Positions 1 to 64,000 of a DNA stretch of 64,000 bases are shown here, in pieces. The DNA comes from an uncultured Lachnospiraceae bacterium (GTDB lineage: Bacteria > Bacillota > Clostridia > Lachnospirales > Lachnospiraceae). Under the pieces are notes generated by a model, which saw nothing but the letters and a program-made list of their open reading frames with translations, was not told the origin of the DNA and searched no databases. The stretch covers positions 91,711 through 155,710 of the forward strand of contig CANOMQ010000002.1 in NCBI GenBank assembly GCA_947567595.1. Direction: 5' to 3'. The first letter of the stretch is position 1, and each line of letters begins with the position of its first letter. Both the position numbers and the translations under genes were made by a program.

Positions 1-63
1 AAGCAGCTTGTCAATCGTCGGAATGTCCCGCTCCTTTGCACGCCGTATCGCCAGTTCTCCCAT
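1..63 (-). CDS. GNAT family N-acetyltransferase, N-terminal fragment cut by the window edge
   Basis: Only the first 21 codons lie in the window, reading leftward off the edge. The peptide begins MGELAIRRAKERDIP, the usual opening of GNAT acetyltransferases, where a first beta strand 'IRRA...D' is followed by the helix that starts after 'DIP'. An AAGGAG sits about 10 bases upstream of the ATG. The family transfers an acetyl group from acetyl-CoA to an amine. The substrate cannot be guessed because the rest of the gene is missing. Confidence 0.55.
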   Translation of the reverse strand, partial: MGELAIRRAKERDIPTIDKLL

Positions 64-214
64 GCTCCATCATTCTCCTTATCGCCTGTTTTTGTTATAG
101 ACATTATACGCGCTCGCTCACATAATTTCAACAAAAACACGAAATGCTGTGAGCTTCTTGAATTTGGAGTGGCAAAATGATATGATAAAGACACAAACAG
201 GAAGGAAATAAGAC

Positions 215-866
215 ATGGCAACAATATACGACGGGGCATTCCGCACAAATCGCGCTTGATGAAGGCGAGGTTACGGAAGAAACATTGACTGTGACATTCC
301 CCAATACGGCGGTTTTGTATCTTCGGACTTATAAAAAGACACCGGACAAAATGAAGTATGTGATTGTCACACCGGGCGGAACGGTTCAGTATGATGTGCC
401 GATTATGAAAGTACAGGCGTATACACTGGACGATATTTTTGAAAAAGGTTTGCTTATATTAATTCCGTTTTACATTTTTTCACATGAGAAAAGTTTTCCG
501 GAGTATAATAGTAATGAGCAAAAGCTGGCGGAATTGAAGGCAGAGTATCAGAAAATTTTGGAGAAGCTTGACGAACTGGAGGAACAAGGCATAATCGGGG
601 CATTTGACAAGCGGACAATTATAGAGCTATCCAGTGATGTGATTAAAGAGATTGCACAAAAATATGAAAATGTACAGAAAGGCGTAGGTGATATTATGGG
701 CGGAGCATTGATTGAAACAAGCGCTAGAAGATTAAAAAACGAGGCAAATAAGAAAATGGCACTTAGACTATTAAAACTGGAAAAGCTAACAATTGAGGAA
801 ATTGCAAAATGTTCAGACCTCAGCATGGAAGAAGTAGAACAACTTGCAGAACTTCAAACGATGTAA
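215..866 (+). pseudogene. Decayed Rpn/PD-(D/E)XK transposase-like protein, internally deleted
   Basis: An ATG at 215 opens MATIYDGAFRTNRA and then hits TGA. A different frame continues as ...QIALDEGEVTEE and reads uninterrupted to 866. The short start matches the usual N-terminus of a family of Rpn/PD-(D/E)XK proteins common in Clostridia. The long part matches their C-terminal half: 'VLYLRTYKKTPDK', 'VPIMKVQAYTLDDIFEK', 'LLILIPFYIF', then a charged coiled region. Roughly 100 codons that would carry the nuclease core are missing between the two parts, and the frame is shifted there. A TTG at 285 could still start a 193-residue remnant. The family name is inferred from remembered motifs. Confidence 0.6.
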
Positions 867-902
867 AACAGCAAAGTAAAATTTAAATTCTATATTGTAA
901 CC

Positions 903-950
903 ATAAAGCAGGGAAATAACTGATAATTCAGCTATACTTCCCTGCTTTAT
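903..950. terminator. Bidirectional terminator-like hairpin
   Basis: A 13 bp perfect inverted repeat (ATAAAGCAGGGAA, 903-915, with its complement at 938-950) follows the decayed gene and precedes the 3' end of the convergent MATE gene. Both sides end in short A/T runs, so it can serve either strand. Confidence 0.6.
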
Positions 951-1056
951 ATCTGCATCGAGGAAATCTCTATAAAGAACAATCCTTTCCATCTGTCTCG
1001 TCAAGATTAAAATCCTCAAAATAAAAATACAACTTTCCCATACCCCCTACACCATC

Positions 1057-2436
1057 TCACGTTACCGTTGTAATCTCCCCTCGTGCCGTTGCCGCCGTTC
1101 TATAAACACCTTTTGCCCCCGCAAACCGCCGCGAAAGGAAAACCAGCGACAGCACCATCGCAATCGACCACCCGACAGGCCATGCACACCAAATCCCCGT
1201 CGCGCTCCCCGTCCAAGCGGACAACAAAAACGCCAAAACCACACGCAGCACCAAATCCGTAAACGTCGCCACCATAAACTGCCTCATTGCATTCGTCCCC
1301 CGCAGCACCCCGTCCGCCGCAAGCTTCGCGGAAACCACAAAGTAAAACGGCGACAAAATCCACAAAAACTGCCTGCCCGTCATAAGCGCCTGCGCCGAGC
1401 CTTCATTCAGAAACAACAACAGCAAATACTTCCCAAAGAAAACATAAACCAAACAAAACGGAACGCACAGACACCAGACCAGCCGTAACCCCGCGCGAAA
1501 TCCCTCCCGGATACGTCCGTACTGATTCGCCCCCAAATTCTGTGCCGAAAAATTCGAAATCCCGTTCCCAATCGTCGTAAACGATGTAATCACAAGATTA
1601 TTCAGCTTCACCGCCGCCGAATACCCCGCGGCGACACTCACGCCAAAGCCATTGATACACCCCTGAATCATCATATTCCCGACCGAAATAAACGACTGCT
1701 GCAAAATGCTCGGCACCGCGATAACCGCAATTTTCCCAAGCAGCTCCCCCGAAAAGACCGCAACCTTCCCGCTCGTCTTAATCTTCGACAGCCGCACCAA
1801 AACCAGCACCACCGACAACACACAGCTTACGCCCTGACACAAAAACGTCGCCCACGCAACACCCGCAACGCCCATTGTGAAACTTTTCACAAACAAAACA
1901 TCTACCAAAATATTCGCACTTGACGACACCGCCAAGAACAAAAACGGCGTTTTCGAATCCCCAAGCGCGGAAAAAATCCCCGTCGCAATATTATAAAAAA
2001 ACAAAAACGGAAGCCCCCATATGTAAATGCGCAGATACAGCGCCGACTCTGCCATAATCTCCGGCTGCGTTTTCATCAGCGCCAGCAGCGTATCGCAGGA
2101 AAGCAGCCCCGCCGCCATCAAAACCGCGCACAAAACCCCGCTTGCAATGAGCGTCGTATAAACCGCCGTCTTAATCGCCTTATAATCCTTCGCCCCGAAA
2201 AGCTGCGACACAATGACCGAACAACCGATATTGCACCCAAACGCAAACGCAATAAAAATCAACGTAATGTTATAGCTGTTCCCCACCGCCGCAAGCGCGT
2301 TTTCCCCGATGAATTTCCCCGCCACAAACGAGTCCGCGATGTTATAAAGCTGCTGAAACACAATGCTCCCAAACATCGGAAGGCAGAACGCCCACAAAAT
2401 CTTTTGCGGATTACCCTGCGTCAAATCCTTGTTCAT
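1057..2436 (-). CDS. MATE family multidrug/Na+ antiporter
   Basis: A 459-residue integral membrane protein with about 12 hydrophobic segments. It opens with MNKDLTQGNPQKILWAFCLP and has the MATE hallmark of two six-helix halves: 'PMFGSIVFQQLYNIADS' near residue 20 and the repeat 'VPSILQQSFISVGNMMIQG' near 240. The length is typical of the family. MATE proteins export cationic drugs or metabolites in exchange for Na+ or H+. The start has AGGAGG seven bases upstream. The gene diverges from a LysR-type regulator 109 bp away, an arrangement in which the regulator often controls the transporter. That control is inferred and the substrate is unknown. Confidence 0.9.
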   Translation of the reverse strand: MNKDLTQGNPQKILWAFCLPMFGSIVFQQLYNIADSFVAGKFIGENALAAVGNSYNITLIFIAFAFGCNIGCSVIVSQLFGAKDYKAIKTAVYTTLIASGVLCAVLMAAGLLSCDTLLALMKTQPEIMAESALYLRIYIWGLPFLFFYNIATGIFSALGDSKTPFLFLAVSSSANILVDVLFVKSFTMGVAGVAWATFLCQGVSCVLSVVLVLVRLSKIKTSGKVAVFSGELLGKIAVIAVPSILQQSFISVGNMMIQGCINGFGVSVAAGYSAAVKLNNLVITSFTTIGNGISNFSAQNLGANQYGRIREGFRAGLRLVWCLCVPFCLVYVFFGKYLLLLFLNEGSAQALMTGRQFLWILSPFYFVVSAKLAADGVLRGTNAMRQFMVATFTDLVLRVVLAFLLSAWTGSATGIWCAWPVGWSIAMVLSLVFLSRRFAGAKGVYRTAATARGEITTVT

Positions 2437-2545
2437 ACCAAAACCTCCTACCGTACCCTCTTTACATTTCCAACAACCTGTATTATACTACCCAGTAACC
2501 AATAAGAAAAATAAATATATCATATAGGAGCAATATAAAAATCAT

Positions 2546-3481
2546 ATGGATATAAACTTCGAATACTACAAAATCTTCTACTACGCCGCAAAATACAAAA
2601 ACATCACAAAAGCCGCCGCCGCGCTAGGCAGCAGTCAGCCCAACGTGACGCGCATTATCAGGCTCTTGGAAGCCCAGCTAGGCTGCCGCCTCTTTATCCG
2701 CGAGCCGCGCGGGCTAAGCCTCACCGAAGCAGGCGAAAAGCTCTACTCCCACGTTGAAATTGCCTACAAGCATTTCATGAACGCACAGGAGGAGCTCGGC
2801 GGGAAATCCGACGAGGAACGCGGTACCATTGAGCTTGGCGCCACTGAGACAGCCCTGCACCTGCTCCTGCTTGACGCCATGCGCCGTTTCAAAACCGCCC
2901 ACCCCAAAATCCGCATAAAAGTCCACAACCACAACACCCCCGAGCTACTGCAGGCACTCAACGCCGGAAAAATTGATTTTGCGGTTATCACAACCCCCTT
3001 TAAAGCCGCCAAAACCCACCACTGCGAAATCCTCCACACGTTTCATGAAATCCTCGTCGGCGGACTGCAATATCAAGCATTACAGGAAAAAAATCTAAGC
3101 CTGCCCGCGCTCAAAAGCTACCCCCTGATTGGGCTTGGAAGAGGAACCGCGACCTACGATTTGTACAAAGACCTTTTCATCGCGCACGACACCGACATGG
3201 AGCTTGACATGGAAGTCGCAAGCTCCGACCTCATGCTCCCGCTTATTCAAAGCAGCCTCGGACTCGGCTTTGTCCCCGAAGCCTTGGCACAGCCCCTTCT
3301 AAAAAAGAAGCGCCTAGTCCAAATCCCGCTAGACGCCGCAATCCCCACGCGCTCCATTCAAATCGTCTCCGACAAAGACCGCAGAAAAAACGCGGCGACG
3401 GATATATTTTATCAATCCCTGATGTCCGATATACTTTGTAAGAAGGCGGGTACGCAAAACGGACACTTTATGGAAAAATGA
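2546..3481 (+). CDS. LysR family transcriptional regulator
   Basis: 311 residues. The N-terminal winged helix-turn-helix is plain: 'YKIFYYAAKYKNITKAAAALGSSQPNVTRIIRLLEAQLGCRLF' (broken here only for description) spans about residues 7-50. It is followed by the LysR linker 'PRGLSLTEAGEKLY' and a two-lobe effector domain from about residue 90 to 300. It diverges from the MATE gene; the 109 bp between them carries a TATAAT-like box readable on both strands. It also sits only 13 bp before the response-regulator gene, so it may be co-transcribed with the two-component system. The inducer is unknown. Confidence 0.9.
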   Translation: MDINFEYYKIFYYAAKYKNITKAAAALGSSQPNVTRIIRLLEAQLGCRLFIREPRGLSLTEAGEKLYSHVEIAYKHFMNAQEELGGKSDEERGTIELGATETALHLLLLDAMRRFKTAHPKIRIKVHNHNTPELLQALNAGKIDFAVITTPFKAAKTHHCEILHTFHEILVGGLQYQALQEKNLSLPALKSYPLIGLGRGTATYDLYKDLFIAHDTDMELDMEVASSDLMLPLIQSSLGLGFVPEALAQPLLKKKRLVQIPLDAAIPTRSIQIVSDKDRRKNAATDIFYQSLMSDILCKKAGTQNGHFMEK

Positions 3482-3494
3482 GGAGTTTACTGAT

Positions 3495-4184
3495 ATGTCT
3501 GAAAAAATATTAATCGTAGACGATGAACAGGAAATCGCAGATTTGCTTGAGGTCTATCTGCAAAATGAAAACTACACGGTATACAAATACTACTGCGCAA
3601 AGGAAGCATTAGCCTGTATCAAAAGCCGGGAAATCGACCTAGCCATTCTTGACATTATGCTGCCGGAAACCGACGGCTTTTCCATCTGCCGCAAAATCCG
3701 CGAAAAGCACACCTACCCAATTATCATGCTCACTGCAAAAGACGAGGAGACCGATAAAATCACAGGCTTAACCTTGGGCGCGGACGATTATGTGACAAAG
3801 CCCTTCCGCCCCCTCGAGCTGATTGCCCGCGTGAAGGCGCAGTTAAGAAGATACCACAAATACACCCCGGCACAGGAGCTGCCACCCACACTTCTTACCT
3901 ATAAGAAATTATCCCTCAATACACAGACCTACGAATGTATGCTGGACGGCGCAGAAATCCCCCTGACGCCTACCGAATTTTCCATCTTGCGCATTCTGCT
4001 TGAAAAACAAGGCGTAGTGGTCAGTCTCGAGGACTTGTTCCACTCCGTATGGAAAGAGGAGTATTACAGCAAAAACAGCAGCACCATCACGGTGCATATC
4101 CGGCATTTGCGGGAAAAACTAAATGACACGACCGATAAGCCAAAATACATCAAAACCATATGGGGCGTCGGTTATAAAATCTAA
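3495..4184 (+). CDS. OmpR/PhoB-type response regulator, VanR-like
   Basis: 229 residues. The receiver domain (1-118) has the acidic pair at Asp9-Asp10, the phospho-acceptor Asp53 in 'LAILDIMLP', and the conserved Lys in 'YVTKPF'. The C-terminal winged helix (about 130-229) ends with 'YIKTIWGVGYKI', the standard OmpR-family close. The sequence style ('KILIVDDEQEIADLLEVYL') is that of VanR-like regulators. It is followed 15 bp later by its sensor kinase, with an ABC exporter downstream. No vanH/A/X ligase genes are present, so glycopeptide resistance should not be assumed. Cell-envelope stress sensing is the usual role of this group. Confidence 0.9.
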   Translation: MSEKILIVDDEQEIADLLEVYLQNENYTVYKYYCAKEALACIKSREIDLAILDIMLPETDGFSICRKIREKHTYPIIMLTAKDEETDKITGLTLGADDYVTKPFRPLELIARVKAQLRRYHKYTPAQELPPTLLTYKKLSLNTQTYECMLDGAEIPLTPTEFSILRILLEKQGVVVSLEDLFHSVWKEEYYSKNSSTITVHIRHLREKLNDTTDKPKYIKTIWGVGYKI

Positions 4185-4199
4185 CGGAGGTGCTTTCCC

Positions 4200-5264
4200 T
4201 TGAACGAACAAAATTTTCCGGTTAAAAAGAAACTCGAGCTTCGGCTCCTGATGATCCTGTTTTGTTATATCATTGCCGGGTACGTTGCCCTGTCATTCCT
4301 TCAATTCGCATTCAGCGACATCAAAAGCCCTGTAACACAATGGCTCTGCCTGCGCCTAGATGTCATCTATTTCTTTTATCTATGCATTGGTCTGACCTGT
4401 ATTTTCCTCCATTACTGGAAAAAACCGTGGAACTATCTGAACGAAGTGATTACCGCCACACAGACCATATATGAACAAAACAGCCGTACCATTGAGCTGT
4501 CAGAGCCGCTTCGAAATGTTGCACAGCAAATGAATGCGCTGAAAATGTCCCTGCTGCTCAGTCAAAAAGCAGTGAAAGAAGCCGAGGACAGGAAAAATGA
4601 GCTGGTCATGTATCTTGCCCACGACATTCGCACTCCCCTGACCGCAGTGATTGGCTATTTAAGCCTGCTCGACGAGGCTCCCGATATGCCCCAAGACCAA
4701 AAGGCAAAGTATGTGGGAATTGCACTTGACAAGGCGGAACGCTTGGAAACGCTGATTAATGAGTTGTTTGAGATAACAAGATACCACACCGCCGCCGTGC
4801 CGCTGAAAAAAACATCGATTGATTTATACGCACTTTTGGCGCAAGTCACGCAAGAGCTTTACCCCACCCTTTCCGCAAGGGGAAACAGCGCCATTCTTTC
4901 CATGGAAGAAAGCATAAACATCTTCGGTGACGCCGAAAAGCTGGCGCGCGTCTTCAATAATCTGTTAAAAAATGCCGCTGCATACAGTTATCCCGATACC
5001 GAAATCAAAATATCCGCCCAAAAACAGGGCAAAAATGCCGTAATTGTTTTCCAAAATCACGGACAGACCATTGATGCGGCACAGCTCGAAACAATTTTTG
5101 AAAAATTCACCCGCTTGGACGAGGCACGGCTGTCTGATACGGGCGGTATCGGTCTTGGTCTTCCCATTGCCAAGGAAATTGTCACGCTGCACGGCGGCAA
5201 AATCACGGCGCAAAGCAGCAGCGAACAGGTCGCCTTTACGATTACCCTTCCCCTCTTTTCTTAG
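4200..5264 (+). CDS. Membrane sensor histidine kinase, VanS-like
   Basis: 354 residues starting at TTG, with GGAGG about eight bases upstream. There are two transmembrane segments at about 15-35 and 52-72 with a very short outside loop, so it probably senses within the membrane or through a partner. The H-box is 'AHDIRTPLTAVIGYL' with His141. Next come an N-box 'NNLLKNAA' and a G-box 'GGIGLGLPIAKEIV'. It is paired with the preceding regulator. A hairpin with a T-run at 5330-5372 separates it from the ABC genes, so those may have partly independent transcription. Confidence 0.9.
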   Translation: MNEQNFPVKKKLELRLLMILFCYIIAGYVALSFLQFAFSDIKSPVTQWLCLRLDVIYFFYLCIGLTCIFLHYWKKPWNYLNEVITATQTIYEQNSRTIELSEPLRNVAQQMNALKMSLLLSQKAVKEAEDRKNELVMYLAHDIRTPLTAVIGYLSLLDEAPDMPQDQKAKYVGIALDKAERLETLINELFEITRYHTAAVPLKKTSIDLYALLAQVTQELYPTLSARGNSAILSMEESINIFGDAEKLARVFNNLLKNAAAYSYPDTEIKISAQKQGKNAVIVFQNHGQTIDAAQLETIFEKFTRLDEARLSDTGGIGLGLPIAKEIVTLHGGKITAQSSSEQVAFTITLPLFS

Positions 5265-5329
5265 GAAAATATCAATGTCACATTAGGAATTTCTTAAGAT
5301 TATTCCCACAAAAGCTTTGAGATTGCAAC

Positions 5330-5372
5330 GCCCTTGTCTGGTACAATGAATACCAAGCAAGGGCATTTTTTT
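5330..5372 (+). terminator. Intrinsic terminator or attenuator between kinase and ABC genes
   Basis: GCCCTTG (5330-5336) pairs with CAAGGGC (5358-5364), with an inner TGGTA/TACCA extension, and is followed by seven T residues. It lies 37 bp before the ABC ATPase start codon, in the same direction, so it may end the regulator transcript or limit read-through into the exporter. Confidence 0.7.
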
Positions 5373-5408
5373 GAAAAGTCCTGAAAAAAGAGAAAAAGGA
5401 GTTACAAA

Positions 5409-6296
5409 ATGGAACTGAAAATCGAGCACCTGACAAAACAATTCAAAGACAAAAAAGCAGTCGATGATGTCTGCCTTACCCTGACCACAGGAGTATGGGG
5501 ACTGCTTGGCGCAAACGGCGCGGGGAAAACGACACTTATGCGCATGATTGCAGACATTATGGCACCCACCAGCGGGACAATCTGCTACAACGGTACTGAC
5601 ATTCATAAAATGGGAAAATCCTATCGTAGCATATTTGGCTTTCTGCCGCAGGAGTTCGGCTATCCCCGCGACCTTACGGTAAACAATTATTTGGAATACG
5701 TCGCCGCACTCAAGGATATTCCGGCACGGGAGACCGCCAAGAAAATCAATTCCCTTTTGGACATTCTCACGTTATCCGACGTAAAAGGCAAAAAAATAGC
5801 GAAGCTGTCCGGCGGAATGAAACGGCGCGTCGGCATTGCACAGGCGATGTTGAACAATCCAAAAATCCTTGTAATGGACGAACCCACCGCTGGGCTTGAT
5901 CCTGCGGAGCGCGTGCGTTTCCGCAATTTTATCTCGGAGTTTTCGCACGACAGGATTGTCCTGATTTCCACGCATATTGTTTCTGACATCGAATACATTG
6001 CGACAAGGAACGCCATTATGAAAGCCGGAAAAATCATTGACATCGGCAGAACAGACGACCTTGTAAAGGAAATTAACACAAAGGTATGGACGTGCACGAT
6101 ACCCATTCAGGATTTAGACCGCTATGAAATGCAGCTTCGCATTATCAATCAGCGCAGCGAAGGAAATGGTCAGGTATCAATCCGCTACTTGTCGGAAACA
6201 CCTGAAATTCCCACGGCAGAAGCTGCGCAGCCTCGGCTTGAGGATTTATATTTATGGCATTTTCCACAGGAGCATTTGGAAGGGGAGGTAAAATAA
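5409..6296 (+). CDS. ABC-2 type transporter ATP-binding protein
   Basis: 295 residues. It has Walker A 'GANGAGKTT' near residue 37, Q-loop region 'FLPQEFGYP' near 78, signature 'LSGGMKRR' near 135, and Walker B 'ILVMDEPTAGLDP' near 155, with the switch His in 'STHIVSDIE'. A C-terminal tail of about 80 residues is typical of ABC-2 exporters of the bacitracin/lantibiotic or drug type. The permease starts one base after the stop codon. The position behind a VanRS-like pair suggests induction by an envelope-acting compound, which is inference. Confidence 0.92.
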   Translation: MELKIEHLTKQFKDKKAVDDVCLTLTTGVWGLLGANGAGKTTLMRMIADIMAPTSGTICYNGTDIHKMGKSYRSIFGFLPQEFGYPRDLTVNNYLEYVAALKDIPARETAKKINSLLDILTLSDVKGKKIAKLSGGMKRRVGIAQAMLNNPKILVMDEPTAGLDPAERVRFRNFISEFSHDRIVLISTHIVSDIEYIATRNAIMKAGKIIDIGRTDDLVKEINTKVWTCTIPIQDLDRYEMQLRIINQRSEGNGQVSIRYLSETPEIPTAEAAQPRLEDLYLWHFPQEHLEGEVK

Positions 6297-6297
6297 T

Positions 6298-7533
6298 ATG
6301 CGCTTATTCCGATTAGAAGTAAAACGAATGCTGACATCGCGCCGTACCTTGGTACTGCTTGCCGTTGCAATTTTTATGTCTGTTGTTATGGCATACGTGC
6401 CAATCCGGTTTGAGTCCATTAACCGTTTAGGGGAAGACGGGAACATAATTGAATTGGACGGCTTACCCGCAATCCGGTTTAAAAAAGACTACTATGCACA
6501 GGCAGCAGACAGCATTACGCCCGAAAAGCTGGCGCAAGCCTTGCAGACATATCAGTTCTATGTGCAAGAATATGGTACAATAAATGATGTGCCACTGGAC
6601 ATTTACATTGAACAGCTTATGGCAATCCGTCCTATGCTCAAAGGCTTAAGCGAAGCCTTCGCCGACTCCCAAACCGGCATTCCAGTAGATTTAATGGACA
6701 TTTCCCCGCAAGAAGTGGAACAGCATTTTTATGATAAATGTATCTCCCATTTGGAGAATGTCATGGATTTTGAGCAAAAAGACAATCCGTCTGCCAAACA
6801 GTTTGCCACAGATACTTATGAGGAGTTAGAACGTCCGTTCTATTTATATTATGGTATCAGCAGAGACGCTTTTGATTATATCACCTTGTACATTTTCGTT
6901 TTATCCATTTTATATATTGCGATTGCAGCCCCGACTTTTGCAAGCGACTACCAAACTGGCAGCGACAGCATTCTGCGTTGTACCAAATATGGACGTATGA
7001 AATTTGCAATCACGCGGATTTTGGCGGCAGGTTCTATCTTTATCGTGGTATACGTTTTGGGAATATCTATACATTTGACTGTCCTGAACCTTGCATTTGG
7101 CACGGATTCCCTGAAAACCTCGTTTCAAATGTTGTTTTCCGTCATCAATCTGCCAAACATGACGCTCGGGCAGCTCCAAGTGACTGTGGTGCTGGCAGGA
7201 CTTCTTTCCATTTTGACATGTACAAGCTGCACCTTTTTGATTTCCGCCAAATGCAAAGACTCCCTGACCGCGCTCCTAATTTCCATCGTAATCCTGTTTT
7301 TGCCCTTTTTCCTATATGGCGCCATAGGGATTTCATGGATTTGGGCGGTTCTGCCATCTGCGGGCATTGGCATGAAAAATAATTTCCTCTACCAGCTCTG
7401 CGATTTTAATTTTCTTTCGATTGGAACAATCAGTTTTTGGACACCCTATGTCATTCTCATAGTGGCAGCAATGGAAATTCCCGTTTTCCTGTATCTCGCA
7501 GTCCGGTTCTATTGTAAACACCAAGCGGCATAG
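6298..7533 (+). CDS. ABC-2 type transporter permease
   Basis: 411 residues. One transmembrane segment at about 17-37 is followed by an extracytoplasmic domain of some 170 residues, then a block of five hydrophobic helices from about residue 195 to the end. This is the usual ABC-2 permease layout with an enlarged loop between helices 1 and 2. It is translationally linked to the ATPase (gap of one base). The substrate is unknown. No peptide precursor or immunity gene is nearby, so it may be a self-protection exporter. Confidence 0.85.
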   Translation: MRLFRLEVKRMLTSRRTLVLLAVAIFMSVVMAYVPIRFESINRLGEDGNIIELDGLPAIRFKKDYYAQAADSITPEKLAQALQTYQFYVQEYGTINDVPLDIYIEQLMAIRPMLKGLSEAFADSQTGIPVDLMDISPQEVEQHFYDKCISHLENVMDFEQKDNPSAKQFATDTYEELERPFYLYYGISRDAFDYITLYIFVLSILYIAIAAPTFASDYQTGSDSILRCTKYGRMKFAITRILAAGSIFIVVYVLGISIHLTVLNLAFGTDSLKTSFQMLFSVINLPNMTLGQLQVTVVLAGLLSILTCTSCTFLISAKCKDSLTALLISIVILFLPFFLYGAIGISWIWAVLPSAGIGMKNNFLYQLCDFNFLSIGTISFWTPYVILIVAAMEIPVFLYLAVRFYCKHQAA

Positions 7534-7559
7534 CACCCAGCGGATAACTCAAATCGTAT

Positions 7560-8252
7560 TTATAAAAAGTTTCCGTTTCTTAAAACAGGCTCACCATTTT
7601 GATTAAAGCTCTTTTTATCTGTTCCGGTAAAAACTTCAATCAGCTTTTGCTGCACAAGCGTCTCACCCTGAAACACCGTCATCCAAACAGAAAAAAAGCC
7701 AGCAAGCTTCGCCTTCTTTAGCATTTGGTTTAACCAGTCCTCATTATCATCATTTTGGTGCCTTTTCCATACTTCCAAATCGTCCTGTGCCATATTAAAA
7801 ACTTCCATGCGCTTCATATAGCGGCAATCGTCATATGGCACTTTTGGAATAGTTCCAAGCTTTAATGCACGAAAAACATTCTTTGCCTTGTCAAGCGAGC
7901 CGTCCTGCAAAGATTGCAAAAACTCCTCATTTACACTTGGCATTCCGTTATCATACCGGAATGCCAAAAATGTATTATGTTCATCAGGCCACAGCCACTT
8001 ATCATGGTCTCCTGCCTTAATCACTGTTCCTTTTCTCGTATTACAATACTTGCAGCTTAACAAAAGGTTTTTCCACTCAAGCCACTCTCCCCCTTTGCTC
8101 TTGCTCTCCTTATGCTCCACCTCCGGAATATGTACAATCGGGAACTCGCAGTATGAACAGTAATCACCTAATCGTTCCCGCAAGTAAGGCTTTGCTTCAT
8201 TATAATCTGAAATTTTATCATAAGGTTGTATCCCTTTATCTACCGGGCGCAT
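7560..8252 (-). CDS. ptuB: PtuB-like HNH endonuclease of a Septu defence system
   Basis: 230 residues if started at the ATG at 8252 (MRPVDKGIQP), which has GGAG seven bases upstream; a longer reading frame begins at 8297 without a good site. The HNH fold is clear: Cys32-x2-Cys35, 'PEVEHKES' with His47, 'WKNLLLSCKYCNTRKG' with Asn62, Cys67 and Cys70. This is the arrangement of the TIGR02646-type HNH proteins that accompany PtuA ATPases. The start lies inside the end of the ATPase gene (17 bp overlap), so the two are translationally coupled. In Septu, PtuB is the nuclease effector unleashed on phage infection. No reverse transcriptase is adjacent, so this is not a retron form. Confidence 0.82.
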   Translation of the reverse strand: MRPVDKGIQPYDKISDYNEAKPYLRERLGDYCSYCEFPIVHIPEVEHKESKSKGGEWLEWKNLLLSCKYCNTRKGTVIKAGDHDKWLWPDEHNTFLAFRYDNGMPSVNEEFLQSLQDGSLDKAKNVFRALKLGTIPKVPYDDCRYMKRMEVFNMAQDDLEVWKRHQNDDNEDWLNQMLKKAKLAGFFSVWMTVFQGETLVQQKLIEVFTGTDKKSFNQNGEPVLRNGNFL

Positions 8253-9609
8253 TTTCATTCTCCAATTCCATTTTTTTCTGTAGGTATTTTTGCTCAATCA
8301 GCGCAATATACGCTGGATTATCGCTATAATTCAGTGACAGCAGATCCATTCGTTTCTTAAGCTTTGGCAGCTCTTCCTGCCTTTTGGTATCGCCAAGTGC
8401 GTCAAAATATTCCTTGGCAGCCTGATACATCTCCTCCTGTTTTTCGCTGTGTCTTGGATCGGAAACCTCCATTACATTTTCAGAAATATCTTCAATGCTT
8501 TTTCCACTATACAGAATCCCATCTTCATTCTCTGCCGACAGCTTAATCAGCTCCCCCTCCTGAAGGGACTGGATAATATAAGGTGAATGTGTTGCGCAAA
8601 TAAACTGTACTTTTGGAAAGGTTTCCTTTAATATTCTGATAATGCGCCTTTGCCATGTAGGGTGCAGGCTCAAATCAATCTCATCAATCAAAACAACCCC
8701 CGGTGTCTGCTCTAAAGCGTTCTCTTTCAAATACGGGTTTAAAATACACATACGCACTGCAATATCTAAAATAATTTTTATCACGTTACGGTATCCATCA
8801 CTTAATGCATCAAACTTGATTACAAGCTTATCTTTCCTCTGAATGGCAATGTCATTATAACGCGAAGAATAAATAATATCATCGTATGGTGCAATCTCAT
8901 CTTTCAAGCCGTTTTTTACAGCTTCCATAAGCCGCTGATAAATTCTGTTAAAATCAGGGTTTTCTTCATTCGCTATATTCTTAATAATTTTAATATAATC
9001 AAACACGAACTGCATGCCATGCTTCTTCGCCAAGCAGTTCCGGTAACCGTCCGTTCTAATCGGAATTTCATTTAACTCTGCTTTTTTATCCTCATTCCAT
9101 AATCTTGCCGAAGACAAATAAAGCACAATCGGTAAAATAATCTCCTTGTCAGAACCGTCCGCACATTCCATTTTATATTCCCAAATCTTAACAAATCCCT
9201 GCATGGGATTATTTCCGTCAAATTTCGTCCTGCCCTCCTTTACGGCAACCATCCGTTTATAATGCAGGACTTTTTCGACTGTCTCACCCAAGCTGCCCCA
9301 TTGTAAGTCGCCTCCCACAACACAAGGATATTGTGGCACTGACGCAAGCAGATAATCCATCATTCTTTCTTTTTGTGGTTTCAGCAAAGGATCATTCTTT
9401 GAAATATTATAAACATATCTACTCGGAACGTATGTTCCGTACGCTGCCAAATAAGCCCCTAGCATAACTGCTGCCGCCTCAAGAATTGTGGTTTTTCCGG
9501 AGGAATTTTTTCCGATTACAACATTCATTTTTTTATTCAGATTAATATTCATATCTGCAAAGCTTCTATAGTTATGAAGCAATAAATTTTTTAAATAAAA
9601 TGAGTTCAT
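8236..9609 (-). CDS. ptuA: PtuA-like AAA ATPase of a Septu defence system
   Basis: 457 residues from the ATG at 9609, chosen because GGAGG lies six bases upstream; an in-frame ATG at 9630 lacks a site. It is an SMC/OLD-like ABC ATPase: 'LLHNYRSF' at the start, Walker A 'GKNSSGKT' (33-40), Walker B 'VVLIDEID' ending near 312, D-loop 'LSLHPTWQRR', and switch 'ATHSP' near 340. The tail 'KSIEDISENVMEV' is characteristic of PtuA as found in Septu and retron Ec78. There is no Toprim domain, which argues against OLD nucleases. Together with the overlapping HNH gene it forms a two-gene defence operon on the minus strand. Base use is more AT-rich than in the flanking pgi gene, consistent with transfer. 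Confidence 0.82.
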   Translation of the reverse strand: MNSFYLKNLLLHNYRSFADMNINLNKKMNVVIGKNSSGKTTILEAAAVMLGAYLAAYGTYVPSRYVYNISKNDPLLKPQKERMMDYLLASVPQYPCVVGGDLQWGSLGETVEKVLHYKRMVAVKEGRTKFDGNNPMQGFVKIWEYKMECADGSDKEIILPIVLYLSSARLWNEDKKAELNEIPIRTDGYRNCLAKKHGMQFVFDYIKIIKNIANEENPDFNRIYQRLMEAVKNGLKDEIAPYDDIIYSSRYNDIAIQRKDKLVIKFDALSDGYRNVIKIILDIAVRMCILNPYLKENALEQTPGVVLIDEIDLSLHPTWQRRIIRILKETFPKVQFICATHSPYIIQSLQEGELIKLSAENEDGILYSGKSIEDISENVMEVSDPRHSEKQEEMYQAAKEYFDALGDTKRQEELPKLKKRMDLLSLNYSDNPAYIALIEQKYLQKKMELENENAPGR

Positions 9610-9654
9610 TGTATTCCTCCAAAATTTCATTTTTGCTAACGCTCATTATAGCAT

Positions 9655-9691
9655 AAAAGCCATACACAGGCAAACCCCATGTATGGCTTTT
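9655..9691 (-). terminator. Terminator after pgi
   Basis: AAAAGCCATACA (9655-9666) pairs with TGTATGGCTTTT (9680-9691). On the minus strand the stem is followed by TTTTA. It lies between the pgi stop codon and the defence operon start, so it isolates the two. Confidence 0.7.
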
Positions 9692-9713
9692 TCCTTAAAA
9701 CCAAACCATCAAA

Positions 9714-11060
9714 TTACAATCTCTTCAGCAGTGCCTCTCTCGCCTCTTCATAACCCGGCTTGCCAAGCAATGCGAACATGTTCTTCTTATAGCTCTCAAC
9801 GCCCGGCTGGTTAAACGGATTAACGCCAAGCAGATACCCGCTCAAGCCGCACGCGAACTCGAAGAAGTAGAACAGCTCGCCAAGGTAAAATTCATTCACC
9901 TCCGGCATATGCACCATCAGGTTCGGAACCTGTCCGTCCGTATGTGCAAGCACCGTGCCGTTCATTGCGCTCTTGTTCACAAAATCGACCGTCTTACCTG
10001 CAAGGTAATTCAAGCCGTCAAGGTCAACCGGCTCCGTGCCGATTGTGATTTCCTCGCGCGCCTTTTCAATGTCAAGAACCGTCTCAAACATAATCCTTGC
10101 GCCGTCCTGAATGAACTGTCCCATCGAATGCAAATCCGTCGTCAAATCAACGCTTGCCGGGAACAGACCTCTTTGGTCTTTGCCCTCAGACTCGCCGAAA
10201 AGCTGTTTCCACCACTCGGAAACATAATGTGCGCTCGGCTCGTAATTGCAAAGGATTTCAACCGCCTTGCCCTTTCTCAAAAGGATATTTCTGATTGCCG
10301 CATACTGCATTGCGTCGTTCTCCTCAAACGGAAGCTCCAATGCGCGCTTTCTGCCGCTTGCCGCACCTTCCATCAATTTATCAATGTCCGCGCCGCTGAC
10401 TGCAATCGGAAGCAGACCAACCGCCGTAAGCACGGAAAAACGTCCGCCGACATCATCGGGAACAACAAAGGTCTCGTAGCCTTCCTCTGTCGCAAGGTTC
10501 TTCAAAGACCCCTTCGCCTTGTCTGTTGTGGCGTAAATCCTCTTTGCAGCGCCCTCCTTGCCGTACTTCTTCTCCATCATTTCCTTAAATACGCGGAACG
10601 CAATCGCAGGCTCCGTCGTCGTGCCGGACTTGCTAATCATGTTAATCGAGAAGTCCCTGTCACCGATAACATCGCACAAATGCTTAATATACGTAGAGCT
10701 GATGGAATTTCCCACAAAATAAATCTCCGGCGTTTTGCGGATACTCTTGTCCACCATATTATAGAAGCCGTGGCGAAGGAACTCAACCGCCGCCCTTGCC
10801 CCAAGATAAGAGCCGCCGATACCGATTACAAGCAGAACCTCGCTGTCGCCCTGAATTTTCTTTGCCGCTTCCTTAATTCTTGCAAACTCCTCCTTGTCGT
10901 AATCAACAGGCAAGTCAATCCAGCCCAAAAAGTCATTGCCCGCGCCGCTTTTTCCAACAAGAACTTCCTTTGCGTCAAGGGTGAGCTTCTTCATGTTCTC
11001 AACCTCGTGATCGCTGATAAACTGTGCTGCCTTTGAATAGTCAAACGTTACCTTGCTCAT
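9714..11060 (-). CDS. pgi: Glucose-6-phosphate isomerase
   Basis: 448 residues, the length of the short Firmicutes form. It interconverts glucose 6-phosphate and fructose 6-phosphate in glycolysis and gluconeogenesis in the cytoplasm. Visible family motifs are '[17 protein letters not shown]' near residue 80, the sugar-phosphate site '[14 protein letters not shown]' near 145, the PGI signature '[14 protein letters not shown]' near 205, and '[16 protein letters not shown]' near 420. It is monocistronic here, with a terminator downstream. Its antisense strand is open for long stretches only because of codon bias. Confidence 0.97.
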
Positions 11061-11209
11061 TTGTCTTCTCCTTTACATTCACAAATTTTTGTAAAAATCT
11101 CCGCCGTTCTGCAACATTCAGACAGTTTACAGAATGGCTTTACTATATCGCTTTCATTTTATCAAATTCTTCCATATAAATCAATCAATTGTTCATTTTT
11201 TTGTGCAAC

Positions 11210-11920
11210 TTATACCTTATTTGCAATAATCCCCCGCAAAAGCTCCTCAAGCTCGCGCGTCTCTTCCGCCGAAAAAACAGGCTCCTTTGGTTTCACCAAA
11301 AGCTCGTCCTCCTTTGGCTCCTCCTTCTTCTCGACAACCGTCGCGTCCTTCTCCTGCGCAAGCTCCCAAAGCAGCTTTTCTTTCTCCATCAGACCGTGCT
11401 CCAGCCGTTGCGCAACCGTGTTTTCAAGATAATCCGTAATATTCGTTTTCAGCATTCTCCTGCGGTTTGGCATGTCCACAATCGACGTAATGCTTAGATA
11501 CAGGTAAATCCCCAAAAGGCTGATGATGTAAAACGGCAGCAAATCAATAAAGCCCCGTCCCTCAATAATGCCCTTGCACACGCCAAAGCCTGCCACAAAC
11601 ACGCCCGCGAGCATGAGCTGCCCCGAAAGATGCTTCATAAAGCTCATGCTCATTCCGCACACGCGGATACGGTTGATGAACTTGTCCACAAACACCGGAA
11701 TATTCGGGACGCCGCCGTTTAACTTATAGCAGTTGACAAACCGCTCCTTGCATTGTGTTAAAAGCTTGTTCTCCATTCCCGACAGCGTGTCCGTCGCCTG
11801 TATCATTTTCTGATAAATCACGCCGATTGCCACCTGATACAAAATCCCGATTGCCATCAGAACCAGCGTCAACACAACAACAAACGAATGATCAAAATAT
11901 TTCATTACCTCATTAGCCAT
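11210..11920 (-). CDS. Conserved membrane protein of unknown function
   Basis: 236 residues from the ATG at 11920, which has GGAGG five bases upstream. It has a transmembrane segment at about 11-33, a cytoplasmic or outside stretch with 'CYKLNGGVPNIPVFVDKFINRI', two more transmembrane helices at about 98-145, and a highly charged C-terminal tail (about 175-236) rich in Glu and Lys with 'EEKKEEPKEDE'. I do not recognise the family. The layout loosely resembles MotA/ExbB-like proteins, but the diagnostic residues are not evident, so I do not assign it. It stands alone, divergent from the TSCPD gene. Confidence 0.7.
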   Translation of the reverse strand: MANEVMKYFDHSFVVVLTLVLMAIGILYQVAIGVIYQKMIQATDTLSGMENKLLTQCKERFVNCYKLNGGVPNIPVFVDKFINRIRVCGMSMSFMKHLSGQLMLAGVFVAGFGVCKGIIEGRGFIDLLPFYIISLLGIYLYLSITSIVDMPNRRRMLKTNITDYLENTVAQRLEHGLMEKEKLLWELAQEKDATVVEKKEEPKEDELLVKPKEPVFSAEETRELEELLRGIIANKV

Positions 11921-12194
11921 TTTTTCCTCCATTCTTCCTGTTCCGCTTTAAAAAAAACTTCGCCTGCGCAGCAAGCCGCAGGAACAGGCATGTCCATATT
12001 TGACTGCCGCACACGGTATTTTACTGTTTATAAGTATACGCAATTCAAAAGCCCGCCACAAGACGGTTTGGGGCAAAATCGTTCGTCAAATTCATGCAAA
12101 ATGCGCCGCCTTTTCCCCTTGTGCGACCGTATTTTTCCCGATATTGCAAAATGCCTTTTTCTTCGCACTTTCTGCTCTCATAGTCGAAACCGTA

Positions 12195-12223
12195 TTGACT
12201 TCATATGCGTTCGCTGATAAAAT
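12195..12223 (+). promoter_or_regulatory. Sigma-A type promoter for the TSCPD gene
   Basis: TTGACT (12195-12200), a 17-base spacer, then TAAAAT (12218-12223), 55 bases before the TSCPD start codon. The rest of the 357 bp between the membrane-protein gene and this gene shows no other open frame or strong hairpin that I can support. Confidence 0.55.
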
Positions 12224-12277
12224 TCTTTATAGGAAATGGTTGGAAACAATAGAAAACAGGAAAGGTTGGAAAACAGT

Positions 12278-12529
12278 ATGCAATATAAAACAAGCGGTAC
12301 CTGCTCAAAATTAATTGACTTTGAAATCGACGGCGACACGATAAAATCCGTTGCCTTTACGGGCGGCTGCAACGGAAACCTAAGCGGCATTTCAAGTCTT
12401 GTGCGCGGCATGAAGGTCGACGACGCAATTTCCAAGCTCAAGGGAATCAAATGCGGCATGAAGGAAACCTCGTGTCCCGACCAGTTCGCACGGGCATTGG
12501 AGGCATACAAGGCAAAGGAAGCAGAATAA
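12278..12529 (+). CDS. TSCPD domain protein (TIGR03905 family)
   Basis: 83 residues starting MQYKTSGTCSKLIDFEIDG. The ATG at 12278 fits the known family start; an upstream in-frame extension from 12236 does not. Motifs are 'TGGCNGNLSGIS' near residue 30 and the name-giving 'TSCPDQFARAL' near the end, with four Cys residues (9, 32, 53, 61 approximately). The same fold forms the C-terminal zinc-binding tail of class II ribonucleotide reductases, so a metal- or nucleotide-related role is possible, but the free-standing protein has no established function. It precedes murG by 65 bp in the same direction. Confidence 0.85.
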   Translation: MQYKTSGTCSKLIDFEIDGDTIKSVAFTGGCNGNLSGISSLVRGMKVDDAISKLKGIKCGMKETSCPDQFARALEAYKAKEAE

Positions 12530-12594
12530 ATCTGAATGACATTCTAAAAATATACGAATATTATATCTAAGATAAAAAAGCGGAGGCTTTCAAT

Positions 12595-13662
12595 ATGAAA
12601 CGTATTGTATTTACAGGCGGCGGAACTGCTGGTCATGTCACACCAAACATTGCTCTTATTCCCAAGCTCAAAAGCTTAGGCTATGATATACACTATATCG
12701 GCTCTTATGAAGGTATTGAGAGAAGGCTGATTGAAGATTACAGGATACCCTACTATGGTATTTCTACAGGAAAGCTCAGACGGTATTTTGATTTGAAAAA
12801 TTTCAGTGACCCGTTCCGGGTTATCAAAGGCTTTATGGAGGCGAAGCAGGTCTTAAAAACGCTCAAGCCTGACATCGTTTTCAGCAAAGGCGGTTTTGTA
12901 AGCGTTCCGGTCGTGCGCGCCGCGTCCGCCCTCAAAATCCCTTGCATTATCCACGAATCGGATATGACGCCGGGACTTGCGAACAGTCTGTGCATTCCCG
13001 TTGCAAAAAAGGTCTGCTGCAATTTCCCCGAAACACTGCAAAAGCTTCCCGAGGAAAAGGCAGTGCTCACAGGCTCCCCCATTCGCGCGGAACTGACCAA
13101 GGGCGACAAGGAGAAGGGGCTTAGCATGTGCGGGTTCCACAGTGGAAAGCCTGTAATCATGGTTATCGGCGGAAGCCTTGGCGCTGCGGGTGTCAATACC
13201 CTTGTGCGCGAAGCGCTCCCGAAGCTGTTGGAGGATTTTCAGGTTGTGCATATCTGCGGCAAGGAAAAAATCGATAATCTTCTGTTAAGCACGGAAGGCT
13301 ACAAGCAGTTTGAATATGTGAAAGAGGATTTAAAGGATTTGTTTGCGATGGCGGACATTGTGATTTCAAGGGCAGGCGCGAATGCAATCTGCGAGCTTTT
13401 GGCGCTGCGCAAGCCAAGTCTCCTCATTCCGCTTCCCGCACGCGCAAGCCGCGGCGACCAAATCTTGAATGCAAAGAGCTTTGAGTCGCAGGGATTTGCA
13501 ATGGTAGCCGACGAGGATTATCTCACGGCGGTGACGCTCACGGAGAAAGTGCATGAGCTTTACTTTACGCGCCAGTCTTATATTGAGGCAATGCAGAACA
13601 GCAATCAGCGGGACGCAATTGATAAAATTGTGGGGTTGATTGAGGAGGTTGTTAATCAGTGA
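12595..13662 (+). CDS. murG: UDP-GlcNAc:lipid I N-acetylglucosaminyltransferase MurG
   Basis: 355 residues. It adds GlcNAc from UDP-GlcNAc to lipid I to make lipid II at the inner face of the membrane, the last cytoplasmic step of peptidoglycan precursor synthesis. The first G-loop is 'GGTAGHVTPNIALIPKL' (near 10), the second region 'FSKGGFVSVPVV' (near 100), the third 'VIGGSLGAAGVNTL' (near 190), and the UDP-GlcNAc site 'SRAGANAICELLAL' (near 260). GGAGG lies nine bases before the ATG. It lies outside the usual mur/div cluster, which is common in Lachnospiraceae. Confidence 0.97.
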   Translation: MKRIVFTGGGTAGHVTPNIALIPKLKSLGYDIHYIGSYEGIERRLIEDYRIPYYGISTGKLRRYFDLKNFSDPFRVIKGFMEAKQVLKTLKPDIVFSKGGFVSVPVVRAASALKIPCIIHESDMTPGLANSLCIPVAKKVCCNFPETLQKLPEEKAVLTGSPIRAELTKGDKEKGLSMCGFHSGKPVIMVIGGSLGAAGVNTLVREALPKLLEDFQVVHICGKEKIDNLLLSTEGYKQFEYVKEDLKDLFAMADIVISRAGANAICELLALRKPSLLIPLPARASRGDQILNAKSFESQGFAMVADEDYLTAVTLTEKVHELYFTRQSYIEAMQNSNQRDAIDKIVGLIEEVVNQ

Positions 13663-13669
13663 ACGGTTA

Positions 13670-13708
13670 CGCCCGGATAGCTTTTGGATACTATCCGGGC
13701 GCTTTTTT
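13670..13708 (+). terminator. Strong intrinsic terminator after murG
   Basis: An 11 bp GC-rich stem (CGCCCGGATAG, 13670-13680, with CTATCCGGGCG, 13691-13701) is followed by a run of six T residues. It starts eight bases after the murG stop codon. Confidence 0.9.
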
Positions 13709-13723
13709 ACAGTTTTTCAGGTA

Positions 13724-15292
13724 TTATTTTTCTGATTGTTCTATGATACACTGATGTGATTTTGTCTCCCTGTCGTAATTGATACCGACCAGTAAAATCG
13801 CGCCCTTGTAGTTCTCAAGCGCCTGTGTATATTGTTTGTCCTTAATCTGCTGGATTGCGGCTGCGGCGGTTTTATTGTATTTTAGTTCAACCACAATCGC
13901 GGGCTTATCCGTGTGTGGCAGCGGAAGGAACACGATATCCGCAAAGCCGCGTCCCGAGGGCAGTTCCCGGAATATTTTGTAGTCTGTTCTTGCACTGTAA
14001 TAAGCAAGACCGACTGCACAACCGAGAGAGTTTTCGTCATTGTAGGTCAGAATGGAAGAAACCTCCATATGCGCTTTGTCGAGAGCATTCGCAACGCTTT
14101 CTTCATCGCGGGAAAGCGTATCATCAAGGAGCTTTTCCGACGCCTTTAAGACGCGCATGACTTCCGACCAGCCGCCGACACTCATCGCATTTTCAAACTC
14201 GCCGATAATCTCCTTATTCGGGATAAACGCTTCCTGTTTTTTGGAGTCGTACCCAAGGTAGCCTAAATGGATAAGCAGTGTCAAAACGTCGTCCTTTACT
14301 TTGAAATTGCGCATGTCGTTTTGGAAGCTGTGCGTGTTTACCCTGACGCGCCCGCCGCCGAGCATCTGCACAATGTCTGTGCGCAAGCCATCGAAATCCA
14401 TGTCGATGTATCGCTTTAGTGCTTCGTAGGTTTCGGTGGAAGTCCAGTAATTAGAAAATCTGCGGCGGCGCATTGCCTCCACGACAGACCTTGGATTGTA
14501 TATGTGCCGAAATTCGGTAAGGACATATCCATCATACCAGCTTCCTGTCTCTGCAAAATCCATGTTAAAACGTTCACAAAGTGCCTTTACCTCTGTTTCT
14601 GTAAATCCGGTGTATTCTTCAAAATTAAACTGGTCTGTCATGGAATATTCGGTAAACATATTCAATGCAGAGTGAATGCCATATTTTTTTATGGGAAGAA
14701 TGCCCGTCATATAGGCAAATGCAACATATGGCTGGTCTTTCAAAAGATTGCGCAAAAAATCAAGGTATTGCTTTTGCAAATCCTCCGACTGCTGCCGCTC
14801 CCGCATTACACTATCCCATTCATCAATCAAAAAAACAAATATTCTCCCCGTCCCAGCATAAATCTGCTGCAACACATAAGCAAGATTACTTTCCTGTTCT
14901 GAAAACAGTGCGCCATATTCCTTACGAATTTCCGAAATCACAACCTGTTCCAAATATTCCGTTAGTTCTTTCTCTTTCGCCCCAATCAAAAACTGCTGCA
15001 TATTCAAATAAATCACATCGAATTTATTTAAATACTCCAGAAAAGTCTCATCGCTTTCTATTTTATACCCTTTAAAAAGCTCCGCCGAATCACACCCCCG
15101 GCTATAATAAGCCGCGAGCATTTCCAACGTCATGGACTTCCCAAACCGCCGCGGTCTGCTGACGCAGACATATTTGTCCCTTGTACAGACAAGCTCATTC
15201 GTACACGCAATCAGCCCCGTTTTATCCACATAAATTTTGGAACGAAGCGCTTCCGTAAAGCTTCTGTTATCCGGGTTTAAATAAATCCCCAT
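13724..15292 (-). CDS. AAA ATPase with C-terminal PD-(D/E)XK domain (AAA-ATPase_like/DUF1703)
   Basis: 522 residues. The N-terminal part has 'YVDKTGLI' then the P-loop region 'SRPRRFGKSMTLEML' near residue 45 and a Walker-B-like 'IFVFLIDEWD' near 150. The C-terminal domain carries the nuclease-like strand 'AIVVELKYNKTAAAAIQQI' near 470, preceded by 'GRGFADIVFLPL', which fits D-x(n)-E-x-K. The family is abundant in gut Firmicutes and Bacteroidetes. Its role is unproven, with links proposed to mobile or selfish DNA. A second member at 36347-38054 is broken. Gene end and murG end are convergent around the terminator. Confidence 0.85.
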   Translation of the reverse strand: MGIYLNPDNRSFTEALRSKIYVDKTGLIACTNELVCTRDKYVCVSRPRRFGKSMTLEMLAAYYSRGCDSAELFKGYKIESDETFLEYLNKFDVIYLNMQQFLIGAKEKELTEYLEQVVISEIRKEYGALFSEQESNLAYVLQQIYAGTGRIFVFLIDEWDSVMRERQQSEDLQKQYLDFLRNLLKDQPYVAFAYMTGILPIKKYGIHSALNMFTEYSMTDQFNFEEYTGFTETEVKALCERFNMDFAETGSWYDGYVLTEFRHIYNPRSVVEAMRRRRFSNYWTSTETYEALKRYIDMDFDGLRTDIVQMLGGGRVRVNTHSFQNDMRNFKVKDDVLTLLIHLGYLGYDSKKQEAFIPNKEIIGEFENAMSVGGWSEVMRVLKASEKLLDDTLSRDEESVANALDKAHMEVSSILTYNDENSLGCAVGLAYYSARTDYKIFRELPSGRGFADIVFLPLPHTDKPAIVVELKYNKTAAAAIQQIKDKQYTQALENYKGAILLVGINYDRETKSHQCIIEQSEK

Positions 15293-15322
15293 GCTTGCAT
15301 GTCCCCTTTCCTCTGCCTTTTA

Positions 15323-16636
15323 TTACCCCTCCATTTTCCGGCAAAAATCACCGACGCTTTTCAAAAACTCGTAATCATCTTCTTCCCGCAGCAGCTCCTT
15401 TAAAGCGTCCGTCCATTGCGCGCAAGGGTAGTGAATGGAATGCTTTTCGTCATATTCCGAAAACGATGTTATACCCTCTTTCTCAACGGTTTCCACAAAA
15501 CGCTTCCATGCTGCCGTTAAATAGGCAAGCTGCCTCATGCTTACCACGTTTTCCTGCTCCGCCCTCCAAATAGGAATGGCGCGATGGTTTAACGCGAGAT
15601 AAATCAGCTTGTCCGTTTCAATGCTTTCCTTACTGTAAAAATCCTCTAAATAAATCCTTCCCTCTATGGCATTCTTTTTTGCCGGCGGATACCGCCTTAA
15701 CCATTTTTCCTTTTCCTGTCTGCTTTCTATTGTAACCGTATCAATGACAGACTTCGGTTTGTTCAGGCAGCACTGCTTGTATTTCTTCCCGCTGCCGCAT
15801 GGGCACGGATCATTTCTTCCGATTTTCATGTTGTACTCTTCACGTAAATCCTGCTGAATGAGCTGTTTCATAAAATCATTTCCCAGCTTGTCATCCTTCT
15901 GTTCATTCGGCTCCTTCTCAAACATTGCCCAGCCTTTCAGCCGTTCGGCTGTATTGATTGGACATCTGCAGCAGTTTTCTTCCTCTGTATACAAAAACAT
16001 CGTATCAATGCAATCATCTAAATCTCCAATTGCATAAGGATCCACACGATCATCTTGGTAAAGCCGCCTTAGCTCCGGCAGCATTTCCATAAAATGACAC
16101 TCGCAGATTGACCTTGCCAAAGCTGCATAAATATAATCGCCTATCTCCTCCTCCTTATACACAATCCCGCGCATAAAGTCCTGCCACTCCTGCTTTCCAA
16201 GCTTCTTATCCAAATAGAGCTGATGCATTACCTCCAGCATTGCCGCCTTTGCAAAGTCATCTGTATTCTGATTATAAATACCCTGCTTGAGAAGCTCCAA
16301 ATCCCCGTTATAGGTACAGTAAAGAATATCACAAAGACCTTCCGTAATCGCGTCCCCAATCAGAAAATCCAACGTATCACTCGGCAGACACGCCAGCTCC
16401 ATAATGCGTGGAAAGCTCTCCCTGTCCTGAAATTCCCCAAGCAGAAAGATTGCATAAAGAGGCAGGATATAATCTTCCTCAACCTTTTCCCCCTCTGCAA
16501 TCGCACGGTCAACCGCACTGCGCAGATACGGGATTGCCTCCTCTTTGTTGGCGCAAATCGTTTCAAACTCCTTCTTGGGGAATTTTTTGCTCTGCCATGT
16601 TATGTTTTCGATTGCTTTTTGTACGGTGTCGTTCAT
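15323..16636 (-). CDS. DUF1186 HEAT-like protein with C-terminal SEC-C zinc motif
   Basis: 437 residues. The first ~240 residues are helical and repeat-like ('EAIPYLRSAVDRAIAEG', 'LYAIFLLGEFQDRESFPRIMEL'), matching DUF1186. Next is the SEC-C motif 'IGRNDPCPCGSGKKYKQCC' at about 280-298, a zinc knuckle found at the SecA tail and in many stand-alone proteins. The last ~120 residues are unassigned. SEC-C proteins can bind ribosomes or SecB-like partners, but this one has no known function. It ends 30 bp before the DUF1703 gene start and may share its transcript. Confidence 0.8.
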   Translation of the reverse strand: MNDTVQKAIENITWQSKKFPKKEFETICANKEEAIPYLRSAVDRAIAEGEKVEEDYILPLYAIFLLGEFQDRESFPRIMELACLPSDTLDFLIGDAITEGLCDILYCTYNGDLELLKQGIYNQNTDDFAKAAMLEVMHQLYLDKKLGKQEWQDFMRGIVYKEEEIGDYIYAALARSICECHFMEMLPELRRLYQDDRVDPYAIGDLDDCIDTMFLYTEEENCCRCPINTAERLKGWAMFEKEPNEQKDDKLGNDFMKQLIQQDLREEYNMKIGRNDPCPCGSGKKYKQCCLNKPKSVIDTVTIESRQEKEKWLRRYPPAKKNAIEGRIYLEDFYSKESIETDKLIYLALNHRAIPIWRAEQENVVSMRQLAYLTAAWKRFVETVEKEGITSFSEYDEKHSIHYPCAQWTDALKELLREEDDYEFLKSVGDFCRKMEG

Positions 16637-16823
16637 ATTGGTCTCCTTCTATTGTTTTTATTTTGGTTATCTTTTTGTTAAAATGTTGTCATTTTGTTAA
16701 TGATAACATAAGTTTTGAAAACCTACAATGTGCTTTGCGTAATTGCATAAATGAAAATGCAATTTCTTTTCCCCCCTAAACAAGAAGTGGAAAGCCTTTA
16801 AAAGACTTCCCACATAAAATCTA

Positions 16824-17129
16824 CTAATTCTGTTCAGACTCATAGTCCGCTAACGGCATTGTAATGAATTGTCCGTCAGCACTTACTCCAATAACAATTT
16901 CTTGTTCTGTGCCACTTCCAATAATATCTCCAACTTTTACGTTTTCTTGTTTTGTATTATTTCCTGCCATATCCAATATGGAAAAGTTATCAGAGTGAAC
17001 AATGATTTCCTTTCCGTTAATGCCTGTAAAAATTTTTTCCTTAGAGGCATTTGCGTATGTATGTATCCCCGTCCCAACTGCTAATATAACAATAAGAAAA
17101 ACCCCTAGACAGTAAAAAACTTTTTTCAT
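16824..17129 (-). CDS. Small membrane-anchored protein with an 'EIVI..DG.F.T.PL' motif
   Basis: 101 residues with one N-terminal hydrophobic helix (about 5-25), either a signal anchor or signal peptide, then a hydrophilic exported domain. I do not recognise a family. The segment 'EQEIVIGVSADGQFITMPL' near residue 75 resembles 'EEVVISILDDGRFVTTPL' in the next upstream gene, suggesting the two are related or processed alike. GGAG precedes the ATG. It follows that gene by 14 bp and is the last gene of the AT-rich run on the minus strand. Confidence 0.65.
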   Translation of the reverse strand: MKKVFYCLGVFLIVILAVGTGIHTYANASKEKIFTGINGKEIIVHSDNFSILDMAGNNTKQENVKVGDIIGSGTEQEIVIGVSADGQFITMPLADYESEQN

Positions 17130-17143
17130 AAACCCGCTCCAAA

Positions 17144-17581
17144 TTATTTTTCATATCCGCAAACAGTACATACTCTACTAAATATATTCTTATATTTATG
17201 CTTCACATCTGTCCATGTTTTATCATAAATTTTATATCCCGTTTTTCCACATTTAGCACACCTTGCGTCCTCATAGTCACGATATTTATAACAATATGTA
17301 CTATCTGACTTATTATAACTTGAAGTAACCCGATGCATGGTTCCCGTTCCTACTATAATAGTGTGGTCACATGCTGCATACGATTGAACCGTTAATGGTG
17401 TTGTGACAAAACGACCATCGTCTAAAATTGATATTACAACCTCCTCCCCTTCTTCTCCTTCAATGATATCATTGATATTAATATCTGATTCCGGCATATC
17501 TGCCGCAAATGCAGTTGTACCAAGTACGAGATATGCCGCACAAGATGCCGCAATAATTATTTTTCTTAATTTATTAAACAT
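17144..17581 (-). CDS. Secreted small protein with a Cys/His zinc-ribbon-like C-terminus
   Basis: 145 residues. There is a clear signal peptide with predicted cleavage after 'TTAFA' near residue 26. After a short acidic stretch comes 'EEVVISILDDGRFVTTPL'. The C-terminal half has 'ACDHTIIVGTGTMHRV', then Tyr-rich spacing, 'CAKCGKTGYKIYDK' and a final 'CTVCGYE'. The Cys/His spacing suggests a metal-binding or disulfide-bonded exported domain. The same order (CxH, GT, H, C, YxDAxYC, KCG) is seen in the ectodomain of the M56 protein encoded at 20009-21358. GGAGG precedes the ATG. Function is unknown. Confidence 0.7.
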   Translation of the reverse strand: MFNKLRKIIIAASCAAYLVLGTTAFAADMPESDININDIIEGEEGEEVVISILDDGRFVTTPLTVQSYAACDHTIIVGTGTMHRVTSSYNKSDSTYCYKYRDYEDARCAKCGKTGYKIYDKTWTDVKHKYKNIFSRVCTVCGYEK

Positions 17582-17630
17582 TATATGATTCCTCCTTAAT
17601 ATTACGCTTTTATATGACTAAATAAACTTA

Positions 17631-18152
17631 TTATGCTATGTTTGAAATTTTTCCATTAGTGGCTATTGAATATGTAAAGCAGCCAAAAAACTCACCATAA
17701 TAAAAAATATTAGCTCTTCCCAGTTCGCTGGTATAAGCCGCTCGATATGAAAAATTATTTGCAAGTGTACCGGTAAAATAACCACTGACATTGGTTATAA
17801 AAGAAGTTCTGTTAGCTTGGTCATATATTCCTGTAACCGTAGCATAAAATGTAGCTATTAAAACATCATCTTTGCCATATATCTTATGTGCAAACGTTAC
17901 TGTATTTTCCTTTTCAGGATATGATCTCAATGAATTTCCGGAATTCTTATATGCAGGATCGTGAATTTCCTCTGTTATGCATACAAAACCATTGTCCAAT
18001 ACCTCCACATTATCCAAGTACATTGGTACTCCTTCTTCAAATGATTCCGCCGCATATGTTGTGAACGAACTCGCCAAAACCATGATAAGAGAAACCATTA
18101 CAGCAATCACTTTTTTACCTATAAACCTTCCCATTTTTTTGTTATCCTTCAT
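17631..18152 (-). CDS. Secreted protein of unknown function
   Basis: 173 residues from the ATG at 18152, chosen because AAGGAG lies eight bases upstream. A basic N-terminus (MKDNKKMGRFIGKK) is followed by a hydrophobic core and cleavage near 'TTYAAES' (about residue 36). The mature part, about 137 residues, is rich in Asn, Ser, Thr and aromatic residues and looks beta-rich ('ATFYATVTGIYDQANRTSFITNVSGYFTG'). I do not recognise it. It contains 'VEVLDNGFVCITEE', a faint echo of the D-G-F motif in the two downstream proteins. It lies in the same-strand run with them. Confidence 0.65.
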   Translation of the reverse strand: MKDNKKMGRFIGKKVIAVMVSLIMVLASSFTTYAAESFEEGVPMYLDNVEVLDNGFVCITEEIHDPAYKNSGNSLRSYPEKENTVTFAHKIYGKDDVLIATFYATVTGIYDQANRTSFITNVSGYFTGTLANNFSYRAAYTSELGRANIFYYGEFFGCFTYSIATNGKISNIA

Positions 18153-18253
18153 ATTATTAACTCCTTTCCCATTCAACTTATTAATATTTTCATGCCACAT
18201 ATCCACCCTAAAATCATAATAAGCGAAAAATTATTAAACTTACTTTTTGTGTT

Positions 18254-18712
18254 TTATACCACCCTGCTTTTGGAAATCATCTTGAAAATAACGTACCCAC
18301 AGGAAATTCCTATACTGTTTAATATAATATCGTCAACGTCAAATGCACCCAACATGCATATAAGTTGAGCAACCTCAATAATTAAAATATAAACCAATCC
18401 CACCAAAAATGTTCTGAGATATTTTCTCACAGCCTCATACCCCATTGGAAGCAAAAAGCCAAATGGAACAAAAACAGCTATGTTTCCAGCAAGGTTTTCT
18501 ATAACAATAATTGGTATAGTCTTAATACGGCTTAGTTGTGAAGAAATGGTTCTAAACGGTACCAAGTTGCAATTCCATGCCCCTTGTTCCCTGCTCATCT
18601 TAATAAAATTTACTCTTTCTATGATTGAGTTTACGGATAAATCAAATTTAAACAATAACGAAATAGATAATATAATACAGTATATTATAAATATTTTTCT
18701 TATCGCTTTCAC
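18254..18712 (-). CDS. VanZ-like membrane protein
   Basis: 152 residues starting at GTG with GGAGG seven bases upstream. It has four or so transmembrane segments and the VanZ pattern: 'NLVPFRTI' near residue 50, 'ENLAGNIAVFVPFGFLLP' near 72, and 'VEVAQL'-like 'IIEVAQLICMLGAFDVDDIILNSIG' near 115 (quoted in parts). VanZ-like proteins can lower glycopeptide binding or serve unknown envelope roles. It sits among secreted-protein genes under a BlaI/M56 pair, which hints at an envelope-response regulon. Confidence 0.8.
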   Translation of the reverse strand: MKAIRKIFIIYCIILSISLLFKFDLSVNSIIERVNFIKMSREQGAWNCNLVPFRTISSQLSRIKTIPIIVIENLAGNIAVFVPFGFLLPMGYEAVRKYLRTFLVGLVYILIIEVAQLICMLGAFDVDDIILNSIGISCGYVIFKMISKSRVV

Positions 18713-18813
18713 CCAACAACCTCCAAAACAGGCATTCCTCTATGGATTACATGTAGCAAGTATGATGATATATGTACCAATACCATACTTGTTGCATTTT
18801 GTCTTAACGAACC

Positions 18814-19320
18814 TTATTTCTTGGAAATAGTTCCATTAAATGAATATCTGTTTGAATTTAGTGGAACCCTAAAGCCAATATAATATTTTGCCGTAGACGT
18901 AAGTCCCGTGAAAGTCGCTGAACCTGATTCTTTAGAAATCGTTATTGTTTCGCTATCTACTAGTTTTTTGTTCGAATCGTAGACCTCCAAAGTCAGTTGA
19001 TCGTTTGTTGCTCCATGATATTCCTCTATAAGTTTCCAATCAGCAACACTAATCTTAATTGAAGAAGCTCCTGTAATCCATTTATTTGTATATACCCGAG
19101 CTCCCATATCTGTTACTTCATAACTATAAGAAGAATCAGATAAGTTATGCGTACCAGCACTACCAGAAGGAGGATTTTTTCCTCTTGCTTCGATTCCCGA
19201 TGCCGTTGGCGGAGTCGGAGACAAAGTATAAACTTCTTCACTAGCTGATACCTGCATACACATGGCAATGCATAAAACCAATGATAGCATTAATGAAATT
19301 ATTCCTTTCTTCCTGCGCAC
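18814..19320 (-). CDS. Secreted protein of unknown function
   Basis: 168 residues starting at GTG with AAGGAG eight bases upstream. The signal peptide is 'KGIISLMLSLVLCIAMCMQVSAS', written here only to about its core, with cleavage near residue 27. The mature part begins with a Pro-rich linker ('SPTPPTASG'), then a region of about 100 residues with beta-rich pattern ending 'KYYIGFRVPLNSNRYSF'. This resembles a single immunoglobulin- or fibronectin-like module, but I cannot name it. It precedes the vanZ-like gene in the same direction. Confidence 0.65.
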   Translation of the reverse strand: MRRKKGIISLMLSLVLCIAMCMQVSASEEVYTLSPTPPTASGIEARGKNPPSGSAGTHNLSDSSYSYEVTDMGARVYTNKWITGASSIKISVADWKLIEEYHGATNDQLTLEVYDSNKKLVDSETITISKESGSATFTGLTSTAKYYIGFRVPLNSNRYSFNGTISKK

Positions 19321-19571
19321 AATAAATGCTCCTTTCTTCAGTAAATAATTGATTGAGCCTGTAATTAATTATGTTACCCCTAATTCAATCCACTTAGGAT
19401 TCACTGCATTAATTTTACAACCTTTTCAATTATGGATTAATAGTTTCATTTATACAGCTGTATATATTAATGATACAATTATTATATTCCGCTTCTATCA
19501 AAATAGGAAGTGACAAAGCGGTGTTAATAGGGTGTCAAAATAATGCAAAAAATAATAGTACCCTATTAACT

Positions 19572-19937
19572 TTAATTTATATATTCCTTAAATTCGCCCT
19601 TAGAAAGAAACAGTTCAATCTTTTTTAATGCATTCTGTTGTATCCGCTTAAATGTTCTGTCGGAATAATTAAATGCGGTTCCGACTTCTTTTCCATACAG
19701 GTCTTCTATTTCTTTCCACGTTTTTTCATCAATCAGATGCCATAATATTATTTTTTTCTCATCTTCCTTTAAAATCTCCAGTGCAGATTCTATAATTTGG
19801 ATTTTTATAGCAATTTGAGAATACTCTTCGTTCTTATCTGCATTTTGAGAATATTTTTGAATTTTATCTAATATATCCCTTCTCGCTTTCAATTCAGGAT
19901 ATGATTTTATAAATTCTTTGATTGCTTCTTCTGTCAT
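19572..19937 (-). CDS. Sigma-factor-like protein with region-4 type helix-turn-helix
   Basis: 121 residues. The C-terminal half has the region-4 pattern 'LKEDEKKIILWHLIDEKTWKEIEDLYG', then 'DRTFKRIQQNALKKIE', as in sigma-70 region 4 and in ArpU/phage late-gene activators. No region 2 is present, so it is not a full sigma factor by itself. It lies between the M56 gene and the secreted-protein genes on the same strand and is a candidate activator of them. There is no adjacent anti-sigma gene. The first stretch (1-50) is charged and helical. Confidence 0.7.
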   Translation of the reverse strand: MTEEAIKEFIKSYPELKARRDILDKIQKYSQNADKNEEYSQIAIKIQIIESALEILKEDEKKIILWHLIDEKTWKEIEDLYGKEVGTAFNYSDRTFKRIQQNALKKIELFLSKGEFKEYIN

Positions 19938-20008
19938 TATAATCGTAATCCCTCCATATTCATAATATCATTTGAATATCTTTTAAAATTATCGGTTAAA
20001 AGTCTGTT

Positions 20009-21358
20009 TTAGTGAGGACATACAGCATAAATAGACGATTTGACAAAATCACCATAAACCACATGCCCACATTTCGTACAATATTTAGCATCATAGTAAT
20101 TCATCTTACAACCACCTTTGCCGTCTTTTATATGATTTGCAATCGTTCCCGAAGCATATGCATGACTACAAGCCCTATACATTTGGTCTGTTTCTGTATG
20201 TACATCATAATAAACCTTGCCCTCTTCACTAACAAAAAATATAATATTATCTGCATTAACATATATTTCGTATGCATCATACTTTATATCAATTTCTGTA
20301 CGTCCATCTTGCTCCCAATCACTATACAGGTAACTACTCTCTACCTTTTCGTACGGTGTATCAAGATACCAAATCTGCCTCTCCTCATACGCATAAACCG
20401 TCAGAGACGACGCAAAAACCGCAAGCGCAATCATAACACCTCCTGCTAATTTGCTCATTTTCCCAAACCTCTTACCCATCTTTTTCATTCTTTTCATATT
20501 CTCAATCCTTTCTTTTAATTGTTTTTCACTTAAATTCAATCCTACAATCGGCATTGTCCTGTCTTCCTGATTTTCTGAAAAATCTATCAGCATGTTAATA
20601 TAATCCTTTGTTTCTCCTAAGCTTTTGTTTGCTACAACCTTTTCATCACAATACATCTCGGAAAACAAATTCCATTGGTACAGCAGATAATACACAAACG
20701 GATTATAAAAATTCAGAAACACCACAAGAGCCAAAATCACCTTGATAAAATTGTCTTTTGCACGAACATGAATTAGCTCATGACGCAGCGTATCCTCCAA
20801 TCTGCCCTTCTCCCAAGTGACCGCCGGAAGTATAATTCTTCCGTGTATAATACCAATTGTAATCGGCGTTGTAAGACCGTGACACAGATACACCTTGTTT
20901 TTTATATGCCTTTTCCTTCCTTTGGTCAGTTCACGTATTACAAGCTCTCCCTGCTCATATCGCTCCACCCCTTTCATAATTTTTTTATATACAGTAAGAT
21001 ACCTTTTTAGTTGTACACTCAATCCGCCAATTCCAAACAGAACACCTGCCGCAACAGCAGTATACATGACTACATTTGACAGATAAACGCCGTTTCGATA
21101 GACAAAAACCGTATGCTCAATCATATCCTTGACAACGTTATGCCCCTGATACCATGTTTCGCACTGCAAACATTTGTTTATCAGCTCGGCATATTCCGTT
21201 TTGAACCGTGCAAACGGCACGAGAAACAGCAGAATATTTACAGTAAGATACACCTTATGCCACAATGTCGGCAGATGCCGCTTTGTCAAAACATACATCA
21301 GCAGATAAATCAGAACCACAATGCTTCCCGCCAAGCTCATCGTGTGAAACAGCGACAT
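20009..21358 (-). CDS. BlaR1-like M56 membrane metalloprotease sensor with Cys/His ectodomain
   Basis: 449 residues if started at the ATG at 21358, one base after the blaI-like stop and with GGAGGAG just upstream; a longer frame to 21487 overlaps blaI. It has three N-terminal transmembrane segments (about 8-24, 37-52, 94-113), the zinc protease motif HELIH at 193-197 in 'DTLRHELIHVRAKDN', a helix near 212-230, and another near 345-360. The C-terminal ~90 residues lie outside. No penicillin-binding domain is present. Instead there is a short Cys/His-rich domain: 'ACSHAYASGT', 'GGCKMNYYDAKYCTKCGH' and a final Cys-Pro-His. On a signal, such proteases cleave the BlaI-type repressor. The ligand is unknown. 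Confidence 0.85.
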   Translation of the reverse strand: MSLFHTMSLAGSIVVLIYLLMYVLTKRHLPTLWHKVYLTVNILLFLVPFARFKTEYAELINKCLQCETWYQGHNVVKDMIEHTVFVYRNGVYLSNVVMYTAVAAGVLFGIGGLSVQLKRYLTVYKKIMKGVERYEQGELVIRELTKGRKRHIKNKVYLCHGLTTPITIGIIHGRIILPAVTWEKGRLEDTLRHELIHVRAKDNFIKVILALVVFLNFYNPFVYYLLYQWNLFSEMYCDEKVVANKSLGETKDYINMLIDFSENQEDRTMPIVGLNLSEKQLKERIENMKRMKKMGKRFGKMSKLAGGVMIALAVFASSLTVYAYEERQIWYLDTPYEKVESSYLYSDWEQDGRTEIDIKYDAYEIYVNADNIIFFVSEEGKVYYDVHTETDQMYRACSHAYASGTIANHIKDGKGGCKMNYYDAKYCTKCGHVVYGDFVKSSIYAVCPH

Positions 21359-21359
21359 A

Positions 21360-21758
21360 CTACTCCTCCTTTTCCGCAAAATCCCCCTCAACAACCGACC
21401 GCAGCGCGTCCGCAAATTTTTTGTCAACTTTTCTTCCTCCGGTAAGTGCCGACAAGAAGGAGCCAATTGAGCCGCCATAATAATCATTCAAAAGCTTTAC
21501 TGCCTTGCCCTGTTCATATTCCGTTTTTGTCACTGCCGCATGGTACACGCGGTTTTTCCCCGTTTCGTCTGCCGTGACAAGTCCCTTATCCGTCAGCCGC
21601 TTGATAAAGGTATTGACTGTCTGCTTTTTCCAGTCCCTGCCCTCCTCTTCATTTAAATAGGTCATAATCTCCACGAAGCTCTTTGTGCCCTCTCTCCACA
21701 AGTAATTCATGACAAGGCTCTCTGATTGTGTCATTTCATATATTATGTTTTTTCCCAT
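21360..21758 (-). CDS. BlaI/MecI family transcriptional repressor
   Basis: 132 residues from the ATG at 21758; a GTG at 21767 is an alternative but its spacing to AAGGG is too short. It has the BlaI winged helix: 'MTQSESLVMNYLWREGTKSFVEIM' (in parts), then 'KQTVNTFIKRLTDKGLV' and 'NRVYHAAVTKTEYEQ'. A C-terminal dimerisation region contains the site usually cut by the partner protease. It is directly coupled to the M56 gene, as in bla/mec-type pairs. Targets probably include its own operon and perhaps the exported-protein genes downstream, which is inference. Confidence 0.9.
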   Translation of the reverse strand: MGKNIIYEMTQSESLVMNYLWREGTKSFVEIMTYLNEEEGRDWKKQTVNTFIKRLTDKGLVTADETGKNRVYHAAVTKTEYEQGKAVKLLNDYYGGSIGSFLSALTGGRKVDKKFADALRSVVEGDFAEKEE

Positions 21759-21852
21759 ATTTTTCACCCTTTCGACTCATTATCGTTTGTTTTTATTGTA
21801 CTACAAGCGTATAATACTGTAAAGAAAATATGGTTATTCTCCCGCAAAGCCG

Positions 21853-21883
21853 AAAAAAATACCGACAGGCACTTCCCGTCGGC
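21853..21883 (-). terminator. Terminator after the toxin-antitoxin region
   Basis: On the minus strand GCCGAC pairs with GTCGGT around an 11-base loop (21861-21883) and is followed by seven T residues (21853-21859). It ends transcripts coming from the RelE-type operon and insulates the convergent-facing blaI promoter region. Confidence 0.7.
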
Positions 21884-21934
21884 ATTTTCATTATATCCTA
21901 ATATCATTCCTTATACTTTGTTTTCGATTTCTTA

Positions 21935-22087
21935 CTATATCCTTTGCAACCTTTTCTCCTCCAACATTTTGGCAACTGCCATTGATGCGATATATTTGCT
22001 ACCTGTAGCCTTATGTCCATTGTACAATGTATCAGTTTTGATGTTTCCAGTTCCTTCGGCAATAACAAATACAGGAGGACCTACTCT
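21935..22087 (-). pseudogene. Orphan 3' coding fragment after the toxin gene
   Basis: A 50-codon open stretch with no start codon lies just after, and slightly overlapping, the RelE-type toxin stop. It reads 'GPPVFVIAEGTGN', 'GHKATGSKYIASMAVAKMLEE' and then TAG. The composition looks like real protein, with a plausible terminal helix, so I take it as the truncated end of a gene whose front was lost, perhaps when the toxin-antitoxin pair was inserted. I cannot name the family. Confidence 0.35.
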
Positions 22088-22434
22088 TCATCCCAAAAAT
22101 CAACCGTTTCCTGCGAGGTAGTGACAATGCCAAACATGTGATACATAAAATCCTCTTTTTCATGAAAGATTTCAAGTATAATAATTGTATCATTCAAAAT
22201 ACGATATATAAAATAATTATGCACTATATAAAGCATATAATAATCGCAATCCAAATCATACTGTTCCCGCATGGATATGCCCAACTGCGGAAACTGCTTT
22301 AGCTTTGCAATTGTCCCTGAAATCCGTTTGGAAACCTTTTCAGCGGTTTCCTGACCGTATCGTTCTTTTATTTCTTTTTTCATGGACTTTCGTTTGGATA
22401 AAGCAGTTTTCGAGTAAATAATTTTCCTTGTCAT
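22081..22434 (-). CDS. RelE/ParE-type toxin
   Basis: 117 residues. The pattern is that of RelE/ParE folds: 'IYSKTALSKRKSMKKEIKERYG' at the front, 'ISGTIAKLKQFPQLGISMRE' in the middle, 'YYMLYIVHNYFIYRILNDTIIILEIFHEKEDFMYHMFG' (in parts) as the closing beta sheet. Toxins of this fold cut mRNA on the ribosome or poison gyrase; which applies here is unclear. The start overlaps the antitoxin stop as ATGA, the classic coupling. The tail beyond 'HEKEDF' is longer than usual by about 20 residues. Confidence 0.8.
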   Translation of the reverse strand: MTRKIIYSKTALSKRKSMKKEIKERYGQETAEKVSKRISGTIAKLKQFPQLGISMREQYDLDCDYYMLYIVHNYFIYRILNDTIIILEIFHEKEDFMYHMFGIVTTSQETVDFWDEE

Positions 22435-22649
22435 ACGTTCGCCAGTTCTTCCTCCGCTTCCTCTTCCGTATAAAACCCTTCTTTTATGGACTGTTCCGCA
22501 GCGTCCATTTTATTCATAAAAATCCGAAACGCCTTTTCCCGGTCAGACAATGCAGCGGACGCTGTCAACTGCTCAACAAGCTGTTCCACCTCATGGTACG
22601 CCTCCTGCGGGAGCAGATCAATTTTTTGGGTTAATTCTGTGGTAATCAT
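22431..22649 (-). CDS. Antitoxin of the RelE/ParE-type pair
   Basis: 72 residues, helical and acidic: 'LTQKIDLLPQEAYHEVEQLVEQL' then 'IFMNKMDAAEQSIKEGFYTEEEAEEELANV'. This is the style of small antitoxins in which the C-terminal 'EGFYTEEEA' stretch wraps the toxin. A clear DNA-binding domain is not obvious, though the N-terminus resembles DUF2281-type antitoxins. AAGGAG precedes the ATG. The stop codon overlaps the toxin start by four bases. Confidence 0.75.
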   Translation of the reverse strand: MITTELTQKIDLLPQEAYHEVEQLVEQLTASAALSDREKAFRIFMNKMDAAEQSIKEGFYTEEEAEEELANV

Positions 22650-22724
22650 ACACTAATTTCTCCTTTTTCAAAAGCAAAATATCATTATAAATTTGTCTGT
22701 GTACTGCTTTTTACAATAAATATT

Positions 22725-23135
22725 CTACTTTACAATCCTATCCCGAATTTCATCAAGCTGCGCGTCCGTCATTTCCTGCGGCTTCATCACAAGGCTCTGT
22801 TTATCGTCATTATAACGCGGTATCAGGTGCACATGGAAATGGAACACGGTCTGTCCCGCCACTTCATTGTTATTCTGCACAATGTTAAAGCCGTCCGCCC
22901 CCAGCTTTTCCGTCATCAGTGCCGCCATTTTTTTTGCAAGCGGCAGCACCTTTGCGGCGGTGTCGTCTGCGATTTCATAGATGTTCTTATAATGGTTTTT
23001 GGGCAAAATCAGCGAGTGCCCTTTTGTGGCAGGCGCCAAATCCATAATCACGCGAAAATCCTCGTCCTCGTAAAGTGTCCTTGAGGGTATCTCGCCGTTT
23101 GCAATTTTACAGAAAATACAGTTACTATCCTTCAT
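22725..23135 (-). CDS. HIT family nucleotide-binding protein
   Basis: 136 residues, the usual length. It has Cys-x2-Cys near the front ('CIFCKIANGEIPS'), 'LAPATKGHSLILPKNHY' near 32-48, and the histidine triad 'QTVFHFHVHLIPRY' near 98-110. HIT hydrolases act on nucleoside phosphoramidates or dinucleoside polyphosphates. It is likely a housekeeping gene. AGGAGG precedes the ATG, and the next gene upstream ends 23 bp away on the same strand, so the two may be one operon. Confidence 0.92.
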   Translation of the reverse strand: MKDSNCIFCKIANGEIPSRTLYEDEDFRVIMDLAPATKGHSLILPKNHYKNIYEIADDTAAKVLPLAKKMAALMTEKLGADGFNIVQNNNEVAGQTVFHFHVHLIPRYNDDKQSLVMKPQEMTDAQLDEIRDRIVK

Positions 23136-23158
23136 ATAAAACCTCCTGATTATTAAAA

Positions 23159-24148
23159 TTAAAATGTGTATAGCAAATCCAGTGTCCGAAGCACTTTAAA
23201 GTCGCCCTTCATTTTCATGTCGCCTGCCATAAACGCACGCTGGAACGTCATGCGCCCCTGCACAATCTCATTCATGACCTCCGAAGAAATCTGCATCTCC
23301 ACGTCAAATGTGTCGGTGTCACCATAGTAGCATTCCATCTCTGTGTGGTCAACCTTCACAATCAAGGGCTTTTTGGACTCGGGAAGGTTAAACTTGTAGA
23401 CCGCCTGAAAGCCCGGCTGCGGGTGGAAATGGTCGCGCAAGTCCTGCAAAAACATCGTGCTGCTCATCTCTCCCGATGCGCCCATCAAATCCTTGAACAT
23501 ACTTGCAAGCTCCTGAATGTCCTCCTTCTGCTTCTGCACGTAAAGGTCGTCGCTTGCAAGCTCGGAAAGCTGCTCCGCCTCCTGCGGTGTGAGGTTCAGG
23601 CTTTGTGTGAAGGATACCTTCTGCTTCACCGCCTGATTGCTGCATGGGAACACGGGTATTTTCTGATTAATGGAACGATATAAGTCTTCCGTCCGCTTTT
23701 CGATTACCCTTGCATAATTTGTATTCTCCTCAAGCTCCGCAACGTCCGCAAAATATCCGCAAATTCCGACTGCGGGGCGGCCGCCGAGAATTTCCCATGC
23801 CTCTGTCAAGTGCGTCATTGCATCGCGCTCACCATACGTCGTTGACATTACAATAGGGCACATATATAAGTTAGAAATTTTTTCCTTATCTCCATAAAGC
23901 CAGCACGAATCCAAGAACTGCTGCATCCAGCCGCCTATGCCAAACCATTCCACCGTCGTTGCGAGAATAACTCCGTCCGCGTCCTTTAGGGTCTGCGAGA
24001 GCGTGATGATATTACTTTTAAATTCATACAAATCATAACGCTCCATGTTGACGTTTAGCTCGCGCAGTACCTCCTGCATTTTATTGAGCACATAGAGCGT
24101 GGGGTCGCCAATTAAGCCCCTGCCCCCGTAGTAAATGTTGATTTTCAC
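23159..24148 (-). CDS. Flavodoxin-like NAD(P)H-dependent oxidoreductase fused to an SCP2 domain
   Basis: 329 residues starting at GTG with GGAGG upstream. Residues 1-190 are a flavodoxin/FMN-reductase fold: 'NIYYGGRGLIGDPTLYVL', 'ADGVILATTVEWFGIGGWMQQFLDSCW' (in parts), 'STTYGERDAMTHL'. The last ~110 residues are an SCP2 sterol-carrier-type domain: 'FNLPESKKPLIVKVDHTEMECYYG' (in parts) and 'IVQGRMTFQRAFMAGDMKMKGD'. The pairing suggests reduction of a hydrophobic ligand held by the SCP2 part. The substrate is unknown. Confidence 0.85.
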   Translation of the reverse strand: MKINIYYGGRGLIGDPTLYVLNKMQEVLRELNVNMERYDLYEFKSNIITLSQTLKDADGVILATTVEWFGIGGWMQQFLDSCWLYGDKEKISNLYMCPIVMSTTYGERDAMTHLTEAWEILGGRPAVGICGYFADVAELEENTNYARVIEKRTEDLYRSINQKIPVFPCSNQAVKQKVSFTQSLNLTPQEAEQLSELASDDLYVQKQKEDIQELASMFKDLMGASGEMSSTMFLQDLRDHFHPQPGFQAVYKFNLPESKKPLIVKVDHTEMECYYGDTDTFDVEMQISSEVMNEIVQGRMTFQRAFMAGDMKMKGDFKVLRTLDLLYTF

Positions 24149-24175
24149 CTGATTTTCCTCCCGTATCTCAATTCA

Positions 24176-24784
24176 TTAAAAATTCTGTTTTTTTGGTTTA
24201 TATACCTCTATCACATACATGACTGCCATAATCAGCACGCCGAAAATGAGTCCTCCCACATGCGCGGCATTGTCCACCCGCTCGGAACGCGTTCCGTCGT
24301 AAACCATATAGACGATGGCAAACAGCATTCTTTTGATGGAAATTCCCTGATAATGTCCATTGTTTATCACAACGAGTATGAGCATTGCCCCGATTAATCC
24401 AAACACCGCCCCGCTTGCGCCAATCGCGGTGTAATGCTTTCCGCTTAGCAGCACGTTTGCGATGGAAAAAAGGCTTCCGCCCACTCCCGACAGCAGGTAG
24501 AGTATCGCAAAACGGACATGACCGATTACCCGTTCAAGCATTTCTCCGAGTGCCGCCAAAAAAAGCATGTTGCTGAAAATATGGTCAATTCCCCCATGCA
24601 TGAACATGCTTGTGAAAAACCGGTAATACTCGCCGTCCAAAAGTATGCGCTCCGCGTCCATACAACCAACATTATACACTACTTCACCCATATGTGTACA
24701 GCAAATATATATGATAATGTTTATCGCAACCAACGCGATTGTAACAGGGCAGTCGCGAAAGTCAAAAGTTTTTTGATTTTCCAT
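24176..24784 (-). CDS. Rhomboid family intramembrane serine protease
   Basis: 202 residues with six transmembrane helices. Catalytic residues are visible: Ser in 'IGASGAVFGLIGAML' (near 122) and His in 'DNAAHVGGLIFGVLI' (near 175), with the loop-1 'MFMHGGIDHIFSNM' and its His-Asn typical of the oxyanion hole. It cuts membrane-anchored substrates within the bilayer. It ends 28 bp before the flavodoxin/SCP2 gene start, so it is probably first in a three-gene run with that gene and the HIT gene. Confidence 0.93.
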   Translation of the reverse strand: MENQKTFDFRDCPVTIALVAINIIIYICCTHMGEVVYNVGCMDAERILLDGEYYRFFTSMFMHGGIDHIFSNMLFLAALGEMLERVIGHVRFAILYLLSGVGGSLFSIANVLLSGKHYTAIGASGAVFGLIGAMLILVVINNGHYQGISIKRMLFAIVYMVYDGTRSERVDNAAHVGGLIFGVLIMAVMYVIEVYKPKKQNF

Positions 24785-24913
24785 TTTTGGTTTCCTTTAC
24801 ATAATAATCCCATTCTTAGGAAGCACCACAGTACTACTTATTATCACACTATGCGGGCGGACTTGTCAATCCTTACAATTAAAATGTTGCTTGTTATTTC
24901 CAACCATCATGAG

Positions 24914-24942
24914 TTGACATAATTCGACTATCTTGTTAAACT
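24914..24942 (+). promoter_or_regulatory. Candidate promoter for the large surface protein
   Basis: TTGACA (24914-24919), 17 bases, then TAAACT (24937-24942; four of six consensus bases). It lies about 90 bases before the start codon. Between it and the gene a short sequence AAGGAATTGATATAT occurs twice, the second copy carrying the ribosome binding site. Confidence 0.45.
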
Positions 24943-25030
24943 TTTAATGTATTTGAAACAAATACGACATTTTTTATAATTTAAGGAATTGATATATAGG
25001 AATTTGATGTATGAAAGGAATTGATATATT

Positions 25031-28000
25031 ATGAGCAATCTAAAAATTTACCGCTTATTATCACTGATATTATGTACCTCACTTGTAATGAATGGTGTAC
25101 CAAATACCGTAGCAGCGGCAGAGTCAAACGACAAATATGACACGAGTGTCATAAATGAGACTTTGGACATTGCGCAGAGTGAAGAAGCTTCTGATATGGA
25201 AGAAGTTCCTAATACCGAAGAAAATTTTGACGCAGAAGAGACTTTCAATACCGAAGAGGATTCTAGCGCGGAAGAGCCTTCCAGTACAGAGCAGGCTTCT
25301 AATACCGAATTAGAAACCGAAGTGGAAACCGAGTCCGAAACGCTGGCGGAACCGGAAACCGAAACACTAACGGAGCTAGAAACAGAAACCGAAACGCTAA
25401 CGGAACCAGACCAATCTGAACAAGACACCCAATCCGCCATTGACGCATTTAACACCCTCGCCTCCGAAAAAACATTAATGGCGCTTCTCTATCGCACGGA
25501 CTCTTACAATGTCCGTCAGGAGCCCTCCAAAACCAGCACCACGACTGCCACCGTCAAAAGCGGTCACACTTTTTATATAAAGTCTGTAGAAATTTCCGAC
25601 GACAACGTATGGTATCAGGTGCAATTTGGTTTAAGCGGCACGGAGCACACCGGATATGTGGAAGCCTACTACCTTGCATATTCTGATGAAGACTGGATAC
25701 GCTGGGAGACAGATTATCTCACAGCACTTTTCACAAAAAATGACACAAGTGTCATAAGTCAGTACGCGTTAAACAGTACCTTAGATACCTCCGACATTGA
25801 GTCATTTCCCGCTTTTTACCGGGAAAAGCTGACTGCCTTAAAGGAGCTCCACCCAAACTGGACGTTTGTCCCAATGAACACAGGTCTTGACTTTAACACC
25901 GTGATTGCAAACGAAATGGGCGACAAAAGCCTTATTCAGAATACCGCCAGCAACGCGGAAAAAGGCTGGGTAGGGAAGGAATACGGAAGCGGCTGGTATT
26001 ACGCCACAAAGGACGCCGTTTCGTACTATATGAACCCCTGCAATTTCCTCACGGAAAGCTATATTTTCCAGTTTGAGCAACTCACCTTCAACAGCTCCTA
26101 CCATACGGTGTCAGCCATTCAGAACTTTTTAAACAATACTTTTATGAAAGGCAGCCTTCCCGACGACGCCTCAAAAACCTACGCACAGGCGTTTTATGAA
26201 ATCGGAAAGAGCAGGGCTTTAAGCCCGATTCATCTAGCCTCGCGCGTCTATCAGGAACAGGGGAGCGGAAAGTCCGCACTGATTTCCGGCGCCTACAAAG
26301 GATATGAGGGCTACTACAACTATTTTAATGTAAAGGCGAGCGGAAAAACAGAGCAGGAAATCATCACAAACGGGCTTTCCTACGCCAAATCGCAAGGCTG
26401 GGACACGCACTACAAATCCCTGTCCGGCGGTGCGGCGACAATCGGAAACGGATATATCCTGAAAGGGCAGGACACGCTCTATCTCGAAAAATTCAATGTG
26501 GACGGAAGCTACCACCCACTTTACACGCACCAATACATGCAAAACATTCAGGCGCCCGCAAGCGAGTCCCTGAGCACGAAAAAAATGTATGCAAATGCCG
26601 GAAGCCTTAACGCTGCATTTGTATTTAAAATCCCCGTATTCGAAAATATGCAGGAAAAAAAGCCCCTTGAAAACATCACACTTGACAAGTCCACACTGAT
26701 TTTGCAGACGCCGGACTCACTCACCGGAAACATCACGGATTTAAATACCGAGGACACGCTCACCATTACGTACAGTCCTGCGGATACCTCCGATGAAATT
26801 TCTGTTAAATGGAGTACGTCCGACGCAAGTGTGGCTGTGGTCACGGACTCCGGTTCCTCCAACACCGCGCTTGTCACCGCCACAGGTGCAGGCACGGCGA
26901 CAATCACGGCGACTGCAGCCGCGATAGACACACAGACCGGAAGCAGTACCGTAAAAACCGCGATTTGTGAGGTTACTGTGATTGCGCCCTCCGACACAAT
27001 TGAAACATGTGTTGTCACCTTTATGGACAAGGATAACACAACCGTACTTGAGACCGTGGAGCTTCCCTATGAAGGGACTGTCCCGATTGACAAATTTCCC
27101 TCGGTTTCGGCGAATGATGACGAGCTTTTCATAGGCTGGTTCACCGGGAAAAACGCAACAGGCACACAGCTTGACAGCACCACCATACTTACCGCGGAAA
27201 AAATAATCGTTTATCCTTATTTTGAAAAACAGGGAAAGGGCTTTTATGTCCTGCCCATCAGCGATTACGTCTACACCGGAAGCGCCATAAAGCCTGACGT
27301 ACAGGTCTTTGACAGCATTCCAAACGCGGACGGCACCAATCGGCTGATTGCACTTGAAAAAGGAACAGACTACACCGTTTCCTATAGAAACAACAAAAAT
27401 GCAAACACCTCGAACAGCGCCGCGCCTACCGTTGTGATTAAGGGCAAGGGTAACTACACGGGCACGGAATATGCTTATTTTAATATCCTTGCAAAGCCTT
27501 TGACCGACAAGGATATTTCCGTTGAAAATATAACGACTGCATACAGTGGGAAGCTCCAAAAGCCTACGCCCACTGTATACCGCTCCGGCAAAAAGCTTTC
27601 CGCAAAGAAAGACTTTACGGTGTCTTATCCCGATACCAAAACGAACGCCTACACGGCTGTCGGAACCTACCCCATCACAATCACGGGCGTAGGCAGCTAC
27701 AGCGGGACGCGCACCATTTATCTGAACATTACCTCTGACATTTTAATAAGCAAGGCAAAGGTGGAGAAAATCCCCAATCAGATTTATCAGAAGCACTTGG
27801 CAGACAGCGGGCAAGGCATGGTTCCTGCAAAAATCACGGTCACTTACGATAAGCGCACGCTGAAAGAGGGTAAAGATTATTCCATAAAATATGCAAATCA
27901 TTGCGCCCTCGGAACTGCAACGGCTTATATTACCGCAAAAAGCGGAAGCGGCTTTGCAGGCACAAAGACAGTGACTTATAAAATCGTCGGCTCGCCGATA

Positions 28001-29149
28001 AATAAGGCGGTCGTCAGCGGAATTGTCCCAAAAACATACACGGGCGCAGAGCGCGATGTTTTGCAGGAAAACGTTGTCCTCTCCCTTGACGGAAAAGTGC
28101 TTCGGGAGCATACGGATTATACGGTTTCCTATGCAAATACCACAAAGGCGGGCACGGCAGCCATTACGTTTAAGGGCATTAACGGGTATAGCGGCCAGTT
28201 GAAGAAAACCTATCAAATTACCCCGCTTGACCTCAACGACAACGCAATTTCCATGACGTATTCCACGCAGGACGCGGCTGATACGCTAATTCCGATAACC
28301 GCGCTGTCACAGATAACCTCTCCTTACATGAAGGGGAGCACCTGCCCCAATGTGCAGCTTTATTTAAACGGCACACCGCTTACCAAGGGCAAGGATTATA
28401 CAGTGAAATATTCCAACAACAAGCAGGTTACAACATCTGCTTTGGAGAGTTCAAAGCTTCCTGCGATAACCGTCACGGGAAAAGGCAGCTTTAAAGGCTC
28501 TTTGTCCGGCACATGGAAGATTACGAACAGCGCATTCGGCGGGGAAAGCGATAAGGTGAAGCTTGTGTTGAAGGACGTATTATACAAAAATGCGCCAAAC
28601 AAGTTTCAATCCTCTGTTTCTTTGGTAGATGCAAACGGTGCAAAGTTGTCGGCGGGGAAAGATTATGACACGAATGTCAGTTTTTCATATGCCGAAAATA
28701 CACTGGTACCGACTGTCGATGGCAAAAAAGTAAACCGGACTGCCGGCGAGCCAGTTGATGCAGGCGACATTCCAAATGCGGGAACTGTTATTCGTGTAAC
28801 CGTTAAAGGGCTTGATGCATATGAAGATAATAGGAATGATGTTCTTTCCGGTACTTACCACATTATGAGCGCTGATATCGCAAAAGCCAAAGTCAGCGTA
28901 AACGCGAAAGCTTACCAAAATGGTGACGCCGTTACACTTTCCGCAAGCGATATCACGGTAACGCTCAACGGCGACACCTTACGCTACGGAACAGACTACA
29001 CCATAGACGCTTCCACCTACACCAACAATTTCAAAAAGGGCAAGGCGGCTGTCATAATCAGGGGACTTGGCACGAATTATGGCGGGGAAAAGAAAATTAC
29101 ATTTTCGATTGCCTCTAAAGTCCTTGTCTGGTGGAAAAATCTTTTTTAA
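25031..29149 (+). CDS. Large secreted glucosaminidase with SH3 domain and Ig-like repeats
   Basis: 1372 residues. A signal peptide is cut near residue 30 ('NTVAAAES'). Residues 33-135 are an acidic linker made of Glu/Thr-rich near-repeats ('ETETLTELETETETLTEPD'). An SH3_3 domain spans about 155-215 ('YNVRQEPSKTSTTTATVKSG'). A glucosaminidase/LytG-like domain spans about 265-520, with 'LKELHPNWTFVPMNTGLDF', 'ASRVYQEQGSGKSALISG' (likely catalytic Glu) and 'GYEGYYNYFNV'. Then come a BIG2-type domain (about 545-640), an InlB-B-like repeat (about 645-720) and a long tail of MBG-like repeats built on 'GKGNYTGT', 'YTGA' and 'GTDYTI'. No LPXTG motif or membrane anchor is visible, so it is probably held by wall-binding repeats. 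Confidence 0.88.
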   Translation: MSNLKIYRLLSLILCTSLVMNGVPNTVAAAESNDKYDTSVINETLDIAQSEEASDMEEVPNTEENFDAEETFNTEEDSSAEEPSSTEQASNTELETEVETESETLAEPETETLTELETETETLTEPDQSEQDTQSAIDAFNTLASEKTLMALLYRTDSYNVRQEPSKTSTTTATVKSGHTFYIKSVEISDDNVWYQVQFGLSGTEHTGYVEAYYLAYSDEDWIRWETDYLTALFTKNDTSVISQYALNSTLDTSDIESFPAFYREKLTALKELHPNWTFVPMNTGLDFNTVIANEMGDKSLIQNTASNAEKGWVGKEYGSGWYYATKDAVSYYMNPCNFLTESYIFQFEQLTFNSSYHTVSAIQNFLNNTFMKGSLPDDASKTYAQAFYEIGKSRALSPIHLASRVYQEQGSGKSALISGAYKGYEGYYNYFNVKASGKTEQEIITNGLSYAKSQGWDTHYKSLSGGAATIGNGYILKGQDTLYLEKFNVDGSYHPLYTHQYMQNIQAPASESLSTKKMYANAGSLNAAFVFKIPVFENMQEKKPLENITLDKSTLILQTPDSLTGNITDLNTEDTLTITYSPADTSDEISVKWSTSDASVAVVTDSGSSNTALVTATGAGTATITATAAAIDTQTGSSTVKTAICEVTVIAPSDTIETCVVTFMDKDNTTVLETVELPYEGTVPIDKFPSVSANDDELFIGWFTGKNATGTQLDSTTILTAEKIIVYPYFEKQGKGFYVLPISDYVYTGSAIKPDVQVFDSIPNADGTNRLIALEKGTDYTVSYRNNKNANTSNSAAPTVVIKGKGNYTGTEYAYFNILAKPLTDKDISVENITTAYSGKLQKPTPTVYRSGKKLSAKKDFTVSYPDTKTNAYTAVGTYPITITGVGSYSGTRTIYLNITSDILISKAKVEKIPNQIYQKHLADSGQGMVPAKITVTYDKRTLKEGKDYSIKYANHCALGTATAYITAKSGSGFAGTKTVTYKIVGSPINKAVVSGIVPKTYTGAERDVLQENVVLSLDGKVLREHTDYTVSYANTTKAGTAAITFKGINGYSGQLKKTYQITPLDLNDNAISMTYSTQDAADTLIPITALSQITSPYMKGSTCPNVQLYLNGTPLTKGKDYTVKYSNNKQVTTSALESSKLPAITVTGKGSFKGSLSGTWKITNSAFGGESDKVKLVLKDVLYKNAPNKFQSSVSLVDANGAKLSAGKDYDTNVSFSYAENTLVPTVDGKKVNRTAGEPVDAGDIPNAGTVIRVTVKGLDAYEDNRNDVLSGTYHIMSADIAKAKVSVNAKAYQNGDAVTLSASDITVTLNGDTLRYGTDYTIDASTYTNNFKKGKAAVIIRGLGTNYGGEKKITFSIASKVLVWWKNLF

Positions 29150-29208
29150 AATATTTTATGGAAGCTTCAATGTGAAAAATTTGCTGTGGAAAATTTTCCG
29201 TCATGATG

Positions 29209-29237
29209 TTGACATATCTGTCAAATCGTAGTATTAT
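29209..29237 (+). promoter_or_regulatory. Sigma-A promoter for the manganese riboswitch and mntP
   Basis: TTGACA (29209-29214), exactly 17 bases, then TATTAT (29232-29237). It precedes the riboswitch by a few bases, as expected for its transcription start. Confidence 0.8.
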
Positions 29238-29244
29238 TAGGCGA

Positions 29245-29352
29245 AACAAGGTTCCCATGAGGGAGTAGCAAGCGCATGGAATGTGTAGCAAGTCAACATG
29301 CTGACCATATATGGTCTGGCTTGCTTTAAATTGCAAGACTCATGTATAACTG
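29245..29352 (+). ncRNA. yybP-ykoY (manganese) riboswitch aptamer
   Basis: The leader shows the conserved blocks of this class in order: GGGAGTAGC (near 29262), GTCAACATGCTG (near 29292), an extended P4-like hairpin (GACCATATATGGTC), and GCAAGACTCATG (near 29333). The class binds Mn2+ and usually turns on Mn2+ exporters. Here it lies directly upstream of mntP, which is the expected partner. A terminator-like hairpin follows. Exact ends are approximate. Confidence 0.8.
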
Positions 29353-29384
29353 TCAAGCTATACATTGAGTTTCTATTAAAAAAT

Positions 29385-29428
29385 AAGACTTAAGTATAGC
29401 CTGTCAGGTTATATTTAAGTCTTTTATT
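29385..29428 (+). terminator. Expression-platform terminator of the manganese riboswitch
   Basis: AAGACTTAA(G)TATA pairs with TATA(T)TTAAGTCTT (29385-29423) and is followed by a T-rich run. A second hairpin (ACTCATGTATA with TATACATTGAGT, about 29338-29371) sits between the aptamer and this stem and may be the switching partner. It lies 55 bp before mntP. Confidence 0.65.
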
Positions 29429-29482
29429 ATGCACAGCCCCATGCCGCGCTTGATTTTCAAATAACGCAGGAGGAATTGTAAA

Positions 29483-30067
29483 ATGGAATGGAGCATTATG
29501 TTTGTTTTTAACAGCGTCCTTTTAGGTGTCGGGCTTGCGATGGACGCCTTTTCGGTATCAATGGCGAACGGCTTAAACGAGCCGGACATGAAAAAGGGTA
29601 AGATGAGCGCAATCGCCGGGGTGTTTGCAGGCTTCCAGTTTGCGATGCCTGTTATCGGGTGGATTTGTGTCCACACAATTCTCCAATATTTTACCGCATT
29701 CGAAACGCTCATTCCTTGGATTGCGCTTATTCTTCTCGCATATATCGGCGGGAAAATGCTGCTCGAGGGGCTCCGAAACAGCGATTCGGAGCAGGAACAC
29801 CAAGGGCTTGGCGTTCGTGTCCTAATCATTCAGGGCATCGCCACTTCCATTGACGCATTGTCCGTCGGCTTTACCATTGCCGGATACGGCTGGCTCATGG
29901 CGCTTACTGCCGCGCTTATTGTTGCTGTTGTTACATTCACGCTTTGCATGGCAGGCTTAAAAATCGGGAAAAAATTCGGGACGAAGCTGTCCAATAAAGC
30001 GCAAATCCTTGGTGGTGTTATTTTGATTGTGATTGGTATTGAGATTTTTATCACAGGTATTTTCTGA
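29483..30067 (+). CDS. mntP: Manganese efflux pump MntP
   Basis: 194 residues with six transmembrane helices in two repeats. The repeat signatures are 'GLAMDAFSVSMANG' (near 18-31) and 'GIATSIDALSVGFTIAG' (near 117-133), each with the conserved Asp needed for Mn2+ transport. The protein exports excess Mn2+ across the cell membrane. Regulation by the upstream yybP-ykoY riboswitch is seen from the leader sequence and fits known biology. Confidence 0.95.
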   Translation: MEWSIMFVFNSVLLGVGLAMDAFSVSMANGLNEPDMKKGKMSAIAGVFAGFQFAMPVIGWICVHTILQYFTAFETLIPWIALILLAYIGGKMLLEGLRNSDSEQEHQGLGVRVLIIQGIATSIDALSVGFTIAGYGWLMALTAALIVAVVTFTLCMAGLKIGKKFGTKLSNKAQILGGVILIVIGIEIFITGIF

Positions 30068-30117
30068 CATTTGTCAATTATCTGTTTTCCTAACCGCGAT
30101 GGCATAAACAGACGGTT

Positions 30118-30918
30118 TTACTGATTTATAGGAAGCTTATCCGGTTCACACTTTTGCACCAGCATCTTTTTTCGGAAAAACCAATAGACAACGGCACCCA
30201 CGGGAAGCGCAAAAACAAAATTGCAGGTTTTGTTGCTATAGATTTTAAAGGCAGACATGGCAAACCACGTTACAAATCCGCCCATATGTAAATTGCCGGG
30301 CACGATTTGTACCTGAAAGGCGAAAAAGGTCATTGCCGCCACCAGCCATATCCCGTATAACCGAGGGCGTTTTCGGAGAATGTCAATGATTGTGATGATA
30401 ATAAAAATGTAAGACAGCACACCAAAAATCAGCGCGCCCCACTGTGGCGTAGAATTTTCCTTGGCAGTTGTAAAGCCTCCGCTTATCAGAACAGGGATTG
30501 TCCCATGCATGATATCGAACGCGTACAGCCCTTCCCCTTTGTCGTCAGACCGATAGGTAATGTTGAAGGTAAAATTATCGTTTTCCGTGTAGACGTAATA
30601 CTGCGCCTTACAGATTATGGTATCACCGGAGTTGTTAATACTTTTATTGGTGTTAATGGAATTGAGCTTAAAGGTATAGCTGTCGGACTTCTCCCAACGT
30701 TCACTGATGCCCTCATACAATGCGTCAAATTCCTCCCGCGTGACGGCGTCAGGATACATGGACTGAAAAATTTGGTCGGCATCGTCCTCATTTAGGGCTA
30801 TAATTAACTGCTCTATCATCTCGTCCATACGCTCGTTTTTCAGTAAGCCGACACAGCCTGATACAAGGCAGCATAGTAGAATGGATAGAAGAAGCAGTTT
30901 TATGCTTGGTTTTTTCAT
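30118..30918 (-). CDS. Lipoprotein with a C-terminal membrane domain, function unknown
   Basis: 266 residues. The N-terminus is a lipoprotein signal with lipobox 'LVSGC' (Cys near residue 22). The exported domain of about 130 residues resembles DUF4878/SnoaL-like folds ('LIIALNEDDADQIFQSMYPD', 'FDALYEGISERWE'). Three or four hydrophobic helices follow (about 160-250), an unusual addition for a lipoprotein. It starts 12 bp after the DUF4143 ATPase stop, so the two are likely co-transcribed. The role is unknown. Confidence 0.65.
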   Translation of the reverse strand: MKKPSIKLLLLSILLCCLVSGCVGLLKNERMDEMIEQLIIALNEDDADQIFQSMYPDAVTREEFDALYEGISERWEKSDSYTFKLNSINTNKSINNSGDTIICKAQYYVYTENDNFTFNITYRSDDKGEGLYAFDIMHGTIPVLISGGFTTAKENSTPQWGALIFGVLSYIFIIITIIDILRKRPRLYGIWLVAAMTFFAFQVQIVPGNLHMGGFVTWFAMSAFKIYSNKTCNFVFALPVGAVVYWFFRKKMLVQKCEPDKLPINQ

Positions 30919-30930
30919 TGGAATTTCCTC

Positions 30931-32223
30931 CTAGCTTTCAATGCTTGATGGTTCCAGCAGAAAATCATATATATTTAAGGTCAAAATCCCATGTTCGTCA
31001 TAATGCTTCGGAACTATATCCTTTGTTATAATGATTTTTTTAAAAGAATCATCAATTTTACGGAATGGTCTTACTTCCTGTAACATTTTTTCCTCACTCG
31101 GAATAGAATAAGCAGATTGAATGTAGTATCTTACAGAACCCAAGTTGCATACAAAATCAACTTCAAGGTGCTTTCGCACTACCTTTCCATCTTTGTTCTC
31201 CGCTATCGTTACAACTCCCACGTCAACATGATAACCGCGCATACGAAGTTCATTATAAATTACATTTTCCATTGCATGCGTCTGTTCAAACTGGCGAAAC
31301 GCAATTCGCGCATTGCGAAGCCCCAAATCTGAAAAATAATACTTCTTTGACGTTTCTATATAGGCTTTTCCCCGAATGTCATATCGCTGCGCAGACTCAA
31401 TCAAAAAAGAATCTTCCAAATAGTCAAGATATTTCTTGATTGTGTTTGAAGTAATTTTTGATTTTTTTACCGTCCGAAAAGTATTCTTCAGTTTCTCAGG
31501 ATTTGTCAGCGAACCAATAGATGAAGAAAGAATATTTAACAAGTCTTCAAGTTCACCCTGATTTCTGACTTTATTGCGCTTGTATATATCCCTGATATAA
31601 ATCTCGCCAAAAAGGGTTTCTAAGCTTGAAATTTTATCATTTATACCTTCTCGAAGAACGACTAGCGGAATCCCGCCATACAACATATATTCCGACAGTC
31701 CTTCATATTTATCGCCTTTATAAACCGACATAAATTCTGAAAAGTTTAAGGGATACATATGGATTTCATCGCCACGTCCTGCAAATTCCGTAATAATATC
31801 TTTTGATAAAAACTTGGCATTGCTTCCGGTCACATAAACATCAACGTTGTTCTTTCGCAGATAACTATTTAATACAGCCTCAAAACAATCTAGCATTTGC
31901 ACTTCATCTAACAGCAGATAATGCATTTCACTATCTATCATTTGGGAACGAATGTATGCCATAAATTTTTCCGGGTCAGTCCTTCTTCTTTCTTTTTCAA
32001 TTGTAATCAGACTTTCCCCTATAAGATAAAGATCATCTGCAGAATCAAACGCAAATCTGATGATATGCTTCTCGTCCACACCATTCGCAATCAGGTGATT
32101 GTAAAAAATAGTATTTAGCAAATAGGACTTCCCACATCTGCGAATGCCGGTAATCACCTTTATCAATCCATTATGTTTTCTGTTTATCAGTTTATTCAAA
32201 TAAAAATCGCGCTTAATCTCCAT
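30931..32223 (-). CDS. AAA ATPase with DUF4143 domain
   Basis: 430 residues. It has Walker A 'GIRRCGKSYLLN' near residue 26, Walker B 'YLLLDEVQML' near 105, and 'VYVTGSNAKFLSKDI' (sensor 1) near 130. The C-terminal DUF4143 part includes 'KYYFSDLGLRNARI' near 290 and the nuclease-like 'HLEVDFVCNLGSVRYYIQSA' near 350, with Glu-x-Asp-Phe typical of this family. These ATPases are common and poorly understood in anaerobes. A 42 bp sequence ending at its ribosome binding site is repeated 84 bp upstream. Confidence 0.88.
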   Translation of the reverse strand: MEIKRDFYLNKLINRKHNGLIKVITGIRRCGKSYLLNTIFYNHLIANGVDEKHIIRFAFDSADDLYLIGESLITIEKERRRTDPEKFMAYIRSQMIDSEMHYLLLDEVQMLDCFEAVLNSYLRKNNVDVYVTGSNAKFLSKDIITEFAGRGDEIHMYPLNFSEFMSVYKGDKYEGLSEYMLYGGIPLVVLREGINDKISSLETLFGEIYIRDIYKRNKVRNQGELEDLLNILSSSIGSLTNPEKLKNTFRTVKKSKITSNTIKKYLDYLEDSFLIESAQRYDIRGKAYIETSKKYYFSDLGLRNARIAFRQFEQTHAMENVIYNELRMRGYHVDVGVVTIAENKDGKVVRKHLEVDFVCNLGSVRYYIQSAYSIPSEEKMLQEVRPFRKIDDSFKKIIITKDIVPKHYDEHGILTLNIYDFLLEPSSIES

Positions 32224-32236
32224 GCCAAGCCCTCCT

Positions 32237-32362
32237 TAACAAAAGATTGCTGCAATATTTTACACTTTTCTTTTGTATATTATCACAATTTCAGCCAAGA
32301 AGCAACTTAACATTTATCCTTAGCAAAAGATTTTTGCAATATTTTACACTTTTCTTTCGTAT
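32237..32362. repeat. Pair of 42 bp direct repeats upstream of the DUF4143 ATPase
   Basis: Copies at 32237-32278 and 32321-32362 agree at 38 of 42 positions by my count. The start-to-start distance is 84 bp, close to eight helical turns. Each contains, on the minus strand, GTAAAATATTGCA. The proximal copy abuts the ribosome binding site of the gene at 30931-32223. This could be a duplicated operator or promoter, or the scar of an insertion. Confidence 0.75.
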
Positions 32363-32507
32363 TCTCTTTATGAAAGCAGGTGCAAACTGCATCAGGGCGC
32401 ATAGAGTTCTCTACCCGCCCTGATTATGTAAGGTAACAAAGGATTGAATATACATCTAATTATCGTGAAATACCTCTATCTCTTGAACATTCATATCAAT
32501 TCTCTCA

Positions 32508-33110
32508 TCAGCCCTGTTTTGTCAGGAAATCCCAAAACGGTCTGTAATGCCAGTACCCCTCAAAATTTCCTGCCTCATACTGCGTATGCATTGCGTCCGC
32601 CAACTGGCTTACCCAATCCGTCTGCCGGAACAAATCCTCATAACTTCTCTCGTCCATTCCATGCTGGTTGTGTGCCGATGATGTAAACGCCGACTGCGCG
32701 CCCGGGCATTGTCCGCTGTCCGTCAAATGGCTTGCGTACGCAAACATATCAATATAATCACTGTTTTGCGGGTCAACCTTTGACACGTCCACCATGCGCT
32801 CTGTCGCGTTCCCGTCCTTATCCCATATTTTCACCTTGTACACGGGGTTTTCCGCGTCAAAATCTTTTGGCTTATAAACCGTCACGGAATGGTCTGTGCC
32901 GCACATCGCGCCGATTGCCTCCCCGTCCTGCTCGTTTGAAATATGAAGCACAAAACCGCCGCCCGTGCCCTGCGTGCTCTGCGTTGCATCGGGTACCCAT
33001 TCCGTGTCCGTATCCTTTGTCTCACCTAATTTCTGCTGCGCAATTCCCATTTTGTATCCCATTTTCGGAAAATACGCTGTCATCATTTTTGTATCAATAT
33101 TCATGCTCAT
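32508..33110 (-). CDS. Hypothetical protein
   Basis: 200 residues with no signal peptide or membrane segment. It opens MSMNIDTKMMTAYFPKMGYKMG and includes 'GGGFVLHISNEQDGEAIGAM', 'SVTVYKPKDFDAENPVYKVKIWDKDG' (in parts), and 'DYIDMFAYASHLTDSGQCPGAQSAF'. The end is aromatic-rich ('GYWHYRPFWDFLTKQ'). This looks like a family restricted to Lachnospiraceae, but I cannot name a function. GGAGG precedes the ATG. The gene is flanked by hairpins at 32391-32424 and 33156-33183, neither with a T-run. Confidence 0.65.
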   Translation of the reverse strand: MSMNIDTKMMTAYFPKMGYKMGIAQQKLGETKDTDTEWVPDATQSTQGTGGGFVLHISNEQDGEAIGAMCGTDHSVTVYKPKDFDAENPVYKVKIWDKDGNATERMVDVSKVDPQNSDYIDMFAYASHLTDSGQCPGAQSAFTSSAHNQHGMDERSYEDLFRQTDWVSQLADAMHTQYEAGNFEGYWHYRPFWDFLTKQG

Positions 33111-33230
33111 TTTTTCCCTCCATTTTATATCCCTTTTTTCACATTCCTTTTTAACGGCGGCTCCTCTGTCAGTCAGAGCCGCCCCTGCCCCCTTGCAATA
33201 AGTCCGGGCATTTTTTAAATCATTTCAATT

Positions 33231-33629
33231 TCACACACCGGGAACCCCGCCGTCTCGCAGATGGCACTGGTACGCTTCCACAAACGCCTTGTGCCTTTTC
33301 TTAGCCAAAGGTACCTTGTCGCCGCCAACCAGCGTGACACTGTCATTGCCATACTCCGCGATATGCGCCATATTCACAAGATACGCCCTGTGACACCGGT
33401 AAAAATCACTGCCAAGCTGTTCACCAAGCGCGTCCATCGCCGCATAAATCTCGATACTTTGCACCGCGCCCAAAATGTGTATTTCCACCTTCTTTGCCCT
33501 GCTCTCAATGTACAGAATATCCGCTTGGTCGAGCATGAGCTTTTTCGTTTTTAGAAACAGTCCCCTCCTTTCCCGCTTTTTGTCAAACTTTTCTGTCGCT
33601 TTTTTGCCGTCACCGACAAACACATTCAA
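33231..33629 (-). CDS. LytTR DNA-binding domain protein, no receiver
   Basis: 132 residues starting at TTG with AGGGGG upstream. The LytTR domain is visible from about residue 30: 'LDQADILYIESRAKKVEIHI', 'QLGSDFYRCHRAYLVNMAHI', 'VTLVGGDKVPLAKKRHKAFVEAY' (in parts). There is no receiver or membrane part, only a basic N-terminal extension. Such stand-alone LytTR proteins bind direct repeats at promoters. The gene downstream (32508-33110) and the small gene upstream (33710-33973) are on the same strand, and either may be a target. Confidence 0.82.
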   Translation of the reverse strand: MNVFVGDGKKATEKFDKKRERRGLFLKTKKLMLDQADILYIESRAKKVEIHILGAVQSIEIYAAMDALGEQLGSDFYRCHRAYLVNMAHIAEYGNDSVTLVGGDKVPLAKKRHKAFVEAYQCHLRDGGVPGV

Positions 33630-33709
33630 AGCCTATCACCCCCTGTATCAACATTTGTCTATTATATCGGCAAAATTCCTGTATTTTTCAGACATATGGA
33701 ACGAAACGA

Positions 33710-33973
33710 CTATTTTTCGGGAACGAAAGATAAATCCTTTAAAATATCCTCCAAAAATTGCAGTTTTGCGTCCATGTCCTCCTTATGCATAGCCGTGACC
33801 GCAAACTGTAACAACTGCTTTTCATTCCACCCGTTAATATCCCGAAACCGCCTCGCAAGCTCCGAAAGTCGTTCCTTCTGACTGCCCTCGACAATATAAG
33901 TCAGCTCATAAAAGCCCTCCTGACTATAATTTGGTATCCTTTTTTTCTTCCATAATTTACGAAATATTCCCAC
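33710..33973 (-). CDS. Small basic protein of unknown function
   Basis: 87 residues starting at GTG with GGGAG upstream. It is soluble, basic at the N-terminus ('GIFRKLWKKKRIPNYSQEG') and helical after that ('ERLSELARRFRDINGWNEKQLLQFAVTAMH' in parts). The spacing resembles small ribbon-helix-helix or conjugation accessory proteins, but nothing is diagnostic. It lies about 80 bp upstream of the LytTR gene on the same strand. Confidence 0.5.
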   Translation of the reverse strand: MGIFRKLWKKKRIPNYSQEGFYELTYIVEGSQKERLSELARRFRDINGWNEKQLLQFAVTAMHKEDMDAKLQFLEDILKDLSFVPEK

Positions 33974-34077
33974 AAGCCTATACTCCCTTTTCTTTATTTT
34001 TTATGCTGTTTCTCCCAAACTATAAAAGCAAATTCCTGAAGCAATCCGCTCTTTTATAAAGCGGTTTTCGCCGCATA

Positions 34078-34213
34078 TAGGGAGTATGCACGCACCATAT
34101 AACTATAAACTACTATCCCTTAAAATACAAGTAAAAGGAAGAAATCATAAATTAGGGTGTATACACACACCATATTATTATAAATCGCCGCCCTTTAAAA
34201 TAGGTTTAAAGGA
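34078..34213 (+). repeat. Imperfect tandem 62 bp repeat before a small regulator gene
   Basis: Copies at about 34078-34139 and 34153-34213 share the order TAGGG-N-GTAT-N-CAC-N-CACCATAT ... TATAAA ... CCCTT-N-AAAATA ... AAAGGA. The period is 75 bases, a multiple of three. An open frame from an ATG at 34086 runs through both copies and would encode a repeated 'H(A/T)PY(N/Y)YK' peptide joined to the regulator. The second copy ends in the regulator's true-looking AAAGGAGG site. Confidence 0.7.
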
Positions 34214-34223
34214 GGACAGCCTG

Positions 34224-34436
34224 ATGATAAAATTTGATAGATTATGGATAACATTGAAGAAAAAGGACATTAGCCAATATCAGCTAATAAAAAATTATGG
34301 AATTGACAAAGCCCAGCTCCAGCGGCTCAGAAAAAATATGATTGTCAAAACGCTTATTTTAAACCGCCTGTGCACCATTCTCGAATGTCAGATTGAGGAT
34401 ATAATGGAATTTGTTCCTGATGAAACGGATATGTAA
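34224..34436 (+). CDS. Small Cro/C1-type helix-turn-helix regulator
   Basis: 70 residues from the ATG at 34224, chosen for AAAGGAGG nine bases upstream. The whole protein is one helix-turn-helix domain of the YozG/Xre short type: 'FDRLWITLKKKDISQYQLIK', 'GIDKAQLQRLRKN', 'LNRLCTILECQIEDIMEFVPDE' (the usual ending of this subgroup). The start could lie at 34086, adding 46 residues from the tandem repeat. It is monocistronic, with a strong terminator after it. Its target may be the repeat itself. Confidence 0.85.
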   Translation: MIKFDRLWITLKKKDISQYQLIKNYGIDKAQLQRLRKNMIVKTLILNRLCTILECQIEDIMEFVPDETDM

Positions 34437-34470
34437 ATTTTTCATTTAATGCTTGTGTGCATAAGACAAA

Positions 34471-34510
34471 AAAGCTTGCGGCTAACGTTTTCCATCAGCC
34501 GCAAGCTTTT
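34471..34510. terminator. Strong bidirectional terminator
   Basis: AAAGCTTGCGGCT (34471-34483) pairs with AGCCGCAAGCTTT (34497-34509) and is flanked by A-runs on the left and T-runs on the right. It serves the small regulator on the plus strand and anything reading leftward from the polygalacturonase. Confidence 0.85.
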
Positions 34511-34538
34511 TAATGTTATCCAAACACTTCCGCTTACT

Positions 34539-34697
34539 TTATTGCGCTTGATCAATCAAAAATATTTTATACCTGCCCGGCCTGTATTTTTCCGGCTTCC
34601 CTTCATAGTAATAGCAGTATATATTCGTCCCGTTTGCATGAAAATACAAATTCTGCGTAATCTGATACGTATCAAGAAAATTCTCTTTTTTCGTATA
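34539..34697 (-). pseudogene. Orphan 3' coding fragment downstream of the polygalacturonase
   Basis: A 52-codon open stretch without a start codon reads '...ENFLDTYQITQNLYFHANG', 'TNIYCYYYEGKPEKYRPG', 'RYKIFLIDQAQ' and stops. It looks protein-like (alternating beta pattern) and ends just before a terminator, as a real gene would. An upstream frame ending in 'SSGCLIYEKREFS' may be its shifted continuation. I read it as the remains of an exported or surface protein gene, with low certainty. With the terminator this accounts for the 302 bp gap between the neighbouring genes. Confidence 0.35.
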
Positions 34698-34738
34698 TCA
34701 AGCAGCCACTTGATTTGTTGCTTGCGGATATAACAATT

Positions 34739-36106
34739 TTAGTACACGATTTCTCCACAATTTGTAATCTTTTTTTCAACTTTAGCCACAATCGCGGAAT
34801 TTTCAACCACAATATGGTCAATCACTGGCTGCCCGTCATGCTCCCCGACAATCTCAAGCGCGTCAAGGTCAATGCCTTCCGCCTTCAGCCCGTATTCCGC
34901 GCCGCTGCAGGTAATGTTTTTCAAGGTGACATTCTTAAAATACGGTATATCCTCCGCCTTCACGACCGCCGACTTTTGCGCCGACTCGCGGTAATCCAGC
35001 ACATACCCCATCGTAAAAATAATCGCCTCTTTTTCAATATCAATCATCTGAATGCCGTCAAGCGTAATATCCTCAACCACGCCGCCCCTGCCAATCGCGG
35101 ACTTAAAACGGATACCCACGTCCGTCCCGATAAACGTGCAGTTCTTAACCTCCACGTTCCGCACGCCGCGCGACATCTCGCTTCCGACCACAAAACCGCC
35201 GTGACCGTGGTAAACCGTACAATCGCTTATCCGAACATCTTCCGTCGGAACCTTTCTTTCCCGAGCCTTCTCGCCCTTTCCGGACTTCATACAGATTGCG
35301 TCATCACCCACGTCAAACGTCGTTCCCGTAATCTGCGCATAGCGGCACGACTCGAGGTCAAGCCCGTCCCCGTTCTGCGCATAATAAGGATTTCTGATAC
35401 TCGCATTCCGAATTGTAATATGCTGGCAAAAACAGGGGTGTAAATTCCACGCAGGTGAATTTTGCAGTGTAACATCTTCTATTAAAATATGGTCACACTG
35501 GTACAGACGCACCATCACCGGGCGGAAAAAATCCCAATATCTCTGTGCTATGTCAAGGCTCTCAAGCTCCGCTGATTTCTGTCTGCTCATGTTCCACCCG
35601 TCAAAGCTTGTCCTTGTCGGCAGCCAAATCTGACCGTCTTTTTCCGTCACCGTATACGGGGATTTCTTTAGCAGCGCGTCCCACTGCCTCTGCGTCATTT
35701 TAAATTGTTTAATCGGACGCCAAAGCTGCCCGTTTCCGTCAATCGTTCCCGTTCCTGTAATGGCAATATTCGACGCATTTTCCGCCGTAATCGGGGACTT
35801 TGCACGAATGCACTCCATGCCCTCAAAATCCGAGAGATAAAGCGGGTATTCTTTCTCATTTTTATCAAATAGTAAAACTGCGCCATTTTCCAAGTGAAGG
35901 TCAATATATGACTTTAGCGCAATCGGGCCAGTCAGCCAAATTCCCGCCGGAATAACTACCTTTCCGCCGCCATCCGCGTTCGCTTTTGTGATTGCTGCGT
36001 TAATTGCCTGCGTGTTTGACTCTATTCCTCCGTTTACTGCGCCAAAATCCTTGATGTTATATTCTCTGTCTGGTATTTTTGGTAATTCAACCGTGAAGTC
36101 TTTCAT
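34739..36106 (-). CDS. Glycoside hydrolase family 28 polygalacturonase
   Basis: 455 residues with no signal peptide, so it probably acts inside the cell on imported oligogalacturonides. The parallel beta-helix opens with 'REYNIKDFGAVNGG'. GH28 active-site motifs are visible in order: 'QNGDGLDLES' (near 245), 'VGDDAICMKSGKG' (near 265), 'YHGHGGFVVGSEMS' (near 300), and 'GIRFKSAIGRGG' (near 335). It hydrolyses alpha-1,4-galacturonan in pectin. No other pectin genes are adjacent. Confidence 0.93.
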   Translation of the reverse strand: MKDFTVELPKIPDREYNIKDFGAVNGGIESNTQAINAAITKANADGGGKVVIPAGIWLTGPIALKSYIDLHLENGAVLLFDKNEKEYPLYLSDFEGMECIRAKSPITAENASNIAITGTGTIDGNGQLWRPIKQFKMTQRQWDALLKKSPYTVTEKDGQIWLPTRTSFDGWNMSRQKSAELESLDIAQRYWDFFRPVMVRLYQCDHILIEDVTLQNSPAWNLHPCFCQHITIRNASIRNPYYAQNGDGLDLESCRYAQITGTTFDVGDDAICMKSGKGEKARERKVPTEDVRISDCTVYHGHGGFVVGSEMSRGVRNVEVKNCTFIGTDVGIRFKSAIGRGGVVEDITLDGIQMIDIEKEAIIFTMGYVLDYRESAQKSAVVKAEDIPYFKNVTLKNITCSGAEYGLKAEGIDLDALEIVGEHDGQPVIDHIVVENSAIVAKVEKKITNCGEIVY

Positions 36107-36346
36107 TTTATATCCCGCTCCTTCCCAAATTACAGTCTATTCGTGGAATTATATATCCTGTTTTTTGTTCTTATGATATGTACTTTTTCTTATAGAAGTC
36201 CAGCCTAGGTCTTTGTACTTGCTGTAAATTATGATTTACAAGCCATTGTTTTCTTTTCGTTTTTATCGTATCAATTTTTTATCGGAAACACAAGCGCATT
36301 CGCAATCTGTTCTGCCATTGCATTCATTTGTATCGTATCCAACGGT

Positions 36347-38054
36347 TTATCCAATCAGCACATTTTTCCCCTCGAATGCAAAGCCGTATTTCCTGATGCG
36401 CTCCGGTGAAATGCCTTCCGCTTCCAGTGCCGCAGCGTATCGCTTCTCTTCTATCTGTAATAACGCCGATGCAACGGTATCCTTCAATGTTTTTTCATCC
36501 TCCGCATCATGCACCTTAAATTCCATAATGACTGCATTATCCACGCTGTTTTTGGGCTTGAGCATCACATCATAACGCCCGAATCCGCTTTCCCTGTTGG
36601 ACGTAATCGCATACCTGTCCGCCAGCTCCACCATCAGTCCGAGCACAAATCCATGGTAAAACCGCTCCGGTTCCGTGGCTTCTGATGGTTTATTTCCCGC
36701 ATCAAAGCTGCTGAATGTGGCAAGTGCTACCTTGTTCATGTAATGGTTCATGGCTTTTTTGTCATCCATTAGCAGCGCCTTGATGAAGTCATTGTACGCT
36801 GACGCGTTGCATTGGAACCAGCCCCCTATCATGTTTTCAAACATCAGTTTTACTTCCATGTTGGTGAGCTTCAAGTCGTATTCTTCCCTTCCCGAGCCAT
36901 CGCCGCCGACATATTTTTCCACCTTTAAATAACCGCTTGCAAGCAGGAGGCTCCATATCGCATATTCGTTTTGGTCTAACTGGCTGAATACAATCTGTTC
37001 GTCAATTTCTGTATGAAGTGTCCCGCCGTACAATAAGTCCTCCATAGTCATTTTTATATTCCTGCTGCCTTCACGAATAAGTTTGCTGACAAGGCTATTA
37101 GAACTGGTGTTTGCCCAGTAAGTTGACAGTTTTCCCTTCTCCAAAAAGTTAATAATCGACCACGGATTATAAATATCCGTTTTCTTCCCAAATGTAAAGC
37201 CATCATACCATTCCCTGACACGCCCTTCCATGTCAGACATCCCAAATTCGCGCAAGGCAGCGCATACCTCCTCCTGCGTAAAGCCAAACATATCCTCATA
37301 CTTATTCAGCGTCGTTGTCACCACTTCAAGATTGTTCAAATCCGAAAAAATGCTTTCCGATGGCTCGCGAAGCGAGACATTACTAACCCGCGTAATCCCC
37401 GTTAACAGGGCGCGTTCCAAGCAGGGATTTGTCTTAAACGTCGCATTGAACAGGCTTCTCATGAACGCCACGACCTCATCCCAGTACCCATTGACATACG
37501 CCTCCTGCATCGGCGTATCATACTCATCTAAAAGAATTATCACCTTTTTCCCGTAATAACGCTCCAGATATCCCGCCAATGACCTTATGGCGTCCGCCGC
37601 AAGATAGTCCTCCATTTCCGGGGAAACCTTTTGGAACATCTCTTTTTCCCTGTCATTCATGCAATCACTTTTCAGCAGAAAATCATACTGGTTATATAAT
37701 TTAAAAATGTTACGGCAGATTGACTTTCTTGCGGAAGGAAAATTTGTCTCCTTGATGTCGGCAAAGCTCAGTGCAAGCACCGGATATGTCCCTTGTATCG
37801 CGCGGTACTTTTCTTCCTTCCATATGTTCATTCCCTCAAACAGCCTTCCTTGACCTGCATAGTCGACCGAAAAGAACTGTTCCACCATGCTCATATTCAG
37901 CGTTTTGCCAAACCGCCGGGGGGCGGGTAATCAGCGTCACCTTATCAAGGTTTTCCCACCATTCCTTGATAAACAACGTCTTATCAATATAAAACGCATT
38001 CATCTCTATTAATTCCTTGTAATTTTGGTAGCCAATTCCGACCGTCCTTGCCAT
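36347..38054 (-). pseudogene. DUF1703-type AAA ATPase/nuclease broken by one frameshift
   Basis: Residues from the start at 38054 read 'ARTVGIGYQNYKELIEMNAF', 'YIDKTLFIKEWWENLDKVTL', 'ITRPP', then leave frame. The other frame resumes at the P-loop as '(R)[10 protein letters not shown]' and continues to 36347 with '[16 protein letters not shown]' (Walker B) and '[18 protein letters not shown]' (nuclease-like Glu-x-Lys). Removing one base from the run of six G at 37918-37923 restores a full protein of about 568 residues with an intact 'RPRRFGKT'. Either the gene is freshly dead or the base is a sequencing error. It is related to the intact gene at 13724-15292. Confidence 0.82.
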
Positions 38055-38176
38055 AAATTCCGCCTCCCCAAACTGTTTTCATTTCATACAATAACACTCG
38101 CTATTATTCAAAATCAGCCGTCACTACTGTATTCATTCCAAATAGCGACGGCTGTCCTGCCTACATTATCCTTCTA

Positions 38177-39616
38177 TTAATACGCCCGGCCCCAATAAAC
38201 CATCTTCTTTGCCGGCTTCCCGCAGCAGACGCAGTTTGCATCAAGCTGCTCCTGCTCAAACGGCATACACCTGCTGGTCGCCGCAAGCTCCTCCTTAATC
38301 CTGTCCTCGCAAGCCTGCTCGCCGCACCACATTGCCTTCACAAATCCGGGCTTATTGTTAATCGTATCACAAAATTCGTCCCACGACACGGCGCTGTAAA
38401 TATGCGACTCCAAATGCGCCTTCGCTGCCTCATACATATCATTCTGAATGGTCTCAAGCAGCTCTGCCGCCTTCGCCTCTACGTCGTCCAGTGCAACTTC
38501 AACTTTCTCCCTTGTATCGCGGCGCACAAAAACACACTTGTTATTTTGAATGTCCTTCGGGCCAATCTCCACGCGGAACGGCACACCCCGCATCTCGCAT
38601 TCGCTGAATTTCCAGCCCGGGCTCTTGTCCGTATCGTCTACCTTTACGCGGAAACCGCTCTTTTGCAGACGGTCGCGCAGCTCATATGCCTTATCCAGCA
38701 CGCCTTCCTTTTTCTGCTGAATGGGAATGACCATAATCTGTGTCGGCGCAACCTTGGGAGGGAGCTTTAACCCCGAATCGTCGCCGTGCACCATGATTAC
38801 CGCGCCAATAATACGCGTCGATACGCCCCATGAAGTCTGATAGCAATATTTTAATGTATTGTCCCTATCTGTATATTGAATGCCAAACGCCTTCGCAAAA
38901 CCGTCACCGAAATTGTGGCTTGTTCCTGACTGGAGCGCCTTACCGTCATGCATCAGCGCCTCAATGGTGTAGGTAGACTCCGCTCCCGCAAACTTCTCCT
39001 TCTCTGTCTTCTGACCTTTCACGACGGGGATTGCGAGCACTTCTTTTGCAAAATCAGCGTATACGTTCAACATCTGAATGGTGCGTGCCTCAGCGTCCTC
39101 AGCCGTCGCATGAACGGTGTGCCCTTCCTGCCATAAAAACTCACGGCTTCTCAAAAACGGGCGTGTGGTCTTTTCCCAGCGCACGACCGAACACCACTGG
39201 TTATATACCTTCGGCAAATCCCTATAGGACTGCACTTCATTTTTATAGAAATCGCAAAACAATGTCTCCGAGGTCGGACGCACGCACAAGCGCTCCTGCA
39301 AAGGCTCCAGTCCGCCGTGTGTCACCCATGCAACCTCCGGCGCAAAGCCCTCCACATGGTCTTTTTCCTTCTCCAAAAGGCTCTCCGGTATAAACATCGG
39401 CATATACACATTTTCAACGCCTGTTTCCTTGAAGCGCGCGTCAAGCTGCTGCTGTATCTGCTCCCAAAGCGCGTATCCTGCGGGCTTTATAATCATGCAG
39501 CCCTTTACACTGGAATAGTCGCAGAGTTCCGCTTTTTTTACCACGTCCGTATACCACTGGGCGAAATCCTCCTCCATCGAAGTAATCGCCTCTACCAATT
39601 TCTTATCGTCTGCCAT
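38177..39616 (-). CDS. proS: Prolyl-tRNA synthetase (archaeal/eukaryotic-like form)
   Basis: 479 residues from the ATG at 39616; a GTG nine bases earlier is possible but sits only three bases after AAGGAG. Class II motifs are clear: '[13 protein letters not shown]' and '[14 protein letters not shown]' (motif 2 region), '[21 protein letters not shown]', and motif 3 near '[14 protein letters not shown]' and '[13 protein letters not shown]'. The C-terminal extension with '[18 protein letters not shown]' is the mark of the form without the editing insertion. It charges tRNA-Pro. No T-box leader is visible upstream. Confidence 0.96.
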
Positions 39617-39738
39617 TTTTTTCACAATCTCCTTTTACCATTTACAATTTCATTTGCGTTATTGTCCTAATTGCTTTATTTTAATGCCATACGGCAGTTT
39701 TGTCAACCTCGTGGAGCATTCGCTCCTTCATCAACTCT

Positions 39739-41187
39739 TTAATGCGTCACCTGCTGCTTCGTCAGAATGCGCTTAATCTCCGCCTTCACAAACGTAGGCT
39801 TGTACGGTCTTACGATATACCCTGCCGCCCCCGCCTTCCGGCAGCGCGCAACGACGCTCTTGTCATTTGTATTAATCACAGAAAGCACTGGCACGATGTC
39901 ACCCACGATATCGTGTATTTTTCCTATCATTTCTACCCCGTTTACCCGCGGAATGTCCATCGACAGGATAATCAAATCCGGCTCCGCCTGCCGTTTCAGG
40001 CATAGAATCGCCTGATCCGCAGACGTGAGCAACTCCACATCGTACAGATTATGCAAAAAGCCCCGCATGGACTGCAAATGAACCAGCATGTTGTCGATTA
40101 TCATAATCCGGTAGCGCCTTGAGGGCGTGAGCATTTTTTTGCGGTCTGCCTCGCCTACAATCGGGTCCATGACCTGTTCGTTTGTTTCATGCAAAATCGT
40201 AATCTTAAAGTTTTCGTGCTCCTGCAAGTCAAGCATTGTCCCGTCGAGCAGCCGCAATAACGGACGCAGGTTCCTTGTTCCCGAATTTTCGACAATGATG
40301 CCCTCCCTGCCGTCGGAAAGCTTTACCTGTGTGCCCTTCGGGTAAAACGGTACGCAAAGCAGCAATGACTCGACCACATTCGGGTCAAACATAATGCCTC
40401 CGGCGCCCATCAGATATTCGCATGCTTCATAGGGGGAATAAGGGTTTTTATATGGTCTTTTTGACACGAGTGCGTCATACACGTCCGCAACGTGCAGTAT
40501 TTTTGTGAAAAGTGAAGTCTGGTCGCCTTCCCGTCCGTCAGGGTATCCGCTTCCATCGACGTTTTCATGGTGATAGAGCACTGCCGCCTTGACATTGGCG
40601 GAAATGTCCCACCGCTCCTTAATCAGTTCGTAGGAAAGTGTCGAGTGCGTTTTCATCAAATCATACTCTTCGTTTGTCAGACGCGCCGGTTTATTCAGGA
40701 TTTCGCGCGGTATGACCAGCTTCCCAAGGTCGTGGAGAAGCCCTGCCGTAACAAGCTGCTCCAGCTCCTCGCTGTTTAACTTTAGTCCAAACCCTATCAC
40801 ACAGGCAATGACCGCGACATTGACCGAATGCGCATAGGTGTAGCCGTCGAAGCTCCTTAAATCCGTAAGGTCGAGCGATAGAACGCCTCTGTCAAGCACC
40901 TGCTCCACAATTTTTTTCGCCACGCCCTTGCAGCCGTCAATGTTGCTTTCGCGCACTCCTACCAATCCCTCGGCACGAAGCTCAGGAGTGATGACCGGCT
41001 GAATTTCAATGTCCTCCGACAGCTCGTCCGTAATGTACACGCCGTCAAAACCGTAATCATTCAGCCGCCTGATATAAAATTCAGAAAGTACACTGCCACT
41101 GCAAATCAGCGTATGACCGTCGGTGTCGTACATGTTGTATGCAAGGCACATACCCGGCTTGGCATCTTCAATTTTGATATAGCGCAT
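39739..41187 (-). CDS. HD-GYP phosphodiesterase with a degenerate C-terminal receiver
   Basis: 482 residues. The HD-GYP domain spans about 115-300: 'AHSVNVAVIAC', 'GLLHDLGKLVIP', 'HSTLSYELIKERW', 'HHENVDGSGYPDGREG', 'FTKILHVADVYDAL'. It would cleave cyclic di-GMP. The last ~125 residues are receiver-like, but the phospho-acceptor position holds Ser409 ('LIILSMDIPRVNG') and the conserved Lys is Arg ('YIVRPYKP'), so phosphorylation is unlikely. The order HD-GYP then receiver is the reverse of the common one. The gene is monocistronic. Confidence 0.88.
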   Translation of the reverse strand: MRYIKIEDAKPGMCLAYNMYDTDGHTLICSGSVLSEFYIRRLNDYGFDGVYITDELSEDIEIQPVITPELRAEGLVGVRESNIDGCKGVAKKIVEQVLDRGVLSLDLTDLRSFDGYTYAHSVNVAVIACVIGFGLKLNSEELEQLVTAGLLHDLGKLVIPREILNKPARLTNEEYDLMKTHSTLSYELIKERWDISANVKAAVLYHHENVDGSGYPDGREGDQTSLFTKILHVADVYDALVSKRPYKNPYSPYEACEYLMGAGGIMFDPNVVESLLLCVPFYPKGTQVKLSDGREGIIVENSGTRNLRPLLRLLDGTMLDLQEHENFKITILHETNEQVMDPIVGEADRKKMLTPSRRYRIMIIDNMLVHLQSMRGFLHNLYDVELLTSADQAILCLKRQAEPDLIILSMDIPRVNGVEMIGKIHDIVGDIVPVLSVINTNDKSVVARCRKAGAAGYIVRPYKPTFVKAEIKRILTKQQVTH

Positions 41188-41321
41188 AGATTTTGATTTC
41201 CTTTTGTATATGATACTTCTATTTTCTATTCTATCGTTTTATATTGCTGGTGTAAAGCTTTTCTTTTGATTGGGGATTGTAAATTTTCGGTGGAATTTTC
41301 AGAATTTTCTGAATGTTCGGG

Positions 41322-41350
41322 TTGAGAAATGGCAGACCATATGATATAGT
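41322..41350 (+). promoter_or_regulatory. Plus-strand promoter of a type I toxin-antitoxin-like locus
   Basis: TTGAGA (41322-41327), 17 bases, TATAGT (41345-41350). The predicted RNA has a ribosome binding site (AAGTGGAGATAATC, 41371-41384) but no proper open frame before the terminator at 41391-41437; only a three-codon frame can be written. Confidence 0.6.
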
Positions 41351-41356
41351 AAAATG

Positions 41357-41437
41357 GTATATTGAACGGAAAGTGGAGATAATCATAAAAAAATAAGCAT
41401 CCCTCCCTCGCCCAAGGTCGATGCTTATTTCTTTTTA
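41357..41437 (+). ncRNA. Short RNA with ribosome binding site, toxin reading frame apparently deleted
   Basis: The sequence goes directly from a Shine-Dalgarno (GGAG) to AAAAAAATAAGCATC, which looks like the Lys-Lys-stop end of a small hydrophobic toxin followed by its terminator. I infer that the body of the reading frame has been lost. Start is taken about seven bases after the TATAGT box and the end at the T-run. Confidence 0.45.
41391..41437. terminator. Shared terminator of two convergent short RNAs
   Basis: AAATAAGCATC pairs with GATGCTTATTT around a loop of about 18 bases. The plus side ends in CTTTTT and the minus side in a run of seven T, so both convergent transcripts can end here. 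Confidence 0.7.
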
Positions 41438-41490
41438 CTAAATTTTTTAAACCGAGGGCAGTCGGATTATCACATCCGATAAACCTTTCT
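41391..41490 (-). ncRNA. Antisense RNA, type I antitoxin-like
   Basis: A near-consensus minus-strand promoter (41497-41525) would start an RNA of about 100 bases that contains a hairpin (TATCGGATGTGATAATCCGA, about 41461-41481) and ends at the shared terminator. It overlaps the 3' part of the plus-strand RNA, the geometry of RatA/RNAII-type antitoxins. The match to known families is from memory and must be tested. Confidence 0.5.
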
Positions 41491-41496
41491 AAGTAG

Positions 41497-41525
41497 ATTG
41501 TACACTAGGGCTGCCTGCTTTGCAA
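41497..41525 (-). promoter_or_regulatory. Minus-strand promoter of the antisense RNA
   Basis: Reading the minus strand: TTGCAA (41525-41520), exactly 17 bases, TACAAT (41502-41497). The -35 box lies in a small inverted repeat (GCTGC...GCAGC). Confidence 0.65.
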
Positions 41526-41610
41526 GCAGCTCTTTTCAAAAATCCGCGAAAAAAACTACACATTGTTAATATATTATCAATATGAAAAATTATAAAAAAG
41601 GACGAACCAC

Positions 41611-42792
41611 ATGAAAATCAAACAAATAACCATACTACCCCAATTCCACTGCACCGGCGCCGCGTGCCCCTCCAATTGCTGCCGCGGCTGGAAAATCCCG
41701 ATTGACGACGCGGCGTATGAAAAATACATCGCCGAAAAAGGCTTTTTTGGTTTTCTCCTGCGCTGCTTCCTCTTAAAAAAGGAAGAACTGACCTCCTTCC
41801 GGTGCAGCAAACGCCAGTACCGCTGCCCGTTTTGGGGCTTAGACCACCTTTGCACCCTGCAAAAAAACCACGGCACCGACTACATGCCGCGCGTGTGCGT
41901 CGATTTCCCGCGCCAGCTTTCAAACTTTGGTACCTTCTGCGAGGAAACCCTCTACCTTGCCTGCCACGAAGCAGCAAGGCTTTTTCTCGAGCAGGCAAGG
42001 GCAGGCATTCCCTTCACCTTCACGGAGACAAGCGGCACGGCAAATTATGAGGAAAACACGACAAACGACGATTTGGAGTTCCTAAACTACCTCCTGAAAT
42101 CGCGCGACGAGCTTATCACAATGCTCACAAACGGCTGCGGGCTGACCACAAGCCTTCTAACCTATGCAAAGGACGCGCAGGACAAATGCCTGTCATACGG
42201 CGCCATTAACACGGGCGTCCATCTCGGCTCCGAGCAGTTCGCACTGCCAAGCCCGCTTGACTATCTCCCACCAAAAAGCACGCCCCAAACCCCAAGCGAG
42301 CCATTTACGGTAAACGCCTCCACCATGTACACCCTCTTTTTCAAAGGCTTTTACCACCCATCGCTAAAGCACTCCTCGCCCGTTTTGTACAAACTCTGCC
42401 AAAAATATATCCGCGAATTTTACACACTGACAAAATCAAACCCGGCGGCGGCGGACAAAAAACTAAGCAAATTGATGGAGTGTACGTACGATTACGTCCC
42501 CGACTTCGACGCGCTGATGACCTCCTACTATATCTATTTCCTGCAAAAAAATTTCCTCGACATCTATGAGGACTACTGCTTTTTAAAGCACATGCTCTGC
42601 GGAATGGCACAGGTGCAGATGTTCAAGCTCTTTGTCGCGCTCTACTGCAAAGACCGCCGCGGCAAAAAAAGCGCCCCACTGCCCACAGACGAGCTTGCGC
42701 TAATCCTCGCCGTGTACGAGCGAAGGGCGCCCCAAATCGAGGACGCCCTTAAGGAAATTTATCCTATAATACCATTGCCTTCACCCGGTTAA
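41611..42792 (+). CDS. fliB: Flagellin lysine-N-methylase FliB
   Basis: 393 residues. The Cys cluster typical of FliB is at the start: 'CTGAACPSNCCRGWKIPID'-like spacing (Cys at about 15, 20, 24, 25), then 'CPFWGLDHLCTLQKNHGTDY', 'RVCVDFPRQ' and 'CEETLYLACHEAARL'. The Cys residues are thought to hold an iron-sulfur cluster. The enzyme N-methylates surface lysines of flagellin. No flagellar gene is adjacent, though a chemoreceptor lies 0.8 kb away. AAAGGA precedes the ATG. The 3' end overlaps the convergent thiT gene by 29 bp. Confidence 0.9.
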   Translation: MKIKQITILPQFHCTGAACPSNCCRGWKIPIDDAAYEKYIAEKGFFGFLLRCFLLKKEELTSFRCSKRQYRCPFWGLDHLCTLQKNHGTDYMPRVCVDFPRQLSNFGTFCEETLYLACHEAARLFLEQARAGIPFTFTETSGTANYEENTTNDDLEFLNYLLKSRDELITMLTNGCGLTTSLLTYAKDAQDKCLSYGAINTGVHLGSEQFALPSPLDYLPPKSTPQTPSEPFTVNASTMYTLFFKGFYHPSLKHSSPVLYKLCQKYIREFYTLTKSNPAAADKKLSKLMECTYDYVPDFDALMTSYYIYFLQKNFLDIYEDYCFLKHMLCGMAQVQMFKLFVALYCKDRRGKKSAPLPTDELALILAVYERRAPQIEDALKEIYPIIPLPSPG

Positions 42793-43330
42793 TCGCGTTT
42801 TTCACGGGCGGCAGCATGATAATGATAATCGTCATAATCGCTTCGGCAAAAACATAAATGCCGTTGTAGACAAGCGAATACGGCAAAGCCGCCCAGCCTT
42901 CCCACGCATACTCGCCAAAGAAAATCCAGCCCGAAATCACGACAAACACATACCTTCCAATAACGCCCGTTATATAACCCTTGATAAGCCCGTTTTTCGC
43001 ATTTGCAAACAGCCCCGAAAGCCCGAGCGCGCCAAAGGCGAGAAAATAATCCACGACGACCTGTATCGGAAAAATCACATACGGGTCAATGATGAGCTGC
43101 AGCACCCCATGCGCCAAACCCGTAATCATTCCCACCCTAAGCCCGTAAAAATATCCCGGCAGCGCGATGACAAACATCGAAAGCAGCGTAATCGAACCTC
43201 CCCATGGAAATTCAAAAATCTTAACAAGCGACAGCACCGTCCCAAGCGCAATCGCCATCGCGCAGCACGCAAGCTGCTTCACCGTAAATAATCTCCCGTT
43301 GTTCCCTGTAACTTCCTTTTTCTGTGACAT
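42764..43330 (-). CDS. thiT: ECF transporter S component ThiT (thiamine)
   Basis: 188 residues with six transmembrane helices. It has the ThiT-type first helix 'ACCAMAIALGTVLSLVKIF', then 'WGGSITLLSMFVIALPGYFYG', and the substrate-binding loop 'WIFFGEYAWEGWAALPYSLVYNG' (in parts) with the conserved Trp and Glu that hold thiamine. It captures thiamine and works with a general EcfA/A'/T module encoded elsewhere. The upstream TPP riboswitch confirms the substrate. The ribosome binding site is inside a switch hairpin. Confidence 0.95.
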   Translation of the reverse strand: MSQKKEVTGNNGRLFTVKQLACCAMAIALGTVLSLVKIFEFPWGGSITLLSMFVIALPGYFYGLRVGMITGLAHGVLQLIIDPYVIFPIQVVVDYFLAFGALGLSGLFANAKNGLIKGYITGVIGRYVFVVISGWIFFGEYAWEGWAALPYSLVYNGIYVFAEAIMTIIIIMLPPVKNAINRVKAMVL

Positions 43331-43365
43331 AAAAAAACCTCCTTAGCTTTGTTTCGCTAGGAGGG
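43331..43365 (-). promoter_or_regulatory. Terminator/anti-Shine-Dalgarno hairpin of the TPP riboswitch
   Basis: On the minus strand CCTCCTAGC (43364-43356) pairs with GCTAAGGAGG (43347-43338) and is followed by seven T residues directly before the thiT ATG. The same GGAGG is the thiT ribosome binding site, so the one hairpin can both end transcription and hide translation. Confidence 0.7.
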
Positions 43366-43399
43366 TGCACCACAACGCCATAACGTCACAACGTTGTGT

Positions 43400-43475
43400 T
43401 AATCTGCTTCCCTACGCCAGTATTATCCGGATCAGGTAATGAGGGTAAAATCTCAGCATATGCACCCCTAGCAAT
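43400..43475 (-). ncRNA. TPP riboswitch (THI element)
   Basis: Reading the minus strand, the conserved blocks are all present: GGGGTGC, GCTGAGA (with TTTTACCCT), ACCTGATCCGGATAAT, and ACTGGCGTAGGGAAG. The class binds thiamine pyrophosphate and represses the gene behind it, here thiT. Its P1 5' strand (GCTAGGGGTGCA) can also pair with TGCACCCTCCTAGC at 43352-43369, giving an alternative fold. Confidence 0.95.
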
Positions 43476-43543
43476 TCCCGGGGCATTACACCCCGGTAGA
43501 ATTATGTAATTGTTTCTAAAAAATATCTATGTTAAAACTGACC

Positions 43544-45274
43544 CTACCAGTCAATTTTAAACCGTTGTACTTCTTCCCGCAGACTACTTGCAATCTCGCC
43601 ATTCTGCACCATCTCGGAATTAACGACATTAATTTCACCCACAAGCGTCTGAATGCTCTCCGCCACGTTCGTCACACCGTTCGCGCTCTCGTCAACCGCC
43701 CGCGTAATACCGTTAATCGACTCCACAATCCTGCCGACCGTGCTCGTAATCTCCGCAGAATGCGCCGCATAACGCGTCATTTCCTCGTCAACATGCTCCG
43801 CATCGTCGCGGTACTGCTTGCCACTTGCGACAAAATTGTTGTAGTCATTAAGCACGGTTCCCTCAAGGTAGCCCGTAATCTCCTTTGAGTTGTCAATCAA
43901 ATCCTGCACAAGTGCCAAGACCGTGGTGTTAATCTCCTGGATATTGTTTGCCGTCGTGCGGCTTGAATCCGCAAGCTGCCTGATTTCATCGGCAACCACC
44001 GCAAAGCCCTTGCCTGCCTCGCCCGCTCTCGCCGCCTCAATCGACGCGTTGAGTGCAAGCAGGTTGGTCTGACTCGAAATGGAAAGGATTTCGCCCGTCA
44101 GCGAGCTAATCTTCTCAATCTCCTTGCTGTTCTCAATCGCTACCTTAATCTTCTCAATAATCGGCGCAACCAGCTTAATCGTGCTCTTCTTGTTTTGCGC
44201 CGCCGACTCCTCAAGCGCAGTCGCGCGATCCTTCATCTCGTTTGCATACGCCACAATATCTTCCGTCGCGTTCTGCATTTCATTCAGCTCATTCATGACG
44301 CTGGACGCATTCTGATCCACGCCCGCAACCGTCGCCGCAATCTCCTCCATCGTAGCGGAAAGCTCTTCTGTTACCGCCGATACATCACATGCGTTTGTAT
44401 TGGCGTTTGCCGCCTTCTCCACCACGTTCGACACAATGCTGTCAAGAGAAACAGAGTCCTCGTTGAGCTTCTGCATGACATGCTCCAAAATCTCCATCAG
44501 ACGGTTCATGTTCACCGCAAGTCTGCCAAGCTCGTCGCCGTTAGAAATGGTAAGCCGCAACGACAAATCGCCCTCGCCCCGCTCAATGCTGTCGATAATT
44601 TCATCAATCTTCACCGTGTGCCTGCGCAAACGGGAAATCACGAATTTCTGAATAATAACAACTGTTACTAAAAATGCCACAATCAGCAATATAATCAGCA
44701 CACCCGATATAATCGTTCCAAACATATACACCTTTTGCAGATAATCATTGATGTCCTGAATATCGGAATAATTAATGCTGATAACTTCATTGATAACCGA
44801 CTCCGCGTTTGTCGAAACAGTGTTCATATCCGACATAACAATCTGCGCTGCTCCCTGCGCGTCGCCGCTGTCCACCTTTTCCTTAATCTGCAATGCCAAA
44901 GCATACAAATCATTTGTCGCAGCCTCAATTGCGTCCAAGCCCTCCTGCGCGCCCTGATGCGGCAAAAATGACCTCGCCTTCTCAAGCTGTTCCTTTATCT
45001 GTGTGTTTGAGTCCTCAACCATGCCCCATACAGCGTCTTTTCCATCTCCCTGAAGCTGCGTGTAGACAAGCGCCATCTTCTCCATCTTGTTTGCATGGAT
45101 TGCCACCTGATCAAGCGTGCCAAGCGCATTGACACCAACCTGCCGAAGCTGCGTCGCGCCGTCCTGCATCGAATTCATGTTCGCAAACCCAAATGTCGCA
45201 ATCAAAATTGCAAGTATCCCTAAAATACAGACGGGTATCAAAATTTTTAAGCGTATACTCATACTCTTCTTCAT
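43544..45274 (-). CDS. Methyl-accepting chemotaxis protein
   Basis: 576 residues. The first transmembrane helix is at about 10-30, a four-helix-bundle type sensor domain spans about 35-185, and the second helix is at about 188-215. The HAMP domain follows ('[21 protein letters not shown]'). The signalling tip is '[20 protein letters not shown]' with '[16 protein letters not shown]'. The cytoplasmic domain is of the class with about 40 heptads. No receptor-modifying CheB/CheR pentapeptide is visible at the end. It signals through CheW/CheA encoded elsewhere. GGAGG precedes the ATG. Confidence 0.95.
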
Positions 45275-45431
45275 CTCTTTACCTCCAAAGTGTATCGTAA
45301 TACTTTACAAAGTATCCTTTCCTATTTTACAACTTTTTCGATAAATTGTCTGTATTTTCTGTTCATTTTTTCGCTCGCATTTTATATAAAATCCATGCGT
45401 TATTTTTGTTAAATTTTTATTAATCCTTAGT

Positions 45432-46721
45432 CTATGCCATTTCGCCAAGATATTTTTCCACCGAGGCAAGCTTCACGCAAAGCACAAACACCGCGCACGC
45501 CTTCGAAAGCTCTTCCGGCGTCGGGCACGTCGGCGCGATACGGATACTCGTGTCCGCCGCGTCGTTCTTGTACGGATATGTTGAGCCTGCCGACGTCATC
45601 ACCACGCCCGCTTCCTTGCAAAGCGCAATCACCCGCTTCGCGCAGCCCCCCAACGTCTCAAACGCAATAAAATATCCGCCGCGCGGCTTTATCCAGCTTC
45701 CGATTTCCAGCCCGCCAAGCTCCTTCTCAAGACAGTCGAGCACCGCGTCAAACTTCGGTCTCAAAATTGCCGCGTGCTTTTCCATATGCGCCGCAACACC
45801 CGCCGCATTCTTGAAAAACAGCACATGGCGCATCTGATTGACCTTATCGTACCCAATCGTCTGAATGGTCACCGTCTTTTTCACATCTACGATATTTGCA
45901 GGCGACGTAATCAAAGCCGCAACACCCGCACCCGGAAACGTGACCTTAGAAGTCGAGCAAAGTTCATAATACATATCTGGATTGCCCGCCTTCTCGCACT
46001 CCTCCACAATATTCAAAATCTGTGCCTTGTCTTCCAAGTAAACATGGTGAACCGCATACGCGTTATCCCAGTAAATCCGGAAATCCTCCGCCGCCGGCTT
46101 CAAATTCGCAAACCGCCGTACCACCTCGTCCGAGTATACCACACCCGTCGGATTGGAATACTTCGGAATGTTCCAAATCCCCTTTACCGCAGCGTCGTTA
46201 TTCACATACTGCTCTACCAAATCCATGTCAGGGCCGTCTTCATTGAGCGGAATGTTTATCATCTCAATGCCAAAGCTCTCCGTAATCGCAAAATGCCTGT
46301 CATATCCCGGAACCGGACAAAGGAATTTCACCTTGTCAAGCTTACACCACGGCGTGCTCCCGCAGATGCCATGCACCATCGCCTTCGAAACCAAATCGTA
46401 CATCACGCTGAGGCTCGAATTGCCATACACCATCACATGATCCTTCGGGCACTCCATCAGCTCCGCGAAAAATTCCTTTGCCTCATCAATACCGTCCATC
46501 AGACCGTAATTGCGAATGTCAATCTTGTTTACGCCCTTAAATTCCGAATGGCTGTTCAGAATGTCAAGCATTGGCGCGGACAAATCAAGCTGATCCGTTC
46601 CCGGCTTACCCCTCGACATGTCAAGCCGAATGCCCTCTCCCTTCAATGTCTCATACTGCGCCAAAAGCTCCTCCTGCAGCGCAAGCAGCTCCTCCCTGTT
46701 CCGTTCCCGATACGCTTTCAT
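45432..46721 (-). CDS. Aspartate aminotransferase-like PLP enzyme (PF12897 type)
   Basis: 429 residues. The PLP fold is evident: 'LDMSRGKPGTDQLDLS' near 35, 'MVYGNSSLSVMYDLV' near 97, 'CPVPGYDRHFAI', 'NIPKYSNPTGVVYSDEVVRR' with the Asn-Pro-Thr-Gly, 'YWDNAYAVHH' and the Lys-bearing 'CSTSKVTFPGAGVAALI' near 250. This subclass transfers amino groups from aspartate and related acids. It is a single gene here. The opposite strand carries a long open frame that is only a shadow. Confidence 0.92.
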   Translation of the reverse strand: MKAYRERNREELLALQEELLAQYETLKGEGIRLDMSRGKPGTDQLDLSAPMLDILNSHSEFKGVNKIDIRNYGLMDGIDEAKEFFAELMECPKDHVMVYGNSSLSVMYDLVSKAMVHGICGSTPWCKLDKVKFLCPVPGYDRHFAITESFGIEMINIPLNEDGPDMDLVEQYVNNDAAVKGIWNIPKYSNPTGVVYSDEVVRRFANLKPAAEDFRIYWDNAYAVHHVYLEDKAQILNIVEECEKAGNPDMYYELCSTSKVTFPGAGVAALITSPANIVDVKKTVTIQTIGYDKVNQMRHVLFFKNAAGVAAHMEKHAAILRPKFDAVLDCLEKELGGLEIGSWIKPRGGYFIAFETLGGCAKRVIALCKEAGVVMTSAGSTYPYKNDAADTSIRIAPTCPTPEELSKACAVFVLCVKLASVEKYLGEMA

Positions 46722-46821
46722 TTTTCCATAACCTCCAACACTGGTATTTCAGTATTTCTCAATTTCCTACATTAATATATACTATTCTGTCTGTTTCTGT
46801 CAATATGTTAAAGGTTTCACA

Positions 46822-47913
46822 TTAAATAAACATTTCCTTGCCAAGCTCCACCAAAATTAACAGTGTCACCGGGCCAAGCACCACCCCGCCAATTCCATAA
46901 AACAGCACCCCCGCGTACACCGCAATCAATACCGCGACCGGAGAAAACCGCAGCCCGTTCCCCAAAAGCCGCGGCTCCAAAAGCTCCCGTATCAGCACGC
47001 AAATCACATACGTCGTAAAAATCACAATCCCGCCAAAAAGCTTCCCACTAATAACGTGCACAACGCCAATTGGAATGAGCACAATCCCCGTCCCGATAAA
47101 CGGCAGAAAGTCCATCACGCCCGCCAAAATCCCGTACGAATACGCCTCCGAAACACCCCCGATATAAAGCCCCACCGTCGCCGTCACACTGATACACACC
47201 AAAATAATCGACTGCGTTTTTGCATACGTCTTAATCATTCCCCCAAGCTTTTTCCCAATCCTTATTATAATAGAAAGAAGACGGTCAATCGCCGGCTCCA
47301 ACGTGGCAAGATTTAAAAGCCCCTGCTGCCACTGGTCAATCTCCCGCGCAAACAGCACCACGCAGATAAAGCTCACCAAAATAAACGTCCCGATATGCCC
47401 CGCCACGGACAAATACCGCAGGCTCCCGCTCAAAAAACCGTCGCCCGTATGCGCAAGGCTGCCCGCAAAGTCCGCAATCCGCTCCTCCAGCCAGCCGCTG
47501 ACAAAGCCCTGCTCAAAGCCCCAAAACTCCTCAATCCTGACACTTGTGTCAGAAATCAGCTTGGAAATGCTCTCCGTAATAAACCCGACGTCCCGCACCA
47601 CGTCTCTTGCACGGCTTATCAGAAACGTCCCAATCCCCACGATAACCAGCGCAACCGCAAGGATAATGCCAAACAAAATCCCGCCCGCCATCACGCCCTT
47701 GCCATTGCTTTGGTACAGCCTGCAGCGCTTCCCCTTCGCGCGCTTCTTTTCCTCGGCGTGAATGCAGAAGCGCTGCAACGGCACGACGATTAAGAGCGCC
47801 ACGGCAAGCGGCAGGAAATAGGGCAGAATATATTTTAACAGGAATAAAACTGACACACATGTCATAATGTACAAAACAACCCTCTGATAACCCCTCTGCC
47901 TCCAAAACTCCAC
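46822..47913 (-). CDS. AI-2E family transporter (YtvI/TqsA-like membrane protein)
   Basis: 363 residues starting at GTG with GGAGG upstream. About eight transmembrane helices are visible, with the family core 'YGILAGVMDFLPFIGTGIVLIPIGVVHVISG' (in parts) near 265-295, and 'FYGIGGVVLGPVTLLILVELGKE' near the end. In Clostridia such proteins include sporulation YtvI, but Na+/H+ or autoinducer export is known for others, so the substrate is open. It is monocistronic. Confidence 0.88.
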   Translation of the reverse strand: MEFWRQRGYQRVVLYIMTCVSVLFLLKYILPYFLPLAVALLIVVPLQRFCIHAEEKKRAKGKRCRLYQSNGKGVMAGGILFGIILAVALVIVGIGTFLISRARDVVRDVGFITESISKLISDTSVRIEEFWGFEQGFVSGWLEERIADFAGSLAHTGDGFLSGSLRYLSVAGHIGTFILVSFICVVLFAREIDQWQQGLLNLATLEPAIDRLLSIIIRIGKKLGGMIKTYAKTQSIILVCISVTATVGLYIGGVSEAYSYGILAGVMDFLPFIGTGIVLIPIGVVHVISGKLFGGIVIFTTYVICVLIRELLEPRLLGNGLRFSPVAVLIAVYAGVLFYGIGGVVLGPVTLLILVELGKEMFI

Positions 47914-48021
47914 GCGCTGTTCCTCCTATCTCCAAACTATGTAAGCCTGCTTCCATGTAAATGAAATGCTATTCAGGTGAAATTCCATGCAAATAAGACT
48001 TTATGTAATTTATATTTACAG

Positions 48022-48065
48022 AAAAAAGTGCAGTGGTTTTCCATTTATCAAAAACCACTGCACTT
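48022..48065 (-). terminator. Terminator after the transglutaminase gene
   Basis: A 15 bp perfect stem (AAGTGCAGTGGTTTT, 48026-48040, with its complement at 48051-48065) is followed on the minus strand by six T residues. It lies 33 bp after the stop codon. Confidence 0.88.
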
Positions 48066-48097
48066 ATTATCGTCATTATGATATTACAATATACGTT

Positions 48098-49702
48098 CTA
48101 ATTCACTTCCGCCGTATGGCTAAGCAGCCAGCTTCCGTCCTCGCGCTCCTGCGCCGTCACGCTCATGACGCAGCTATTCCGGTGCTTTTCAACCAAATAC
48201 CGCTCGATAAACCCGTCCTGAACATCGCCGTCATCATATGCCTCGTAAATATCCTCCCAAAGGTCTTTGTCCGTGACAATCAAATCAAAGCTGATATTGT
48301 CATCGTCCGTTTCCATCATTGTCGCAAAGCACTCAATATAATAATCGTAGATGTCGCCGATATACCCTTCCTCACTGCCGCGCACGGTCTGCACCGTGAT
48401 GTTTGCCGTGTTGTCAGTCACCGGAGCCTGTGTTGTCGTCTGATTGCCTGTCGTTGTCGTCGTTCCAGTCACGGTCGTAACGGTCGCAGGCGTATTCGTT
48501 GTCGGCTTCTTGGGCGGCGTCACCGTCGTGATGTCAGACGGGGCAGACGGATTGACTTCAAGCCCGCCGTACCTGCTTCCTCTGCACGCCGGAAGGTAAA
48601 TCGACAAATCCCTCCGCACATGATTGCCCGCGTAATCCGCGTCAGAGCAGTTAAAATAATCATACGTATTCGGATTGGTGTCGTCCCATGTGCTGTCCAC
48701 GTGATAATATTGCCCGTCATCAAGCTTCACAATATTCCATGCATGGTTCTCGCCCGCATATCCCATCACATAATAACAGGGAATATCCAACTGCTGGAGC
48801 ACATACTGCAATGCCCGCGCATATCCCGCACAGACCGTCCTGCCGTACACAAGCGCACTGTACGCGCTCTGGTTCATCGGCGCATTCGCGTCATAGCGTA
48901 CGCTCTGAATTAACGCGTCATGCGCCTCCCGCTCCTTGTCGTAGTCCGTATACTGACCATACGTTTTATCCAAAATCAGCTTCGCACCGTCCTCAAACTT
49001 TGACTTTGCAGTATCAATGTCATTTGCCGTGACATTAAACACAAGCGTGATATCCGCAACCTGCCCGAGCGGCGCGTATTTGTACTTGTAAGCCGTATCC
49101 ACCCAAAACAGCTCCGGGTGGTCGCTCACCACCGCCGTAAACGCATTCTTTAAGTCATTTACCGTGATGTCCGCCACCGGGGAAAAATGCTTCTCCATGT
49201 CGTCCGCATTCGCGTAAATCTGACGGTAAAGCGACTTCTGCGTCTCATTGAGCATTGCAAAATACGGGTAAAATTCCTCGTCAAAATTAAGTCCGTCACC
49301 GGTCTTTCCCTTGCCCAAGGTCTCAAGGATTTCGTCCGCCTTTGCCTGCGTGATTTCCGTGCCCGTCGACTTGATGGGAATGTATCCCGTCAGCGCTGCT
49401 ACCTTTTGCGGAATGTTGAGCTTCTCTGCCGGCTCCTCCTCATCTTCCTCCGGGCTTTTTGCCGCGGGCTGCTGTCCCTGCGTCACGGTTGTTTTTATGA
49501 CATAACTGTCTGCCGCCGACTCTGAGAGTTTTGCCTCAGACACTCCTGCCTCAAGCATCTCATCGGCATTCTCGTCCGTCTTTCCAAGACGTTCGCCAAT
49601 TCTTACCGCTATATCGGGATCGTGGTTGCAGAGCGCAATAAAAAGGAGTATAAGCGCAAGCAGACCACCAACACCGTATAGCACCTTCTCTACTATACGC
49701 AT
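48098..49702 (-). CDS. Membrane-anchored transglutaminase-like protein
   Basis: 534 residues from the ATG at 49702, which has GGAGG eight bases upstream. One N-terminal transmembrane anchor (about 7-25) places the rest outside. The transglutaminase core is at about 270-345, with catalytic Cys in 'YGRTVCAGYARALQYVLQQL' (in parts), His in 'GENHAWNIVKL' and Asp in 'YYHVDSTWDD'. A Thr-rich linker ('TVTTVTGTTTTTGNQTT') leads to a C-terminal domain of about 90 residues. Such proteins act as proteases or crosslinkers at the cell surface. The partner is unknown. Confidence 0.88.
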   Translation of the reverse strand: MRIVEKVLYGVGGLLALILLFIALCNHDPDIAVRIGERLGKTDENADEMLEAGVSEAKLSESAADSYVIKTTVTQGQQPAAKSPEEDEEEPAEKLNIPQKVAALTGYIPIKSTGTEITQAKADEILETLGKGKTGDGLNFDEEFYPYFAMLNETQKSLYRQIYANADDMEKHFSPVADITVNDLKNAFTAVVSDHPELFWVDTAYKYKYAPLGQVADITLVFNVTANDIDTAKSKFEDGAKLILDKTYGQYTDYDKEREAHDALIQSVRYDANAPMNQSAYSALVYGRTVCAGYARALQYVLQQLDIPCYYVMGYAGENHAWNIVKLDDGQYYHVDSTWDDTNPNTYDYFNCSDADYAGNHVRRDLSIYLPACRGSRYGGLEVNPSAPSDITTVTPPKKPTTNTPATVTTVTGTTTTTGNQTTTQAPVTDNTANITVQTVRGSEEGYIGDIYDYYIECFATMMETDDDNISFDLIVTDKDLWEDIYEAYDDGDVQDGFIERYLVEKHRNSCVMSVTAQEREDGSWLLSHTAEVN

Positions 49703-49939
49703 AATGGTACCTCCTCTTCTACTTATACTCCCCCATGAGTCAAAAACAAACAGCACCTCCATATGCTGTAATTGTCGCTTTTATTTAAACAAAGCGATTA
49801 ATTTATTTAATTATAAGACTTTTTAACGGTTGTGTCAATCTGTTATTTTGTATATAATAAAGTAAAATAATCGCACAATTTTGCCAAAAAGCACAACTCG
49901 CCCGTCTCTCCTATAGGATATGAAGGAAGGATAAAAAAC

Positions 49940-50671
49940 GTGAAAATCTTAGGACTGAATAAAACCACCCTGCTCGACTACCCCGGGCGGGTGGCTTGTA
50001 CCATTTTTTTAGGCGGCTGCAACTTCCGCTGCCCGTTCTGCCACAACAAAGACATCGTGCTCGCCTCGGGCAGCATTGCCGAATACACGCAGGACGAACT
50101 TTTCTCGTTCTTGAATAAACGCAGGGGCATTCTCACGGGCGTATGCATCACGGGCGGCGAGCCGACCATTCATGACGATTTGCCGGATTTCATTGCCGCC
50201 ATCAAACAGCTTGGATACAGGGTAAAGCTTGATACCAACGGCTCCAATCCCGCAATGCTCAAGGCGCTGATTGACGACAGGCTGATTGACGACTGCGCAA
50301 TGGATATCAAAAACTGTCCCGAAAAATATGACACAAGTGTCAGTTTCCCAGCCGTATCCGCACCTGCCGCTTATGATTTATCCAAAATTCAGCAATCCGT
50401 CGCGCTCCTTTTATCCCAGCCCTGCATCGACGAAGACGGCTTCTCCTATGAATTTCGCACAACGCTCGTCAAGGAGCTGCACGGGGAAGCGGATATGCGT
50501 GCCATCTGCGAATGGATAACAGGCGCAAACGCTTACTTTCTGCAATCCTATGTGGAAAGTGACGGTGTACTATGCAAGGGCTTCCACGCACATGACGAAA
50601 GCACACTCACAGCCTTTGAACACCTGTGCCAAGCCTATATCCCAAACACACATTTGCGAGGTGTTTCCTAA
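49940..50671 (+). CDS. nrdG: Anaerobic ribonucleotide-reductase activating protein, radical SAM
   Basis: 243 residues starting at GTG with GAAGGA upstream. The radical SAM motif Cys-x3-Cys-x2-Cys is in 'LGGCNFRCPFCHNKDIV' near 29-36, followed by 'CITGGEPTIHDDL' and 'VKLDTNGSNP'. The N-terminus 'LNKTTLLDYPGRVACTIFL' is that of the NrdG-like (PflA-related) group. It makes the glycyl radical on the anaerobic class III reductase. No nrdD is adjacent, so an activase for another glycyl-radical enzyme cannot be ruled out. Confidence 0.88.
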   Translation: MKILGLNKTTLLDYPGRVACTIFLGGCNFRCPFCHNKDIVLASGSIAEYTQDELFSFLNKRRGILTGVCITGGEPTIHDDLPDFIAAIKQLGYRVKLDTNGSNPAMLKALIDDRLIDDCAMDIKNCPEKYDTSVSFPAVSAPAAYDLSKIQQSVALLLSQPCIDEDGFSYEFRTTLVKELHGEADMRAICEWITGANAYFLQSYVESDGVLCKGFHAHDESTLTAFEHLCQAYIPNTHLRGVS

Positions 50672-50672
50672 A

Positions 50673-51557
50673 CTAAATCTCCACCTGCTTCATGTAATAT
50701 CCAAAGCACCCTTCGTAAATCTCGCGCTTTTCCTCCTCACGCATACGCGCCTCTCCAATGTCAAACCCCTCAAACCCAAACATCTGTGCAATCCGTTTCT
50801 CCCGCTCGTAATAGATGCCCGGCACACCAAGGTAGTACTCCACCGTGGAGCCGCCCTCACTTGCCGCACGAACCTTGCTGCTCTCCAACTGCCCCTCCTC
50901 AAAGCGAAAAAGCAGAAGCTGCCTGTAATTGTAATATGAATGCAGAACAAAGGAATTGGAAATCAGGCTGTGGTACCGCTGCGTCAGCACCACAAGATCT
51001 TTTGGCTTAATCAGCAGCGACTGCGCTTCTGGGAAAATATGCACCTGCGGATAGGTATCGACAAGCTGCTCCCACTTATCCTGCGGGAGCTTTTCCGGCA
51101 AGTCGTAACTGACGCTACCACGACCATATATGGTCTTTTTCTCCGTCGTCTCCTCCGCCTTCTGTAAATCCCTCTGCGCAGACTGCATAACCGGCTGCTC
51201 CAACTGCTCCACCCGCTGTTCCTGCGATACCGTCCGCACCGTCACAGTTCTGCTTTCCCGAAGCACGCATACCCCCTTGCGCTCCCCATAAAACGGCACC
51301 TCCACGCGGACGCACGTCTCAAAGCCTCCCGCATTCCCCCACGCAAGCTTTTCCATGCCATATCCGTTCTGAATCCCAACCTCCCCCAAGCACCACCTCT
51401 CGCCATTATCCGCAACCGCATACACACTGCACTTCGTCCCACACTGCAGCGGCACCCCGCGCAGCCCCACGCAAATCCCGCTGCGCTCCACCCGCAAAAA
51501 GCCTACGTTGCGCTCCTTCCTGTCCCCATTCATATAATCTATATAAAAAAACTGCAT
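50673..51557 (-). CDS. DUF6128-like protein of unknown function
   Basis: 294 residues from the ATG at 51557, with AAGGGGG upstream; the frame is open further upstream but without a site. The N-terminal part is beta-rich and conserved ('FFYIDYMNGDRKERNVGFLRVE'), a variable linker follows (about 125-170, Gln/Glu-rich), and the C-terminal part has 'LPQDKWEQLVDTYPQVHIFPE' and 'SFVLHSYYNYRQLLLFRFEEG' (in parts). This is a family I know from Lachnospiraceae without a function. Its ribosome binding site lies in the 3' arm of a strong terminator, which may limit its translation. Confidence 0.75.
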   Translation of the reverse strand: MQFFYIDYMNGDRKERNVGFLRVERSGICVGLRGVPLQCGTKCSVYAVADNGERWCLGEVGIQNGYGMEKLAWGNAGGFETCVRVEVPFYGERKGVCVLRESRTVTVRTVSQEQRVEQLEQPVMQSAQRDLQKAEETTEKKTIYGRGSVSYDLPEKLPQDKWEQLVDTYPQVHIFPEAQSLLIKPKDLVVLTQRYHSLISNSFVLHSYYNYRQLLLFRFEEGQLESSKVRAASEGGSTVEYYLGVPGIYYEREKRIAQMFGFEGFDIGEARMREEEKREIYEGCFGYYMKQVEI

Positions 51558-51560
51558 CAA

Positions 51561-51614
51561 AAAACCCCCTTCCATCGTTCCATACACTAATGTATGTCCA
51601 CAGAAGGGGGTTTT
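51561..51614 (-). terminator. Terminator of the CdaR gene that also holds the next gene's ribosome binding site
   Basis: AAAACCCCCTTC (51561-51572) pairs with GAAGGGGGTTTT (51603-51614), with an inner CATACA/TGTATG pairing. On the minus strand the 3' arm (GAAGGGGGTTTTTT) is both the T-run of the terminator and the purine-rich site four to ten bases before the start codon at 51557. It overlaps the CdaR stop codon region closely (51628). Confidence 0.85.
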
Positions 51615-51627
51615 AGAACCTCCAAGC

Positions 51628-52713
51628 TTATTCCAGTGAATCAATATAACGCATGTAATTCACAACCATAAGCGCAATCTTAAACGTCAGCGCGTCGTCA
51701 AATTTCCGAATGTCAAGCCCCGTCGCCTGATGCAGCTTTTCAATCCGGTACACAAGCGTATTGCGGTGCACAAAAAGCTGTCTCGAGGTCTCCGAAACAT
51801 TCAGATTATTATCAAAGAATTTCTGCACCGTCGTAAGGATTTCATCGTCCAAATCGTGAATGACATTGTCCCCGAAAATCTCTGCGATGAAAATCCGGCA
51901 AAGATTAATCGGAAGCTGATAAATCAGCCTGCCAATCCCAAGCGTATTGTAGGCATTGATGGGCTTTTCCATATAGAAAATCTTTCCCACGTCCATCGCC
52001 ATCTTCGCCTCTTTATAGGACTTGGACACCTCTTTCAATTCGTTCACAATCGTACCATAGGAAACCCTTGTAATCAGCATCGCCTCGGAGTTCATCATAT
52101 CGACGATGACCTGCGCCGCCTGCTCTACCTCCTCGTAGGCTTCCGAATCGCTCACTTCCTTGATGACAATAATGTTCTTCTGTTCCACCGCCGTCAGATA
52201 ATACCCTGCCTGCTCCCCGAACAGATTTCTCAAAAGCTCCATCGACACATTGTCATTATCATTCTGCGCCTCGACAAGATAAACCACACGCGGCGTATTC
52301 GGCGCAATGTGCAGCCGCTTCGCGCGGTTATAAATATCCACCAAAAGAAAATTATCCAGCAACAGGTTCTGAAAAAAATTATTTTTGTCAAAATGCTCCT
52401 TATACGCAATAATCAGGTTCTGTATCTGACTGACCGCAATCCTGCCAATCATGTAAGCGTCTGCGCCTGTGCCCTTGGAAATCAGTACATACGCTACTTC
52501 GTCGTCTTCGAGTATTTTCAGCATATGATAATCACCGACAATCTGACTGTCCGCAGGCGAAGCCACAAAATTATTGATTAGCTCCTGTGAAACATCTTTA
52601 TTGTCAAAGGTAGATGCCGCCACAATCCCTTCCATGTCAACCACACAGAAATCAACCTTTGTGATTCCCTTCAATTCCTCAATGCTTGCCTGAATCATTT
52701 GACTTGAAATCAT
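51628..52713 (-). CDS. CdaR/PucR family transcriptional regulator
   Basis: 361 residues. The N-terminal ~130 residues form a sugar-diacid-type sensor ('ISSQMIQASIEELKGITKVD', 'GIVAASTF'). The C-terminus is the PucR-type helix-turn-helix: 'VQKFFDNNLNVSETSRQLFVHRNTLVYRIEKLHQATGLDIRKF' (in parts), spanning about 300-345. CdaR-like regulators activate genes for glycerate or galactarate use. Here it follows a sugar-ABC ATPase gene and may control it. The terminator between them (52735-52764) suggests separate units. Confidence 0.88.
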   Translation of the reverse strand: MISSQMIQASIEELKGITKVDFCVVDMEGIVAASTFDNKDVSQELINNFVASPADSQIVGDYHMLKILEDDEVAYVLISKGTGADAYMIGRIAVSQIQNLIIAYKEHFDKNNFFQNLLLDNFLLVDIYNRAKRLHIAPNTPRVVYLVEAQNDNDNVSMELLRNLFGEQAGYYLTAVEQKNIIVIKEVSDSEAYEEVEQAAQVIVDMMNSEAMLITRVSYGTIVNELKEVSKSYKEAKMAMDVGKIFYMEKPINAYNTLGIGRLIYQLPINLCRIFIAEIFGDNVIHDLDDEILTTVQKFFDNNLNVSETSRQLFVHRNTLVYRIEKLHQATGLDIRKFDDALTFKIALMVVNYMRYIDSLE

Positions 52714-52734
52714 AATTTACCCCCATTTGTATAC

Positions 52735-52764
52735 AAAACCCCCGACAGAATATCCATCGGGGGT
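52735..52764 (-). terminator. Terminator after the sugar ABC ATPase gene
   Basis: ACCCCCGA (52738-52745) pairs with TCGGGGGT (52757-52764) and is followed on the minus strand by TTTTG. It is 30 bp after the ATPase stop codon. Confidence 0.8.
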
Positions 52765-52793
52765 ATATAATCACATATGAATTGAACAGATGT

Positions 52794-53906
52794 TTAGTTT
52801 GTAATAATCTTCTCTGTTTCCTTATCAAATACGTGAATCTTCTCAACATCCATAGCGAACTTAACCTTGTCGCCCGGTCTTGCTGTTGTTCTAGGATCAA
52901 CTCTCGCTGTGATAGGGAACTCAGCGATATCTGCATATAAGAATACTTCTGCACCAAGAAGCTCGTATACACGGATTGTTGTGCTGAATGTGCTCTCAGC
53001 CTTTGCCTCTACCATCATCTGAGAATCATAGATGTCCTCAGGTCTGATACCGAATGTAACTGTCTTTCCGTTGTAGCCGCCGTCGATTACCTTCTTAGAC
53101 TTTGCAGGAGGAAGAGGAATAGAGAGGTCAGCTACGTTCAAGTAAGCCGTGTCGCCCTTCACTTCTACCTTTGCATCGATGAAGTTCATCTGCGGAGAAC
53201 CCATGAAGCCTGCAACGAAGAGGTTCTGCGGTCTGTCATATAAGTTCTGCGGTGTATCTACCTGCTGCACGATACCGTCCTTCATAACAACAATACGTGT
53301 ACCAAGTGTCATAGCCTCTGTCTGGTCATGTGTAACGTAGATGATGGTTGTGCCCAGTCTCTGATGAAGCTTTGCAATCTCGATACGCATCTGTACACGC
53401 AGCTTTGCGTCCAAGTTTGAAAGAGGCTCGTCCATGAGGAATACCTTAGGATTACGTACAATAGCACGACCCATAGCAACACGCTGTCTCTGACCACCTG
53501 ACAAAGCCTTCGGCTTTCTGTCAAGGAGCTTCTCAAGGTCAAGAATCTTTGCAGCGTCACGAACCATCTTATCGATTTCCGGCTTCGGAACCTTTCTCAG
53601 CTTCAGACCAAATGCCATGTTGTCATATACTGACATATGAGGATACAGAGCGTAGTTCTGGAATACCATCGCGATATCTCTGTCCTTCGGCTCAACATCG
53701 TTTACAACTCTGTCGCCGATTCTCAATTCACCGGAAGAAATATCCTCAAGACCTGCGATCATACGAAGTGTTGTAGACTTACCGCATCCTGAAGGTCCTA
53801 CGAAGATAATGAATTCTTTATCTGCGATTTCAAGATTGAAATTCTTAACTGCCTCAAATCCGTTCGGATATACCTTGCAAACGTTCTTTAATGATAAACT
53901 TGCCAT
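52794..53906 (-). CDS. Sugar ABC transporter ATP-binding protein, MsmX/UgpC-type
   Basis: 370 residues from the ATG at 53906, with AGGAGG about ten bases upstream. It has Walker A 'VGPSGCGKSTTLRM', signature 'LSGGQRQRVAMGRAIVR', Walker B 'VFLMDEPLSNLD', and a C-terminal MalK-type regulatory domain ('FGIRPEDIYDS'). No permease or binding-protein gene is adjacent, so this is probably the shared ATPase that energises several carbohydrate importers, as MsmX does in Bacillus. Its codon use is noticeably more like highly expressed genes than its neighbours. Confidence 0.93.
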   Translation of the reverse strand: MASLSLKNVCKVYPNGFEAVKNFNLEIADKEFIIFVGPSGCGKSTTLRMIAGLEDISSGELRIGDRVVNDVEPKDRDIAMVFQNYALYPHMSVYDNMAFGLKLRKVPKPEIDKMVRDAAKILDLEKLLDRKPKALSGGQRQRVAMGRAIVRNPKVFLMDEPLSNLDAKLRVQMRIEIAKLHQRLGTTIIYVTHDQTEAMTLGTRIVVMKDGIVQQVDTPQNLYDRPQNLFVAGFMGSPQMNFIDAKVEVKGDTAYLNVADLSIPLPPAKSKKVIDGGYNGKTVTFGIRPEDIYDSQMMVEAKAESTFSTTIRVYELLGAEVFLYADIAEFPITARVDPRTTARPGDKVKFAMDVEKIHVFDKETEKIITN

Positions 53907-54137
53907 TTTAAACAGCCTCCTAATTTTATTTTTTATTTTGCCGATATAATTAAGATACATCGGTTTTTTACATAGTCTTAGTATAATAGAAAACGCGCAA
54001 AAATGCTAGTGCCATAATTCAACAAAGATTTTTACGGGGTTATGTAGAAATTGCTCACCCAATAGAAACAAATCCAGTATTTTCCATGTCCATTTGACAA
54101 TATGAACAACTGATTCCGCCTATCTTATACACATTTA

Positions 54138-54830
54138 CTAATTTGTGTCTTTTTCGTCCTTTTTTTCGTGTTCCATGCGTTCGCTCACCGCAAAAATACC
54201 GCCCTCTTCTTCCTCGTCCTGCTCTTCCTCAACCTCGTACCTGCGGAACACGCGCAGAAGGACAAAGCTTTTGAAGTAAAAAATCCCGCCAAAGCCAAGC
54301 AGAAACACCACCGGAAAAAGCTGCGGCACAAGCCACAGGAGCAAATACGGCACTGCGTATATTACTATAAGAAGGAACGCGCTTGGAAGGTGCGAGAGCG
54401 CCATCAGAAACGCATTCTTGATGGTGTGCTTTACCGTGTTCTGAAAGTGTGCCTGTAAGGGGAATATGAACACGGCTCCGAGCGCCGCAATCAGCGTGAC
54501 GGATACCATCGCAACCCGAAGCCATGACGCGAACGCCAGTCCCGAATACAGGATAATCTGATAGTCCGCAACCATCACAAGCGCAACGGCGAGCACAAAA
54601 ATCCACAGGATTGTCGCCTGCTTGAAGTTTTCCTTAAATGCCTTGAAAAACCCTTTTATGATATAAGTTTCCTCGTTCTTCACCATCTTAAATCCCATAT
54701 AATATGCCGCGGTAAACGATGCGCCCACAGTAATCACGGGAATACATGCAACCATAAACAAAATCCCTAAAATCATGATATCGGCGACCTTATTCAGGAA
54801 ATTGACCAACGGGCTGTCCAGTTTAAACAT
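54138..54830 (-). CDS. YesL-like DUF624 membrane protein
   Basis: 230 residues with five or so transmembrane helices. The start 'LDSPLVNFLNKVADIMILGILFMVACIPVITVGASFTAAYYMGFKM' (in parts) is diagnostic of DUF624/YesL. These genes sit in carbohydrate-utilisation clusters of Firmicutes, and the function is not known. The acidic C-terminus ('EVEEEQDEEEEGG') is unusual. It precedes the sugar ATPase gene by 231 bp on the same strand, which fits the carbohydrate link. Confidence 0.88.
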   Translation of the reverse strand: MFKLDSPLVNFLNKVADIMILGILFMVACIPVITVGASFTAAYYMGFKMVKNEETYIIKGFFKAFKENFKQATILWIFVLAVALVMVADYQIILYSGLAFASWLRVAMVSVTLIAALGAVFIFPLQAHFQNTVKHTIKNAFLMALSHLPSAFLLIVIYAVPYLLLWLVPQLFPVVFLLGFGGIFYFKSFVLLRVFRRYEVEEEQDEEEEGGIFAVSERMEHEKKDEKDTN

Positions 54831-54851
54831 AATTCTCTAACTTCCTTTCCA

Positions 54852-54884
54852 AAAAATCAGACAGGACAATTTAAGTCCTGTCTG
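54852..54884 (-). terminator. Terminator after the HD-GYP gene
   Basis: CAGACAGGAC (54858-54867) pairs with GTCCTGTCTG (54875-54884) and is followed on the minus strand by a run of six T residues. It lies just after the stop codon at 54897. Confidence 0.88.
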
Positions 54885-54896
54885 AAAATTATACCA

Positions 54897-56150
54897 TTAT
54901 ACAAGGCTGTTGTAAACTTGTTTATAATTTCTTAACAGCTTCTGATACATCATCAGCGCCATGTCCGCCTTATCCTCTGCAAGCTCAATAATATCATCAT
55001 AGTTCTTTAAGAACATATCTGCAACAATCGCATCATACCTTCCCGTGATGATACCGTTATTGATGTTGTCAATAATCTCATTCTTTGTATGTGCACCACG
55101 GTACGGCTTTTCCCGCATTGCGTTTACCACGTACTCCGAAATCTGTAAAATCGCGTCTTTGTTTGACATATAACTGCCTTTTAGACCCTTTGGATATCCG
55201 CTGGCATCAAAACGCTCGTGATGGGCTGCCGCAATCTTGATAATACTGTCGGAAATCTTGCCCTCCAGCATGTGTTCCATAATTTCAACATGCGTCTTAA
55301 TGAGATTTTTCTCCTCCTCGTTCAGCGTTCTCGGCGCATTCAGAAGCTGGTTCGGTATTGCAAGCATTCCGATATCATGCAAAAGTGCCGCGTAATAAAC
55401 TTCATTTTTGTCATTTTCATTCAGTCCCAGCTTTCGCACAAGCTCCCGGCTTACTGCAATTACGGAAATCGTCTCCGATACCATTGATTCATCTTTCAAT
55501 CCCGTAAAATACATGAGCATTTTGAGGTATTTTTCCTTCTCTTCGTCCGACAGGAGCACATAATCCTCATACTCATCGACCTCCTGTCCGAAGGTGTTGC
55601 TCCTGATTTTCGCAAAAAAGTCGTCCTCTTGGATAACCCTGTCCATAAGCGCAACCGCCTCCGGATCGAACTTTGTTCCCGCATATTTGTTTATCATGGA
55701 ATACTCAAATTTATCGCCAAACGCCTTGTACCAGATATCCATCATTTCCGCGATTTTCAGAAGCTCAAGCTCAAAACGGTAGCGGTAGTCCAAATCCTTT
55801 GTCTTGGTGTAGTCCATGTGATGATAAAGAATCATCTTGGAACGCTCCTGAAAGGGCGACAGATACTTTAAAAACAGATAGCCATATATGGAGTGGGGCA
55901 GCGTCCTTTTTGCCTCGTAGGTGAGCTGCTTCCTGACATCATCGGTCTTGAACGCGCCGATGTCGTGGAGCATTGCCAGTATCATGAAATCGGCAATTTC
56001 ATATTTCTCATAAGAGCCCCTGCCCTCCAAAAGCTTTGCCATAATATACCCGACACGCACGCCATGATGCGCGACGCTCACGTTCATAACTCGCATCGTC
56101 TCATAAATCAGGCTTATCATATTTCTGCTTGTAATGTATTCTACTGCCAT
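54897..56150 (-). CDS. HD-GYP domain phosphohydrolase with two HD domains
   Basis: 417 residues. A first HD domain (about 20-150) has 'HHGVRVGYIMAKLLEG' and 'MLHDIGAFKTDD'. A second, full HD-GYP domain (about 225-390) has 'YYAALLHDIGMLAIPNQLLN', 'HVEIMEHML' and 'AAHHERFDASGYPKGLKG'. It probably degrades cyclic di-GMP. GGAGG precedes the ATG. It is the second HD-GYP protein in the window and is likely co-transcribed with the acetyltransferase upstream (27 bp gap). Confidence 0.9.
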   Translation of the reverse strand: MAVEYITSRNMISLIYETMRVMNVSVAHHGVRVGYIMAKLLEGRGSYEKYEIADFMILAMLHDIGAFKTDDVRKQLTYEAKRTLPHSIYGYLFLKYLSPFQERSKMILYHHMDYTKTKDLDYRYRFELELLKIAEMMDIWYKAFGDKFEYSMINKYAGTKFDPEAVALMDRVIQEDDFFAKIRSNTFGQEVDEYEDYVLLSDEEKEKYLKMLMYFTGLKDESMVSETISVIAVSRELVRKLGLNENDKNEVYYAALLHDIGMLAIPNQLLNAPRTLNEEEKNLIKTHVEIMEHMLEGKISDSIIKIAAAHHERFDASGYPKGLKGSYMSNKDAILQISEYVVNAMREKPYRGAHTKNEIIDNINNGIITGRYDAIVADMFLKNYDDIIELAEDKADMALMMYQKLLRNYKQVYNSLV

Positions 56151-56177
56151 TTGGAATTCCTCCTCATTTGTTCTTTA

Positions 56178-56678
56178 TCATTTTATGAAGTTTACGCTTT
56201 TCTTCATCGGCGTATACCATATTCCATCATTATACTGCTTCACGTCCGTGTCTGCAAATCCTACACGGTGATAAAACTCCACCGCATACGGCGCCGCGTT
56301 TACCGTGATAAAATCGCGCCCCTCCTCGCGGAACACGTAGTCGCTCACATACTGTATCAGCAGCCTTCCAATGCCGCGCCTGTGGTACCTTGAGTCCACA
56401 AACAGAAGGGAAATGTGCGTCTCGTTGCGCAGGCTTATCATGCCAATCATGCGTTCATTGTCATACGCCGCAAAAAGCTGGTACTCTCCCATCAGGAACA
56501 TGCGGTAGAGCACGGAATCCGTTATAAAATCCTGAAAGCTCTCAATTCCCTCCGGCGGATAGTCCTTCGCCTCAAACTGCATGAAAACACGCCATGCAAG
56601 CGCCATCGCGTCGTCCCACTCACCTCGGTATGCCGGTCTGACCGTCACTCTCACAGGCTTTATTACATTACCTTCCAA
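56178..56678 (-). CDS. GNAT family N-acetyltransferase
   Basis: 166 residues if started at the TTG at 56678, which has AAAGGGGAG six bases upstream. A TTG at 56717, overlapping the previous stop by four bases, would give 179 residues and is also possible. The GNAT motif A is 'LLFVDSRYHRRGIGRLLIQYVSDYV' (in parts), with 'ITVNAAPYAVEFYHRVGF' as motif B. The substrate is unknown. It lies between the dehydrogenase and the HD-GYP gene in one same-strand run. Confidence 0.85.
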   Translation of the reverse strand: MEGNVIKPVRVTVRPAYRGEWDDAMALAWRVFMQFEAKDYPPEGIESFQDFITDSVLYRMFLMGEYQLFAAYDNERMIGMISLRNETHISLLFVDSRYHRRGIGRLLIQYVSDYVFREEGRDFITVNAAPYAVEFYHRVGFADTDVKQYNDGIWYTPMKKSVNFIK

Positions 56679-56713
56679 TTTCAGCTCCCCTTTTGTCACA
56701 AACGTATATTCTA

Positions 56714-57706
56714 TCAACTCATATCCGGCCTGACCGCGTTTACAAGCTCTAGCCCGCGGTTGACCGCATCGGCATTTTTCAGCGTCACATCGGCAATCGC
56801 GCGCACTGCCTCCCTTGTGAAAAATCCCATGTGTGAGGTTACAAGCACGTTCGGGAAGGTCATCAGCCTTGCCAAATTCTCATCTGCAATAATCTCATTG
56901 GAGCAGTCCTCGTAAAAGACGCCGCCCTCCTCCTCATACACATCAATCCCCACACCTGCGAATTTCTTTTGCAGAAGTCCTTCTATCAAATCATCTGTGC
57001 GGATTAAATCTCCGCGTGACGTATTAATCAGGTATACATCGTTTTTCATCAGCTCAATCGTTTTCGCCTCGACGATGTGCTTTGTCTCCGGCGTCAGCGG
57101 GCAGTGCAGCGTAATCACATCGGCCCTCTTGAACACTTGTTCTTTTTCGCAATACTCTACCTCAAGCGCGCTGTTCGGATACGGGTCATAGGCTATGATA
57201 TCCATGCCAAAGCCTTTCAGAATGTTAATCATCGCCTGTCCGATTTTTCCCGTGCCGATAACGCCCGCTGTCTTTCCGTGCAAATCCGTGCCCATAAAGC
57301 CGTTGATGCTCATATTGAAATCGCGCGTTCTCGTGTAGGCGCGGTGTGTCTGACGGTTCACGGTCAGAAGCATCGCCATCGCAAACTCCGCTACCGCCTC
57401 GGGTGAATAGCTTGGCACCCGCAGAACGGGTATGTCGTGCTTTGCCGCCGCCTTGATGTCAACGTTGTTGAAGCCCGCGCTTCTTAACAGCACGGCGCGC
57501 ACGCCCATATCGGCAATGCTGTCTATCATGCTCTCGTTCAGATAGTCATTTACAAAAATACAGAGCGCGTCATGCCCTGCTGCCAGCGGAATGGTTTCCT
57601 CATTACAGGGAACCTCAAAAAAATGCAGCTCTATTCCATACTCATGGCTTAACGGCTCAAAGTATATTTTATCATAAGGTTTCGTAGAATAAAATGCAAC
57701 TCTCAT
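56714..57706 (-). CDS. ldhA: D-2-hydroxyacid dehydrogenase, D-lactate dehydrogenase type
   Basis: 330 residues, the usual length. The NAD-binding motif is 'GKTAGVIGTGKIGQAMINIL' (near 145-163), with Asp in 'IIAYDPYPN'. Catalytic residues are Arg in 'LINTSRGDLIRT', Glu in 'GVGIDVYEEEGGVF' and His in 'VLVTSHMGFFTREA'. The residue 'YEEEGGVFYED' block is typical of fermentative D-lactate dehydrogenases, which turn pyruvate to D-lactate. GGAGG precedes the ATG. D-lactate is a plausible fermentation product of this organism. Confidence 0.92.
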   Translation of the reverse strand: MRVAFYSTKPYDKIYFEPLSHEYGIELHFFEVPCNEETIPLAAGHDALCIFVNDYLNESMIDSIADMGVRAVLLRSAGFNNVDIKAAAKHDIPVLRVPSYSPEAVAEFAMAMLLTVNRQTHRAYTRTRDFNMSINGFMGTDLHGKTAGVIGTGKIGQAMINILKGFGMDIIAYDPYPNSALEVEYCEKEQVFKRADVITLHCPLTPETKHIVEAKTIELMKNDVYLINTSRGDLIRTDDLIEGLLQKKFAGVGIDVYEEEGGVFYEDCSNEIIADENLARLMTFPNVLVTSHMGFFTREAVRAIADVTLKNADAVNRGLELVNAVRPDMS

Positions 57707-57826
57707 CTCATGCCTCCATATTGAAATTGTTAAAGTTATATTTTATTGTACGCATTTTCTTTCACTTAATGCCTAATTTGCAAAACTTTGTCCAGCACAT
57801 CATAATCATATCATATTTTTTTGCAT

Positions 57827-57856
57827 AAAAAAAGCCTAATCACAAAAATTAGGCTT
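57827..57856 (-). terminator. Terminator after the HPr-like gene
   Basis: AAGCCTAAT (57832-57840) pairs with ATTAGGCTT (57848-57856) and on the minus strand is followed by a run of seven T residues. It ends the transcript carrying the HPr-like gene at 57889-58143. Confidence 0.88.
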
Positions 57857-57888
57857 ATTATCTGAAAATATTTTAATTTGAGCAACTT

Positions 57889-58143
57889 TTATTCACACTG
57901 TAAAAATTTCTCAAGCGCGTCCACCGCAGCAGATTCGTCGCTGCCGTCGGCGGAGATTGTCACGTTCATGCCCGCGGAAGGATTAAAGGCGATAATTCCC
58001 ATGATGCTTTTTGCATTGATTCTGTACTTATCATATTCCAGCACAATTTCACTTTTATACTGGCTTGCAATCTGGACAATTTCCGCAAGCGGATGATCGT
58101 ACTTCCTGTCAATGTCTCTTACCATAACTTCTTTTTTTAACAC
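57889..58143 (-). CDS. HPr-like protein lacking His15 (Crh-like)
   Basis: 84 residues from the GTG at 58143, which has GGAGG seven bases upstream; an in-frame extension to 58260 has no site. The length and pattern are those of HPr: 'AEIVQIASQYKSEIVLEY', 'NAKSIMGIIAF', 'DGSDESAAVDALEKFL'. With this start, canonical position 15 is Tyr rather than the phosphorylated His ('DRKYDHPLAE'), position 17 is His rather than Arg, and Ser46 is kept ('NAKSIMG'). So it cannot relay phosphate from enzyme I by His15 but could be a Ser46-phosphorylated co-repressor of CcpA, as Crh is in Bacillus. The role is inference. Confidence 0.85.
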   Translation of the reverse strand: MLKKEVMVRDIDRKYDHPLAEIVQIASQYKSEIVLEYDKYRINAKSIMGIIAFNPSAGMNVTISADGSDESAAVDALEKFLQCE

Positions 58144-58291
58144 ATCTATTCCTCCCATCAGTAAACCATCAGTTCTAGCCAGTTTGCACTGTCTGTCTAT
58201 CAGTATCTGCTTTTTTTCAGGAAAAGTCAATAATTTTCCACCCAAAAAAGTAAAATCCATTTAAAAACCGTCTATTCCACTAAAAATATCT

Positions 58292-60542
<2,251 letters not shown>

Positions 60543-60557
60543 TGTTATTCTCCACCA

Positions 60558-61289
60558 TTACATATCCTTATATGCTGTCCACATATAGCCGATTCCGAAA
60601 ATCGTCTTGATATACCGGAATGCGTGCAGCTTTTCCACCAGAATCTGCACCGTATCCGCAAGCAGGTCGCTGTCAATGTCCTCCCCCCGCTCCGCCTGCA
60701 GGCGCTCTAAAAGCGTGTTTTTTTTCAGTACAATTCCCCTGTTTTCAACAAGAAGCTTCAAAAGGCACTGCTCCAGCTCGCCCAGCATGATATTGTTTTC
60801 CTTATACTTATACTCCTTGTTATCAAAATCGAACTCATATTTGTCAATATAAACGGTCTTGTCGCCCGCCATAAATTCCGGGAATGCCACTCCGAGCGCA
60901 TCAAAGCAGGCACTCGATCCGACCTTGCAGCTTAATTTCTTCTTTTGGAGCTGCGTGCCAACCTTTGCCTTGAGAACAATCGGGTTAAACGGTTTTTTGA
61001 TAAAATCCGCCACACCGTATTCATGCAGTCCGTTTTCGTTCAGATCCGTATCTTCGGCTAGAATCATAATCACGATAATATTGTCGCCCAAATCCTCCAA
61101 AAGCTCCAGTCCACTGCCGTCTGTCATTTTTTCATCAACCAGCAAAAGCGCCCACCGCTCACAGTTGAGCATCATGCGCGTCTTCTTAATCGTATCACAG
61201 CTCATCGGATAGTTGTTAACATCCGCAAAAACCCGCTTTAGCTGCACTGCCAGCTCCGTATTACTCTCTGCTATTAAAATCCTGTCCAT
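60558..61289 (-). CDS. Response regulator with winged helix domain
   Basis: 243 residues from the ATG at 61289 (AAGGA eight bases upstream). The receiver (about 1-115) has 'RILIAESNTELAVQL' with weak acidic pair, the phospho-acceptor Asp in 'ALLLVDEKMTDGSGLELL', and 'ADFIKKPFNPIVLKAKV' with the Lys. The winged helix (about 145-240) ends 'YIKTIFGIGYMW'. It is transcribed just ahead of the broken hybrid kinase, and the two should form one system. The receiver's second half is slightly degenerate ('MILAEDTDLNENGLHEYG'). Confidence 0.88.
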   Translation of the reverse strand: MDRILIAESNTELAVQLKRVFADVNNYPMSCDTIKKTRMMLNCERWALLLVDEKMTDGSGLELLEDLGDNIIVIMILAEDTDLNENGLHEYGVADFIKKPFNPIVLKAKVGTQLQKKKLSCKVGSSACFDALGVAFPEFMAGDKTVYIDKYEFDFDNKEYKYKENNIMLGELEQCLLKLLVENRGIVLKKNTLLERLQAERGEDIDSDLLADTVQILVEKLHAFRYIKTIFGIGYMWTAYKDM

Positions 61290-61466
61290 ATGAAACGTCC
61301 TTCTATCTGTCACTCTACAACTACTTAAAAACCCCCAACCATTTTCATTTGATGATTGGAGATTTTCTTATATAAATTATATAACGATTTGCATAAATAT
61401 TCAATTCTTTTGTAAGAAATTGTCGGTTTTTTGTCGCTTTTTGTTTGAAATAAGTGAATTGAAGAT

Positions 61467-61988
61467 TTACATAAGTCCTGCAATGACGACGCTTGCCACC
61501 AGCCCTGCCAATGTGGAGAGCATTGCCCCGGCTAGTGTCCAGCGCGTTTTGGTGACCTTTGCCGCCATGAAATATACAGACATTGTATAAAATACCGTCT
61601 CCGTGCTTGCGAGCGCAAGGGAGGTTGCAAGCCCCGCAAAGGAGTCGGTGCCGTACTGCTTAAAAATGTCAAGCGCAAGCCCTGTCGCCGCGGACGCGGA
61701 AAACAGCTTTACGATAAAAAGGGAAATCAGCTCCTTTGGAAAATCCGGGGTAATCAGGTTGATTGCGGTTCCCATGATTTGTCCGATAAAGTCCAAGAAG
61801 CCCGACGCGCGCAGCACGCCGACCGCAATCATCAGTCCGATTAGCGTGGGGACAATTTCCGCCACGGTCTTCATGCCGTCCTTTGCTCCCTTGGTGAAGC
61901 TAGCGTAGATGTCTTTTTTTTGGGAGAGTCCCATTGCGATGATGTAAAAAACAAGTGCGGGAATGAGAATGGTTGACAGTTGTGCCAT
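61467..61988 (-). CDS. spmB: Spore maturation protein SpmB
   Basis: 173 residues with about five transmembrane helices. It has the nucleoside-gate fold: 'MKTVAEIVPTLIGLMIAVGVLRASG' (in parts), 'FPKELISLFIVKLFSASAATGLALDI', 'SLALASTETVFYTMSVYFMAAKVTK' (in parts). SpmB acts with SpmA in core dehydration and spore maturation. SpmA normally precedes it, but the 220 bp upstream on this strand holds no such frame, so spmA must lie elsewhere or be lost. Confidence 0.92.
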   Translation of the reverse strand: MAQLSTILIPALVFYIIAMGLSQKKDIYASFTKGAKDGMKTVAEIVPTLIGLMIAVGVLRASGFLDFIGQIMGTAINLITPDFPKELISLFIVKLFSASAATGLALDIFKQYGTDSFAGLATSLALASTETVFYTMSVYFMAAKVTKTRWTLAGAMLSTLAGLVASVVIAGLM

Positions 61989-62233
61989 TTGCCGGGAACC
62001 TTCTTTGTGTGATGTGACTTAGTTTATGTATATTTCATTGGGTTACAGTTGATGTTTGTTAAATTTTTGTCATGGTTTGCGAATTTTGGTACTTTTTTCC
62101 TATTTACCGGGCTTTTCTTTTTGCGTATGATGCTTTTTGTGATTTGGTTATTCGCTGTCACGTTCTTATGGGCAGGTTCGCCCGTTTTCCAATTTTTATG
62201 ATTTGATTACGATTGAGGAGTGTTTTTTCGGTT

Positions 62234-62965
62234 ATGGTTAATATTGCACTTTGTTTTGAAAATGATTTGGAGCTTTCTTTTATGGACATGGAGCTTGGCA
62301 GGTGTTTTGACAGGCGCGGGATTGATTACAATATCTACTGTTATCATAACACGGCGGAGCTGCGGCGCGGTATCCGGCGCAGGCTTCCCGACTTGTTTTT
62401 CTATGATATCATGGGGGAATACGGGCTTGTCCGTATGGCGGCGCTTTCCTTGAAGGAAATTAATCCCCGGCTTGTCTCTGTCATTTTTTACAACCGGGAT
62501 TATATTCAGCCGCCCAATGATGCGCTTTTGGAGCCGTTGTTTATTATTCCGAGCAGGAGTACGAAACAGCTTTGGACGTATGCGCTTCTTGCGTATGAGG
62601 CGACACTTGACAAAGAGAATATGTTTTCTTATTATAAGCGTCCTGCCTATTTTCATGCGCCGTATGACAGCATTAAGTATTTCGTTTCCGAGGGGCGCCG
62701 CACGCGGATTGTCTGTGCGAATGAGCGACATAATAACTCGTTTTATCAGAAGCTGAATGATGTTGAGACGTTTGTGTCTTCTGAGCGGCGGGCTTTCCTG
62801 CGTATTCATCAGTCGTATCTGATTAATACAAAATACGTGGCTGCTTATAACCGCAGCCACGTGATGTTGACGACCGGGGAGTGTCTCCCGATTAGTAAGT
62901 ATGAATATTATAAAGAAATCTGCGAGCGGATTGCCGGAAAAAAGGTACGTTGTAAGCATGGTTAG
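62234..62965 (+). CDS. LytTR family response regulator (AgrA/LytR-like)
   Basis: 243 residues from the ATG at 62234; a TTG at 62213 is an alternative. The receiver-like part (about 1-115) is divergent: 'NIALCFENDLELSFMDMELG', 'PDLFFYDIMGEYGLVRM' with Asp in place, and no clear Lys. The LytTR DNA-binding domain is at about 135-240: 'YFVSEGRRTRIVCANERHNN', 'FLRIHQSYLINTKYVAAYNR', 'VMLTTGECLPISKYEY'. No cognate kinase is adjacent. The end overlaps the convergent next gene by four bases. Confidence 0.85.
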   Translation: MVNIALCFENDLELSFMDMELGRCFDRRGIDYNIYCYHNTAELRRGIRRRLPDLFFYDIMGEYGLVRMAALSLKEINPRLVSVIFYNRDYIQPPNDALLEPLFIIPSRSTKQLWTYALLAYEATLDKENMFSYYKRPAYFHAPYDSIKYFVSEGRRTRIVCANERHNNSFYQKLNDVETFVSSERRAFLRIHQSYLINTKYVAAYNRSHVMLTTGECLPISKYEYYKEICERIAGKKVRCKHG

Positions 62966-63927
62966 TGAAAGCAGTTCATTTTTCCGATGACTGCCGGCTC
63001 GCGCGCTTCGCCGTCGCATACCTGCGCGATTGCAATCAGGCGCAGCACGAGAATGCCGAGCCATATGACGCATAGGATTGCGAGGACGAGCTTGAAGATA
63101 ATTCCGACGAACGGTATCATGCCAAATAGTGCAAGGACTGCTGCCATGAGTTCAAGAACGACACTGCATATGGTGAGCTTGAGTGCCTGACGCACATGGA
63201 ATGCGGTGTATGCGGAATCGCGCGCGATGAGGAGTGCGATGATGATTCCGATTGGCCCTAGTAGGTAGGCTGCCATTGCTGATACTTTGTTTTCGGAGAT
63301 GTCTTTTTGATCGAAGCTGTGTTGATAGCTGGTGTTGTTGGTCTGGGTATTGGTTTGTCTGTTGGTTCCCTCATTTTGTTGGGAGTTATGTACAGGGATT
63401 ATTTGCTGGAAATCGGGGTGCGGGGGTTGGTCTTGTTGCGGTTGTTTATTTTGAGGGCGTGGCTGTTCATACTGTGATTGCGCAAATTGTGGATTTTGAT
63501 TTTGTGCCGGATTTTGCGTTGGATTTTGTGGGTTATCAATCAGTATAAAATTGTTCTCCGTCATGACCGTGGGTGGTACTTCAGGCTCCTGCGCGGTTTC
63601 TGTATTTTGTGGTCCGTTATTTTGTGTTAAATTACTTTGTGTCGGATTATTCTGCCCTGCTTCGTTTGGTACATCTACAATTTGTGCTTCTATTGTTGTT
63701 TGTGCTTCTACCCCTTGTGCCTCCACGACTTTGTCCGCGCCAGTCAACGGTACATCATTTTGCGCTTCTGTATTGTTTATTGTATCGGTTGGCACAGCAC
63801 ATCCTGCTTCCTCTGCAATATCCTGATACACAGCCGAAACCCTGTGCTCATCCTCATTATCCCAATCCCAAAAATTACTGTTATCCATCTTCTGTTTCCA
63901 ACCTCTCGCTATATTTTCGTAGTTCAT
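62962..63927 (-). CDS. QN-rich protein with C-terminal membrane domain
   Basis: 321 residues. Residues 14-200 are low complexity, rich in Gln, Asn and Pro ('NPTQNPAQNQNPQFAQSQYE', 'NRQTNTQTNNTS'), a linker of cytoplasmic type. The last ~110 residues hold three helices with 'SAMAAYLLGPIGIIIALLIA', 'AYTAFHVRQALKLT' and 'GMIPFVGIIFKLVLAILCVI', resembling DUF4870/Tic20-like small membrane proteins. An ATG at 63888 is an alternative start. The function is unknown. The remaining bases to the right edge of the window show no gene. Confidence 0.65.
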   Translation of the reverse strand: MNYENIARGWKQKMDNSNFWDWDNEDEHRVSAVYQDIAEEAGCAVPTDTINNTEAQNDVPLTGADKVVEAQGVEAQTTIEAQIVDVPNEAGQNNPTQSNLTQNNGPQNTETAQEPEVPPTVMTENNFILIDNPQNPTQNPAQNQNPQFAQSQYEQPRPQNKQPQQDQPPHPDFQQIIPVHNSQQNEGTNRQTNTQTNNTSYQHSFDQKDISENKVSAMAAYLLGPIGIIIALLIARDSAYTAFHVRQALKLTICSVVLELMAAVLALFGMIPFVGIIFKLVLAILCVIWLGILVLRLIAIAQVCDGEAREPAVIGKMNCFH

Positions 63928-64000
63928 TTATACGCCTTTTGTATCATAACACCACTTTACAAGTTTTTTAATAAAAAAAGTATCGTACAGGACTTTCTGA

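Follow-up and report, generated by a model that had tools for sequence, protein, structure and literature searches.

What does a BlaI-type repressor paired with an M56 membrane protease control when the sensor lacks a penicillin-binding domain, and by what route? The question is raised by a block of eight genes on the minus strand of the window, which here means the whole 64,000-nucleotide stretch analyzed, from an uncultured Lachnospiraceae bacterium. All eight were found at the coordinates given by the initial annotation, from blaI at 21758 to secD at 16824, in the order blaI, M56, sig, secA, VanZ, secB, secC, secD, and the block is confirmed as real; VanZ has a single exported protein before it and three after it, instead of the two on either side that had been proposed. 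The genes share one strand with mostly short gaps, most of their starts have plausible ribosome sites, and two terminator-like hairpins, on the minus strand as are all the features below, bracket the block: one lies 5' of it (21845..21890; fold -21.3 kcal/mol, then a T run) and the other, resembling an intrinsic terminator, at its 3' end (16787..16813; 12-pair stem, fold -15.7 kcal/mol). The stretch is AT-rich as described earlier, with a G+C content of 40% across blaI and M56 that falls to 33% in the part running from sig through secD, compared with 45% for the whole window. A plasmid collection searched with the block gave no match, and a plasmid origin was set aside; among the open-licence papers listed, none dealt with this set of genes.

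The first two genes encode a BlaI/MecI/CopY-type repressor of 132 aa (21360..21758; PF03965, 84.5 bits against a cut-off of 22.6) and an M56 membrane metalloprotease/sensor of 449 aa (20009..21358; PF05569, 97.8 bits). The M56 protein contains an HExxH motif at residues 193-197, in which H193, E194 and H197 are invariant (alignment A6, 8 sequences). The claim of a repressor/protease pair without a penicillin-binding domain was upheld, both families being present and no such Pfam domain being detected in M56 at E<=1; the NCBIfam BlaR1 model gave 66.7 bits against a cut-off of 400. Instead, the protein ends in a Cys/His-rich tail, whose last 60 residues (20012..20191) hold eight invariant residues of metal-ligand type, 5 Cys and 3 His, in an alignment of 18 sequences (A3). 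The structural model of M56 was poor (pLDDT 51) with the tail unresolved, and a tail structure was therefore not taken from it. Both families recur in this genome, with 9 BlaI-family matches and 13 M56 matches, 12 of them above the cut-off and two being adjoining pieces of one locus.

BlaI/MecI operators are built from TACA..TGTA halves. Upstream of blaI there is a promoter (21795..21823; -35 TTTACA at 21823-21818, -10 TACAAT at 21800-21795) with 10/12 matches, which places it among the best promoter-like sites, and a BlaI-type operator dyad, TATTATACGCTTGTAGTA (21816-21799), overlaps it. Of 21 loci scanned with one pattern, the window included, 9 have the element ahead of blaI. It had been suggested that an inverted repeat might be shared between blaI and the secreted genes; this held before blaI only, and none was found before the exported genes with the pattern used (TACTACANNNNTGTAGTA, up to 3 mismatches). 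That pattern gave 4 sites in the window against 1.3 expected, and only two of them fall in the block, the one at blaI and another within secC (17351); an operator before the exported genes was discarded. The block thus resembles BlaR1-BlaI and MecR1-MecI in that a BlaI-family repressor adjoins an M56 protease with HExxH and the operator overlaps the blaI promoter. It differs from them in having a short Cys/His tail where their sensor is a penicillin-binding domain, in lacking a beta-lactamase or mecA-type gene, and in adding a second, activator-type promoter before its cargo.

The third gene, sig (19572..19937, 121 aa), had been described as sigma-like, and its resemblance to phage late activators was missed. 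In Pfam only region 4 is matched (Sigma70_r4_2, 21.9 bits, below the cut-off of 25.7). Like ECF sigma factors, sig has a region-4-like fold and a weak profile match; unlike them it has no region 2 and is not a complete sigma factor. By profile comparison sig resembles the phage late-activator type, matching phrog_36 at E 2.2e-9, as do six of seven sig alignment members counting that of the window; the Alt-like phrog_2198 is matched by two of the seven, not including the window sig (best 3.1e-5). The sig model (pLDDT 88.8) resembles phage region-4-like proteins along its full length (best viral fold match TM 0.71, E 1.6e-3) and cellular sigma region 4 along part of it; no fold match reached E 0.001 or better. 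A tblastn search of 50,697 phage records gave no match at E<=0.01, and no confirmed relative was found in viral contigs; a recent phage origin was set aside on these grounds, while a remote one is kept.

Sig and phage late activators (TP901-1 Alt and the ArpU/Ltr/RinA types) share a length of about 120-140 aa and a gene position directly upstream of the promoter; by contrast, sig is chromosomal, lying behind a BlaI/M56 pair and before exported host proteins. The 251-bp gap between sig and secA contains a repeat-array promoter that had likewise been overlooked, with direct repeats phased at 11 bp (19506..19549), composed of TTTGCATTATT, which is degenerate, and three clear copies, TTGACACCCTA, TTAACACCGCT and TTGTCACTTCC, followed by a -10 box, TATAAT (19481..19486), 24 bp after the last TTGTCA. 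TP901-1 Alt is reported to bind a set of four direct repeats spanning -76 to -32, and Ltr genes to lie immediately upstream of their promoter (PMC13123087); the geometry of the window array is close to that published there for Alt. More generally, three or four phased repeats at about -75 to -32 and then a -10 are common to late activators and the window. The repeat motif differs from that of TP901-1, and no close match to sig was present in phage records. Since a profile of the array (R2) did not find the TP901-1 promoter, and the hhalign comparison of sig with Alt was weak (probability 14, E 0.002), only the geometry is common to both systems.

The repeat unit behind sig is TTG(T/A)CAC. At a spacing of 11, 15 TG[TA]C pairs were counted in 12 such regions against a shuffle mean of 0.07, with 0 of 2000 shuffles reaching 15, a count to be read with the facts that motif and period were first spotted by eye in the same 12 regions and that several of these are near-copies. 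An exact pattern, TTGTCACT-N22-TATANT, gave 15 matches in 38 genomes and 16 in the reversed control and was uninformative, so phasing and profile tests were used instead. With R2, a leave-one-out model built without the window, the window promoter was the top match in its genome (E 3.5e-8; next 0.058). In its own genome the cargo promoter occurred once among the 123 to 150 top-scoring candidates, and the BlaI-type operator is also single there at up to 3 mismatches, which agrees with the earlier proposal of a self-contained system.

For comparison among relatives we used 38 genomes of the genus, including that of the window, 11 of which bear sig. A second profile, R1, gave 13 matches at E<=1e-6, 8 of which formed its training set; 12 were in sig-bearing genomes (7 of the 11 matched) and one in the 27 others, in G024, which has a blaI-M56 pair at a contig edge. 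Three of the five non-training matches lie behind sig (G027:C90, G005 and G012), the fourth lies in the G022 locus, 9.6 kb farther along, and the fifth is that of G024. Weak matches (E<=0.5) occur in all 38 genomes, and two of about 2e-4 to 6e-4 in the sig-less G017 and G014; that of G017 (1.8e-4) was taken as noise, being antisense in an mnmE-like gene.

These several phased repeats bear on whether sig might supply region 4 of a sigma factor split into parts, working as an RNA polymerase sigma subunit instead of as an activator that binds the repeats. The TIGR02937 match (E 5e-7, below cut-off), the fold matches to sigma region 4 and the likeness of the repeats to -35 elements agree with that reading; nevertheless, no region-2 partner was seen in the block, and several phased repeats with a housekeeping-like -10 are more in keeping with an activator than with contact at one -35 element. 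We regard a split sigma factor as very unlikely.

A conserved gene order had been anticipated, and this was borne out in part: blaI and the tailed M56 are conserved, with sig after them in 8 of 15 readable loci, while the exported genes largely differ among relatives, and sequence comparison shows no conservation of the cargo as a unit. Among those eight loci the array lies further down, before the cargo, in G005, G012 and G028 (weakly in the last, R1 E 5e-4 and 6e-4); the sole array in G023 is a variant one recognized by eye (R1 best 0.437), and in G016 none was detected (R1 best 0.043). In G034 a sig relative stands apart from M56 without a clear array. The initial annotation would have given up its reading had the neighbors not been conserved together or had independent promoters; here the picture is mixed, with some neighbors conserved together and the exported genes apparently under a promoter of their own.

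It could be argued that the blaI promoter simply reads all eight genes, sig being a decaying passenger and the repeats a relic. The common strand and mostly short gaps would suit this, as would the array being undetected in G016; a scan of the minus strand from blaI to the end of secD showed a single terminator-like site, within M56, and transcription running on from the blaI promoter could yield cargo expression independent of sig. Against it, the sig-secA gap holds a phased array and a -10, 16 residues of sig are invariant in an alignment of 9 sequences, and in G006 and G022 the array remains in register although the adjoining sig copy has decayed; two such decayed copies in G006, in which the start of M56 is fused to the end of sig, still have the array together with an exported gene. 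A plain operon of this kind seems unlikely to us.

The genes behind the arrays encode exported proteins, VanZ and lipoprotein-like proteins, not phage late genes. In the window, the four small proteins secA to secD have signal-peptide-like N-termini, judged by eye, and gave no Pfam family above cut-off. A search of the 37 remaining genus genomes gave no relative of secA (18814..19320, 168 aa) at E<=0.001, so that the call of this gene rests on the reading frame, the signal-like N-terminus and the ribosome site. The VanZ-like membrane protein (18254..18712, 152 aa) is above cut-off for its family (PF04892, 89.3 bits; cut-off 30.1), but the block has no van gene cluster and VanZ is one of several cargo proteins. 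SecB (17631..18152, ATG 18152 being the better start) has a homologue in G006 with 79% identity. By its sequence, the Cys/His-rich secC (17144..17581) is a soluble, secreted homologue of the outer part of the sensor, which had been missed: hhalign against the M56 ectodomain gave E 4.9e-7, or 1e-7 with a longer ectodomain, while the best of 20 column-shuffled controls was 0.028. It is present in 3 of the 38 genomes, that of the window included, each time at a tailed-M56 or sig locus. SecD (16824..17129) has a segment in common with secC (hhalign E 6.2e-8).

Cargo that is AT-rich in the window and strongly variable among relatives, with an Amidase_6 protein in G022, also invites the reading that these are toxins or bacteriocin-like proteins, from which VanZ or secC protect the producer. 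As searches of Pfam and NCBIfam matched the window cargo to no toxin or bacteriocin family, and no dedicated export gene is in the block, we consider such an immunity or antagonism island improbable.

The explanation we favor, and hold to be probable, is a two-step switch in which BlaI/M56 and then a phage-type activator drive swappable exported cargo; it builds on the gene order, operator, repeat array and its geometry, homologies and cargo differences seen in the sequence. In the first step BlaI would repress its own operon until the Cys/His tail of M56 meets an extracellular signal, whereupon, by analogy with BlaR1/BlaI, the protease would cleave BlaI and the operon would be transcribed; the earlier label of envelope sensing fits this. 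In the second, the operon would make sig, a host-adapted activator of the Alt/ArpU type, which we infer to bind the 11-bp repeats behind its own gene and to fire the promoter of secA, VanZ, secB, secC and secD. The sig step would amplify the response and also reach other array promoters where present (G006, G022, G027), and secC probably binds the ligand of the sensor, damping or tuning the signal. With the array promoter as a concrete address, the regulon would be readable from sequence.

More tentatively, and with less confidence than in the switch itself, this may be a kind of host signaling not previously described, in which a membrane-protease sensor works through a late activator captured from phage, the repeat promoter serves as a portable address for swappable, duplicable exported cassettes that stay under trans control even after local regulators decay, and a secreted copy of the sensor outer domain acts as a feedback decoy. 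The two-step switch would join, in gut-type bacteria, two regulatory systems that have been studied separately, the protease relay of BlaR1/BlaI and the activation of late genes in phages, and would provide a handle on the role of BlaI/M56 pairs that have no beta-lactam sensor.

The block lies on contig C2 of the window's own genome (G000, 4.16 Mb in 99 contigs), with its genes in the minus-strand order blaI (21360..21758), M56 protease (20009..21358), sig (19572..19937, encoding a region-4-only protein), secA (18814..19320), VanZ (18254..18712), secB (17631..18152), secC (17144..17581) and secD (16824..17129), the last five being its cargo. Hairpins with T runs were located on the same strand 5' of blaI (21890-21845) and 3' of secD (16813-16787), and the eight-gene unit proposed by the initial annotation is real and mostly self-contained. 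Just upstream, a ParE-type toxin gene (PF05016, 40.6 bits) and a 72-aa partner occupy 22081-22649.

A BlaI-type operator, expected 5' of blaI, is present as a dyad inside the promoter: the minus-strand element TTTACAGTATTATACGCTTGTAGTACAAT (21823-21795) combines -35, -10 and BlaI-type dyad. Scanning with one pattern recovered it 5' of blaI in 9 of 21 loci (the window and 20 relatives' loci, several lacking blaI there or starting at a contig edge); a variant was seen by eye in three more (L057, L058 and L061), and the operator consensus matched once in the own genome with up to 3 mismatches allowed.

The sigma-like protein had been recognized in the block, while its probable phage-type activator nature and its own putative promoter, the most telling part, had been missed. 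The sig product matched the phage family phrog_36 "transcriptional regulator" (E 2.2e-9), as did 6 of the 7 members of its alignment; two members, the window's not among them, matched phrog_2198 "Alt-like transcription activator". Alt, the late-gene activator of phage TP901-1, gave a strong match to phrog_2198 and a weak one (E 0.005) to phrog_36, and sig and Alt compared directly gave a weak match. The predicted fold of sig (pLDDT 88.8) was closest over its full length to phage region-4-like proteins (best E 1.6e-3, TM 0.71) and resembled cellular sigma region 4 over partial length, no match in the phage/viral or cellular library reaching E 0.001. The sig alignment recovered eight relatives from named genomes, all Lachnospiraceae and one of these a Roseburia sp., in line with the Lachnospiraceae placement in the initial annotation. 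The gene is present in 11 of 38 genus genomes, whereas a sample of 299 genomes from the family yielded it in no more than 3, counting the own genome. Three loci with sig relatives (L068, L069 and L085, in G118, G170 and G034) showed no M56 within the stretch read and another small sigma-like gene nearby by eye, and are possibly mobile elements.

Between sig and secA lies an array of 11-bp repeats (19506..19549), TTGACACCCTA TTAACACCGCT TTGTCACTTCC with a degenerate fourth copy ahead of them; the last TTGTCA of the array is followed after 24 bp by TATAAT (19481..19486), a spacing also noted in relatives. Counted over 12 regions that lie behind sig or a fragment of it, pairs of TG[TA]C were spaced 11 apart 15 times, against a shuffle mean of 0.07; this does not amount to 15 independent events because motif and period were first spotted by eye in the very regions tested and some regions are near-copies (L086/L064, L051/L056, L058/L061). 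Of the remaining spacings between 5 and 30, spacing 22 yielded 10 pairs and every other one at most 1. The exact array pattern did no better than its reversed control across the 38 genomes (15 vs 16 matches). A profile from eight promoters, all having the array spacing as the selecting pattern required it, was used to score the best 123 first-look candidates per genus genome, giving 13 matches at a rough E<=1e-6, eight of them the training set: three each in G006 and G022, two in G027 and one each in G000, G009, G024, G005 and G012. Twelve of the 13 fall in the 11 sig-bearing genomes; weak matches (E<=0.5) occur in all 38. The array on contig C90 of G027, outside the training set, aligned gaplessly to the profile's end, and with a model built without the window the window promoter ranked first in its genome (best 150 of 1343 candidates scored).

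Placing the -10 box at -12 to -7 would make an array of four repeats, 11 bp each, reach from about -75 to -32, close to the -76 to -32 over which TP901-1 Alt is reported to bind four direct repeats (PMC13123087). The motif differs from that of TP901-1, whose promoter is not found by the model built without the window, and the published phage activator precedent has repeats of 18 bp, thus the activator family is not uniform.

Conserved gene order, raised by the initial annotation, held in part for sig and not for the cargo. The best M56 matches define 18 loci, the window's among them, of which three (G006, G017, G024) break off with their contig directly after M56; sig follows in 8 of the 15 readable loci and none was seen in 7, one of which (G015) offers fewer than 750 readable bases. 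Behind sig the cargo differs between relatives: lipoprotein-like proteins by eye in G005, G012, G028 and G016 (in the last of these an ABC ATPase, PF00005, lies downstream), an exported protein and an Amidase_6 protein in G022, and other exported proteins in G006 and G023; a secB relative in G006 is 79% identical. G009 carries sig behind a different M56 without the Cys/His-rich C-terminal tail (PF05569, 74.3 bits), itself behind a small gene BlaI-like by eye. G006 has two decayed copies reduced to M56 start and sig end, then an intact array and exported gene, and G022 has three array matches within ~10 kb. Proteins of 204-410 aa with a common stretch like "MEMFALCSYAD" were noticed in G022 (L141, several copies), G009 (L084), G006 (L064) and G027 (L107); two members stand behind array promoters (G009, G022), and two tested gave no Pfam match.

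As annotated, domain search found no penicillin-binding domain in the M56 sensor, whose HExxH is invariant across 8 aligned sequences. Invariant residues of its tail include 5 Cys and 3 His (18-sequence alignment), a pattern suggestive of a metal-binding domain; the AlphaFold model was of too poor quality to describe the tail. The tail is present in 19 of 299 genomes sampled across the family, own included, and of the 60 genomes nearest to the own one, 22 have a whole-protein match that extends into the tail. Tailed M56 genes in other genera (L165-L184, 20 stretches) have a BlaI-like neighbour on one side or the other, mostly judged by eye, and varied genes behind, with exported ones in several of the stretches. 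The own genome also encodes tailless M56 proteases of 392-394 aa at two loci (spanning L088 4374-6243 on C18 and L089 3983-5911 on C23), each with a small gene resembling a winged-helix regulator by eye (no PF03965 match) and a tiny exported protein of one common type (86-87 aa), which a 78-aa protein between M56 and sig in G009 resembles.

Represented by a profile of two sequences only, the cargo protein secC aligned with the M56 tail (E 4.9e-7) and also with the longer ectodomain, at E 1e-7 against 0.028 for the best among 20 controls with shuffled columns. SecD has a segment in common with secC (E 6.2e-8) and no detectable homology to the ectodomain (E 0.086). Within the genus set secC occurs in 3 of 38 genomes: the window's, G026, where it stands behind a tailed M56 accompanied by a secD relative, and G006, where it is decayed. 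In G006 (L064 6493-6751) a secD remnant passes straight into an M56 fragment at the contig end, which suggests that more unit copies adjoin.

What was observed is the set of parts, the anatomy of the promoters and the pattern across relatives, and from these alone we infer every causal step of the switch. A signal would be perceived at the M56 tail, BlaI would then be cleaved and sig transcribed, and sig would activate the cargo promoter, this being the most likely working of the block; the cargo would be exported, and secC would perhaps damp the response. The block is best filed as a variant of BlaI/M56 signalling.
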